Below, piece after piece: positions 1 through 38,229 of a DNA stretch of 38,229 nt (position 1 is its first letter; the number at the start of each line of letters is the position of its first letter). Below the pieces are notes generated by a model. The model was not told where the DNA came from. It ran no database searches and saw nothing but the letters and a program-made list of their open reading frames with translations. Source of the stretch: a virus. The DNA lies in IMG/VR virus record IMGVR_UViG_3300042515_001514, positions 1 to 38,229 of that record; one strand, given 5' to 3'. The translations under genes were made by a program, and so were the position numbers.

Positions 1-1
1 T

Positions 2-3000
2 AGACAGACTTTCCTGCATCCGCTTAGCAGCTTCTTTAATGTCACCTCCGCTCATAATGTCAACGAACAAGCCCTTGTAGCTTGACAGCACGCCATCAAC
101 GGCATCATTCACTAAGGCGGCGGCTTCTTCCATAGCCTTCATCGCGTCAGCGTTTTTCAACGCCAAAAGCGAAGCCTCCAGTACTTCTGCGTTGTATGCG
201 GCTTGCTGCGTCGTTACGGATTCCAGCGCTTTTGTGTGTAACGCGATTCGATCCTGTACTCCCTTTAACTCGGCCTCGTAGAGAGCCTGCATTTCTCCTC
301 CTTTCTTGACCTGCTCTGCAAGCGTCTTCTCTTGAACTTCCAACTCTGTAATTTTCTGCCTATAAGTTTCCGCTTGCAATGTGCCAGCAATGTCGGCTCG
401 CGTGATTTGCTCGCGAGCTTGGATGTACTCCTCTGGAGCGCCTTGCAGAAGGAGGGCATTGCGTTCTTTTAGCAACTGCGCATCAAGACGCAGTTGTTCA
501 ACGGGGAAGATTTCTCCCACTTGTTGCGCAAGAAGTGCGCGGGTTTGCTCAAGGTCAACCCTCGCCCCATTGACAACTTTCCCTAGCTCAATGGCTAAGA
601 CGTTTGCCCTCTCCATTTCGGCCAGTTCAACGCTGAACTCAGCACCTTGTTCGGCCCTAGCAATAGACTGCCTAGCACCAGAGGCGGGCCTCTTCATGCC
701 ACTAAACTCAACGTGGCCGCCGTGAGAGCCTGGGTAATCGTGGATGTTCCAGCCATACTGGGCGCCATGTCTTTTAATCCATTCCAAAGACCGCCCATGT
801 ATGTCCATTGCAGTGCCGGCTAGGTGTCGAGAACCCGTGGCACCTCCAACCGCTGCATTTTTACGGGCCGAGCGCTGGGAGCTGGCAATGTCACTTCCCC
901 TTACCTGTCCACCGGACGCTGTAATCATCGCCGCAAAGGCTTCTGCTGCCTCCCTGCTGAATACAACAGGACGACCCTGCGCATCTTTAACACCTGGCAC
1001 CGTATAGCCGCTTCCCGTTTCAGGATGGATCACTGGCACCGCTACTCCCAGCGTGGCCACAGAAGCAGGCGGGGCTGCGCCAGTCGCGGAGGGAAGCACT
1101 GGAGCTGCGGGAGGCGTCAAGAACTGCCTTGCTTGACGTTGAATCTCGGGAGGCTGCGCCTGGCTACCGCCTGGCAGCGATGGCCAAGTGCCTTGGCTCA
1201 GGATCGCGTCAGCATCATCAAACCTTCCCGCGACAATCGCCTCATAAGCGCGTGGCCGATGCCGCTTGATCCACCCTTCAACTGCAGCAGCCGACTCGCT
1301 GTAGTTTGCCGATCTTGAGTTTTTCCCTCCAGAAGCAGCAAGGGCTTCTTGATGGAATGGTCCCTTTGTCTGGAAGTAGCCCATTGCTCCAGACCCTTCC
1401 GCATTGGGCACGTTTCTGATGCGTGTCTCAAGGAAAGCAAGTCGCCTTAGGTAGTTCTGAACATTACCCTGTCCGCCCATCGCCGCCGCACCTTCTGCGG
1501 GCAGCAGTGCCGCCGCTTGTTGACTTGCCGCCCGCAGCGCCTTGGCCGCATTGATTTTCATGCCAGCTTCCGTGACGCGAGCAGTGGCCTCAGAAAGACG
1601 CCTGATGCTACGCATTTGTATTTCAAGAAGCTCTTTTTCATTGCGCTTATTCTTGGCATGTATTTCATTCATGCCAGCCATTTCATAATCAAACTTTGCA
1701 TCCATGAGCGATTTTTCCAGCTCAAAACTTTGCTCTGCTAGTTCGCGCATTTGCTCGTAGCGGAGCTTGTCTTTATCGTTCTGGAACTCAGCAGTTGCAG
1801 TGATTAGCTGTCCTTGTTGTCGAGCATATTGCTCCGCAAGGCGCTGTTGCTCTGCGGCAAGTTTTGCGCGATCTTCTTCAGCTTTTCTGGCTGCCTTGTC
1901 TGGATCACCAGAAGGCTGTAGGTCAATGGGGGTGAGGGCTTGCTGTTTGCTTTGATTGGCCACTTGAACGGCGGTTTTCAACTCATCCGCTGCGTTTCCT
2001 GCGTCACTTAACGCTTCACGCCAAGCAATTTCAGCTAGTTGTAAATTGGCACTAGCCTGCTGTTGTGTGATGTCAGGCGATGCCCCGACAAGAGGAACGC
2101 CTCCTGCAGCCCGTTGCACAAAACCGCCGGGGCCACGGGCTAGTCCTGCGGCTAATCCACTGCGTTGAAGCCTGGCGAAATCCTCTTCCGATACCTGCTG
2201 AGGGCCTTTCGCGGCAATCGTCGCCAAGATGTCACGTGACCTCTTGAAGGACTGCACTCTCTCTTCCGCTTCACCTAGCTTCCGTGTTATAGGCTCAGTC
2301 ATGCCAGCAACGGCCATCTCGTTCAATTCATCACGTGCCTTCCTAGCCCTTGCCGCAGACTCTGCCAGCTTTTGATTTACTCTGTCAATCGAATTGGCGA
2401 GTATTTCAAAAGCAGTCCACACGGCCGCTACGACAATGCCAGCAAGAGCCGCCTTTGCAGCCGCAGACGTGGCAATAAGAACTCTGAGCTTCACAATGGT
2501 CGCTTGAGTTTGAGTGGCAAGCAGGACCAATCCTCTCACCGCTGCCACGATTCCAGCCTTCGCCATAAGCTGAAGTGCGGCAGTTACAAGCGCAACCTTC
2601 GCGGCAAAGTTGGCCAAGAATCCACCAACGGGAGTATTGATGAATCGAGCAATTTGCTCCAATGCGAACAAAATGAACCTGCCCAGCTCCGCAAATGTTG
2701 GCGCCAGGCTCATAATCACATCGCCTAGCGCCCTGCCAATTTCAGTGATCTGCTGGAACACCGTATAAATGGCTAGTGCTTGCCCGCTCAATGCGCCAGC
2801 GGGGCCAGCGTTGCCTTGCGCTGCAGCAGCGAATGCTTGCACTGCTTGCGTTGCACTTGCAACAGCCTCAGAGATCAATGGGAAAGCCTGTTGTGCAACA
2901 ATGTTTACAAGCGGCTCAAATGCCTCGTACAGCCTCAGCACGCTATTCTGCATGTCATTCAGCGCACCACGAAGAGTTTTGGCAGCACCAGCCGCACCTT

Positions 3001-5098
3001 GAGAAAAGTCTCGATTTAGCAGAATGCCTACATTATTAAGCACTTGCTGCATTGCCTTGCCCCTGAAAGCTCCGTCCTCCATCGCCTTGGAGAACTCAGG
3101 AATGTCCATTTGCGCTGCTTCTGCGAAAAGCGCCAATGCTCCAGGCAGCACGTCGCCCAACTGCCCACGCAGCTCTTCTGCCGTGATCTGCCCCTTGCTC
3201 GCCATCTGAGAAAGGGCGTATGTCACCCTGTCTACCTTGTCGGCACTCAAGCCGAATGTGGCAGCAGCCTTTGACACACCAGTGAACAGGTTTTGGATTT
3301 CTTCCGCGCCAAACCCTGCAGGCGCCATCGAGGCGTACATGCGGGCAAAGCCTTCCCTGATACTTGCCAATGGCACGGCAAAGCGATCCGCCAAATTGTC
3401 TAAGAAGGCAAAGGAACGGTCAGTCTCCGCAGCGGAGCCAGTGATGGCATTGAGCTGGTTGCGGATAGACTGCAGGGCGCTAGAAGCATCCAGCGCCTGA
3501 CGCGGCAAGTCCATGATGAACGCCAAGCCCTTGTAAGCAGCGCCATACAGCAACACTTGTTTCGTAGCTTGCCCGAACTCTCCAGCAAGCTCCTCAATAG
3601 CACCAGCAAGCGGCACTCTTGCTTGACGAAGGTAACGGTCAGCTTCTCCTAGCGACTTGGCGAATCGACCACCAGCGAGGTAGCCAGAGGGAAGTGCGGT
3701 AGAAGGTCTTTCCCCGCCTCCTCCGTAAGGCGCAGGAGTCCGACCAACACCAGGGGGAAGTTGAGGTGGGCCGCCTCCACCAACGCCTTCTGCCATCACT
3801 GACAAGCCACGCGCCGCTGATCTTTGATACGCCTGTGCAATGCGATCTTGCACGGACATACCAGTAGCGGAAGGCAGTAATCCTGCGATCTGCCGACCAC
3901 CCAACGCTGCCTGCATGGAAGTGCCAAGATCACGCACGTTTACGGAGCGCACTGCAGCATTTAACTCGGCTCTTATTGAATCGACAAAAGCATTAGCGGC
4001 TCCACGTAGAGCTTCTTTTAGAGATGGGGAAAGAATGTCGCCAACAAGTCGCTTTTGCTCTGCGAATGACGTGCCGGGTAGTGCTGCAAAGTTTGCGCCA
4101 GGCGGCAGCGCCCTGCCAGTAGAGGATGGGCCAATGGGAGGGCGAGAGCTTGGCGGCACCTGAGCAGGCCAGTTGATCGCAGGAGGGGCAAGCCTCGCTC
4201 TTCGTTGTGCCGCAACCTGCGCCGGGTCCATGCCCAGCATGTGGAAGACGCCCCTGGCAAACGTATCCAACACTCGCTGCACGCCGCTCCTGTCTGGATT
4301 GCGCATCACAGCCTGAGGATCAAGAAACTTCTTGATCATCTCCACTGACGCATCGGCAACAATCTTTTGAATGATGTTGCCCTTGTTTAGTTTGCTAACG
4401 CCAGATACATTCATCTGCTTAGCAATCTGCCTCAGTTGCTCATTCGTGAAGCCACCAGTCTCTAAGCGGGATTGAAGCTGCGAACGTCGAGCGGCTTCCG
4501 TGACGCCGCCGCCAGCCATTCGTGCCGCACCCATTGCGCTAATGGTTTGCATTCCACGCGCTACCTCGGCATCAATTTCTGCTTGCGTCTTGGCGCCGCC
4601 ACGAATTGCTGCTGATTGCAGATTGGCCTTTACGTCAATAGTGGCAGAACCAAGCTTTCTAACTACATCTGCCTTGAACTTGCTCGCGGCACTATCGGAC
4701 AGTGGCTGCAGTCCCACGGGAAGCAGTATCTTGCCCCCTTGAGCCATGATGCCTCTGTAGACATCAGCGCGAATCTTGCGGGCTTCACGCTGACTGACTG
4801 CTGCCCTGCCACTAACAGGAATCTCTAGCTTTGTATCTTGCAGTGCCTCCAGCCTGTCTTTCAGTTTTTCTGCTTTCGCTATGGAAGCGTCAAGCTGAAC
4901 GTCTTTAATTTTCAGCGTGAACGTTTTGCTGTTCAGAAAACGATCAAGAGCCTTGTATTGAGTGACAATCAGGCGCCTGTCAAATTGCGTGCGCAGCGTA
5001 ATTGGTTGCCCACCAAGCTGCGTGCCAATGGTTGAAATTTGCTGCCTGAGAAGAGCCAGGTCAAGACCAACTGATAGCCTTAGCTCAGGAGCGGCCAT
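2..5098 (-). CDS. Tail tape measure protein with lysozyme-like and M15 peptidase-like domains (3' end beyond left edge)
   Basis: I checked this frame codon by codon: it is open from the ATG at 5098 to the left edge, at least 1699 codons, so the C-terminus is missing. Residues about 470-720 resemble the tape-measure N-terminal domain, with the motif KGQITAEELRGQLG near residue 640, followed by hydrophobic stretches and long coiled-coil-like Ala/Glu/Gln-rich segments. Near residues 1215-1305 there is a lysozyme-like segment (FLET with Glu1224, then GAMGYFQ, ending GTWPSLPGG, recalling the lambda-type lysozyme signature). Residues about 1400-1465 resemble an M15 peptidase: SRHLAGTAMD, then GSHGGHVEF, giving predicted zinc ligands His1425, Asp1432 and His1462. 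The protein sets tail length; the two enzyme-like domains probably open the cell wall during DNA entry. Position just downstream of the G/GT chaperone genes is the classical siphovirus order. Tape-measure identity is firm; enzyme activity is inferred. Confidence 0.9.
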   Translation of the reverse strand, partial: MAAPELRLSVGLDLALLRQQISTIGTQLGGQPITLRTQFDRRLIVTQYKALDRFLNSKTFTLKIKDVQLDASIAKAEKLKDRLEALQDTKLEIPVSGRAAVSQREARKIRADVYRGIMAQGGKILLPVGLQPLSDSAASKFKADVVRKLGSATIDVKANLQSAAIRGGAKTQAEIDAEVARGMQTISAMGAARMAGGGVTEAARRSQLQSRLETGGFTNEQLRQIAKQMNVSGVSKLNKGNIIQKIVADASVEMIKKFLDPQAVMRNPDRSGVQRVLDTFARGVFHMLGMDPAQVAAQRRARLAPPAINWPAQVPPSSRPPIGPSSTGRALPPGANFAALPGTSFAEQKRLVGDILSPSLKEALRGAANAFVDSIRAELNAAVRSVNVRDLGTSMQAALGGRQIAGLLPSATGMSVQDRIAQAYQRSAARGLSVMAEGVGGGGPPQLPPGVGRTPAPYGGGGERPSTALPSGYLAGGRFAKSLGEADRYLRQARVPLAGAIEELAGEFGQATKQVLLYGAAYKGLAFIMDLPRQALDASSALQSIRNQLNAITGSAAETDRSFAFLDNLADRFAVPLASIREGFARMYASMAPAGFGAEEIQNLFTGVSKAAATFGLSADKVDRVTYALSQMASKGQITAEELRGQLGDVLPGALALFAEAAQMDIPEFSKAMEDGAFRGKAMQQVLNNVGILLNRDFSQGAAGAAKTLRGALNDMQNSVLRLYEAFEPLVNIVAQQAFPLISEAVASATQAVQAFAAAAQGNAGPAGALSGQALAIYTVFQQITEIGRALGDVIMSLAPTFAELGRFILFALEQIARFINTPVGGFLANFAAKVALVTAALQLMAKAGIVAAVRGLVLLATQTQATIVKLRVLIATSAAAKAALAGIVVAAVWTAFEILANSIDRVNQKLAESAARARKARDELNEMAVAGMTEPITRKLGEAEERVQSFKRSRDILATIAAKGPQQVSEEDFARLQRSGLAAGLARGPGGFVQRAAGGVPLVGASPDITQQQASANLQLAEIAWREALSDAGNAADELKTAVQVANQSKQQALTPIDLQPSGDPDKAARKAEEDRAKLAAEQQRLAEQYARQQGQLITATAEFQNDKDKLRYEQMRELAEQSFELEKSLMDAKFDYEMAGMNEIHAKNKRNEKELLEIQMRSIRRLSEATARVTEAGMKINAAKALRAASQQAAALLPAEGAAAMGGQGNVQNYLRRLAFLETRIRNVPNAEGSGAMGYFQTKGPFHQEALAASGGKNSRSANYSESAAAVEGWIKRHRPRAYEAIVAGRFDDADAILSQGTWPSLPGGSQAQPPEIQRQARQFLTPPAAPVLPSATGAAPPASVATLGVAVPVIHPETGSGYTVPGVKDAQGRPVVFSREAAEAFAAMITASGGQVRGSDIASSQRSARKNAAVGGATGSRHLAGTAMDIHGRSLEWIKRHGAQYGWNIHDYPGSHGGHVEFSGMKRPASGARQSIARAEQGAEFSVELAEMERANVLAIELGKVVNGARVDLEQTRALLAQQVGEIFPVEQLRLDAQLLKERNALLLQGAPEEYIQAREQITRADIAGTLQAETYRQKITELEVQEKTLAEQVKKGGEMQALYEAELKGVQDRIALHTKALESVTTQQAAYNAEVLEASLLALKNADAMKAMEEAAALVNDAVDGVLSSYKGLFVDIMSGGDIKEAAKRMQESLS

Positions 5099-5136
5099 AT
5101 CGCAGCAACATGCCTATTATCACTTAGCTTAACGAA

Positions 5137-5604
5137 CTATTCTGCATTCTCACGCGAGGATGCAGTCTTGATCTCTTCTGCCAACATACCAATCAGTCTT
5201 CCATCCATCCGTCGAGTTTTGAGCAATTGACGCAAAATACGCAGGCTCTCTTCCGTCACGCCCGTATCCTTCTGCATCTTGCGCGTATCAAACGGCAGGA
5301 AGTCAGCAGGGCTCACTCTTGCCTTCTTGCCACCCAGCGCACCAACCACCACTGCGCCAAGTTTGGCAGTAGCAATGTTGTCGATGTTATGGCGATTCAC
5401 GTCATGGCGCTCAATCCACTTCAGCGCCTTCACCACGTCCTTAGTTCTTTGCAGGCCAAAGTTACGCGCTGACCAACGATCATCCCGGTATTCCGATGCG
5501 GAAAGTCGGAAGTAAATGTCGTCCCAGCGCGTAAGATTCTTTAGCGTGCGTCTAGCTTGCTTTTCTAAGCGTTCGACGGGGCTTAAGCCTTCGTCGTCTT
5601 CGCT
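5137..5604 (-). CDS. Tail assembly chaperone T extension, expressed by -1 frameshift
   Basis: This frame has no upstream start of its own that fits: it is open from about 5631, overlapping the end of the G gene, and continues to a TAG at 5137-5139. After a -1 slip on the A7 run the ribosome would read AGC GAA GAC and add about 155 residues (beginning SEDDEGLSPVERLEK) to the first 169 residues of G, giving a fusion of roughly 324 residues. A shorter internal GTG start at 5436 exists but would discard about a third of this conserved-looking frame. The arrangement is that of lambda G/GT. The T part would recruit tail tube subunits to the chaperone-coated tape measure protein. Confidence 0.8.
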   Translation of the reverse strand, partial: SEDDEGLSPVERLEKQARRTLKNLTRWDDIYFRLSASEYRDDRWSARNFGLQRTKDVVKALKWIERHDVNRHNIDNIATAKLGAVVVGALGGKKARVSPADFLPFDTRKMQKDTGVTEESLRILRQLLKTRRMDGRLIGMLAEEIKTASSRENAE

Positions 5605-6110
5605 TTTTTTGCTGCTCCAGCCTCCGCGAGTTCAGCTTGCTGCTCGTCAGCAATAAACTCAAGCGTGGCAGCAATCAGCTTGCGCCCCATTGCCTTTGTG
5701 TCGTCCAGCGACCAGTCTTCAGTGCGCTGCCACTCGCCGTCCATCATCGCCTCACCACGGCACCGCATGAAAGTGGTGACAATGCGAGCATTGCTCACTT
5801 CCACGCTGCCCACGCTGTTCAGCATCCCCAGCGTCTCTTCCGTGAAGTCGCTGAGCAAATCCATCTCTCCCATGCTTGCACCGCCCTGCAGCATGTCAAA
5901 GGCTTCCTCAAGGCTCACGCCTTTACTGGCGGAAATCTTCTTGGCCAGTTGCACAGCGCGGATGGTGGCCTGTGACTGAGCACGGCTTGCTTCCTCTTGT
6001 TCAATGGATTCGGCAACAAGCCAGCCGCCATACTTGCGCAATCGCAACCCAGGCAGCAGCTCAAAGTATTCAGGCTCTTCCCCTTGAAGCAGGAAACTAT
6101 ACTTGCTCAT
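5583..6110 (-). CDS. Tail assembly chaperone, G-type (zero-frame product)
   Basis: A 175-residue protein located between the tail genes and the tape measure gene, the standard place for the lambda gpG-like tail assembly chaperone that coats the tape measure protein while the tube polymerises. It is acidic and helical in appearance, with a short C-terminal tail of Ala/Lys (AGAAKKAKTTKA). Seven consecutive A residues near its 3' end (5604-5610 on the plus strand as T) form a slippery site, allowing a fraction of ribosomes to enter the -1 frame and make a longer GT product. Its ATG overlaps the previous gene by 14 bases. Function is assigned from position and the frameshift architecture rather than from sequence motifs. 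Confidence 0.8.
   Translation of the reverse strand: MSKYSFLLQGEEPEYFELLPGLRLRKYGGWLVAESIEQEEASRAQSQATIRAVQLAKKISASKGVSLEEAFDMLQGGASMGEMDLLSDFTEETLGMLNSVGSVEVSNARIVTTFMRCRGEAMMDGEWQRTEDWSLDDTKAMGRKLIAATLEFIADEQQAELAEAGAAKKAKTTKA
5604..5610 (-). promoter_or_regulatory. -1 frameshift slippery heptamer (A AAA AAA)
   Basis: In the minus-strand G frame the codons read GCA GCA AAA AAA GCG, so the heptamer A AAA AAA is exactly in the X XXY YYZ phase needed for simultaneous slippage of both tRNAs. The -1 frame is open both before and long after it, while the zero frame stops 18 bases downstream. No stimulatory pseudoknot was worked out. Confidence 0.8.
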
Positions 6111-6336
6111 GACTGAGGATGTTCAGGGTAACGTTGAAAGCCTTGACGCGCTCACTAGAGGAACGACATTCAGGAGGCACTTCCACCAAGAAACGGTGGC
6201 TGTCATTGCAGATTGTAGCCGTGTCGCCATGAAAGGAAACAAGACAGAGAATACCCGCTTCTAAGCTTGCCGCCTCTTGAGTGCAGTTGATGACATGAAC
6301 CCTGCCATCTTCGCTGGCCAAGTAATCAACGTGCAT
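6097..6336 (-). CDS. Small tail-module protein, unknown function
   Basis: A 79-residue protein whose 3' end overlaps the start of the tail chaperone gene by 14 bases and whose start overlaps the end of the upstream gene by 11 bases, so it is embedded in a tightly coupled tail operon. The sequence (starting MHVDYLASEDGRVHV) has predicted beta-strand character and three cysteines but no family I recognise. It may be a tail assembly accessory or an unusually small extra chaperone; neither can be shown from sequence. Confidence 0.65.
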   Translation of the reverse strand: MHVDYLASEDGRVHVINCTQEAASLEAGILCLVSFHGDTATICNDSHRFLVEVPPECRSSSERVKAFNVTLNILSHEQV

Positions 6337-6802
6337 TGATCTTGTTTAGATGGTTTTGGACAAAAGCAGTGAGAGACTTGCCAGGACCATTCCAGAAGAA
6401 AGAAGCCTCAAGCACTAGGTCGTCAGTGAAAGCTCTGCTCTGCATGTACTTTGTTCCATAGTGAACGTACCAAGCATATTTGTCGCCGCTTTCATTTATT
6501 GCATCCCAAATCCAAGTAGCCTCTGCTCCATTGGCATTCAGTGAAAACTCATAGCTGTCTCGCCCGCTCTTGTAAAGATCGCCCCAGTCGTAAATGTCTC
6601 GCGGAGATCCAGCAGTGCCTGCGGCCGGGTTTTGGCGCTTTGTCTGATTGTTGTTGTCATTGCTCCATCTCCACTTGTCGCTTTCAAACTGCTCTTCCCA
6701 ATAGATGTCCTGAATATACTCTTCCGTCCATTGCTCAAACGCTTTGACAATAGCATCCTCAATCAACTTGGCATTGATGATGCGAGCGGAGATGACTGCC
6801 AT
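6326..6802 (-). CDS. HK97 gp10-like tail completion/neck protein (tentative)
   Basis: A 158-residue protein. The segment YAWYVHYGTKYMQSRAF closely resembles the conserved 'YA.YVE.GT..M.aRpF' signature of HK97 gp10-like neck/tail-completion proteins, which sit between head connector and tail tube. The position, two genes after the tail tube and before the chaperones, agrees. Its start codon overlaps the stop of the preceding gene by one base (TGATG), indicating translational coupling. The N-terminal half carries a charged, Trp/Asn-rich region of unknown role. Confidence 0.6.
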   Translation of the reverse strand: MAVISARIINAKLIEDAIVKAFEQWTEEYIQDIYWEEQFESDKWRWSNDNNNQTKRQNPAAGTAGSPRDIYDWGDLYKSGRDSYEFSLNANGAEATWIWDAINESGDKYAWYVHYGTKYMQSRAFTDDLVLEASFFWNGPGKSLTAFVQNHLNKINAR

Positions 6803-7206
6803 CAGCGAATGAGCCTCTTGATTTGGTGGTCGGGAATGATGACGCGCAAACGCTCGTAAGAGATGTCAGTGCCTTGCAAGAACTGGTAGGTGGCGTCAGG
6901 GAATCGCCTAATCATTCTGTCCATTGCGTCCGCTATCTCCTTCCCGTCTGGATTGTATTGCGTCAGCATCACTTCCCATTGCATCAAGGCATGGGCCACG
7001 CCCACTCCTGCTCTTGACCTTGGCGCTGCATACTGCCTAAGCGTCGCTTCCATGCCCGCCACTTTCCATTCAGGCGGCACGCCTTTCTGTCCCACCACAT
7101 ACACAGCAGGAATAGTCTTACCATCAGGCAGCGTATAACTACCAATCAGGTCGGGCTGCATCGTCAGCAGCGTCGTAACAGTGTCGCGGAGTTGAGCGAT
7201 GTTCAC
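6802..7206 (-). CDS. Probable tail terminator / minor tail protein
   Basis: A 134-residue protein immediately downstream of the tail tube gene terminator and coupled to the next gene by a one-base TGATG overlap. Length, mixed alpha/beta pattern and position are those of tail terminator proteins that cap the tube at the head-proximal end, but I see no diagnostic motif. It begins MNIAQLRDTVTTLLTMQPDLIG. It could equally be another neck protein. Confidence 0.55.
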   Translation of the reverse strand: MNIAQLRDTVTTLLTMQPDLIGSYTLPDGKTIPAVYVVGQKGVPPEWKVAGMEATLRQYAAPRSRAGVGVAHALMQWEVMLTQYNPDGKEIADAMDRMIRRFPDATYQFLQGTDISYERLRVIIPDHQIKRLIR

Positions 7207-7207
7207 A

Positions 7208-7235
7208 ATAAAAAGCCTCCCCGTAAGGAGAGGCT
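7208..7235 (-). terminator. Rho-independent terminator after the tail tube gene
   Basis: On the minus strand the sequence forms a 9-bp stem (AGCCTCTCC / GGGGAGGCT, one G-T pair) with loop TTAC followed by TTTTT. It sits 22 bases past the stop of the tail tube gene and 2-3 bases before the next start, so it would reduce transcription after the highly expressed tube gene, with readthrough supplying the downstream tail genes. Confidence 0.85.
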
Positions 7236-7257
7236 AACAGAGCTATGGGAGAGAAGG

Positions 7258-7836
7258 TCAGTTGGGGGCAACAGGGATGATGCTGCCAGAGCTGGTGGCA
7301 CTCTGATGGATGCCAATGCGGCTGCGGCTAACGAGATCAAAGGTGACTTCCACAAGGTTGTCAGCAGGGTAGCTCTCGTTGTAGTTCATCACGCAAGCAG
7401 TGAAGGCCACACGGTCGTAGTAGAAAGTGGTGCCACTCACACCAAGCTGCTTGTTGATCTCGACATACACCTCATGGTTTTTGTCGTAGCGTGAAGCGCT
7501 GATCACTTGGAACGCTTCATCAAAGCTGTTGGGCAGGAATACCGTGCCATCAACGTCCTTCTGAAAGTAGGAGGTGATCGAAGCAGTGGCCTGAGAGGTG
7601 GTGATCACGCTGTCAGCGAAGCCGCCGCCGCCAAGCAGGTAGAACTCTTGGTTGCCATCGTTGAAGGCCACAGAAGCCGTGGTGGCAGCCTGCAGGGTGA
7701 AGAGGGTGGGAACCCCGCTCACGGTGAACGTAGCGCCGCTCTGCGTGATCACAGGACGACCAGAGGCCAGGGGAATAGCGCCAACACGTACAATAACGTC
7801 TTGGCTCTTAACCAATTCAGTGGGGTGGTAGAGCAT
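7258..7836 (-). CDS. Major tail (tube) protein
   Basis: A 192-residue protein rich in Ser, Thr, Val and Gly with alternating hydrophobic pattern typical of beta-sandwich tail tube proteins. It lies between head-tail connector genes and the tail chaperones, and is followed by its own strong terminator, as expected for an abundantly made structural protein. It contains SRSRIGIHQSATSSGSI near the C-terminus. Assignment rests mainly on synteny, size and composition. It would polymerise into the tube around the tape measure protein. Confidence 0.65.
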   Translation of the reverse strand: MLYHPTELVKSQDVIVRVGAIPLASGRPVITQSGATFTVSGVPTLFTLQAATTASVAFNDGNQEFYLLGGGGFADSVITTSQATASITSYFQKDVDGTVFLPNSFDEAFQVISASRYDKNHEVYVEINKQLGVSGTTFYYDRVAFTACVMNYNESYPADNLVEVTFDLVSRSRIGIHQSATSSGSIIPVAPN

Positions 7837-7873
7837 TTGAAAATCCTCAATGGAAAGAGAAAGTGGTTAAGCG

Positions 7874-8263
7874 TCAGACGTTCTGTACGCTTCCTTTGCC
7901 AACCAGTCTAAAAATGCCCCTGATTGGCGTGCCCAAGAATTGCCAATAGTGTTCAGCAATGTGTTCGTTGGGCAATAGCTCAAACCGTCCTTCCCTTCCA
8001 TTGATCGTTGCAGCAGCCGAACTCCCAGGAGTGATACCAGACAACGCCAGAGGCCCTGTCAGTCTGCCTTCCATATACACTGCCGTGTTGTCAGCGCCTA
8101 GAAGGTAGTCATACCGTGGATTGTTCTTTTGCTTGAGACTGGCATAGTACGTGACGCCTGATGACAGGCCAACGTAATTGCCAGTTTCTTCGTCCAGAGC
8201 ATAGCCCGAAGCCACTTGCCAAACCAGGGTGGCATTAGCGAGTGGCGACAGGCCGTTAATCAT
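7874..8263 (-). CDS. Probable head-tail connector / head closure protein
   Basis: A 129-residue protein, beta-rich in appearance, beginning MINGLSPLANATLVWQVASG. It overlaps the preceding connector gene by four bases and is followed, after 37 bases, by the tail tube gene. Genes in this slot usually encode head completion (stopper) or neck proteins. I see no motif that decides which, so only the positional role is given. Confidence 0.5.
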   Translation of the reverse strand: MINGLSPLANATLVWQVASGYALDEETGNYVGLSSGVTYYASLKQKNNPRYDYLLGADNTAVYMEGRLTGPLALSGITPGSSAAATINGREGRFELLPNEHIAEHYWQFLGTPIRGIFRLVGKGSVQNV

Positions 8264-8580
8264 GCGACGAAGCCAATGGAAGTGGAACCAGCGACGGTTT
8301 CAAGCATTCGTTTGAACTCTTGGCCATATTGCGTGGCCTCAAGCCCTTTGCCATAAACCTTGCCTTCAGTGGCACCAATTTCGATGCCCATTTGCGCAAG
8401 TTGAATGGCAATAATGTGAGCGGCAAGGTGCTTGATGGCGCGGTCGGTTTGACTGCCAAAAATCTCCTCGCTTACATCCGCCGATGCTTCAGTAATGGCT
8501 CCATTAACGATCCCCGATGGATGGGGTTCAAACTCAGGAAACCGCTCCAAAAAGCCAGATGCAGTGACGGCCATGGTCAT
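8260..8580 (-). CDS. Head-tail connector protein (gp6/DUF4054-like)
   Basis: A 106-residue, mostly helical protein starting MTMAVTASGFLERFPEFE. The start with 'F..RFPEF', followed by 'I..AI.EA...V.EEIFG' and 'A..HLAAHIIA', matches the pattern of small DUF4054/gp6-like connectors that form a ring under the portal. It overlaps both neighbours by four bases (ATGA-type coupling), consistent with stoichiometric production of neck proteins. Confidence 0.65.
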   Translation of the reverse strand: MTMAVTASGFLERFPEFEPHPSGIVNGAITEASADVSEEIFGSQTDRAIKHLAAHIIAIQLAQMGIEIGATEGKVYGKGLEATQYGQEFKRMLETVAGSTSIGFVA

Positions 8581-8963
8581 GCCTTCCCTGTTTTAATGGC
8601 TTCGATGCGGCGGGCGATGGCGTTGCGGATGCGGATGCGGCCTTCGATCTTCTTCCAGTCAAGAAGTTGCTCTTCGTCGTGCATAATCTCGATCATGCTG
8701 AGAGCATCGCGCTGTGCAAGCTGAGACAGGGTTTCCACGCTTTGCGGAATGTCTTGCACAGTAGGCATGTCCTTCATCTCTTCAATGGCACCAATGGCCA
8801 TCAAGCGCTTCACTTGTCGGTTTTGACGAGCCTCTGCCCATTTGGACTCAGGCACGTCTGCATTGACGCCAGGAGTGAGCTGAATAATCCCGGCATTGGT
8901 GATCACGCCAAAGCCCCCTTCACGCGGCGGATTTTCCAGTTCAGGGCGATAAGCAATAAGCAT
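8577..8963 (-). CDS. Conserved structural-module protein, unknown function
   Basis: A 128-residue protein between the major capsid protein and the gp6-like connector, coupled to the latter by a four-base overlap. The N-terminal part (residues 1-60) contains a Pro/Gly-rich segment and resembles short capsid- or portal-associated accessory proteins; the C-terminal half is helical and charged with an RIRIRNAIARRIEAIK basic helix. I do not recognise the family. It could be a head-associated protein or an assembly accessory. Confidence 0.5.
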   Translation of the reverse strand: MLIAYRPELENPPREGGFGVITNAGIIQLTPGVNADVPESKWAEARQNRQVKRLMAIGAIEEMKDMPTVQDIPQSVETLSQLAQRDALSMIEIMHDEEQLLDWKKIEGRIRIRNAIARRIEAIKTGKA

Positions 8964-9014
8964 TGGTTCAACTAGGAACTGCCGCCAAGCCTAACGCCCT
9001 AAACTTTCTCATCC

Positions 9015-9920
9015 TCAGTTGTTTTGAACGTAGATGACGCTCTTGGGGAAGTAGATGGCCACACCACCCACGCGAGCGTGAGCAGGCACCACGAACTCCA
9101 GACCACGTTGCTGAGGCGGGAACAGCTCAAGCGGTTGCGGAATGTGCAGTTGCACCTTCTGCGGGTCACGCTTGTAAACCACCATGCGATTGGTGTTCAG
9201 TACGCTGTTGTCTGCATCGAGCTGATTGATCGGCTCAATGGATGTGATGTAGGGGTTGGTGCGCAGGAAGTATTCCAGCACAGTCACGTCCGAGGAATCG
9301 GAGTTGCGCTGGGTGGAGATCACGCGGAAGTCCTCATAGGCAATGAGGATGGTGTCAGGCGTTTCCTTCATCTTGGAGCCGTTGACAATGGCAGTCACGC
9401 CATAGTTCAGCAGCTCAAGCATTTCCTCAGAAGTGGTGCCGGAGTCGGTGAACCACTTGTCAGCCTGCAGCACGTCAACCGTGGAGTTGTTGAAGAAACC
9501 AGCCAGCGAAGCAGAAGCCTCACCGAACATGGCAATCTCTTCTACTTTCTCCTCGTAGGCGCGACGCACGGCAGCAGCACGACGCTGCTCCAGGGCGACG
9601 TTGGCCATTTGAGCAGCCCGCAGTTCCTGCACGGTGTAGCCGAAGCTGCCGCCAAAGGAGCGGATGTTGATGCTCTTCTCCACTTGGCTAATGTCAGCCC
9701 GAGGCAGATCATCAGCAGCGTCAGCCAGCAGGCGGAAGTCGCCAGTGCTGTCCATCACACGGTAGGTGAAGGTTTGCGCTGCGTTACCGGCTTCGGCAGT
9801 CACAGGCAGAATGGTGGGGTATTTGATGTCCGCGTAGACGGTTTCAAACACCTGGGGGCGGATGTACTCAAGCTGACGCTCAAGAAACAGGCCCGCCTCA
9901 TCCATACGAAATTCAGACAT
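9015..9920 (-). CDS. Major capsid protein, DUF2184-like
   Basis: A 301-residue protein that matches the DUF2184 major capsid family of HK97-fold phages: N-terminal helix 'LE.IRPQVFETVYADIKYP', then TAEAGNAAQTFTYRVMD, DLPRADISQVEK, the 'SFGGSFGYTVQELRAAQM' segment near residue 95 and a long alanine/arginine-rich spine helix around residues 105-135. The C-terminal part ends in predicted beta strands (YFPKSVIYVQNN). No N-terminal cleavage domain is fused; the protease and scaffold lie in the upstream gene. A good RBS-like purine stretch precedes the ATG. It forms the capsid shell. Confidence 0.88.
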   Translation of the reverse strand: MSEFRMDEAGLFLERQLEYIRPQVFETVYADIKYPTILPVTAEAGNAAQTFTYRVMDSTGDFRLLADAADDLPRADISQVEKSINIRSFGGSFGYTVQELRAAQMANVALEQRRAAAVRRAYEEKVEEIAMFGEASASLAGFFNNSTVDVLQADKWFTDSGTTSEEMLELLNYGVTAIVNGSKMKETPDTILIAYEDFRVISTQRNSDSSDVTVLEYFLRTNPYITSIEPINQLDADNSVLNTNRMVVYKRDPQKVQLHIPQPLELFPPQQRGLEFVVPAHARVGGVAIYFPKSVIYVQNN

Positions 9921-9935
9921 TGGTAGGGCCTCCTA

Positions 9936-10502
9936 TCAAGCAGTGGTGGTGTCAGCGGTGAGCGTGAACGAGGGACCGTTCAGCTCAAGGATGGCCAGCC
10001 CAGAAGCAGCGCTAGTCAGGTAGCGAGCATTGGAGAGCACAGCAGTGCGGCCAGAGATGGACGTGGCGTGGAACTGACCGGCATACTTGACGCCAGTAGC
10101 AGTGTGGATCACGCGCACAGTCGAGGCAGGGGTGACAGAACCATGCACGTAGACGGCCACGGCGCCTTTGTTCATGACATTCAGCGCCTGATTGACTTTC
10201 ACACCAGGACGGCTGTTACCATCAAGAGCAGTCTCGTCAACGTAGGTGAGAACGTTGACGCCCACCACGGTTTCAGAAGTGCCAGAGATAGTCTTGGCAC
10301 TGTTGTCAACAGTGCCACCGCTGGCGTAGGTGAGCACGTTGCCGAAAGCAAGCACGCCAGTAGTTTCATTGACATAGGCGCCAATAGTGTTGTCGCGCAT
10401 GTCGGAAAGCTGGCCTTCCAGCAGGGGATCATGCTGCAGGGCGTAATCCTGCTGCACGCCACCAGTGACGCCAGTTGCAGTTTGAGTGAAGGTGACGGCC
10501 AT
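9936..10502 (-). CDS. Head decoration / structural cement protein
   Basis: A 188-residue beta-rich protein directly between the protease/scaffold gene and the capsid gene, two bases after the former. Thr, Val, Ala and Gly make up much of the sequence, and motifs such as GQLSDMRDNTIGAYVNE and NKGAVAVYVHG recall phage 'structural cement' proteins, in which an assembly is followed by a beta-barrel exposing 'G.V.V.V' strands. It would bind the expanded capsid and stabilise it. Confidence 0.7.
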   Translation of the reverse strand: MAVTFTQTATGVTGGVQQDYALQHDPLLEGQLSDMRDNTIGAYVNETTGVLAFGNVLTYASGGTVDNSAKTISGTSETVVGVNVLTYVDETALDGNSRPGVKVNQALNVMNKGAVAVYVHGSVTPASTVRVIHTATGVKYAGQFHATSISGRTAVLSNARYLTSAASGLAILELNGPSFTLTADTTTA

Positions 10503-10504
10503 GA

Positions 10505-11704
10505 TCAGCGCTTCTCCTTAGTAACGGAAAGGGGGGTTTTCCAACCGTTCTGCAGACGCTCCATGTAGGAAGACGGTGCAGCCACAGGCGAGGCAATAGA
10601 AGCCACGGCCTTGCGGAGGTTGTCAGTTGAAGCCGAATCCTTGCGGGCGGTTTCCGACAGGGTGTCGAACATGGCCAGCACATAATCGTCGGAACGCTCC
10701 GACAGATCGGCGTCGCCGCGAACGGCTTTGATGGAGGCTTCCATGACTTCCCGAGCAGTCTTGCCGGAGAAATCAAACTCGCTGTCCAGGGTGGCGCGAG
10801 CCTTGTCAATGAGAGCGATGCGCTCGTCCACAAGCGAATCAACGTTCACTTGCTTGGCGGCTTCAAGATCAGCCTTGGCGGCTTCAAGTTCTTGAGCAAG
10901 GGCGTCGGCGCGGCCTTCGGCAGCGTCCATCTTCCCTTTCATCTCCTTCTCCATCATGTCCATCTCCTCTTTCATCTTGGAGGCGCTGGACATCATCTCG
11001 TCATACTTGCGCTTCATATCGGCATAGCTCGCCTTCGCGTCTTCACGCTCGGCAGCAATCGCGGCAGCAAGAGCCGGATCAGCCTCAAACGAAACGCCGT
11101 CAAACACGATGCTTGCGGACATTTTTGTTTCGGGGGATAGAAGTAGATCAGTCACAGCGGCATCCGCTGAGTCGAGCATGAGGCGAACTTGCGGCCCTCC
11201 TCTTGCTCTTTTGACAATGGCAATGTGGTTTCCACGGATATTCTTCTGATAGCCGTCATAATGCTGACCTTCTGGTGTAGTGCCAGGTTCGTCAACATAT
11301 TCCACCTTGTATCCACAAGACACTTCACGCACGTCTCCGCGCATGATGTCCTCAATTGTCTCTTTGTCAGTGACAGTGAGAGTGGATTCAACAAAGCCAT
11401 CGGAGTACGACACGTCGGCGCTGGAAAAACCCACTGCGTAGTCTTTTGTGTTTGACGCATCAAGCAGCACTGGGGGATGCTCACGTGTCAAACACTTTTC
11501 CCGGAAACTATCAAGTGCCTCTTGCGAGGACACCTCTTCTTCCGGTCTGTACTCCAAGCGGATACCGCCACTCGCGTCCGAATACGTTTGAATGCCCGAA
11601 CGCGCAATGCGAGCACGGACCTTCAAGTAGCCCTCTTCAGTGAATTGGTAATCACTGATTTGGGATACGTCGTAGCGAAAGCATGGGCGTGAATCCATAA
11701 ACAT
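10505..11704 (-). CDS. Prohead protease-scaffold fusion, DUF2213-like
   Basis: A 399-residue protein. Residues about 5-180 resemble DUF2213: 'LTREHPPVLLDASNTKDYAVG' region with a His-Pro, 'VREVSCGYKVEYVDEPG' with a candidate catalytic Ser, and 'IRGNHIAIVKRARGG' with the second conserved His. Residues about 205-300 form an alanine/glutamate/lysine-rich coiled coil typical of scaffolds (MKEEMDMMEKEMKGK). This layout predicts a self-cleaving serine protease whose C-terminal part scaffolds the prohead. The ATG at 11704 is followed by a second in-frame ATG two codons later; either could be used. It is the first gene of the 11704-to-1 minus-strand block. Confidence 0.8.
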   Translation of the reverse strand: MFMDSRPCFRYDVSQISDYQFTEEGYLKVRARIARSGIQTYSDASGGIRLEYRPEEEVSSQEALDSFREKCLTREHPPVLLDASNTKDYAVGFSSADVSYSDGFVESTLTVTDKETIEDIMRGDVREVSCGYKVEYVDEPGTTPEGQHYDGYQKNIRGNHIAIVKRARGGPQVRLMLDSADAAVTDLLLSPETKMSASIVFDGVSFEADPALAAAIAAEREDAKASYADMKRKYDEMMSSASKMKEEMDMMEKEMKGKMDAAEGRADALAQELEAAKADLEAAKQVNVDSLVDERIALIDKARATLDSEFDFSGKTAREVMEASIKAVRGDADLSERSDDYVLAMFDTLSETARKDSASTDNLRKAVASIASPVAAPSSYMERLQNGWKTPLSVTKEKR

Positions 11705-11757
11705 ATACTATCCATTCAGAGTGGCTATGCTATGTCAAATGATTCATAGGCGAATCA

Positions 11758-12303
11758 ATGTCCGAGGCTTGGCACTACGTCTACTACTCTTACGAGGAAT
11801 GGGGGCGAGGCTACATTGGCAAAAGGTCTAGCAAGGTTCCCCCATGCCAAGATCCCTACATGGGCAGCTTTTCCGATAAGACCTTCAAGCCCACGGAGAA
11901 GATCGTATTGGCAGAGTTTAATTCAGCGGAGGAAGCCTTAGCCGCCGAAATCGCTCTGCATCACTTTTACGAGGTGGACATCAATCCTCACTTTGCCAAC
12001 AAAGCAAGACAGACGAGCGACAAGTTTTACTACGTGGCGACAAGTGATCCCCATGCGAACTTGACCGAGCAGCAGAAGGCAATTCGAGACTTGCGCAGAA
12101 GTATGAACTTGTGCGCTGGCGCTCGTGGCTTTTATTACTGTCTAAGAGCACCCGACGGTCGAATCATCGCCAGTCACAATCTCTGGGAAACCTGTCGTAG
12201 ATATGGGCTAAACAGGGGCACCTTGAATCGAGTAATCAAGGGAGAACGGAAACATTACAAAGGCTGGACGATCACTCGCCGCAAGTTACCATGCGATTCC
12301 TGA
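11758..12303 (+). CDS. GIY-YIG homing-type endonuclease with NUMOD/IENR1-like C-terminus
   Basis: A 181-residue protein on the strand opposite to the flanking structural genes. Residues 7-24 (YVYYSYEEWGRGYIGKRS) form the degenerate GIY-YIG core, followed by DPYMGSF and a candidate catalytic Glu in 'AEIALHHFY'. The C-terminal part (LWETCRRYGLNRGTLNRVI, then HYKGWTI) matches the NUMOD1/IENR1 DNA-binding repeat found in phage homing endonucleases. This organisation is that of T4 Seg-like free-standing homing enzymes. It lies in the gap between the capsid protease gene and the DNA-modification part, so it looks like an invader of the morphogenesis operon. Confidence 0.85.
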   Translation: MSEAWHYVYYSYEEWGRGYIGKRSSKVPPCQDPYMGSFSDKTFKPTEKIVLAEFNSAEEALAAEIALHHFYEVDINPHFANKARQTSDKFYYVATSDPHANLTEQQKAIRDLRRSMNLCAGARGFYYCLRAPDGRIIASHNLWETCRRYGLNRGTLNRVIKGERKHYKGWTITRRKLPCDS

Positions 12304-12593
12304 CAAGCAAAGACAATGCGCTAAACATGCCGCATCCAGAGCGAAGACTGTTCATCGCTCGCCGCATGAAAGAACTGCGAGAAAACAGCGGCCTTTCTCA
12401 GCGAGATGTAGCGAAAAAGCTGCACATTAGCCAGTCAACATACTGCCGAATGGAGAGAGGGGAAACCGAGCCATCGGTGGTTCAGCTTTCCACTCTTAGC
12501 GGATTGTACGATTTTTCCGTCTTGTGGCTTTTGGGCCTTCCTAGCTTCGTGGCTCTTCCCGCTCAATCGTCATCGTCGTCGTCCATGCCCTGA
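12291..12593 (+). CDS. XRE-family helix-turn-helix protein
   Basis: A 100-residue protein with a clear XRE/Cro-C1 helix-turn-helix at about residues 22-75: MKELRENSGLSQRDVAKKL followed by ISQSTYCRMERGETEPS and a LYDFSVLWLLGL segment. It overlaps the end of the GIY-YIG gene by 13 bases; an alternative ATG at 12327 would avoid the overlap. The 3' end overlaps the convergent gene on the other strand by 31 bases. It could regulate the endonuclease, the divergent structural promoter near 11705-11757, or act as a phage repressor. Ser-rich at the C-terminus because of the opposite-strand Asp repeat. Confidence 0.8.
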   Translation: MRFLTSKDNALNMPHPERRLFIARRMKELRENSGLSQRDVAKKLHISQSTYCRMERGETEPSVVQLSTLSGLYDFSVLWLLGLPSFVALPAQSSSSSSMP

Positions 12594-12886
12594 CCTCTGA
12601 TAGCTCTCACCTGGCTCTCCACTCCTGCCATTACATACGCCTTGGCAATCGCTTCCGCTTCAAACACCAGCATCTTCACTGGCACGTAGTCTTCGTGCGG
12701 CTTTTCGTAGTAGTTCTCCACGAACATGTGGGTTTCGTCGTGCCGCCCATTTTTGAAATGTTGCTGCTCAACTAGCCGCCAATGGGGAGTGTCTCGATGC
12801 TCATGCGCCGACAGGATGGAAAGGGCTTGCATGATGCCAATGCCATCATCATCCTCGTCTTCCATCGTGTGAACGTGCTCGTTCAT
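12563..12886 (-). CDS. Small acidic protein, unknown function
   Basis: A 107-residue protein with a His/Asp/Glu-rich composition, an acidic N-terminus (MEDEDDDG) and six terminal Asp residues. Its start overlaps the stop of the upstream gene (12883) by four bases, so it is coupled to the DUF6496-like gene. No family recognised. Its 3' end runs under the XRE gene on the other strand by 31 bases, an antisense overlap that may be incidental. Confidence 0.6.
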   Translation of the reverse strand: MNEHVHTMEDEDDDGIGIMQALSILSAHEHRDTPHWRLVEQQHFKNGRHDETHMFVENYYEKPHEDYVPVKMLVFEAEAIAKAYVMAGVESQVRAIRGQGMDDDDDD

Positions 12887-13464
12887 TGCTTTTTGCGGCG
12901 ACTCTCAACCATCTTAATAATGCGACTTGCCCACGCCCTACCCGCGTCCGATCCCCAGAGCAACCAAGCGATTCGGCCAGCATCATCCTCGCCTCCGCTC
13001 TTGTTCTTTTCGTGCCGAGAGAAGAATGCCGCCATGCGCTTGATCGTTTCGTAGCTCACTGCCTCTCCGTTGGCCAAGCTTGTTGCCCTGGCCACGCCAC
13101 TGCCAATGCCTTGCTTGCCTGCCTCTTGCGTGGTCAGGCCACCTTTGCCGTGCTTCTTGCGCAGCTCCAGCCCTCTGCGAGCAGCAGAGCGAACAGACGA
13201 TGGAGGGGAAAATGATTCAGAGTCGCCCCTGCCGTCCTCTTCATCGTCATCACCTCCGCCAAGCTCCTTCATGAAGGCGAGGTAGTATTCATCGCCCATG
13301 TCCTTTTTGGGCTTGCGCGACATACCAGTTTCCGATAGAGCAATGGCAAGAGCTTGCTTGGGGCTTGTAACTGCTTCTCCGCTGCTGCTTTTGAGCTTGC
13401 CGCTTTTGAACTCACGCAAAACAAGCCGAATTTTTGCTTGCTGCTTTTTGTCGGCCATTGTCAC
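12883..13464 (-). CDS. DUF6496-like protein with a conserved phage C-terminal domain
   Basis: A 193-residue basic protein. Residues about 8-45 match the DUF6496 pattern (LREFKSGKLKSSSGEAVTS, KQALAIALSE). After an acidic linker (GGGDDDEEDGRGDSE) residues about 90-190 show 'SVRSAARRGLELR', 'GVARATSLANG', 'TIKRMAAFFSRHEKNK' and 'GRIAWLLWGSDAGRAWASRI', a domain I know from phage capsid-protease or head-gene neighbourhoods without an established function. Starts with ATG overlapping the FkbM gene stop by four bases. Likely a head-assembly or packaging accessory; this is inference from neighbourhood. Confidence 0.65.
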   Translation of the reverse strand: MTMADKKQQAKIRLVLREFKSGKLKSSSGEAVTSPKQALAIALSETGMSRKPKKDMGDEYYLAFMKELGGGDDDEEDGRGDSESFSPPSSVRSAARRGLELRKKHGKGGLTTQEAGKQGIGSGVARATSLANGEAVSYETIKRMAAFFSRHEKNKSGGEDDAGRIAWLLWGSDAGRAWASRIIKMVESRRKKQ

Positions 13465-14087
13465 ACCCAGTCATAAAGCGCCACCTTTGACTTGGCGCAG
13501 TCTTCCACAATCGTAGCCTTGGTCTGCAGAATCTCGTTGTGACGTGGCTTACCTTGCCAGAAGCGATCATGCCACTCAACATACACAGCCTTCACCCATT
13601 GCCCCACGTTTTCGACTTCCAGCAAACGCGGCAATACAGTAAACTCTGCTCCTTCAATGTCGCACTTGATATAGATGGTCGCTTCGTCGTCCGCGTCGAT
13701 GATTTCTTGCACCACTCGCTTTACGTCCATTGACTCCACGTAAAGCTCTTGGCATTGATGCCGCTCGATTTCCGCCAGTGGCTCCATTACGCAAGTAGAC
13801 GCAGCGCTATAACCAGGCAGCCACTTGAAAGTGACTAGGGCATCTTCTGTGCCAATAGCAGCATGAAAAGCCTGAAACGAAAGAAAGCGTTTTTCAATGG
13901 AGGGAATGGCGGACTTATTTGCCTGTACTGCATGAGCAGACGGCTCAAACGTGAGAACATGCCAGTCATAGGGAGGCTCCTTGCCAAAGAATAGTTGCTT
14001 TTCAAACGCAAGCAAGCCGCTTTCGCAACCTGAATACTTCCCGCCATTGTCTAAGTAGTGAGTGCCAAGGTCCAGAAAGTATTTCAC
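13461..14087 (-). CDS. FkbM-family methyltransferase
   Basis: A 208-residue protein with the Rossmann start 'KYFLDLGTHYLDNGG' and the diagnostic FkbM segment IKCDIEGAEFTVLPRLLE near residue 150, followed by 'KAVYVEWHDRFW'. FkbM-type enzymes transfer a methyl group from S-adenosylmethionine to hydroxyls of sugars or polyketides. Here it overlaps the upstream sugar-transfer gene by four bases and forms a block of three with the glycosyltransferases, so it most likely O-methylates a glycan built by those enzymes, on either the virion or the host surface. The Asp-Ile-Glu core is intact. Confidence 0.8.
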   Translation of the reverse strand: MKYFLDLGTHYLDNGGKYSGCESGLLAFEKQLFFGKEPPYDWHVLTFEPSAHAVQANKSAIPSIEKRFLSFQAFHAAIGTEDALVTFKWLPGYSAASTCVMEPLAEIERHQCQELYVESMDVKRVVQEIIDADDEATIYIKCDIEGAEFTVLPRLLEVENVGQWVKAVYVEWHDRFWQGKPRHNEILQTKATIVEDCAKSKVALYDWV

Positions 14088-14794
14088 TGGTAAATCTGCC
14101 GATCTTGCCAGAGTTGATTGTAGTTGTTCGTACCCTTAGCCCCAAAAGCGGACAAGTCGCCACCTCCCGCAGGTTTGCCCCATGCAAGAATAGTTCCGTC
14201 AGGTAGAACGAAGGCAGTGTTGTGTTTTTGATGGGTGGGTGTTAGCTGCAGGAAGTCGCCATAGATGAATGATGCCTGCTCGCTATGCCTTGCCAAGGCT
14301 TGCCCCAGTACGGGAGTAGCAGTAGGGGACAATGGCGTGATGCCATAGTATTCATTTTGACAGTTCTCCACCACTTGACTAATAGCATTGAGCAGTGCGG
14401 GATTGCGCGGCTTGGAAAACAGCACAGCAGTCATGCACGCCCAGCAAGTGCCAGTGAACTTCTGGATTTCACGGAAGGCGAGAAAGTCAACTTGCTCGCC
14501 CAGTTGCACTGGCGAATGCAGCCGAATGGCAATGTCGAAGTACCAGCCACCAATGGCATAGAGGATGCAATAGCGCCCAAGGTCAGCCTTGTTGGAATAG
14601 GAGCGAAGGCTGTCATAGGCATCCACCACTGATTGCTCATAGTGCTCAACAATGAACTCCCTTAGAGAAGCGTTGTCGTAGCGCATGTAATCAGCATCAG
14701 GAAAACCTTGCTGTACGGTGCTTGTAATCTGTTGCAATGCGGGAGGTAGTTCTTTGCCACCATCGTCATTCAAGAAGATTTGCGAAACGTGCAT
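14084..14794 (-). CDS. GT32-like glycosyltransferase (DXD sugar-binding region)
   Basis: A 236-residue protein starting MHVSQIFLNDDGGKELPP, where 'QIFLND' is the usual 'QIWIGD/IPK' start of GT32 enzymes. The segment 'NKADLGRYCILYAIGGWYFDI' near residue 70 corresponds to the conserved 'aSDlaRy.iLy.yGGiYlDlD' core; the final Asp-x-Asp appears as FDIAI, so the second Asp is replaced. That may lower or change metal-dependent activity. Coupled by overlaps to the FkbM gene and separated by two bases from the GT4 gene. A glycan-synthesis cassette is inferred. Confidence 0.75.
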   Translation of the reverse strand: MHVSQIFLNDDGGKELPPALQQITSTVQQGFPDADYMRYDNASLREFIVEHYEQSVVDAYDSLRSYSNKADLGRYCILYAIGGWYFDIAIRLHSPVQLGEQVDFLAFREIQKFTGTCWACMTAVLFSKPRNPALLNAISQVVENCQNEYYGITPLSPTATPVLGQALARHSEQASFIYGDFLQLTPTHQKHNTAFVLPDGTILAWGKPAGGGDLSAFGAKGTNNYNQLWQDRQIYQ

Positions 14795-14796
14795 GA

Positions 14797-16023
14797 TCAG
14801 TTCACCTTCACAGGAGCGCCAAAACCCTTGAACTCGGGCTTGATCTTTTCAGCGGGCTTGAGCAGCTCATTGATATGGCCGAGCATCGTATTGGTCACAT
14901 GCTCCCAGGAGAACTGTTCTTCATGGATGCGCTCATGGCACCACTGCCCGTCTTCCTCCATCAGTTCGCGGTTGTAGTAGTAGGCATCGAGAAGCTCTGC
15001 AAGATGATCAGGAGACACTTGCCCGCGCTCCAGTCCATAGTTCCTGTCGGTTTCCCAGCTTTCAATGCGAATGCGAGGCACGTCGCTAAAGATTTCCTTT
15101 AGGCTTGTGTGGTCTGGCACTAGCTGCGGGCGGCCAGTAGCGGCATGTTCAGTGTTGACCAAGCCCCACCCCTCGCCCAGACAAGTGTTGATGCCCACGT
15201 CCACTGCGTTATACACCCTGTTGAGCTGCTCAATGGGAAGGCAGTTGTGCGTGGAGAAATTCGGGCTGGTGAGAATGAGCTTGCCCGCAGGGTCGTAGCC
15301 TGCGTCCCTAGCCACACGTTTGAACAAAGGGATCAGTTCCCAGCCCATATCTTTGGCTCCCATGTTGAGCCACAGGCGAGCATCAGGCTTGTCCTTTGCA
15401 AACTTGATGAAGCCCTTGATGGTCAGGTCGATGCGCTTACGCGGCTGGTTCCTGTTGCCATTGAATACAATGAATACATCCTCCGGCACGCCAACATCCT
15501 TCCGGCATTGCTGCTTGTCAATGGGGAAGAACTTGGTAAAGTCCGTGCCATGGCCCACAACGCCAATCGGACGCTCGTAGCCCATCTTTTCAATCTCGCC
15601 CTTCGCAAACTCTGTGTAGGTGATGAGCTTGTCCCATTTGTTCAGAGCGGGAAGTAGCTCAGGGAATAGACCGTAGGAGTCGATGGGAGTGTAAACGCAG
15701 GTTTTGAAGCCGAGCTTCTCCTTCAGTGGCTCAATCTTGTCAACAAGCGTGACCGCCACCCAAATGTCATTGACAATAAACACCACGTCAGGCTGAATGA
15801 TCTGCACCAACTCAGCAATGCGATGGGAACCGAACGGGTCGGAGCCATGCGCCATTGCCGGAAACATCTGACAATGCTGCTGCATTGGGGAAGGGTCCCC
15901 GTGATGATTGACGCACAGTGCAAACACGTCATGATCTTTGGCGAGGGCGGGAATGAGATATTCGGCCACCCTGCCGAAGCCCGTCTGTACGCCAACGTCT
16001 CCGCAGTAGAGGATTCGTGTCAC
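14797..16023 (-). CDS. GT4-type glycosyltransferase
   Basis: A 408-residue protein of GT-B fold. The start MTRILYCGDVGVQTGFGRVA fits the N-terminal Rossmann domain with a glycine-rich loop; 'FNGNRNQPRKRIDLTIKGF' near residue 185 is the typical GT4 donor-domain start, and 'CLGEGWGLVNTEHAATGRP' near residue 285 is the conserved EGWGL..E nucleotide-sugar binding motif. It is first in a three-gene sugar-modification cassette located between the head morphogenesis gene and the rest of the morphogenesis operon. Likely glycosylates a virion protein or host glycan. Confidence 0.85.
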   Translation of the reverse strand: MTRILYCGDVGVQTGFGRVAEYLIPALAKDHDVFALCVNHHGDPSPMQQHCQMFPAMAHGSDPFGSHRIAELVQIIQPDVVFIVNDIWVAVTLVDKIEPLKEKLGFKTCVYTPIDSYGLFPELLPALNKWDKLITYTEFAKGEIEKMGYERPIGVVGHGTDFTKFFPIDKQQCRKDVGVPEDVFIVFNGNRNQPRKRIDLTIKGFIKFAKDKPDARLWLNMGAKDMGWELIPLFKRVARDAGYDPAGKLILTSPNFSTHNCLPIEQLNRVYNAVDVGINTCLGEGWGLVNTEHAATGRPQLVPDHTSLKEIFSDVPRIRIESWETDRNYGLERGQVSPDHLAELLDAYYYNRELMEEDGQWCHERIHEEQFSWEHVTNTMLGHINELLKPAEKIKPEFKGFGAPVKVN

Positions 16024-16058
16024 TGAAAGAAAGAAGCTCGCTAGATACTAGGGCCTCT

Positions 16059-16736
16059 TCACACGGGAGCATTAGGCGCTTGCTGACGGTAGAACTCCAC
16101 TCGGCATTTGCACCGTGCCCTGCATTGACAACGCTGCCCTGGCATGGGAAGGGTGCCGATGGGGACAAGGCCGCGAGCTGCGAAGGCTGGGCAATCAGCG
16201 CAGTGCTGAGCCTGTGGGTCGAGGATGCGGCGCATCAGTCCGTAACCTTCCGCTTGCTTCCGAAGCTCCAAACCCTGCCAGTAAGAGCCGCGTACAGATT
16301 CAGCGTACAGGCTGATACGAGCAACAGCCATGGCAGGACTAGCGCGGCCAGCCAGAACGTCATTAGCAAAGCCCTGTAGGTAAGCGTATTCTGCACGAAG
16401 CCTTTGACCGATGCGGCCATATTCGACACTGCCCATGCTGTCCTTTCCGCCATGGCCAATGATTGCCGTCTGAATGTGAGCTGCCTTGATGGCTTCCCTG
16501 ACGCTGCCTTGCCATTGCTCCAGCGTGATGCTGCCATCGGCCATCATCTTTGTAACGCGCCTGAGCGTAGTGTCCAGCTTGCCAATGCGGCCATCTACTA
16601 AGGCTTCAACAGCCTTCTGGTTCATGAACCGTCCTTTCTCATTGCGGTAGCGTCCAGTACGTTGGTCGTAAGCCCATGCAGCGTCCAGCCTGGTGGCCAG
16701 CACTGCCTGGGACAGCCCGCTTAGGTCATTCAGCAT
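16059..16736 (-). CDS. Head morphogenesis protein (SPP1 gp7-like), short form
   Basis: A 225-residue protein overlapping the portal gene end by 11 bases. It has the helical N-terminus and the C-terminal 'DPQAQHCADCPAFAARG...' segment ending in clustered cysteines (CQCRARCKC), like the 'C..C......G..P.G.LP..G...C...C.C' zinc-binding-like end of SPP1 gp7/Mu F-type minor head proteins. The portal-then-gp7 order is classical. The protein would join the procapsid near the portal and influence DNA exit. It is shorter than many relatives. Confidence 0.7.
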   Translation of the reverse strand: MLNDLSGLSQAVLATRLDAAWAYDQRTGRYRNEKGRFMNQKAVEALVDGRIGKLDTTLRRVTKMMADGSITLEQWQGSVREAIKAAHIQTAIIGHGGKDSMGSVEYGRIGQRLRAEYAYLQGFANDVLAGRASPAMAVARISLYAESVRGSYWQGLELRKQAEGYGLMRRILDPQAQHCADCPAFAARGLVPIGTLPMPGQRCQCRARCKCRVEFYRQQAPNAPV

Positions 16737-18582
16737 TGTCGGCCTCTAGCAGCTCTTTGAACTGGGCTGGAGCTTGCTCCTTCCATTGCTGCAACGCCTC
16801 GGCAATGTCCTCTTCGGAAATGAGAGCCGCTTCGTCAACGCCGCCCAGTACCAAGCCACTTACCTTGATTGCTTCTGCATCTTCCTTGAAATACTCGGCA
16901 GTGGTCTTCTTGCCTTTGAAGGCTTTTTCCATGGAGCCGTGCTTGCGCTTGTAAAGCTCCTTGTACTTGCGCGTCACATAGGCTCCCGCCACTGCACTGG
17001 GCCACGTCTTGAATTTGCTCTTGGCGGCAGCAATTGCCTGCTGGTGAAGCTCTTTGTCCGTAAATTCCACGTCACCACGCTTGTGCTCTAGGTCGTCTTC
17101 TAGGAATAGTCCAGCAGCATCTTGAACCTCCCTGGAGCCGTCCATTGGCAGTGTGCCATTCTCTTCGTTCATCGGATCGCGGCCACCAGGAGGCACTGCA
17201 AGTTTTCCACCCCCGCCTTGAGTGGAACCACCCATCTTGGGGGCGACTAAATCGGGGTTAGCTTCAAGCGATGGATCGAGAGCGGTTTCCATTGACCACT
17301 CAGAGCCGCCGTAACGTGCCTCTCTTACTTCTTGTGGATGCAATACGCCAAGTTGTAACATTCTTCCGTCCACGGCTGCCACACGGGCTCTTACGTCGGC
17401 CTTCTCGCGCTCATTCAGTTCAAACAAGTCATTGAAGGAGATTCTCCACGATTCGGGCAGTTCGCCATTAGTCGGCCCATTCTTGCTCAGCATGATCATT
17501 TCCATCAGCTTCTGCAAAGGCCGCTTGTAATGCGCTGCTTGGTAATCACCAAGGAACTTTGCAAAGTCTCGCTCTTCGCTTCTGCCAGTGGCACCAAGAC
17601 CGCTTGGGCTCTCGCCAAAGAGAATCGTATGGGGAATCTGTGAGGCGCCAATAATGTCAATGCGGAGCTTTTCCAGTACGTCGCCAATGCCGCTTAAGTT
17701 GCGTGTAACGTAATCAAGTTCCTCGCGCTCGGCGTCAATTGCATAGCCGCGATAGATGCTCTTGCTCATATCATTCAGCACCAAACGCTGCCTTACATCG
17801 TTCTCTTTTCCTGCCGCAAGCATTGTGCTCAGGCCACGCAGCTTATGCACAAACACGTCAAACTCAACCAGGACTGTCGCAGCAGAATTGAGGCCAGTCC
17901 AATAGTGCCGGAAGCTGTCGTAGATGGTTTGCAAGCTGCTCATTCCCCATCCATAGTTCCTTTGCCTGATGCGATAGGGCAACCATTCGCCGTCGAAGCG
18001 CAGGATTCTGTCCTTGTGAATCTTCTGGAGTTGTGGTTGTTGAATGAGGTCGCCTGAGATGATTTGGTAGTACGTCGCTTTGGAGTAGTCGTATAGGTTT
18101 TCCTCGCTGATAACTGGCGCAATCTGCCAGCGATCAAGCACTTCCATTCCTTCAATGGCGCGAATGTTGCGCTTGTCTACTGGCTGATTCGCCTCTCGCC
18201 CATCGTCAATGTAGAGCAGAATCACCGAGCCGCCATACAGCCTGGCGTTCTTGCTGGCAAGCATAAAATGCTCCAGGATGTAGAGGTCTTCAATGATTTG
18301 CTCAATGCCTGCTACTTCTTCTGCTTTTGCACCATCACCACCAAACAATACTTTGTAGCCTTTGCGTGTAGATTGCTCTGCCACTACGTCGATGATGCGA
18401 CGAGGAATCCACTCTCCGTAGAGATTTTCCAGCTCTTCTTGCGCGAGGAATACAATGGGTTGAGTGGTGGTGTGACGGCTTTTATCTCGGCTTGTCCCCA
18501 TCCCAGTTAGGACGTTTGCCAGCGAATCGGCCCTAAGTCCGCCTTCCGTGGCGTGTCCAAGATCAACTACGTCGTCTGCCAT
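16726..18582 (-). CDS. Portal protein (DUF1073-like) with C-terminal DUF5872-like extension
   Basis: A 618-residue protein. Residues 1-430 show the portal pattern of the DUF1073 group: 'ELENLYGEWIPRRIIDVVAEQ', 'ILRFDGEWLPYRIRQRNYGWG', and 'ILFGESPSGLGATGRSEERDF' followed by 'LQKLMEMIMLSKNG'. Residues about 500-560 carry 'AAAKSKFKTWPSAVAGAYVTR..K', similar to the DUF5872-type domain often attached to phage head proteins. It forms the dodecameric vertex ring through which DNA is packaged by the terminase. The ATG at 18582 begins the minus-strand block, back-to-back with the nuclease/terminase genes. Confidence 0.85.
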   Translation of the reverse strand: MADDVVDLGHATEGGLRADSLANVLTGMGTSRDKSRHTTTQPIVFLAQEELENLYGEWIPRRIIDVVAEQSTRKGYKVLFGGDGAKAEEVAGIEQIIEDLYILEHFMLASKNARLYGGSVILLYIDDGREANQPVDKRNIRAIEGMEVLDRWQIAPVISEENLYDYSKATYYQIISGDLIQQPQLQKIHKDRILRFDGEWLPYRIRQRNYGWGMSSLQTIYDSFRHYWTGLNSAATVLVEFDVFVHKLRGLSTMLAAGKENDVRQRLVLNDMSKSIYRGYAIDAEREELDYVTRNLSGIGDVLEKLRIDIIGASQIPHTILFGESPSGLGATGRSEERDFAKFLGDYQAAHYKRPLQKLMEMIMLSKNGPTNGELPESWRISFNDLFELNEREKADVRARVAAVDGRMLQLGVLHPQEVREARYGGSEWSMETALDPSLEANPDLVAPKMGGSTQGGGGKLAVPPGGRDPMNEENGTLPMDGSREVQDAAGLFLEDDLEHKRGDVEFTDKELHQQAIAAAKSKFKTWPSAVAGAYVTRKYKELYKRKHGSMEKAFKGKKTTAEYFKEDAEAIKVSGLVLGGVDEAALISEEDIAEALQQWKEQAPAQFKELLEADNAE

Positions 18583-18646
18583 TGATTCCCGTGGCTAGTC
18601 TCCCCATTCTAATAGTGGTTATCATGGCGACGATACCCATGCTTTT
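18583..18646. promoter_or_regulatory. Divergent intergenic region between portal and nuclease/terminase genes
   Basis: Only 64 bases separate the minus-strand portal start from the plus-strand nuclease start, so promoters for both directions must lie here or within the adjacent coding ends. A relatively AT-rich stretch (CATTCTAATAGTGGTTATCA) is the best candidate for promoter elements. I could not identify a convincing -35/-10 pair by eye. Confidence 0.4.
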
Positions 18647-19135
18647 ATGGCCCCCACTCCTATTCTTTTCACATTCACTGACGAAGAGCGGCAACTAGCG
18701 ATGGAGGAAGGTCGTCGCAGGCAAGCTGTGAATGAAGCAAAAGGGCTGAGAGGCAGAAACAAGGGGCCAAGGTTTGGTGATGAAGCATTAAAGGTGCATT
18801 TGCTTGGCGCGGCAGGGGAAGTGGCAGTGGCCTCTTTCTTGGGACTAAAGCATGAGCTGTTCAAAGAGACTGAGGCAAAGCGCGGCAGTGAGGATCTGCC
18901 AAATATAGATGTCAAAACCCGGTCAAAAAGGTCTTACGATTTGATTGTGCAAAAGGGAGAATGCCCTGAGCGAAAGTTTGTACTTGTGACCATTGATAGT
19001 GGCGAGACGCTGCTTCATGGTTGGTGCTATGGGCACGAAGCCATGCAGGACAAATTCTGGGCCGACCCTGCAAGAGGACGACCAGCGTATTTTGTAGGGC
19101 AATCGTTTCTTCGTCCCATGGAAAGTTTGAAATGA
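18647..19135 (+). CDS. PD-(D/E)XK-like nuclease upstream of the terminase
   Basis: A 162-residue protein. 'LLGAAGEVAVASFLGL' (Glu near residue 60) followed by 'LPNIDVKTRS' (Asp-Val-Lys near residue 87) has the E...D-x-K order of small PD-(D/E)XK nucleases, and later 'RKFVLVTIDSGE' and 'GWCYGHEAM' fit the remaining beta strands of such folds. It overlaps the large terminase gene by four bases (ATGA), so the two are coupled. In many phages this position holds the small terminase; no helix-turn-helix is visible here, so it is more likely a nuclease helping packaging or replication. Confidence 0.65.
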   Translation: MAPTPILFTFTDEERQLAMEEGRRRQAVNEAKGLRGRNKGPRFGDEALKVHLLGAAGEVAVASFLGLKHELFKETEAKRGSEDLPNIDVKTRSKRSYDLIVQKGECPERKFVLVTIDSGETLLHGWCYGHEAMQDKFWADPARGRPAYFVGQSFLRPMESLK

Positions 19136-20508
19136 CACTTTCGCCTTCCGACTTTGCCCGCCATGCTCTCGGCGTAACTCTCTGGCCTAAACAACAGGAG
19201 ATTCTTGATAACCTTTTCGACAAGAGCATCAACCATGCTATTTGGGCTCTCGGAAGGCGTAGTGGCAAAACTTTTATGTCCGCGATTGCTGCATGTTATA
19301 TGTGCTTTGTGCTTGACGATTACTTTATTAAAAGAGTGCGAAAAGGGGAGAAATGGTATATTATTGCCGTAGCTAACGATCTCGGTCAGTCCAAAATTGC
19401 GCTCGACAATATACGCCAGCTAATCATCAACAGCCCCTTTGAGCAGGAGATTGCGCGAGAAACAAGTCTAGAGATTGAGATAAAGAATAACTGCGTCTTT
19501 CAGGCTATTCCTGCATCTGCTCGCGCATCTCGCGGTAAAGCGGTAGTGGCGATTCTGCAAGATGAGTTGGCCTTCTCTATTGAGGGCGATGCGAACAGGG
19601 GCGCGGAAGCAATGTACACAGCTTTGGCTCCTTCCATTGCTCAGTTTGGTAAATACGGCAAAATCATCGAACTGTCATCTCCCTATCTAAACTCGGGCTT
19701 GTTCTTTGAGCATTTCAAGCAAGCGCAAAGTGGTGAGTTTCCAGGTATGCAGGCCCTGCAAATTCCGACATGGGAAATTAACCCACATCTTCCATGGGGG
19801 TGTGATTTTCTTGAAAACGCAAGGAAGAAGGATGAAGAGAGCTTTTTTGTTGAGTTTGGTGCTCAGTTCCGTTCAAGCAACTCAGTACTGCTTGCCCCCG
19901 AGATTGTTGATGTTGCAGTCAACAAAGACAGAACCATCCTTCCTCCGAAGATTGAATACAAGGGCACTTATGTGCTGGCGCTAGACCCTGCGCGTGGTGG
20001 CGTTGGTCGAGACGATTACACGGCTTGCATCGTTCATTATGAAGGAGAAAGACTGGTAATTGACAAGTTTTATGCGTTTGATGCGGACTTTGACATTGGC
20101 GGCAAGAAAGAAGTAAGCATTGCAAAGGTAGAAGAATGGATCAAGGAACACCATCGTATTTATGAGTTTGAGAGCATCGTGCTCGACCAATTCAATAGCT
20201 CAGCGTTGATACAATCGCTTGCCAAGGATTATCCAATCTCGGAACTTGCGTGGAGTGTCTCTACAAAGATGCGTGCCTTTAGCAAGACCAAGGAACTGTT
20301 CAATGCGGGACTGATCGAGCTTTATCCTCACAAGAAGGCTGTTTGGCAGCTCAAAAATCTAAGCGTTATCTACAGGACTAGCGGCCAGTGGAATGTAACC
20401 GGCGGCAAGGAGAGTGGCATTGATGATTATGCCTTCGCCCTTGCAGGAGCCGTTTTGGAAGCATCCAAGGATTCGGACATCGATTGGTTAAATTCGCTTC
20501 TGCGCTAA
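19132..20508 (+). CDS. terL: Terminase large subunit
   Basis: A 458-residue protein starting MTLSPSDFARHALGV; the start is chosen at the ATGA overlap with the preceding gene although the open frame extends upstream. Walker A GRRSGKT lies at residues 41-47, Walker B with catalytic Glu in 'VVAILQDE' at about 138-145, a C-motif region follows (IIELSSP), and the RNase H-like nuclease begins at 'VLALDPARGG' (Asp285) with later 'SIVLDQFNSS' and 'DDYAFALAGA'. It is the packaging motor that translocates and cuts DNA at the portal. Unlike common synteny it is transcribed away from the portal gene. Confidence 0.93.
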   Translation: MTLSPSDFARHALGVTLWPKQQEILDNLFDKSINHAIWALGRRSGKTFMSAIAACYMCFVLDDYFIKRVRKGEKWYIIAVANDLGQSKIALDNIRQLIINSPFEQEIARETSLEIEIKNNCVFQAIPASARASRGKAVVAILQDELAFSIEGDANRGAEAMYTALAPSIAQFGKYGKIIELSSPYLNSGLFFEHFKQAQSGEFPGMQALQIPTWEINPHLPWGCDFLENARKKDEESFFVEFGAQFRSSNSVLLAPEIVDVAVNKDRTILPPKIEYKGTYVLALDPARGGVGRDDYTACIVHYEGERLVIDKFYAFDADFDIGGKKEVSIAKVEEWIKEHHRIYEFESIVLDQFNSSALIQSLAKDYPISELAWSVSTKMRAFSKTKELFNAGLIELYPHKKAVWQLKNLSVIYRTSGQWNVTGGKESGIDDYAFALAGAVLEASKDSDIDWLNSLLR

Positions 20509-20564
20509 CCTCCGCTACAATTTTCACAAATGCGCCTTTTTCGCTTTTCCTGAAAATCCCAGCA

Positions 20565-20729
20565 ATGAACATCTCTCTTTCCCTTAAAGAAATAACATTC
20601 CTAGTTGCATTGCTGGAAGCAGACAAGCAAACTGCTTTGCAGCTCCTGGCTGCAGAGCACTTCTATCAGCCTGAACTGTTGCCAAAACTGCGCAAGTTGG
20701 AACGAGCGTTGAAGAAAACAGAAGGGTGA
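20565..20729 (+). CDS. Small protein downstream of terminase, unknown
   Basis: A 54-residue Leu/Lys-rich, apparently helical protein (MNISLSLKEITFLVALLEAD, ending ERALKKTEG). The internal ATG at 20565 was chosen because the longer open frame overlaps the terminase end with unlikely composition. Its TGA shares one base with the ATG of the next tiny ORF (TGATG). It looks like a small helical-hairpin phage protein of unknown role. Confidence 0.45.
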   Translation: MNISLSLKEITFLVALLEADKQTALQLLAAEHFYQPELLPKLRKLERALKKTEG

Positions 20730-20857
20730 TGGTTAAGCTCTGCTTTTCTCAATGCGGCATTTGTCGGGAAATCATTGTGCCTTTTGTAGAGGCCAAGCGC
20801 GTAAACAAGAGGCTATGGGAAGAAGGCGCAGCAGTGTTCTGGAGCGAAAGGCTGTGA
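20729..20857 (+). CDS. Tiny Cys-rich protein coupled to the preceding ORF
   Basis: An open frame of 42 codons starting at the TGATG junction. It reads MVKLCFSQCGICREI, giving a C-x3-C-x2-C cluster, then a basic/acidic helix ending FWSERL. The exact overlap of stop and start supports translation by coupling. The cysteine cluster could bind a metal. It is short, so confidence is limited. Confidence 0.4.
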   Translation: MVKLCFSQCGICREIIVPFVEAKRVNKRLWEEGAAVFWSERL

Positions 20858-21039
20858 TATGCTGGCGAGGCTTCCTGCAGGAGCCCGTTGGCCAACGGTT
20901 AAAGGGGATTCCGTTCCTCCAGTATCAAGAGGGAGCAGGGCCAACCTTGCCTTAATCGTCGTACAAAGAAGCTTGAAGAACCTCTCGACACCCTCTTGCT
21001 CTGCTGCCCTTGTTCGCCATTCGCAAACAGCGAACTGCC
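20858..21039. other. Gap between convergent gene groups
   Basis: About 180 bases where plus-strand genes end and minus-strand genes end. I see G/C-rich segments (GAGCCCGTTGGCCAACGG forms a short inverted repeat around GTTGGCCAAC) but no convincing terminator with a T-run and no convincing gene. Confidence 0.3.
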
Positions 21040-21240
21040 TTATTGCCTTTCCTGCTCTATCAACCAGTCTTTCAACTCCGCAACGTAGGCCCTGAGCGCA
21101 GCAGCTTTCTGCTCATGCCACGTAAGTCCAGTTTGTAAGTACAAGGCAGTGTGATTGTCAATGGCACGGAGGCATTGATGGATACAGGCGTTCCACGGCT
21201 CCCTGAGGGGAGTGTTGAAAGTGCGCCTTTCGGAAGTCAC
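21040..21240 (-). CDS. Small protein, unknown function
   Basis: A 66-residue protein that begins with GTG at 21240, overlapping the TGA of the phosphoesterase gene (GTGA), which supports it as a coupled real gene. Sequence has Trp/His and a helical C-terminal half (AAALRAYVAELKDWLIEQERQ). No known family. Last gene of the 22060-to-21040 operon. Confidence 0.5.
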   Translation of the reverse strand: MTSERRTFNTPLREPWNACIHQCLRAIDNHTALYLQTGLTWHEQKAAALRAYVAELKDWLIEQERQ

Positions 21241-21755
21241 AACCCAAAGTAAGCCTTAATCTTCTCCAATGGTACAGGAGCGAAATCGTTACGCTCTAGG
21301 CAGCTATTAAAGTAGCGCCTGTCTACTTGCCCATCGTCCGTGTAAACCAAATGGCTATGCAAGTGGCCGTGTACGTTGCCGGCGTAACGCCCAGACAGGT
21401 TGCACGGATGCACTGGAATATGCGTATAGATCAAGCCTTCACGAAAGAATGCTCCGCGAATGTCGTGGAAATATGGTAGGTAGTCTTGAAGGCGGTAGAT
21501 GTCATGATTCCCGCGAACCAATACCTTGCTCCCATTGAACTGATCTAGGAGCTTGAGCGCTGAACGAGGGATTGCCACGTCGCCCAAGATGTAAATGCGA
21601 TCCTTTGTGTTGACCATTTTGTTCCAGCGATCAATTAAGGCTTCGTGCATTTCCTCAAGTGAAGAAAACGGGCGCACCGAAGATCCATCAGGATTGATAA
21701 ACTCAAGAATCTTGGAATGGCCTAGATGAAGGTCTGAAGTAACAAAAGCGCTCAT
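21237..21755 (-). CDS. Calcineurin-like metallophosphoesterase
   Basis: A 172-residue protein with all hallmark metal-binding motifs: SDLHLGH at residues 7-13, GDV at 58-60, GNHD at 82-85, and HGHLH at 129-133, preceded by 'THIPVHP'. This set is the small phage/bacterial phosphoesterase fold that hydrolyses phosphomono- or diesters (cyclic nucleotides, nucleic-acid ends) with two metal ions. The exact substrate cannot be told from sequence. It overlaps both the HU-like gene and the 66-residue gene by four bases, so all three are made from one transcript. Confidence 0.85.
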   Translation of the reverse strand: MSAFVTSDLHLGHSKILEFINPDGSSVRPFSSLEEMHEALIDRWNKMVNTKDRIYILGDVAIPRSALKLLDQFNGSKVLVRGNHDIYRLQDYLPYFHDIRGAFFREGLIYTHIPVHPCNLSGRYAGNVHGHLHSHLVYTDDGQVDRRYFNSCLERNDFAPVPLEKIKAYFGL

Positions 21756-22060
21756 GATAGTTTGCTAGAGAACTTGTAACGGCCTCCGTTCATGCGTTTA
21801 ATGAACTCCATGCTAGGGATGAAGCGTGGCACCACCCTTTCTGGCACCTTGATGATGCGCCTTGTGGTGGGCAGCTCATACTGCCTAGGTTGGTGGATGC
21901 GAGGAATGAACGAGCCAAAGCCAGGAATGCTCACGCGAGGCTCTTTTGCCATCATTGCTTCCACGATCACTTCAAAGAACGTGTCAGTGATCAGGATGGC
22001 ACGATGGTAGGGAATGTCACATCTTGCAGCGACGAGGGCAGCCACTCTTGTCCTGTTCAT
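21752..22060 (-). CDS. HU/IHF-family DNA-binding protein
   Basis: A 102-residue protein with the HU pattern: N-terminal helices 'VAALVAARCDIPYHRA', then 'VEAMMAKEPRVSIPGFGSF' and the long DNA-clamping arm beginning 'IPRIHQPRQYELPTTRRII', ending 'VPRFIPSMEFIKRMNG'. HU-like proteins bend and wrap DNA; phage copies are thought to help condense or organise phage DNA. First gene of its short operon, immediately after the tRNA-like RNA region. ATG start at 22060. Confidence 0.85.
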   Translation of the reverse strand: MNRTRVAALVAARCDIPYHRAILITDTFFEVIVEAMMAKEPRVSIPGFGSFIPRIHQPRQYELPTTRRIIKVPERVVPRFIPSMEFIKRMNGGRYKFSSKLS

Positions 22061-22094
22061 GAGGATGCGCGAGGTGGTGCCACTATATCAGAAA

Positions 22095-22174
22095 GGGAAA
22101 GGACGGAATCGAACCATCTACACCAAAGAGGTTTAGCCCCTTTAGTAGCCAGAGCCCGGTCTGGCATCTTTCCC
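22095..22174 (-). tRNA. tRNA-like element 1 (anticodon uncertain, possibly degenerate)
   Basis: On the minus strand an 80-nt element has a perfect 7-bp acceptor stem (GGGAAAG / CTTTCCC), a D-arm-like hairpin (GCCA...TGGC with GG in the loop), and a T arm GATGG-TTCGATT-CCGTC with the invariant T-loop sequence. The middle is abnormal: a long hairpin AAAGGGG-CTAAA-CCTCTTT, with extra bases on both sides, replaces a clean 5+7 anticodon arm. Forcing a 7-base loop gives GCTAAAC and anticodon TAA but with C instead of U at position 33. It may be a degenerate tRNA or a tRNA mimic. Confidence 0.5.
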
Positions 22175-22480
22175 AAAGGCCCCAGGCTTGAGCATCGTTG
22201 AGAGGCTTAGGGGCGCTACAGGAGGCGATCAACCCTCCTGGCCTGCCGAAGCAGGACTTGAGGCCCGATGCCGAAGCAGAGCGGGGGGCGAGGGTGGGTA
22301 GCCCGAAAGTGGCAATTTGAAATTACCGGACAGGCATCCACCCCCATTTCCGACGTTTGCTAGGTTTTCCGGTTGCAACGTTGGCCAACTCCCCGGAAAC
22401 CGCCTTGCTGCTAGAGCAAGGGCTTGCGACAGTACCGGCAGGCAAGCCCGTCGCATCTGTCGCTTGAAACTATAGCACAA
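22175..22480 (-). ncRNA. Structured non-coding region between tRNA-like elements
   Basis: About 300 G/C-rich bases without a convincing gene. On the minus strand it contains CCTGC-TTCG-GCAGG, a perfect 5-bp stem with a UUCG tetraloop (22232-22245); the same 14 bases recur at 22586-22599, and a related CTGC-TTCG-GCA lies at about 22270. There is also CAGGAGG-GTTGATCG-CCTCCTG (22219-22240 region), and a long stem made of CCGGAAAACC with GGTTTCCGG around 22362-22401. The UUCG loops fold best as minus-strand RNA. Probably transcribed with the flanking tRNA-like elements; function unknown. Confidence 0.4.
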
Positions 22481-22579
22481 AGCCCAGGAGGGACTTGAAC
22501 CCCATCGCTGTCAGCGCTTCCACTAGCGTCCTAGGGAGAGGCGCTGGAGCCGCCCTGTCCAATTGGTTCGCACTGGGCT
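22481..22579 (-). tRNA. tRNA-like element 2 (class II length, anticodon uncertain)
   Basis: On the minus strand 99 nt begin and end with a perfect 7-bp acceptor stem (AGCCCAG / CTGGGCT). The T arm is (T)GGGG-TTCAAGT-CCC(TC), typical of class II tRNAs such as Leu, with one weak pair. The D region contains CCAATTGGACA, with the GG and A of a D loop, but its stem is poor. A hairpin GGGCG-GCTCCAG-CGCCT is in the anticodon position (C, not U, at position 33), then about 30 nt form an oversized variable region. Either a divergent tRNA or a mimic. A UUCG hairpin precedes it. Confidence 0.5.
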
Positions 22580-22585
22580 GGAAGC

Positions 22586-22599
22586 CCTGCCGAAGCAGG
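22586..22599 (-). repeat. UUCG-capped hairpin, copy of the element at 22232-22245
   Basis: Minus-strand CCTGC-TTCG-GCAGG, identical in all 14 bases to the copy 354 bases away on the other side of the structured region. It sits between the small ribonucleotide reductase gene (ends 22612) and tRNA-like element 2, and may separate or stabilise processed RNAs. Confidence 0.5.
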
Positions 22600-22611
22600 T
22601 CATAGGCGTTT

Positions 22612-23340
22612 CTATCTACCGTAGGCGGGAAGGTTCAGCGCATTGGTTTCAAAGAAGCTGGGCATTACGCTTGCTTTTGTCTCATTCAGCTCAGGCGCTT
22701 TTCCATGGAAAAACAGGCTATCGCTTTGACGAAGCCAGAAGTCTTTGTCCAAGTATTTGTTGGACGACTTGCCTAGCTTATCGTAAATCCACAATGCAGT
22801 CATTTTGCGGAGCTTGTTCAGGCTTTCGCCATACTTTTCTCCCGCTTCTTTGCAGATTTCCGTATGGCAGAAAGCATGACATATCTCATCCCTTGAAATG
22901 TCGGACGCAACAGTTCGCAGTCCTTTGTCACCATTGAAACGAAAGAACGGCAGGATGGTAAAGAATAAACTCCGTTCCAGAACTGCCACCTTGGCCATGG
23001 GGTGGGCTGGGTGATCAATCCATGCTTGACGAATCTTGAGGGCTTCTGCTTCAGCTTTTTCGTCCACTCCATGAGCTGCGACCACGTAGTTCAAGGCAAT
23101 GTCATGGCGCTCCTCGTCAAGGATGTTGCTTTCAATGCTTTCAATAAGACCAGGCGTATTTGGCAGATCACGCTTGAGCCCTTCAAGCAGCATGTCCTTT
23201 ACGGGAAGCTCCAGATGGCGGATTGCAAGGGCGCGGAAGATGGTTTCCTCAGAGCCCGGTACAAGATTGCCTTTGGTAACGGGCACGGCTTGCCAGGGGC
23301 GCTTACGGGCAACAGCAGAAAAGTAGTCAAGAGCGGCCAT
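22612..23340 (-). CDS. nrdB: Ribonucleotide reductase small (beta) subunit-like, ferritin fold
   Basis: A 242-residue helical protein. The di-metal ligand pattern of class I beta subunits is visible: EERH (Glu76, His79), Glu122 in 'LERSLFF', and DEICH (Glu152, His155), with the first carboxylate in the 'RHLELPVKD' helix. The position four residues after His79, where the radical tyrosine is normally found, is Leu83; a Tyr is at 85. It is shorter than common NrdB proteins (about 320-370). Together with the upstream alpha gene it would reduce ribonucleotides to deoxyribonucleotides for phage DNA. A terminator lies between the two genes. Confidence 0.75.
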   Translation of the reverse strand: MAALDYFSAVARKRPWQAVPVTKGNLVPGSEETIFRALAIRHLELPVKDMLLEGLKRDLPNTPGLIESIESNILDEERHDIALNYVVAAHGVDEKAEAEALKIRQAWIDHPAHPMAKVAVLERSLFFTILPFFRFNGDKGLRTVASDISRDEICHAFCHTEICKEAGEKYGESLNKLRKMTALWIYDKLGKSSNKYLDKDFWLRQSDSLFFHGKAPELNETKASVMPSFFETNALNLPAYGR

Positions 23341-23367
23341 TGTTAATCAATGCGAGGAAAAGAAAAG

Positions 23368-23397
23368 ACAGAAAACAAAGGGCCGATAGCTCGGCCC
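23368..23397 (-). terminator. Rho-independent terminator between the two reductase genes
   Basis: Minus-strand GGGCCGA-GCTA-TCGGCCC (7 bp, perfect) followed by TTTGTTTT and further T-rich sequence. It lies 28 bases past the alpha-subunit stop, before the beta-subunit start, so beta expression relies on readthrough or on a promoter in the T-rich spacer. Confidence 0.85.
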
Positions 23398-23424
23398 CGT
23401 AGTCGTTGAGAAAGTAGTGAAAGG

Positions 23425-24858
23425 TCACTCTGCACAGGCCGCGCAGAAGCCTCCGTCAATCGAGCAAGATGCTTGCTCCTCTTCACTGTCCAAGCTAAAG
23501 AACTCGGTCAGACTCTCTTCCAAGTCTACTCCAACGTCGTCCTTAGCTTGAGTGCCACTTTGCACTTGCAGGGCGTAGTAGAGAGAGGTTTGCGGACTTT
23601 CTAGCCATTCCTTGAGGAAGTCTTCGTCGCAAACCACCATGTCAGACCACCAGTTAAGGGAGTAGCCGTGCAGGAGGCCAGTGCGCTCCATGAGGCGCAT
23701 GATGCCATCCGCCACCTTGCGGAACGCTTCCCAGCCCACTTCCTCGGCAATCTCTACCGGCCCATATTCAAACTGCTCCACGCCCATTGTCTCACTATCC
23801 CTATCGACAATGCGGGCAATGGGAGGGGCAATTTCAGGGGCGGTGGTAAAGCCGCGAGAGTCGAGGTAGCGGTAGGAGCAAGAGGCGGTGGGGGCAATGG
23901 CAAAGGCGCGTTCCATATTGTACGAGCGTGCCACCTCTGCAGCAGATTCAATTGCATTGTCAAAGGCGCTTACGGCATCGCCAGCCTTTGTCTCATACCA
24001 ATAATCCCATTGCTCCGTACCAAGCGTGTAGCTCTCTAGGGCGTTACCAAAATCTTCGTAAGAAATGCCATGAATGGAGAGGAAGTTGGCAAGGCCAAGA
24101 ATACCTAGGCCCACCTGTCTGTCCTCTTCAGGCGGGAGATATTCACTGGTGCGACCCACTCCAGTACGAGCATGAAGCTCGCAAAGTTCTTTCATGCCAG
24201 CACCAAAGGCTTTCTCTAAATCATCAATGCCACATGCACCTGCGTTAATATGTTCAAGGAGGCAAGTTCCCCGAGACGGCATAGCCACTTCGAGACAAAC
24301 CTGGAAGAAAACTCTATTCCCAAAGCGGTCATATTTCTTCTTGACAAGCCATACATCTCCATTGGAAATTGCCTGAATTAGTTTATTCCTAAACTCGGGA
24401 GTCGTGCGCTCAAAGAAGTGTTCGTCTACGTTGATCGCTCGCTTTGCCCATTGAAGCTCTTGTCGTGTCATGGAAATAAATTCCATGGCATCAGGATGGT
24501 CGTAGTCAAGATGAAGCACTACAGCCCCATTCTTAAACTTGCCACCGCGACGAAGAATCTCATTGAGCGTTGAATAGATTTTACCAAAAGAGCATGGTCC
24601 TGAAGCAGTAAGTCCTTTGCCGTTCTGTTCACCTCGCGGACGCAAGTTAGACAAATGCACTGCCACGCCAGCGCCATTACGAAGACCATGGGAAGTGAAT
24701 CGCCAAGATGCTTCAATGCCATCACGGCCTTCCATTGAATCTTCAACGACAATTACTGCACAGCTAACCGGCAAGCGCCCCTCAGGGTCTTCCATCCAGC
24801 TTTCCACTCGTCCAGTGCGGGCAATCTTGTCGCAACGTGCCTTGTCCTTTAGCGCCAT
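23425..24858 (-). CDS. nrdA: Ribonucleotide reductase large (alpha) subunit, short form
   Basis: A 477-residue protein carrying the class I catalytic features: Cys33 in 'PVSCAVIVVED', the active-site 'VCLE' (Cys188, Glu190), Cys199/Cys209, 'APTASCSYRYLDSRGFTTAPE' corresponding to the phosphate-binding loop, a Tyr-Tyr pair at 427-428 (SLYYALQV) for radical transfer, and C-terminal redox cysteines (CSIDGGFCAACAE). It lacks an ATP-cone and is much shorter than ordinary NrdA (about 750). The residue two before the catalytic Cys, normally Asn, is Gln186 (CAG codon checked). Supplies dNTPs for replication. Flanked by terminators on both sides. Confidence 0.85.
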   Translation of the reverse strand: MALKDKARCDKIARTGRVESWMEDPEGRLPVSCAVIVVEDSMEGRDGIEASWRFTSHGLRNGAGVAVHLSNLRPRGEQNGKGLTASGPCSFGKIYSTLNEILRRGGKFKNGAVVLHLDYDHPDAMEFISMTRQELQWAKRAINVDEHFFERTTPEFRNKLIQAISNGDVWLVKKKYDRFGNRVFFQVCLEVAMPSRGTCLLEHINAGACGIDDLEKAFGAGMKELCELHARTGVGRTSEYLPPEEDRQVGLGILGLANFLSIHGISYEDFGNALESYTLGTEQWDYWYETKAGDAVSAFDNAIESAAEVARSYNMERAFAIAPTASCSYRYLDSRGFTTAPEIAPPIARIVDRDSETMGVEQFEYGPVEIAEEVGWEAFRKVADGIMRLMERTGLLHGYSLNWWSDMVVCDEDFLKEWLESPQTSLYYALQVQSGTQAKDDVGVDLEESLTEFFSLDSEEEQASCSIDGGFCAACAE

Positions 24859-24863
24859 AGACG

Positions 24864-24884
24864 AAAAAGCCCGCGCAAGCGGGC
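24864..24884 (-). terminator. Rho-independent terminator upstream of the alpha-subunit gene
   Basis: Minus-strand GCCCGC-TTGC-GCGGGC (6-bp perfect stem) followed by TTTTT. It closes the 64-residue gene at 24932-25126, six bases before the reductase ATG, so the reductase promoter or RBS must be very close or readthrough occurs. Confidence 0.85.
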
Positions 24885-24931
24885 GAGAATCAACAGAGGC
24901 AGACTAGCGCAGGACAGGGCTTCTTAACGGC

Positions 24932-25126
24932 TCAATCGCATAAGCCTTCATGATCTTCGACGGAGCAGCGGTCTTTCGCAAACAGGATGGCATCGTTGCG
25001 ACTGCGGAAGTAGTACGGGCGTCCTTCCCAGGCAATGAACCATTGAAAACCAGGCCGACTGGCGCAAGGCCACACCTTGATCGCAGACACCATGAATGGC
25101 GCGGGAAGGTCATCAAACATGCCCAT
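24932..25126 (-). CDS. Small 'MGMFDD'-type phage protein
   Basis: A 64-residue protein starting MGMFDDLPAPFMV, followed by an aromatic beta-rich segment (PGFQWFIAWEGRPYYF) and a Cys-containing C-terminus. Proteins beginning MGMFDx are common, uncharacterised small proteins of phages of aquatic bacteria. It stands alone between two terminators (24864-24884 and 25127-25159), so it is probably expressed as a separate short message or by readthrough. Confidence 0.6.
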   Translation of the reverse strand: MGMFDDLPAPFMVSAIKVWPCASRPGFQWFIAWEGRPYYFRSRNDAILFAKDRCSVEDHEGLCD

Positions 25127-25159
25127 AAAAGAAGCCCCTAGTCAGTTAAGGCTAGGGGC
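25127..25159 (-). terminator. Rho-independent terminator with 8-bp stem
   Basis: Minus-strand GCCCCTAG ... CTAGGGGC (8 bp, perfect) around a 10-base loop, followed by TTCTTTT directly before the next ATG. It terminates the operon that ends with the 25192-25569 gene. Confidence 0.85.
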
Positions 25160-25191
25160 AATGGGAAAAGCGTGGTGTTCAGAATGAACAG

Positions 25192-25569
25192 TTAAGCATC
25201 TACAGGAGGAAGGTAATGAGCAAATGCCGTTGCCAGTACTTCCTTGTCAATGCCGTCTTCTTTACTTAGCCATTGATAAATGGCGCCAAACACTTTGTCT
25301 GCCGCTCTTTCTACTTCGCCATACTCGCCTTCACTGAAAAGCTCAAGGATGGCGCACACCTTGTCATAGGCGGTTTCAGGGGATGGGGACTGCTTGGCTT
25401 GCTCAGCTTCCTCTTTTGCCAGGAGGTAGCCAAAGGCTGCAGCGGCACGCTTGGTTGCGCACAGCTCAAAAGCCTCAAACCTATCTACTAGCTGCTTGAA
25501 CTCTGGCAACGTGGCATTTTCCATGGCAAGACCAATTAGGCGTGTTTGATGGAAAGAGTGATCAGTCAT
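25192..25569 (-). CDS. Conserved hypothetical helical protein
   Basis: A 125-residue protein if started at the ATG at 25569, which overlaps the stop of the upstream gene by one base (TAATG); the open frame extends further upstream only inside that gene. It begins MTDHSFHQTRLIGLAMEN and has alanine-rich helices (KRAAAAFGYLLAKEEAEQ). No known family. Last gene of its operon before an 8-bp-stem terminator. Confidence 0.6.
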   Translation of the reverse strand: MTDHSFHQTRLIGLAMENATLPEFKQLVDRFEAFELCATKRAAAAFGYLLAKEEAEQAKQSPSPETAYDKVCAILELFSEGEYGEVERAADKVFGAIYQWLSKEDGIDKEVLATAFAHYLPPVDA

Positions 25570-25928
25570 TACTGGGCCTCCCCTGTGCCGTTGCACCGCT
25601 GGCACTCCTGGTAGCTGTTGCCTTCGGCCTTGTTCCAGCCGGCCCACATTTTGCCGGTGCCTCTGCAGTCCCAGCATTTGCCGGTTTCTGCTTCGTAGGC
25701 GACGGCCATTGTCTCTAGCTCGACCTTGGAGACGATTACTCGTTCCCCTGGCCCTTTGAATCGAGGCTCACCTTTGCGTGGCCCTTTGCTGTAGACACCA
25801 TCAGGGACACTGCCGGTAACGATTGAATCTCCATCGCAGTTCTGCCATTCGTAGGCTTTCCATCCTTCAATGCCTACTTTGACTTCTGCGGCTTCCATTG
25901 CGTCTTTGATGCTAAAACTGTAATTCAC
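25569..25928 (-). CDS. Small protein with DnaJ-type zinc-finger motifs
   Basis: A 119-residue protein with two C-x2-C-x-G-x-G repeats near the C-terminus, CWDCRGTG and CQRCNGTG, the pattern of DnaJ-like zinc fingers. In DnaJ these bind zinc and assist in substrate binding; in stand-alone phage proteins the role is unknown. The N-terminal part (about residues 1-85) includes a 'SKGPRKGEPRFKGPGERVIV' basic segment. It overlaps the upstream gene by four bases and the downstream gene by one. Confidence 0.65.
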   Translation of the reverse strand: MNYSFSIKDAMEAAEVKVGIEGWKAYEWQNCDGDSIVTGSVPDGVYSKGPRKGEPRFKGPGERVIVSKVELETMAVAYEAETGKCWDCRGTGKMWAGWNKAEGNSYQECQRCNGTGEAQ

Positions 25929-26257
25929 TGCTTAGCCTCCAGCTCAGCGAGACGGTTGAGGGCGGCGCGGATAACAGAGAGCTGCGGTGTAGTTATAGCT
26001 GTGAAGTCGTATTTACCAGCATCTTCGGGCAGTGTTGCCAACGCTTGCTCAGCCAGTGTCGGCGGCTTGGGGCGGCGGGCGGCGCGAAGGGCATCAATGG
26101 CGGGCTCAAGAATGTCTTTCGATCTGAGCCACTCACAGCACGCCTCCAGCTCCTGATCTGCGCCAGCTTGGAATGCCGTTTCTATCGCGCACATTGGAGG
26201 TAGTCCGTTCAACTCCTTTATCAGCTCTGCTTGCATTTTCACAGGATGATCAGCCAT
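25925..26257 (-). CDS. Small conserved phage protein, unknown
   Basis: A 110-residue protein starting MADHPVKMQAELIKELN at 26257, chosen because this start sits at the 3' overlap with the upstream gene; longer versions would read through that gene. Contains 'EACCEWLRSKD', 'LRAARRPKPPTLAEQALATL' and an 'LSVIRAALNRLAELEAK' tail, the style of short proteins that occur in several related copies in such phages (see also 35733-36002). Function unknown. Confidence 0.55.
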   Translation of the reverse strand: MADHPVKMQAELIKELNGLPPMCAIETAFQAGADQELEACCEWLRSKDILEPAIDALRAARRPKPPTLAEQALATLPEDAGKYDFTAITTPQLSVIRAALNRLAELEAKQ

Positions 26258-26714
26258 TGTTCGTCTCGTAGTAGTCAGCAGCATCCACCCAGCTTTGCAG
26301 AAGGGCTTTATCGTCGTCAGAGAGTTCAATCTTGCTATGATGGCGATCATACCAGTAATCCTGCCCTTGCTGAGTGAATGCCCACGTAAATGCTTCGTCA
26401 AGCATTGCGGGGAGCCCGCTGAGTACTTCCATTGTTCCAGCTCTGCTGAAATCAATTGTGGCCAAGAACTCCTTGGTCACTGCAGGCTTGAAAGCCTTTT
26501 CCTTCTGCGCTCTATCCGCAAGCAGCTTTTCCACTGCTTGAACAATTAAAGGCCATTCGTCAATGGCAATGGGAAGCTCGGCGTCAATTTCTTCGGCTCG
26601 TAGCAAAATGCACTCATCTTCTCCTCCTTCGTCTTCAATGGTGACGCGGGTGGAATAGGAGTTTTCGTCGCTGGGTACGGTTTCGTAGCCAAGGTTATGA
26701 AGCGTGTAAGGCAT
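26250..26714 (-). CDS. Hypothetical protein, unknown function
   Basis: A 154-residue acidic protein beginning MPYTLHNLGYETVPSDENSY and rich in Glu/Asp, aromatic residues and predicted helices (ALLQSWVDAADYYETNN). First in the coupled run 26714-25192, overlapping the next gene by eight bases. I do not recognise a family. Confidence 0.6.
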   Translation of the reverse strand: MPYTLHNLGYETVPSDENSYSTRVTIEDEGGEDECILLRAEEIDAELPIAIDEWPLIVQAVEKLLADRAQKEKAFKPAVTKEFLATIDFSRAGTMEVLSGLPAMLDEAFTWAFTQQGQDYWYDRHHSKIELSDDDKALLQSWVDAADYYETNNG

Positions 26715-26768
26715 GGTCGGCCTTTAAGGGACCCGCTCAGCATAAGCCTCTGCCTGCCATTGTCCAGC

Positions 26769-26792
26769 AGTCTCAACTGTCGCTTTGAGACT
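26769..26792 (-). terminator. Hairpin at the end of the glycoside-hydrolase-like gene
   Basis: Minus-strand AGTCTCAA-AGCGACAG-TTGAGACT, an 8-bp perfect stem that begins within the TGA stop codon. No T-run follows, so it may act in rho-dependent termination or as a 3' RNA stabiliser rather than as an intrinsic terminator. Confidence 0.5.
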
Positions 26793-27685
26793 CAGGCTAG
26801 AACGTCCTTGATGAACGCTTTAGCAGAAGCCATGCTTTCCTGATTGCGCAGGAACGTGCCATTCACGCCGTCCATCAGCAGCAACCCCCAGCCTTTGCGC
26901 CACGATTCTTGAAAGCTGGTCAATGGGGAAAACAGCGGACGGTCGTGGTCGCTATCACGAATGACAGCCCCCTTGAACCATGGCACGTCTCTAGTGGAAC
27001 CCTCTGGAAGAATGAAATCAGCGCCAGTGTGCTTCATCCACGTTTCTTGCCTGCCATTAGACGGTCTAATGCCCCTAGCGTAACTTACGCCCACAGGCTT
27101 GTCAGTCCACTTCTTAATCCACTTCACCACTTGCTTCTGAAACCACGGCACGCTACTACCCATCAATTCATTGCCCACTTCATACATCACATTGTCATGC
27201 TTTTCCAAGGTATTGACAACCCTCTTTACGTGGGCGCGTTGATACTGGTTCCATTTGCCCTTGGTATGCACTTCATCGTGATCCTCTGGCCCCAGTCCAT
27301 TGAAAGGATGGTTCTCCCAGGCCCGATCAAAAATGTCTTGAATGGAACCTTCAAACAGGCTGACCATGGTAATCATGTCGCGCCTGCCTGCTCGCTTCAC
27401 TACTTTGCCAAGATTGTCATAGTACGCAGGGTTAAGGCTGCCATCTTTCTTCCATGGCACATTGTCCACTTTGATGAAGCCGGGAGTGTTGGAGCCCCAG
27501 AGGCTATTGCTTGCTACAAGCCCTTTGGTTTCAATGGTCCATAGCTTAGTAAAATTGCCAGTGATCTTATCAAGCCCTATGCGTTCGCCTGCCATTGGCT
27601 GAACAGTGTTCCACGTATGGCTGCCTGCTAAGCGGATGGGGCGCCCCTTCCATCGAAACTGGCTGCCTGTGATGGTGATTGCCAT
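26792..27685 (-). CDS. Glycoside hydrolase-like (TIM-barrel, GH5-like) protein
   Basis: A 297-residue protein. The N-terminus 'GSQFRWKGRPIRLAGSHTWNT' resembles the first strand of GH5/cellulase-like TIM barrels ('F...G.P..l.G'), 'NPAYYDNLGKVVKRAGRRDMITMVSLF' resembles the second, and 'DNVMYEVGNELMG' near residue 180 matches the acid/base region (..Y.V.NE..). A clear nucleophile Glu strand is not evident, so activity is uncertain. It lies far from the tail genes, among small early-type genes, so it could be a depolymerase released at lysis or acting on host glycans. No signal peptide is seen. Confidence 0.6.
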   Translation of the reverse strand: MAITITGSQFRWKGRPIRLAGSHTWNTVQPMAGERIGLDKITGNFTKLWTIETKGLVASNSLWGSNTPGFIKVDNVPWKKDGSLNPAYYDNLGKVVKRAGRRDMITMVSLFEGSIQDIFDRAWENHPFNGLGPEDHDEVHTKGKWNQYQRAHVKRVVNTLEKHDNVMYEVGNELMGSSVPWFQKQVVKWIKKWTDKPVGVSYARGIRPSNGRQETWMKHTGADFILPEGSTRDVPWFKGAVIRDSDHDRPLFSPLTSFQESWRKGWGLLLMDGVNGTFLRNQESMASAKAFIKDVLA

Positions 27686-27717
27686 GGAGAAGGGGAACGG
27701 GCTAAGTCAGTTTAGCC

Positions 27718-27775
27718 GGAAATGCGCAGGGCTTCTTTGGAACACGCAGTGTTCCCTTGGAGCCCGCAGGGCTCT
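27718..27775 (-). repeat. Three tandem CTGCG hairpins with covarying stems
   Basis: Immediately after the stop of the next gene (27774) two adjacent 20-bp units form perfect 7-bp stems with the loop core (C)TGC(G): GGAACAC-TGC-GTGTTCC (27739-27755) and an AGAGCCC-TGC-GGGCTCC type stem (27759-27775). A third, partly decayed copy precedes them (27718-27736). Stem bases differ between copies but pairing is kept, a sign that RNA structure is maintained. Confidence 0.6.
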
Positions 27776-28010
27776 ACCATTCCGGCCAGGAGCCATCTAG
27801 GTCTAGTTCTTCCATGGAGGTGCAGAGGACAACGGCAGCATGGCCAGTCTTGCCCGTGAGCGTAGGAGCGTAGCTGCCCTTCACGGAAGGCTGGAGCAAA
27901 GCCTTGAGTCTGCGGACTAGCTGGTTGTGCGTGCGCTTCTTGGCAATAGTGACAGCCCAAATGGCTTCAAAGCGGAGCAGCGTGCGGGAAGGCTCAGAGC
28001 GTACAGTCAT
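27774..28010 (-). CDS. Small protein, unknown
   Basis: A 78-residue protein started at the ATG at 28010, five bases after the end of the winged-helix gene; the open frame runs further upstream only by overlapping that gene. It reads MTVRSEPSRTLLRFEAIWAV, then TIAKKRTHNQLVRRLKALL and an acidic tail 'MEELDLDGSWPEW'. The basic middle could contact nucleic acid or a partner, but there is no recognised domain. The stop overlaps the hairpin repeat. Confidence 0.5.
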   Translation of the reverse strand: MTVRSEPSRTLLRFEAIWAVTIAKKRTHNQLVRRLKALLQPSVKGSYAPTLTGKTGHAAVVLCTSMEELDLDGSWPEW

Positions 28011-28014
28011 GGGG

Positions 28015-28632
28015 CTACGGGCGAAGAGAGCGAACGCTTTTACGAGGACGAGGCTGCGCTGCAAGCTTCCTGTAGAGAGTCATGCCAGCTTCCGTGAGTG
28101 CATACAGCCCTCTCTCTGGGCGCCAAGTCAAACCTTCATTCGCCATCCTGCTCAGCGTGTTGTAGATGGTCTGCTGAGGAATGGTAACGCTAGGCAGTCG
28201 GTGGATGCTTTCAGGAGACAGTGGCACAGGCGATGATCCCAAGGCTTCAATGATGGTTTCCCTGGCGGGACGTGAACTGTTGCTGCCAATCCTCCAAAGC
28301 AAGCGATTCTTGTAGTTGCCAATGGCGCACCGAGCTTCTCTTGTCTGACAAGGCAAGCTCCTGACGAACTCCCGCAGCAGTGCATTGTTTGGCCTCCATG
28401 AAGGAGCTGACAATGTGGCCATGGGAGCAATGGCGTCCAGGTGGGCAGTGATGGCCAGCTCGTCGTTGACAGACGCTGCTACCACCTTGAGCACAACAAG
28501 ACGATGGGGAGAGTACCAGAGGAGGTCGAGCAAGCCCTGCTTGAATGCTTCTGGCGTGGTTCGCCATGAGCAGTAGACAAAATCTGGATCGTTTTCCCAT
28601 TGAACGACAAAAAAGCGACCGTCGTAGTCCAT
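28015..28632 (-). CDS. Winged-helix protein with unknown N-terminal domain
   Basis: A 205-residue protein. The C-terminal part (about residues 125-195) fits a winged helix: 'ARETIIEALGSS', 'LPSVTIPQQTIYNTLSRMANEGL' and 'RGLYALTEAGMTLYRKLA', the order helix-recognition helix-wing-helix of PadR/MarR-like DNA-binding domains. The N-terminal 110 residues are unrecognised. Four CTTACCA repeats lie within 90 bases upstream of its start, possible operators for autoregulation. Confidence 0.65.
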   Translation of the reverse strand: MDYDGRFFVVQWENDPDFVYCSWRTTPEAFKQGLLDLLWYSPHRLVVLKVVAASVNDELAITAHLDAIAPMATLSAPSWRPNNALLREFVRSLPCQTREARCAIGNYKNRLLWRIGSNSSRPARETIIEALGSSPVPLSPESIHRLPSVTIPQQTIYNTLSRMANEGLTWRPERGLYALTEAGMTLYRKLAAQPRPRKSVRSLRP

Positions 28633-28647
28633 GAAAGACAGGATTGA

Positions 28648-28720
28648 CTTACCAGAAGCACCTTACCACTTACCACTTTTGCTTGCAAGCCCTGTCGTAG
28701 CAATACCCTCGCACTTACCA
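28648..28720. repeat. CTTACCA iterons upstream of the winged-helix gene
   Basis: Four exact copies of CTTACCA (minus strand TGGTAAG) at 28648-28654, 28662-28668, 28669-28675 and 28714-28720. Two are directly adjacent. They lie 16-90 bases upstream of the ATG at 28632, so they are good candidates for a transcription-factor site, with the encoded winged-helix protein as the obvious suspect. Confidence 0.55.
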
Positions 28721-29043
28721 CCACCCATCGTTTACAATAGCGTTATGCGCAGCGTGTGTCTACGAGCAGTGGACGTGCCAACGCGCAGTGGTGCGAGCTG
28801 GACTAAGCAGTTACGAGCAGTTCAGAAGCCTCTGCGAGCCGCTACGAGCGGGAGCCCCAAGCGTTCCTGACCAAGCGGCTCTGCTCTACCACTCCCTCTC
28901 AACTACCTTCTTCTTCCAGAAGCAGAAGGACGCGGCGAGAGGGGAGCCCCAAAGCGAACGTTCTTAAGCGTCCTTCTTTACGATGCTTTCCTAAAAACCT
29001 TCGCCAGGAGCCGAACGAGCAGAGCCCCAAGCGACTACGATCA
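28721..29043. repeat. Intergenic region with GAGCCCCAAGCG repeats and ACGAGC motifs
   Basis: No convincing gene is present. Three copies of GAGCCCCAAGCG lie at 28852-28863, 28944-28956 (with an extra A) and 29022-29033, spaced about 80-90 bases. Between 28760 and 28850 ACGAGC(A/G)G-type repeats recur (TACGAGCAG at least twice). A possible promoter, TTTACAATAGCGTTATG, lies at 28731-28747 on the plus strand, but no matching gene follows. Confidence 0.4.
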
Positions 29044-29313
29044 TTAGGCTCCCTCTCCATCACTAACCATCAACAATCTTCTTTCTTCTGGTGTGAGCGA
29101 TAGGTCTACGGGGAAGGTGTGCTTGCGTGGGGCTGGATAAACAAAAGAGTTCAATACTATACAAAGAAGAAGAAAACAGCACCGTACTAACCAACGCTCT
29201 TGGGGAGCTACCCGCTCAAACGGTGCTTCCTGCGCGAGAGAACAATGGGAAAGAAAAGGCGGCGAGACATCCCTAATTCCAGAACAAAGCCTTTTCTTAG
29301 AGCGTATATACAA
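29044..29313 (-). CDS. Possible small membrane protein (weak)
   Basis: An 89-residue open frame starting with TTG at 29313. It contains one hydrophobic segment near residue 45 (WLVRCCFLLLCIVLNSFVYP) and an Arg/Lys-rich start. The region is repeat-rich and its base composition differs from neighbouring coding DNA, the start codon is weak, and no family is recognised, so it may not be a gene. Confidence 0.25.
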   Translation of the reverse strand: MYIRSKKRLCSGIRDVSPPFLSHCSLAQEAPFERVAPQERWLVRCCFLLLCIVLNSFVYPAPRKHTFPVDLSLTPEERRLLMVSDGEGA

Positions 29314-29365
29314 CGTATCTACACAATAACTATCAGGAAAACAATTAATTGGTAATTATCAGGAA
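29304..29365. promoter_or_regulatory. Operator-like element: GTATATAC-N3-GTATCTAC, then paired ATCAGGAA repeats
   Basis: GTATATAC (29304-29311), spacer AAC, then GTATCTAC (29315-29322); a related GTATATAC-N3-GTAGATAC occurs at 30445-30463 on the other side of the HNH gene. Directly after it come two copies of a TAA(C/T)TATCAGGAA repeat (29326-29339, 29352-29365) around the palindrome CAATTAATTG. The stretch is notably A/T-rich. This looks like a regulatory region. Confidence 0.4.
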
Positions 29366-29430
29366 TGCCACTAAAAGAAGTAATCGGCCTCTTGAACAAT
29401 CGCTAGAGCTACTTCTCGTTCGGCCTGCTA

Positions 29431-29458
29431 CGAACAATCTTATGCGCTCACTCCGGCT
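29431..29458. repeat. Flanking direct repeat of the HNH gene, copy 1
   Basis: CGAACAATCTTATG followed by CTCACTCC(G/A)GCT recurs at 30179-30206, with 25 of 28 bases identical (the first 14 without change). A weaker match (AGATCGTT) follows in both. The repeats bracket the plus-strand HNH endonuclease gene. Confidence 0.6.
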
Positions 29459-29518
29459 TGTAACTGGCTAGATCGTTTGACCAGCACGCGCTGGCTTTTG
29501 CTCGTTATCATGGCGCTT

Positions 29519-29534
29519 ATTGTCACGAGACAAT
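29519..29534 (+). promoter_or_regulatory. Hairpin overlapping the HNH gene ribosome-binding region
   Basis: ATTGTC-ACGA-GACAAT, a 6-bp perfect stem with a four-base loop, ends one base before the GTG start at 29536. Such a hairpin would hide the start region and limit translation, as is common for homing endonuclease genes. Confidence 0.5.
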
Positions 29535-29535
29535 C

Positions 29536-30168
29536 GTGCACCTTGAAACCTCAAAAACGAAGCAGTGTTCCAAGTGCAAGGAAGTGAAGCTGTTGAATGA
29601 CTTTCCCCGGGACAGGAAGCAAAGAGATGGACTTCGGGCTTCATGCAAGGATTGCAATAACCTACGGCAAAAAGGATATCATCAAAATAATCGAGATAAA
29701 GAGTTACAGCGGGGAAAAGAGTATCATCAAAATAACAAAAATAAAATATCGCAACGTCGTAAAGAATGGTATCAAAACAATCGAGATAAAGCGTTACAGC
29801 GGAAAAAAGAGTATCATCAAAATAATCGAGATAAAAGAAGAGCAGGGCAGGCTCACAGAAGAGCAACTAAACGCAATGCCACCCCGCCATGGGTAGATCA
29901 AGCGGCCATCAATGCAATCTATGCAGAAGCGCTATGGCTTCAAGACTTCACTGGCGAACCGTGCCACGTTGATCACATCGTGCCCCTAAAAAGCGACTTC
30001 GTTTGCGGCCTGCATGTGCCAGCCAACTTACAAACACTTCCAGGTGTGGAGAACCTTGCCAAAGGCAATCGTTCATGGCCAGGACAACTTCCCTGCCAAA
30101 CTAGACGAGGCATTGACCATCAATGGTGGAAAGAACTTTACGCTCGCACTATTGCCTTGGAAGAATAG
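29536..30168 (+). CDS. HNH endonuclease with N-terminal Cys4 finger and 15-residue tandem repeats
   Basis: A 210-residue protein with three parts. Residues 11-40 have Cys11-x2-Cys14 and Cys37-x2-Cys40, a zinc finger typical of free-standing HNH enzymes. Residues 48-105 hold four imperfect 15-residue repeats of (K)EYHQNNRDKxLQRxK, basic and likely to bind DNA. Residues 115-185 hold the HNH core: PCHVDHIVP (His144/His147) and LHVPANLQTL. It starts with GTG, has a hairpin over its start, and is flanked by 28-bp direct repeats, and is the only plus-strand gene in a 14-kb minus-strand region. A mobile, homing-type nuclease is the likely identity. Confidence 0.8.
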   Translation: MHLETSKTKQCSKCKEVKLLNDFPRDRKQRDGLRASCKDCNNLRQKGYHQNNRDKELQRGKEYHQNNKNKISQRRKEWYQNNRDKALQRKKEYHQNNRDKRRAGQAHRRATKRNATPPWVDQAAINAIYAEALWLQDFTGEPCHVDHIVPLKSDFVCGLHVPANLQTLPGVENLAKGNRSWPGQLPCQTRRGIDHQWWKELYARTIALEE

Positions 30169-30178
30169 AACTCCCTGT

Positions 30179-30206
30179 CGAACAATCTTATGACCTCACT
30201 CCAGCT
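30179..30206. repeat. Flanking direct repeat of the HNH gene, copy 2
   Basis: Second copy of the 28-bp repeat, beginning 10 bases after the HNH stop; see the copy at 29431-29458. The first 14 bases are identical, and later bases differ in three places. Confidence 0.6.
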
Positions 30207-30565
30207 CGCTCATTAAAGATCGTTCGGTCAGTCGCAACTAGCTTCTGACGGAGTATTGGCACAACGGGCAATACCAGGCTCGTATTGGCCTTTCCCCATT
30301 GACAAACAATAAAGCATTGTGGGGATGAAAAATGAAAACTCGATGAAAACTACGAGCCACTTGGCAGGGGATACCCCGAGCCCCTTCGCGCACACTTCCT
30401 AGCTACTGCTCTGTAGCGTGCGATACAGTTTTACACTTTGCAACGTATATACATTGTAGATACGGCAGGAATGAGAATGATTCTCCCTCTCCACTCTGTT
30501 TAATCCCGTCAAGCCTAAAAACCTAACGGGATAACGGTTAGCGGCCAACGCCCCCTGGAGTGCCC
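30207..30565. other. Intergenic region with inverted repeats and second operator-like element
   Basis: No convincing gene. Notable parts: GTATTG...CAATAC (30253-30274, 6-bp stem), GGGGATACCCC near 30367-30377, the operator-like GTATATAC-ATT-GTAGATAC at 30445-30463 which repeats the motif at 29304-29322, and the 7-bp inverted repeat ATCCCGT...ACGGGAT (30503-30509 and 30526-30532) enclosing an A-rich loop. Poly-T runs of a clear terminator are lacking. Confidence 0.4.
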
Positions 30566-30794
30566 TCAGGAGCCCCCGTAAGGGCCTCCCACGACAATCA
30601 CCCTATAGAGAATCAGTCCCTCTGCCAGAGCAGTCTCGCGGGCTGTTACATAGGCATCCCCTGGCGAGTCTGCCGATACGAACGGGAGGATCAATGGGGA
30701 GGGGGATAGCATCAGGCCCTGTGAGAAACACAGAGCCATGCTTGATTGTCGCGGAAGAATAGGCAATCCAACGGGCCTCTTCTATTTGTCTCAC
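30566..30794 (-). pseudogene. Small gene split by a +1 frameshift (about 76 residues in the combined reading)
   Basis: A GTG start at 30794 overlaps the clamp gene stop (GTGA). The first frame reads VRQIEEARWIAYSSATIKHG...DAIPLPIDPPVR and ends out of frame; the +1 frame continues FVSADSPGDAYVTARETALA and ends LILYRVIVVGGPYGGS. Both halves look protein-like, and each is poor alone (the zero-frame tail is Cys/Arg-rich and ends at 30603). The change of frame is near CCCCC/CCCC runs. Likely an indel (real or sequencing) or a +1 recoding site; no family recognised. Confidence 0.45.
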
Positions 30795-31381
30795 CAGTCT
30801 CTCACTTGCACAGGCATGAGTAGCAGTTGCACCTCGGTATCTTCCAAGGAAGCGGTAAAGAGCATTGCAGAAGTGGGCGATGCAAGGTGCATCTTGATGT
30901 TGCCAGTCTCGGAAAACTTGGCCACCACTTCAGAAATGATTTTCATGTAGGAGGCGTTGAATGCAACAGGCTTGCCAGGCTTGTTGCTCATTTGCTCTTC
31001 GCTGGGGAAGATTTGATCAATCTGCGGGAACTGATAGGGCAGTGGCTGGCAAGGACGGGCCTCAAGCATGTTGAGTTCTTCTTTCTTGCCGCCATAGAAT
31101 CTCACCTCCCCTTCTGCGCTGTTGATGATTGCTTTGCGGGCATAGCCCACTTTCTTCTTGAAAGCAGAAACAGGCACCAATAGTTCATCATTGTCCATGG
31201 AGCAATGCTGGCCCTTCTCCATATAGGCGCGAAAAGCATAGTGACCGTTGGTTGCTGCCACCCTGACGGTGGTGCCGCAGTTCAGAAGGTGAATGCCTTG
31301 CAGGGCTTCTTTGCATTCATCCTTGGAAGCAAATTGAGCAGCAGCCTCAAGAATAAACGAGGGAAGTTCAGTGGTGATCAT
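30791..31381 (-). CDS. Beta-clamp (DnaN)-like protein lacking domain 1
   Basis: A 196-residue protein starting MITTELPSFILEAAAQFASK, with the start set at 31381 (the frame also holds an ATG ten codons upstream). 'DECKEALQGIHLLN..TTVRVAATNGHYAFR' matches DnaN domain 2 (R..L.G..L......VATDGHRLA), and 'PVAFNASYMKIISEVVAKF' with the terminus 'LLLMPVQVRDW' matches domain 3 (VGFN..YL..AL and the 'YLIMPVR' end). The N-terminal third of a normal 366-residue clamp is absent. It would encircle DNA to hold a polymerase or other partner; ring composition is unknown. Confidence 0.65.
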   Translation of the reverse strand: MITTELPSFILEAAAQFASKDECKEALQGIHLLNCGTTVRVAATNGHYAFRAYMEKGQHCSMDNDELLVPVSAFKKKVGYARKAIINSAEGEVRFYGGKKEELNMLEARPCQPLPYQFPQIDQIFPSEEQMSNKPGKPVAFNASYMKIISEVVAKFSETGNIKMHLASPTSAMLFTASLEDTEVQLLLMPVQVRDW

Positions 31382-31414
31382 GGGAAGCGATGCAGGGGGA
31401 ATAATAAGCAAAAA

Positions 31415-31615
31415 TCAAGCGGTAACAGATTGAAGCTCGGCAGTCCATCCAAGGATCTCTTCTACTGAGTCGCGAGTGATGAGCAATTCAGCGAGGCAAT
31501 TGCCAGAGCGGTCGAGGTCGTTCTGCAGCAATTGAGCATCACTGGTCCAGCCGGTTGCATGGATGGCATTGATTTGCTGCTGAAGCGTGGAGCGAAGGGC
31601 GGAAGCGTTGATCAT
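31415..31615 (-). CDS. Small helical protein, unknown
   Basis: A 66-residue protein started at 31615 (MINASALRSTLQQQINAIHA). Continues 'LLQNDLDRSGNCLAELLITRDSVEEILGW', mostly helical. It precedes the clamp gene by about 30 bases on the same strand and may share its transcript. No family recognised. Confidence 0.5.
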   Translation of the reverse strand: MINASALRSTLQQQINAIHATGWTSDAQLLQNDLDRSGNCLAELLITRDSVEEILGWTAELQSVTA

Positions 31616-31697
31616 GGCTGAAAAGGGGTGAGGCTCTCGCCTCGTTGAACCAACAATACAGCCCTTCCTCCCCACCATCGCCTCCTGTTACAAAAGT

Positions 31698-31910
31698 TCA
31701 CAAAACAGGCTTCCACGGTGGAGGCTCCAGCCCATCCACCACGGCAATGCGCCTGCGGTTGACGGCTCCAATGCGCAGAAGTGACCGCGCCTGGCGTTCT
31801 AGCGCTTGCCTGTCCGGTCCTGAGTCAAGCAGCTCCCAACGGGCCTGATCATCAGGCAACGGGCTGCTCAGCCACAGGCTGTGGCCTAACCGCTGTTCAA
31901 CGATGGCCAC
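31698..31910 (-). CDS. Small hypothetical protein
   Basis: A 70-residue Arg/Leu-rich protein (MAIVEQRLGHSLWLSSPLPD, then ERQARSLLRIGAVNRRRIAVVDGLE) whose start overlaps the end of the preceding membrane protein gene by 14 bases. No domain recognised. Confidence 0.45.
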   Translation of the reverse strand: MAIVEQRLGHSLWLSSPLPDDQARWELLDSGPDRQALERQARSLLRIGAVNRRRIAVVDGLEPPPWKPVL

Positions 31911-32097
31911 GGGCCTGCTCCTGGGCGACGGTGACTGGAAGGTGCGTTAAGCGGCAGTATTTTTGCGGATGGAGCTTTATGCAGGATGCATAGTCTGCTG
32001 GCCTATCTTCTGTAGCAGGCGAATAAACGACAAAAGCAATGGCTGCCAGCCAAGGAGCAATGGCAGCAGCAATAGTGAGAAAGCGAAGGGGGTGCAT
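31897..32097 (-). CDS. Small membrane-anchored or secreted protein
   Basis: A 66-residue protein with a hydrophobic N-terminal segment (LRFLTIAAAIAPWLAAIAFVVY) that would be a signal anchor, followed by a short soluble tail with two cysteines (KLHPQKYCRLTH). Could be a small lysis-related or envelope protein, but no motif supports this. Confidence 0.5.
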   Translation of the reverse strand: MHPLRFLTIAAAIAPWLAAIAFVVYSPATEDRPADYASCIKLHPQKYCRLTHLPVTVAQEQARGHR

Positions 32098-32127
32098 GGA
32101 CTTGAGGGCGAAGGTGAGTAAACAAAA

Positions 32128-32721
32128 TCAGACCAAGGATTCGCGCAACGCTTTCACCCAGGCCGTTTGCTCAGCAGCCCGTTTCACTTCCTTTGCATAG
32201 TGCTCTCTGTGGTAAGAAAGATCACGCTCGCAACCTTTGATTTCCTGCTGTAGCCATTCTTCTCCGGACAATCGTTCACAAGGCTTGCTGCAATGCTCTG
32301 TTGAGCAGTCAAAACGGATGCTTTCTGTGATTTGCTCACGCATAAACTTCTTAAGCTCATAGTGATCGTCTGTGGGCGGATTCCATCGCTCCACTTGGTT
32401 AAGCATGTCTTCATAAGAAGCCCGCAATGCAAGCGCCTTTTGCAGACACTCCAATCGGCTTACTTCAGCCTGTTCCCATTCTTGATTGGCTGCATGGGTG
32501 CAGTCTGCTGCAGACATCTTGGAAAGGCGTTCCAGTTCAGTCCTGGTGCGGTCAATGGCCTTAAGGTGATAGTCGCTGGGCTCAAAGGCATCAGGAATTT
32601 GCTCACCACCGCCGGGCTCATCCCTCAAGGTGATGCAGGCGCCAAAAGCGCGAGCGCAATCAAGGGCGAACTGCTGAAAGGTGATGCCCTTTACAATGGG
32701 CGCTGTGTATCCAGAAGGCAT
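32128..32721 (-). CDS. Conserved phage protein (MPSGYTAxI...F-ALxCARAFGA type)
   Basis: A 197-residue protein. Residues 1-30, MPSGYTAPIVKGITFQQFAL followed by DCARAFGACI, are a pattern I recognise from a widely distributed phage family of unknown function. The rest is charged and helical (LKAIDRTRTELERLS; RAAEQTAWVKALRES) with several Cys. It probably acts in the early or host-takeover stage, since relatives sit in non-structural regions; this is weak inference. Confidence 0.6.
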   Translation of the reverse strand: MPSGYTAPIVKGITFQQFALDCARAFGACITLRDEPGGGEQIPDAFEPSDYHLKAIDRTRTELERLSKMSAADCTHAANQEWEQAEVSRLECLQKALALRASYEDMLNQVERWNPPTDDHYELKKFMREQITESIRFDCSTEHCSKPCERLSGEEWLQQEIKGCERDLSYHREHYAKEVKRAAEQTAWVKALRESLV

Positions 32722-32832
32722 GGCGTGATAGAGGGATCAACAGGGCCACAATAGCCTTACGAGCCTGTCCTGTCCAGCTCTGTGACAATGCTTCATAAGC
32801 CTGTGCTCTGCGCTACAGTTGCGCCAAGGCAA

Positions 32833-32858
32833 GAAAAAAGCGCCCTTGCGGAGCGCCT
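32833..32858 (-). terminator. Rho-independent terminator
   Basis: Minus-strand GCGCTCC-GCAA-GGGCGC (one G-T pair) followed by TTTTTT. It lies about 80 bases past the end of the 32940-33137 gene and before the next gene downstream at 32721. Confidence 0.8.
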
Positions 32859-32939
32859 TGAGCTGTTCTCTTCTTCATCTTGCCTGCCCCATTGCCCCTT
32901 GTGAAGCCTTTGTCAGCAAAGGCGGATAAGCACTTGTGC

Positions 32940-33137
32940 CTAGGGCTTGAGCGTTTTGATGAAGAACGGAGCGAGCCTGCCCTTGCGTAAACGGGAAGCA
33001 CTTACGACTTGCTTGCTTTTCGTGGCAGTGTTAACAATTTGCACCTTGCCATCCCCATAATCCTTCGTAATGACATAGGCACCTCGCCAGCCAAAGTTCT
33101 GGTCATTCAGGTCTACGGTGTCGCCAACTGTCAGCAT
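32940..33137 (-). CDS. Small beta-rich protein, unknown
   Basis: A 65-residue protein (MLTVGDTVDLNDQNFGWRGA, then GKVQIVNTATKSKQVVSASRL). The 'G..V.L.D..fGW.G.Y.I....DGKV.I' pattern suggests an SH3-like or KOW-like barrel. It lies between the repeat array and a terminator, on the same strand as its neighbours. Confidence 0.55.
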   Translation of the reverse strand: MLTVGDTVDLNDQNFGWRGAYVITKDYGDGKVQIVNTATKSKQVVSASRLRKGRLAPFFIKTLKP

Positions 33138-33180
33138 CAGTATTCCTTGGTGGAAGGGGCGCCAAGCGCCCCCTTATTAA
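33138..33180. other. Leader before the 5-bp-periodic array
   Basis: Short spacer containing GGGGCGCC-AA-GCGCCCCC (33155-33172 region), a G/C inverted repeat that may act as a hairpin at the edge of the array. No gene is visible here. Confidence 0.35.
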
Positions 33181-33264
33181 CCATGCCACACCAAAGCTGT
33201 CCTGGCCGAACCCCGCCGTGACTTGCCAGACCTTAGCTTTCCATGCCTTGCTACAACCGCTTGA

Positions 33265-33310
33265 GGGCGGCAGAGAGCGCTCGAAGACGTTCAGTGCTGC
33301 CGTCTGCAGC
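33265..33310. repeat. Hairpin module 1 of the array
   Basis: GGCAG...CTGCC outer stem around an inner GAGCG-...-CGTTC stem, then the constant ending GTGCTGCCGTCTGCAGC (33294-33310). The same ending recurs 130 and 263 bases later. Confidence 0.6.
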
Positions 33311-33392
33311 TATCGCCGCGCCGCGCCCCGACGAACCATACCAGACCGAGCCCCGCCAAGCCCCGCCGAGCGGAACCTTGTCTACTCTTCAA

Positions 33393-33440
33393 GAGAGCAG
33401 CAGGGAGCCTCTTGCGAAGCTCCGTGCTGCCGTCTGCAGC
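33393..33440. repeat. Hairpin module 2 of the array
   Basis: AGCAGCA...TGCTGC outer stem and inner GGAGC(C)TC-TTGC-GA(A)GCTCC stem, followed by GTGCTGCCGTCTGCAGC (33424-33440). The inner stem differs in sequence from modules 1 and 3 while keeping the pairing. Confidence 0.6.
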
Positions 33441-33528
33441 CATTGCCCTGCCCTGCCCGACCTCAGCGCACCGCGCCCTGCCACGCCGTAACGCGCCCGA
33501 CCGAAGCCTGCCCAGACTGCTCATGTAA

Positions 33529-33573
33529 AGAGCAGCAGAGAGGGCTTGCGCCCTCAGTGCTGCTGTCTGCAGC
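33529..33573. repeat. Hairpin module 3 of the array
   Basis: AGAGCAGCA...TGCTGCT outer stem, inner GAGGGC-TTGC-GCCCTC stem (6 bp, perfect), then GTGCTGCTGTCTGCAGC (33557-33573). One base differs from the constant ending of modules 1 and 2. Confidence 0.6.
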
Positions 33574-33686
33574 CAACAACCTTGCCAAGCCTAGCCTAGC
33601 CTAGTCCGGCCTCACCCCTCCAAACCACGCCTCACCTCGCCCAGTATCACCACGCTGGGACTTACACCAGAGGATGCCCAGCGCGA

Positions 33687-34319
33687 TCAGGCCACCTCAG
33701 CAAGCATCCGGTTGAGGGTTTCAGTGACAGGCATCACTTCAGCCTCAAAACGACCGTGCTTGGGCCTCCAATCGCCCAGTCCCACCAGCTTACCAGCGTC
33801 AGTGGCAATTTCTTCCACGTCACGCAGGTTCAGCACGTCGGGATCGTATTGAGCGATGGCATTGATGCTCCAGTTACGGAAGATGGGACGAGTGCGCATC
33901 ACCTTGGCCATCCCCACCTTCACGCCGATGGTGTGAGTGAAGTCACCGCTGGCAAACATCTCCGCGAGGGTTTCATCGGTGATGGCGTCAGGCTTGCCTG
34001 CAAACTGAAGGGAGGCGTGTTCGGTAAAGAACAGACCGCACTTTGCCTGAGGGCCACGCTTGGACTTTTTAGCGCCGCCAATCATTGTACTTTCAATGAC
34101 ATAATCAGGGATGACAAGATCATCATTGGTGCGGTAAAGACCAGCCAGCCACTCAAGACGAGCGAGTTCGTCAAAGTCGGCGTCGGTTTTTTTTCGCTTC
34201 GAGCTAACGGCCCTCATCGCCTTCGCATAAGTATTTCGCGGATCGGCTGTTTGACCGTTGTGGCACAACAATGGGCTCACGCCTTTGAAGCGAATTTGAA
34301 CAGTCGGAAGTTGAGACAT
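33687..34319 (-). CDS. Conserved phage protein of unknown function (possible distant RAMP/Cas7-like fold)
   Basis: A 210-residue protein; the start MSQLPTVQIRFKGVSPLLCHN at 34319 is chosen because the longer frame overlaps the HNH gene. It has 'LPDDLVIPDYVIESTMIGGA'-type beta strands and 'KSKRGPQAKCGLFF', and ends with the motif VGLGDWRPKHGRFEAEV, which I know from a family found in many siphoviruses and which resembles the glycine-rich loop of RAMP proteins. Function unknown; location downstream of an HNH gene does not help. Confidence 0.6.
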   Translation of the reverse strand: MSQLPTVQIRFKGVSPLLCHNGQTADPRNTYAKAMRAVSSKRKKTDADFDELARLEWLAGLYRTNDDLVIPDYVIESTMIGGAKKSKRGPQAKCGLFFTEHASLQFAGKPDAITDETLAEMFASGDFTHTIGVKVGMAKVMRTRPIFRNWSINAIAQYDPDVLNLRDVEEIATDAGKLVGLGDWRPKHGRFEAEVMPVTETLNRMLAEVA

Positions 34320-34671
34320 TGGGCTTGTTTGATAACAATGGAACGTGCAAAGATGATGCTTGAATGAGAACTGGCTCAACTTGCTTTTTGGGATCGAGCT
34401 TGAAACGCTGGCGTCGAACTGAATTGGTAATGCCATCGTGACATTCAGAGCAGAGCGTCAGAAGGTCTGACAGTTGCTCGTTGCCAAACGAGGGGTACGT
34501 GTAGTCCGGTGGTCCCGCATTCTTGTGATGCACCTGAAGCGATGGCCAACCAAGTTGCTCAAGTTGCTCGCGGGTAATTCCGCAGCCTTGGCACTGGTGG
34601 TTGTCGTGATTAAGCCGTTGCTCGCGCTTTCTCCTCCACGCTGTAGAGGCGTAGTAGGAGTTGTCAGGCAT
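34204..34671 (-). CDS. HNH endonuclease
   Basis: A 155-residue protein with a classical HNH core: Cys27-x2-Cys30 (CQGC), 'LQVHHKNAG' with His48/His49, then 'LSDLLTLCSECHDGI' giving Cys74/Cys77. The N-terminus 'WRRKREQRLNHDNH' is basic. Free-standing HNH nucleases of this type are common in phages and usually act in homing or DNA packaging. Its C-terminal 40 residues overlap the next gene by 116 bases, unusually long; either the C-terminus or the downstream start may be shorter in reality. Confidence 0.8.
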   Translation of the reverse strand: MPDNSYYASTAWRRKREQRLNHDNHQCQGCGITREQLEQLGWPSLQVHHKNAGPPDYTYPSFGNEQLSDLLTLCSECHDGITNSVRRQRFKLDPKKQVEPVLIQASSLHVPLLSNKPNVSTSDCSNSLQRREPIVVPQRSNSRSAKYLCEGDEGR

Positions 34672-34735
34672 GGGTGGGCACCTCTTGGCGGGCGACTGCC
34701 AAACAATACCACAAGTACATGGTCGACGCGAGCAT

Positions 34736-34759
34736 GAAAAAGAGGCACCGAAGCGCCTC
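34736..34759 (-). terminator. Rho-independent terminator with UUCG loop after the RlpA-like gene
   Basis: Minus-strand GAGGCGC-TTCG-GTGCCTC (7 bp including a G-T pair, UUCG loop) followed by TTTTT. The G-T pair exists only in the minus-strand RNA, supporting the direction. It lies beyond the periodic block, about 140 bases past the RlpA stop. Confidence 0.85.
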
Positions 34760-34772
34760 TCTCCAGGTAGTA

Positions 34773-34835
34773 CCTAGCCACGCCATGCCGAGCCTAGCCC
34801 AGCCACGACCTGCCACACTGCGCCCCGCCTGGCCG
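34773..34835. repeat. Second 5-bp-periodic (CCNNG)n block
   Basis: Consecutive pentamers CCTAG CCACG CCATG CCGAG, then CCTAG CCCAG CCACG and more near-CCNNG units, matching the pattern of the 33181-33644 array. It fills the 3' untranslated region of the RlpA-like gene just before a terminator. It shows that the repeat type is not confined to one site. Confidence 0.65.
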
Positions 34836-34897
34836 AAAGAGGGGCAATCGCCAACCTCTGGCAAAGAATAGCGCAATTTTGGCCTTTGTCTTAAGCC

Positions 34898-35251
34898 TTA
34901 CGCCAGTCTTGTCCAGCACAGCCCAGCAACCCCTTGAGACGGGCTTGCTACGCGGGAGAACGCACCGTAGCTCAGATCAAGCTCTCGCCCACCGTAAAAT
35001 GGGCCTCGGTCCGTAACGGTCACGCGCACGCTTTTGCCATTGGCTGGATTGCGCACCAGAATTTGCGAGCCGAACGGTAGTGTGCGATGGGCAGTGGTCA
35101 TTGCGGAAGGGTTCATTGGCTGGCCGTTTGCCATTGTACGCCAGGCAAAGCCATCGCCACGGCCATAGAAACTGGCATCACCACAACGGGCAGCGTGGGC
35201 GGGAGCTGCAGCAAAAGCAGTAATGGTCAGAAAAGAAAGGAAAAAACGCAT
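34898..35251 (-). CDS. RlpA-like secreted protein (double-psi beta barrel)
   Basis: A 117-residue protein with an N-terminal signal peptide (MRFFLSFLTITAFAAAPAHA, predicted cut after residue 20). The mature part has the RlpA pattern: 'DASFYGRGDGFAWRTMANG', 'MTTAHRTLPFGSQILVRNP', and 'VRVTVTDRGPFYGGRELDLS' with the catalytic-type Asp81 and Asp92. RlpA is a lytic transglycosylase that cuts naked glycan strands of peptidoglycan; this short form could help lysis or weaken the wall. No lipobox (Cys after the signal) is seen, so it is probably soluble in the periplasm. Confidence 0.85.
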   Translation of the reverse strand: MRFFLSFLTITAFAAAPAHAARCGDASFYGRGDGFAWRTMANGQPMNPSAMTTAHRTLPFGSQILVRNPANGKSVRVTVTDRGPFYGGRELDLSYGAFSRVASPSQGVAGLCWTRLA

Positions 35252-35267
35252 TTGTTTGTGTAAGTAG

Positions 35268-35459
35268 CTAGAGGGGCCAGTCGCCTGGCAGGCTCAGGAT
35301 TGAGCAATACCCACCGTAGCAGAACGAACAATCCCCTGCGTCGTGGTATGCTTTGTAGGCAATTCGCCCCTGAGGCTTAATCGCCTCCATCGCTGATGCC
35401 GTGAGGGTGGGGGAGTCCGGTTGGTTTTGCACTATCGAAAGAAGTGCAGCCGAGCGCAT
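35268..35459 (-). CDS. Small hypothetical protein
   Basis: A 63-residue frame (MRSAALLSIVQNQPDSPTLT...), with a more likely internal start at 'MEAIKPQGRIAYKAYHD' about 23 residues later. Contains 'CSFCYGGYCSIL', giving three cysteines. It lies 16 bases upstream of the RlpA gene on the same strand and may share its message. No known family. Confidence 0.4.
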   Translation of the reverse strand: MRSAALLSIVQNQPDSPTLTASAMEAIKPQGRIAYKAYHDAGDCSFCYGGYCSILSLPGDWPL

Positions 35460-35525
35460 GGGTCGGTGAGGGCGACCAACCAGCTTCGGGAATGAAGCAG
35501 GGCTTATCGGAGGATTGCAAGAGGG

Positions 35526-35549
35526 AGCCCCGCAAGGGGCTTTCTTTTT
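35526..35549 (+). terminator. Plus-strand rho-independent terminator
   Basis: AGCCCC-GCAA-GGGGCT followed by TTCTTTTT on the plus strand, although no plus-strand gene precedes it for 5 kb. It therefore suggests an unlisted plus-strand transcript reaching this point, or protection of the RlpA operon from antisense transcription. Confidence 0.7.
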
Positions 35550-35665
35550 GTCTATGCTTGTAGCGGGATGTAGGGCGAGCGTTTCTTCGCGCTTGCGAGC
35601 AATCAGCTCTCTGCCCGCTGGACGATTTTTGTCATAAAGAAAGGCCCCTTGCGGGGCTTTTTTGT
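35550..35665 (+). ncRNA. Candidate small structured RNA ending at a terminator
   Basis: Between two terminators the plus strand can fold into a long arm: outer AGCGGG (35562-35567) with CCCGCT (35614-35619), inner GCGAGCG (35575-35581) with CGCTTGC (35590-35596, one G-T pair). It ends at GCCCC-TTGC-GGGGC (35645-35658) followed by six Ts, a strong terminator. It is also the 3' end of the minus-strand operon, because the second hairpin is a plausible bidirectional terminator. No coding frame is visible. A small RNA is possible but unproven. Confidence 0.4.
35643..35664. terminator. Bidirectional terminator at the end of the right-end operon
   Basis: GCCCC-TTGC-GGGGC (5 bp extended by weaker pairs), with TTTTTT on the plus side and CTTTCTTT on the minus side. 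It lies about 70 bases past the stop of the 35733-36002 gene on the minus strand. Confidence 0.7.
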
Positions 35666-35732
35666 TTCGTAGGCGTGCCAGACCAACTAATCCGCTGGGA
35701 AGAGGACCATTTTCGTGGCGTCAGGAAATTGG

Positions 35733-36002
35733 TCAGCCATGGTCGGCCTCCCGTCGAAACTCGGCCACCACTTCCGCCACCACTTCCGCTGCGGAGTCGC
35801 ACCACTGCCATTGAATAGCTTCCAAAAACGCCGCCACCTCGCGGATTGCGGCGCGGCAGTCGTTGATCACGTATTCATCCTGTGGGCAACTGCTGTCGAG
35901 GGCCATTGCCACCCTCTCCACCAACCCAGCAGGCCGAGCCTCAGCACTGGCGGCGCGGAGTTTGGTCATGGCGGCCTGGGTGGCGTCGGTGAGCTTGATC
36001 AT
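35733..36002 (-). CDS. Small conserved phage protein (related in style to 25925-26257)
   Basis: An 89-residue protein whose ATG overlaps the methyltransferase stop by four bases (ATGA). It starts MIKLTDATQAAMTKLRAASA and contains 'DCRAAIREVAAFLEAIQW' and 'AEVVAEVVAEFRREADHG'. This is the common style of short proteins carried in such phages, of unknown function. Last gene of the right-end operon. Confidence 0.55.
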   Translation of the reverse strand: MIKLTDATQAAMTKLRAASAEARPAGLVERVAMALDSSCPQDEYVINDCRAAIREVAAFLEAIQWQWCDSAAEVVAEVVAEFRREADHG

Positions 36003-37426
36003 CGCTTGGTCTTGCGAGTGGGCTTGCGCCGGAGCTTCTCCGGCAGCACGAAGCCCTTAATCCGGGCCACCCTGGCATTCAGGGCGGCCCAGTCCTCCAG
36101 GTCCTTGAACCTGAAGTGGCCGGTGCCTTTCTTGTAGACCTTGAACTCGAAGAAGCCCCAGTCGTACCAGACGCCGCTTTCCATCCGGTCGAAACCACCT
36201 GGCCGATCAGGCTTCTCGACCTCCTCGTACTTCCGGCCGGTGATGTAGCACAGGGCCTTCACCAGATCCTGCACCCGGCTCTTGTTGCCGCCGTAGCGGA
36301 TGCTCACCGTGCCGCCGCTCCAGTCCGGTTCGGCGATGTAAGGCACGATGAACTTCTGATTGAACAGGTAGGCGTCGTTCGTCTTCCACCCCTCGACCCG
36401 CCAGCGGTTCTCAGCGGTGTGGCGGGTAAGCTCATCGAACGCAGCCTCGACCGCACGATCAATCCGCTGGTCGGTGGTGCCGGCGATGATCTGCAGCATC
36501 CTGAACAGGTTGCGCTCGGTGAATGGCACCTTCGTCTGCTGCTCCACGAACTTGTTGATGTCCCCTGCTAGATGGCTGGTGGCCATCTCGCGCGGCAACA
36601 TCTCGGCGATCACCGACTCCCAGAACGACTTTTGCAGCTCCTTGCGGAACCTGTTGCGGCTGACGGCGCAGCCTTCCATGCTGATCTGGACGCCCAGCTC
36701 GCCTTTGTAGATGCCGCCCACTTGGGCCTGCAGGCGCACGCCGGCCTCCAGTTGCTGGTCATAGATTTTGCAGGCCTCCACGTACCTGTTCACTAGGTCG
36801 CGGCTGCGGCGGTACTTGATCAGGCCCTGGCCCTCGGCTTCGATGTCGTCCGGCCCCAGGAAGAACCCGTCGAACTCATCAGCGCCGCTTACACGTTGCC
36901 CAGGCTTGGTGAGCCGCACCATGCCGATCTCGCAGCGCGTAGTGCGCTCAGCGTCCTCGAACACCGGGCCCAGGTTGTGGCTGCTGCCGTACTGCTCGAT
37001 CAGCGTCTTCAGCTCACGACTGGCCCTGTTGCTCCACCTGTCGGTGGAGACCGTGTTCCAGTTGCAGAGGGCCACTATCTCGCAGCCCGGCGGGGCGATG
37101 GCCCAGGCGTGCAGGATGTGGTACTCATCGGCCGAAAATGGCGGGTTCATCACCACTAGGTCGGCATGGCTGATCTGCTCGGCAGTGACGGCCAGCCAGT
37201 CGTTGCCGATCAGGTGGCAGTCGGCGGGAATGCCGGCGAGGATGGCCCGCAGCTTCGGCTCAGGCTCAACCATGAGCACTTCGGCGGCGCCGCGTTCTAG
37301 GCAGGCCTGCACTAGGTTGCCCGAGCCGGCGGAAGGCTCCACCACCACCCGGCCGCGCAGGTCGAGTGGGTCGAGCATGGTGGCCGCCACGTCGGGCGGC
37401 GTGGGGTAAAAGTCAGCGTTGAACAC
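35999..37426 (-). CDS. Adenine-specific DNA methyltransferase-like protein with DUF4942
   Basis: A 475-residue protein if started at the GTG at 37426, chosen because GGAGG lies six bases upstream and the overlap with the preceding stop is then only 14 bases. It reads MFNADFYPTPPDVAATMLDP, then VVVEPSAGSGNLVQ (residues 27-40, SAM-binding motif I) and VVMNPPF (residues 91-97, the NPPF/Y catalytic motif of N6-adenine methylases). Residues about 200-430 match the DUF4942 pattern ('GTGHFRFKDLEDWAALNARV', 'LFNQKFIVPYI'). It may protect phage DNA from restriction. Confidence 0.8.
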   Translation of the reverse strand: MFNADFYPTPPDVAATMLDPLDLRGRVVVEPSAGSGNLVQACLERGAAEVLMVEPEPKLRAILAGIPADCHLIGNDWLAVTAEQISHADLVVMNPPFSADEYHILHAWAIAPPGCEIVALCNWNTVSTDRWSNRASRELKTLIEQYGSSHNLGPVFEDAERTTRCEIGMVRLTKPGQRVSGADEFDGFFLGPDDIEAEGQGLIKYRRSRDLVNRYVEACKIYDQQLEAGVRLQAQVGGIYKGELGVQISMEGCAVSRNRFRKELQKSFWESVIAEMLPREMATSHLAGDINKFVEQQTKVPFTERNLFRMLQIIAGTTDQRIDRAVEAAFDELTRHTAENRWRVEGWKTNDAYLFNQKFIVPYIAEPDWSGGTVSIRYGGNKSRVQDLVKALCYITGRKYEEVEKPDRPGGFDRMESGVWYDWGFFEFKVYKKGTGHFRFKDLEDWAALNARVARIKGFVLPEKLRRKPTRKTKR

Positions 37427-37616
37427 GGCTGGCCTCCACGCTCTGCGAGCAGCCGAGGCGCTCAGCAATGGCGGCGCGGAGTTCGGTCATGGGGGCCTCC
37501 AGCGCCTCGATGCGGGAGCGGAGTTCAAGGATGCAGTTGAACGCGCCAGACCAAAGACGGGCGCCTTCCTCGCACTTGGCCCACTCCTCAGGCGTGGCGC
37601 GGTGTGGTGTGGTCAT
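37413..37616 (-). CDS. Small conserved phage protein
   Basis: A 67-residue protein starting MTTPHRATPEEWAKCEEGAR at 37616; this start overlaps the pentapeptide gene stop by four bases (ATGA). It contains 'LELRSRIEALEAPMTELRAA', a coiled-coil-like helix. It belongs to a common family of short proteins in phages of aquatic bacteria, function unknown. Its stop overlaps the methyltransferase start region by 14 bases. Confidence 0.6.
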   Translation of the reverse strand: MTTPHRATPEEWAKCEEGARLWSGAFNCILELRSRIEALEAPMTELRAAIAERLGCSQSVEASRVQR

Positions 37617-38229
37617 GCCGCCTCCTGTGCAACAGACTGCAGCCACGCAATCGCATCATTATTGCTGTCATAAAAGTGCGCAGCAGCATTAGCGCCTAAC
37701 AACAGCAATCCAGCCATGTATGGGCCATGAAGTTTCTCCAAGACTTTACCTAATGTTCCAGCCTGGCGAATAGCCCACCCTGCTAGGCAGTGAGTAGTGC
37801 CGCACTCGCTATGCCAGATTCTCATCTGCAGGTTTTGGGGGTGAGCCAATACATGGCTGGCAACCGCACGCAGACGTTGCTGGGCATCTGCAGCAATTGG
37901 CAATCCGTTGGCGTCGCTCAGAATGGCGCCGCGCAGATCGGCGTAGCGCAGATCAACGCCGCGCAGATCGGCGTCGCTCAGAATGGCGCCGCTCAGAATG
38001 GCGCCGCGCAGATCGGCGCCGCGCAGATCGGCGCCGCTCAGAATGGCGTAGCGCAGATCGGCGTCGCTCAGATCGGCGCCGCGCAGATCGGCGCCGCGCA
38101 GATCGGCGCCGCTCAGAATGGCGTAGCGCAGATCGGCGTCGCTCAGATCGGCGCCGCGCAGATCGGCGTCGCGCAGATCGGCGCCGCTCAGAATGGCGTA
38201 GCGCAGATCGGCGTCGCTCAGATCGGCGC
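37613..38229 (-). CDS. Pentapeptide-repeat protein, C-terminal part (5' end beyond right edge)
   Basis: The 15-bp repeat reads in one frame from the right edge into a downstream C-terminal domain, so the gene starts beyond position 38229. On the minus strand the repeats encode ADLR/ADLS/AILS-type pentapeptides (A-x-L-x-x), here about 20 units; this pattern forms a right-handed quadrilateral beta helix that can mimic DNA and, in some proteins, inhibit gyrase. After the repeats comes a roughly 100-residue domain (PIAADAQQRLRAVASHVLAHP...) with 'ECGTTHCLAGWAIRQAG'. The first two bases at the edge are an incomplete codon. Function unknown. Confidence 0.85.
   Translation of the reverse strand, partial: ADLSDADLRYAILSGADLRDADLRGADLSDADLRYAILSGADLRGADLRGADLSDADLRYAILSGADLRGADLRGAILSGAILSDADLRGVDLRYADLRGAILSDANGLPIAADAQQRLRAVASHVLAHPQNLQMRIWHSECGTTHCLAGWAIRQAGTLGKVLEKLHGPYMAGLLLLGANAAAHFYDSNNDAIAWLQSVAQEAA
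37916..38229 (-). repeat. 15-bp tandem repeat with a 75-bp higher-order unit
   Basis: Units of type GATCGGCGCCGCGCA repeat every 15 bp from about 37916 to the window edge. Within it a 75-bp unit (five 15-mers) repeats: 38041-38115 and 38116-38190 differ at a single base (38094 C versus 38169 T), and a third copy begins at 38191. Such recent expansion inside a coding gene is consistent with slippage or recombination, and the contig end within it suggests an assembly break. Confidence 0.9.

What the first reader, a model, noticed from the sequence alone, without database searches (positions are those of the whole stretch)
33181..34835. Degenerate 5-bp-periodic (CCNNG) arrays with three hairpin modules: a possible new repeat system
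About 460 bp at 33181-33644 and 63 bp at 34773-34835 are built of pentamers near CCNNG, kept in register across hairpin modules at 130-133-bp spacing. The modules end in the constant GTGCTGCCGTCTGCAGC and have inner stems that differ by pairing-preserving changes. The array lies in a transcribed minus-strand 3' region and does not look coding, CRISPR-like or simple microsatellite.
Basis: partly seen in the sequence, partly recalled or inferred. Interest (0 to 1): 0.72.

Follow-up and report, generated by a model that had tools for sequence, protein, structure and literature searches.

The report
Gapped RNA guides aimed at phages
The odd five-letter repeats look like a bank of guide RNAs of the recently described VIPR system: they sit beside the gene for a CRISPR-like RNA-binding protein in a phage, and one guide spells out, two letters out of every three, a gene of a close sister phage in which the system was not found.

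Summary
On the minus strand the array is GGY-NN pentamers in five blocks (13 to 16 units): four downstream and one upstream of an HNH-endonuclease gene that overlaps a 210-aa gene. That protein matches the solved SUSP1 Vipr protein (E 3.7e-32), and its AlphaFold model matches chains of type III CRISPR (Csm) complexes. This is therefore a VIPR locus (Viral Interference Programmable Repeat; preprint PMC13142463, April 2026), and the blocks are vrRNA guides. The hairpin modules correspond to structured 3' tails of vrRNAs; 108 of them covary strongly. The published one-base-skip code holds here: 42 of 182 decoded guides have a near-perfect target (18 or more of 20) in fetched relatives at skip 1, against 5, 1 and 6 at skips 0, 2 and 3, and 5 with shuffled order. 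Targets are mostly terminase, portal and head-tail joining genes of sibling phages. Window guide D matches 27/30 in a sister phage without a detected Vipr gene, at the empty cassette site; the window's own allele matches 14/30. The other four window guides found no target. Targets cluster beside vipr, and an HNH gene accompanies vipr in 75 of 79 loci, so RNA-guided homing is an open, untested possibility.

The parts
34770..34834 (-). vrRNA-like guide E (13 GGY-NN units), upstream of the two genes
   Evidence: same position as the upstream vrRNA described for SUSP1 in PMC13142463; upstream blocks in 9 of 79 loci
34738..34766 (-). terminator-like hairpin after guide E (GAGAGGCGC-UUCG-GUGCCUC, then T run)
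   Evidence: terminator-like site, but the region holds no more such sites than shuffles do; z -3.1
34204..34671 (-). HNH endonuclease gene (155 aa), candidate vap; its 3' end overlaps the vipr start
   Evidence: Pfam HNH just below cut-off; 75 of 79 loci; CxxC, VHH, CxxCHDGI conserved in at least 95% of 57 rows
33687..34319 (-). vipr gene (210 aa, start MSQLP; the 249-aa ORF call starts too early)
   Evidence: SUSP1 Vipr PDB 36pp, E 3.7e-32; fold matches to chains of CRISPR Csm complexes
33653..33683 (-). leader hairpin just after the vipr stop (GCGCUGGGCAUCC..GGUGUAAGUCCCAGC); similar sequence at this place in the 22 relatives printed
   Evidence: z -1.7, 12 of 200 shuffles fold as well
33577..33656 (-). 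guide A (16 units by the model; the first three run into the leader hairpin)
33514..33575 (-). hairpin module / vrRNA tail 1
   Evidence: z -3.0
33443..33512 (-). guide B (14 units)
33384..33440 (-). hairpin module / vrRNA tail 2
   Evidence: z -3.6
33313..33382 (-). guide C (14 units)
33255..33310 (-). hairpin module / vrRNA tail 3
   Evidence: z -0.7: no better than shuffles when folded alone
33178..33252 (-). guide D (15 units); matches a sister-phage gene 27/30 with a one-base skip
33154..33174 (-). terminal hairpin after guide D (GGGGGCGC..GCGCCCC)
   Evidence: z -2.55 for 33148-33185; not reported as terminator-like
32940..33137 (-). small gene next to guide D; the window's own, diverged allele of guide D's target (48-52% aa identity; own allele matches guide D 14/30)

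Best explanation
This is a phage-borne VIPR locus. The minus-strand array is transcribed (inferred) into several vrRNAs, each a run of about 12-16 GGY-NN units followed by a folded tail (the hairpin module, or a terminator-like hairpin at the ends). The Vipr protein (33687-34319), a small RAMP, coats the vrRNA (inferred from the published system). The NN dinucleotides pair with double-stranded DNA in the pattern NN-x-NN-x, so a 15-unit guide reads 30 bases of a 45-bp site (rule tested here by sequence statistics). Guides are aimed at genes of closely related, competing phages: terminase, portal, head-tail joining, helicase, and for guide D a small gene beside the cassette site in a sister phage without a detected Vipr gene (shown by matching). 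The phage's own alleles match less well (shown for guide D, a tendency for the others), so it mostly spares itself (inferred). The outcome for the target is either transcriptional repression, as reported for SUSP1, or, because an HNH nuclease gene overlaps vipr throughout this clade, nicking or cutting of the competitor's DNA (inferred, not shown).
For: Vipr: a profile of 30 relatives hits SUSP1 Vipr chain 36pp_D at 3.7e-32 over positions 7-196; the AlphaFold model (pLDDT 83) has 33 PDB matches at E <= 0.001, and all 50 listed are chains of CRISPR effector structures, nearly all type III Csm. Guides: GGY-NN blocks in 122 of 125 sequences examined, including all 80 loci fetched by their vipr homologue, an Aminicenantes-MAG contig (L121) and phages of Escherichia, Gordonia, Pseudomonas and Mycobacterium. 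Code: 18 or more of 20 in 42 of 182 guides at skip 1, against 5, 1 and 6 of 182 at skips 0, 2 and 3, and 5 of 182 with unit order shuffled; in 51 other contigs only 3 of 177 non-window guides reach that at skip 1. Skip base at codon position 3 in 33 of 42, position 1 in 9 (the phase expected if the longest ORF is antisense; not checked gene by gene), position 2 in 0. Guide D: 27/30 in both sister contigs, whose records give no match to Vipr. Tails: 95.4% of cells paired and 167 double-changed cells, against 38 +/- 5 shuffled.
Against: Nothing here measures RNA, protein or DNA binding. Guides A, B, C and E of the window gave only chance-level extensions of their seed matches. 140 of 182 guides found no target at that threshold in the sequence held, and some of the 42 are near-duplicates carried by related phages. 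Foldseek TM-scores are modest (0.25-0.46). The type (I-VII) could not be assigned, because the preprint's supplement was not available. In 10 of 34 cases (one of them a guide whose best target is its own locus) the guide's own locus matches at least 0.9 times as well as the target, so self-sparing is not absolute.
Confidence: 0.96

Rival explanations
1. RNA-guided intronless homing or marker exclusion: Vipr plus vrRNA directs the HNH nuclease to genes flanking the cassette site in VIPR-less or differently armed siblings; repair from the VIPR+ phage copies the cassette and its resistant flanking allele.
For: HNH homologue on the same strand as vipr in 75 of 79 loci with enough upstream sequence, overlapping its start in all 75 clade loci L046-L120, L121 and the window, with zinc and HH/H motif residues conserved in 57 distinct rows. 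In 32 records, 83 of 93 skip-1 hits lie within 2.5 kb of vipr against 24.7 expected by length; by site cluster 11 of 17 (P about 0.001). Guide D hits the gene at the empty cassette site of the sister phage, and the stretch of that gene next to the window's cassette is diverged while the adjoining flank is 92.9% identical.
Against: Hits are not independent: one cluster (portal) supplies 57 of 94, and several records are near-copies of each other or fragments. As a control, skip-3 hits also lean towards vipr (5 of 8 within 2.5 kb; skip 0, 2 of 8; skip 2, 1 of 3). The published mode for SUSP1 is repression, and targeting of other VIPR systems is already described there as defence (PMC13142463). 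Guide-target geometry says nothing of cutting, and no transfer event was seen.
Confidence: 0.2
2. VIPR as pure repressor; the HNH gene is an ordinary free-standing homing endonuclease that happens to sit upstream.
For: Free-standing HNH genes are common in phages (recalled); closest family matches are generic HNH families. The four reference phages without it (L122-L125) still have vipr and arrays.
Against: The overlap with vipr (65-191 nt, measured from the start of the homologous stretch) and its presence in all 75 clade loci examined plus the distant L121 are unusual for a hitchhiker.
Confidence: 0.3
3. Non-guide role: a structural, terminator or protein-sponge RNA with a GG period of five (for example a G-quadruplex tract or a TRAP-like binding platform), or neutral low-complexity DNA.
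For: GG every five bases alone would fit a two-tier quadruplex or a ring-shaped RNA-binding protein (recalled); some blocks end in hairpins.
Against: NN positions spell out sibling-phage genes at a one-base skip far above controls, which neither structure nor neutrality predicts.
Confidence: 0.02
4. A CRISPR array.
For: Repeated structured modules between variable segments, beside a RAMP gene.
Against: No identical direct repeats with contiguous spacers; the variable segments keep GGY every five bases. No cas gene among the window proteins searched (ten and eight proteins).
Confidence: 0.01

Closest known systems
VIPR system of Escherichia phage SUSP1 and the Pseudomonas fulva prophage (type II; PMC13142463, parts 1-3 of 4 of the text read)
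   Same: Homologous Vipr RAMP; vrRNAs of 9-16 YNNGG units with a structured 3' tail; guides upstream and downstream of the genes; one-base-skip code; guides aimed at rival mobile elements.
   Different: Companion gene here is an HNH nuclease overlapping vipr; tails are three-stem modules unlike the spacer of the Felixounavirus relative L122; targets found are capsid, packaging and other genes of sibling phages, often next to their own vipr, rather than satellites or prophage regulators.
Other VIPR types: with nuclease or helicase vap, staggered, or hammerhead-interspersed arrays (PMC13142463)
   Same: Nuclease companion (types III-V are said to carry predicted enzymes such as nucleases or helicases); structured elements between guides.
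   Different: Types III and V are described as enriched in defence islands and as the only types with predicted nucleases; here a phage carries one. No hammerhead was found by Rfam in the window (gathering; relaxed on the array). Exact type not testable: supplement not readable.
CRISPR-Cas class 1 RAMP complexes (Csm3/Cas7)
   Same: Fold of the protein; RNA guides in an array.
   Different: Gapped guide, no repeats with contiguous spacers, no adaptation genes seen; single small protein.
Intronless homing by free-standing phage endonucleases (T4-type, Skunavirus HNH; PMC2988022 and PMC12724721, seen only as search listing and start of abstract)
   Same: HNH gene in a phage; in the homing reading, attack on the corresponding locus of a relative.
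   Different: Here specificity would come from an RNA guide; cutting and transfer are unshown.

Membership tests
VIPR | Vipr protein: small single RAMP homologous to the described family | tested here: met
   SUSP1 Vipr 36pp_D, E 3.7e-32; RAMP-type fold. G-loop and thumb not examined one by one.
VIPR | vrRNA region of 9-16 GGY/NN tandem units beside the gene | tested here: met
   Five blocks of 13-16 units; blocks in 122 of 125 sequences
VIPR | Conserved structured 3' tail after the units | tested here: met
   108 of 110 usable tails aligned; helices S1:S2 and central 95.4% paired, 167 double changes against 38 shuffled; S3:S4 stem of 7 bp or more in 96 of 108 against 5 of 108 shuffled
VIPR | Pseudoknot in the tail (SUSP1 clade) | tested here: inconclusive
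   Two mutually exclusive pairings both covary
VIPR | Target recognition with one skipped base between NN pairs | tested here: met
   Sequence statistics only: 42 against 5, 1, 6 and shuffled 5 of 182; in 32 records 94 hits against 8, 3, 8
VIPR | Skip base at the codon wobble position | tested here: met
   33 of 42 at position 3, 9 at position 1 (phase expected for an antisense ORF, not checked gene by gene), 0 at position 2
VIPR | Accessory vap gene | tested here: inconclusive
   An HNH gene accompanies vipr in 75 of 79 loci; whether it is one of vap1-6 could not be tested
VIPR | Transcription of ~100-nt vrRNAs and binding to Vipr | not testable with these tools
   needs small-RNA sequencing and pull-down
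VIPR types III/V (nuclease-bearing) | Vipr phylogeny and vap type | not testable with these tools
CRISPR-Cas | Identical direct repeats separating contiguous spacers | tested here: not met
Hammerhead-interspersed VIPR array | Hammerhead ribozyme between guides | tested here: not met
   no Rfam hammerhead match in the window (gathering), in 33100-33720 at E up to 5, or in six relatives (gathering)

The most novel reading that the evidence does not exclude
The clade's HNH-VIPR cassettes are RNA-guided homing elements: the gapped guides steer the nuclease to genes flanking the cassette site in sibling phages, and recombination then installs the cassette with its guide-resistant flanking allele. 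This would be homing whose target specificity is rewritten by changing NN letters.
Probability: 0.2. Interest if true: 0.85.

Novelty: new member of a known kind. Interest (0 to 1): 0.6.

Why it matters
It is an independent test of the VIPR gapped code in an uncultivated phage clade, using natural guide-target pairs. It offers ready material: 182 decoded guides, 42 of them with natural sites, and a sister phage without a detected Vipr gene whose empty site is the target. It also shows what these phages aim at, largely packaging and capsid genes of siblings beside the cassette, and makes the role of an attached nuclease directly testable.

Tried and rejected
Rfam search of the window and six relatives: nothing for the array. 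Megablast of window:20000-38229 in annotated phages: no match. Looking for the Vipr gene in bacterial genomes with a 104-residue query: 159 stretches matched a pattern, 1 encodes a relative (L121). A simple regex for the modules was too strict: 47 hits, a few spurious. TRAP-like platform and G-quadruplex were considered from the period and dropped once the skip-1 matches appeared. Window guides A, B, C, E: 8-unit seeds in viral contigs gave 14, 12, 22 and 3 stretches, and a second seed for A gave 7. Extensions were chance-like (at most 7 of 12 further bases, for guide C). Several guide-A hits fall in genes that read like the PHP domain of DNA polymerase III alpha (recalled from the sequence), but units on either side do not match. 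A linear three-hairpin fold against a nested fold for the tail was not settled: the third window module is weak (z -0.72).

Rows dropped: of 225 distinct arrays, 195 passed GG content and length (8 to 24 units) and 182 had at least 10 units; the 182 were drawn from all loci held then, that is the clade and the outlying loci L121-L125. Of 117 spacers, 4 from L122/L125, 1 without a core, 2 duplicates and 2 of odd length (L043:5939-6017, L096:6780-6870) were left out of the 108-row alignment. L001 (a piece of the window) was left out of the target work. The sister record behind L152 was not fetched whole.

Full report
What was checked. The window is a 38,229-base IMG/VR virus record. The five-base period is real: power 10.0 at period 5 over 33181-33660 against 0.68 +/- 0.42 for 300 dinucleotide shuffles, none as high, and no other period from 2 to 10 is raised there. 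Read on the minus strand the unit is GGY-NN. A Viterbi model finds blocks at 34770-34834, 33577-33656, 33443-33512, 33313-33382 and 33178-33252, with no array in five mononucleotide-shuffled windows on one strand; it also flags two stretches of the window that I do not count as guides, 37591-37620 and the pentapeptide-repeat-like frame at 37910-38229. Three hairpin modules separate the last four blocks at 130 and 133 bp spacing.

What lies around it. The blocks flank two overlapping minus-strand genes. The second (33687-34319, PHROG 4652, no Pfam match) has relatives in 85 of 87 pattern-matching stretches of viral contigs, 80 kept. In the 22 relatives printed, the same kind of array follows the gene; the 17-base module core, at up to 2 mismatches, occurs 1 to 7 times in many loci but is absent from others, whose modules belong to other sequence classes. 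Arrays were found in 122 of 125 sequences examined (none in L007, L008, L036, which came from the bare 17-base motif). An upstream block like guide E is present in only 9 of 79 loci. The distant relative L121 and annotated phages of Escherichia, Gordonia, Pseudomonas and Mycobacterium have GGY-NN blocks beside the homologous gene too.

What the protein is. A profile of 30 relatives hits one solved structure clearly, 36pp_D, named SUSP1 Vipr protein, E 3.7e-32. The AlphaFold model of the window protein (pLDDT 83) has 33 PDB matches at E 0.001 or better; all 50 listed matches are chains of CRISPR effector structures, nearly all type III Csm, Csm3 where a subunit is named (TM-scores only 0.25-0.46 by query length). 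A paper search for Vipr led to PMC13142463, of which I read parts 1-3 of 4. It describes VIPR: a RAMP said to be older than CRISPR, vrRNAs of GGY/NN units with a structured tail, and DNA recognition with one skipped base per NN pair. The supplement could not be read.

Testing the code here. I decoded 182 distinct guides with at least 10 units (some are near-duplicates) and looked for the best 10-unit match in 125 fetched sequences (1.07 Mb with separators, arrays masked). Matches of 18 or more of 20 letters: skip 0, 5; skip 1, 42; skip 2, 1; skip 3, 6; skip 1 with unit order shuffled, 5. In 51 other contigs (0.46 Mb) the skip-1 count is 3 of 177 guides once the five window guides are set aside, four of which reach the threshold there because their own seeds had fetched those contigs; the other skips, with all 182 guides, give 1, 0 and 3. 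In the 42 pairs the skip base falls at codon position 3 in 33, at position 1 in 9 (the phase expected where the longest ORF is antisense; not checked gene by gene) and at position 2 in none. Target ORFs form nine clusters, named from one or two representatives each: portal protein (15 guides), terminase large subunit (9 and 2), head-tail joining (5), helicase (2), an unidentified ORF (6) and three singles. Where the guide's own locus has the homologous site (34 of 42) it matches less well on average (0.65 against 0.80), but in 10 of 34, one of them a self-hit, it matches at least 0.9 times as well; targets were chosen as best hits, which inflates the difference.

Window guides. Guide D (33178-33252) matches 27 of 30 letters in two contigs, L152 and L153; the chance of 11 or more of the 14 bases outside the seed is 4e-5. 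The two are sister phages: 92.9% nucleotide identity over window 31627-33013 and, for L153, 85% over 34915-35648, with window 33014-34914 (the VIPR cassette and the start of the small gene) replaced by 249 bp. Neither record gives a Vipr match (63,089 and 15,214 bases, possibly fragments). The target is the small gene at the empty site. The window's own allele, 48-52% identical in protein, matches guide D in only 14 of 30 letters, and the best match anywhere in the window is 19 of 30. Guides A, B, C and E have no convincing target in the collection searched. At the same threshold no decoded guide targets the window (0 of 182).

Where targets lie. In 32 records (823 kb, some of them fragments or near-copies) 94 guide-record hits occur at skip 1, from 36 guides, against 8, 3 and 8 hits at skips 0, 2 and 3. 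Of 93 in records with vipr, 83 lie within 2.5 kb of it (24.7 expected by length); by site cluster 11 of 17, P about 0.001; one cluster gives 57 hits. The control skips 0 and 2 give 2 of 8 and 1 of 3 and, against a clean contrast, skip 3 gives 5 of 8. Only 1 of the 94 is on a record that carries the identical guide.

The hairpin modules. 108 tails form three sequence classes. Pairing of strands 1:2 plus the central hairpin holds in 95.4% of cells with 167 double changes (38 +/- 5 in shuffles, 0/500); the alternative pairing 2:3 plus the central hairpin does equally well (96.5%, 174 against 42). Strands 3:4 pair with 7 bp or more in 96 of 108 (5 of 108 shuffled). Swapping strands between sequences lowers all four pairings. 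So the tail is under selection to pair, and may switch or form a knot; which fold acts is not settled. Two of the three window modules fold better than shuffles (z -3.0, -3.6), the third does not (z -0.7). No hammerhead was found.

The nuclease. An HNH homologue lies on the same strand as vipr in 75 of 79 loci with 700 nt or more upstream; the four without it are the reference phages L122-L125. Where both are seen it overlaps the vipr start by 65-191 nt, measured from the start of the homologous stretch. Its CxxC, VHH and CxxCHDGI residues are conserved in at least 95% of 57 distinct rows. The preprint says that types III and V, the only ones with predicted nucleases, are enriched in defence islands; a phage clade with a nuclease companion is therefore of interest, but type membership is untested.

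Reading. This is a VIPR locus, and the array is its guide bank. The likely action is interference with sibling phages during co-infection. Whether by repression, cutting, or cutting followed by cassette transfer is open; I give homing 0.2. As to what is in print: searches (20 of 116 papers listed; 3 of 4 listed) showed no other paper on this VIPR; most subscription journals are not in the library.

Noticed in passing
L125 (Mycobacterium phage LittleE) 2226-2292, 2345-2420, 3679-3737, 3808-3889: The spacers and ends of its GGY-NN blocks look like tRNA acceptor/T-arm mini-helices (GGTTCGAGTCC or similar between complementary arms), as if tRNA-processing enzymes release each guide; ARAGORN calls no tRNA.
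   Followed up: partly
window 22178-22214 (-): abiF RNA (Rfam RF03085, 40.2 bits, E 4.4e-4) in a phage, between a small gene with sub-threshold IHF matches and a ribonucleotide reductase gene: possible decoy or antitoxin RNA against a host defence. No dedicated search for an Abi protein gene was made.
   Followed up: no
window 33653-33683 (-): A hairpin with GGCATCC..GGTGTAAGTCC directly after the vipr stop recurs, with variation, at this place in the 22 printed relatives; function unknown, no Rfam match.
   Followed up: no
L121 (contig DQHV01000153.1, Aminicenantes MAG) 4432-5569: A distant HNH-vipr pair with long GGY-NN blocks (23 and 30 units) and no three-stem modules seen; one more block on the other strand at 1954-2010.
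   Followed up: partly
window 37910-38229: Pentapeptide-repeat-like reading frame (15-bp period, 21 copies) cut by the window end.
   Followed up: no
window 29670-29835: 45-bp tandem repeat, 3.7 copies.
   Followed up: no
window 35999-37468 (-): Methyltransferase-like protein with a DUF4942 C-terminus and a match to the PADLOC mad2 model (E 5e-13).
   Followed up: no
L063 5155-5900: The vipr reading frame is broken near its 3' end in this record (or mis-sequenced), with arrays still present.
   Followed up: no
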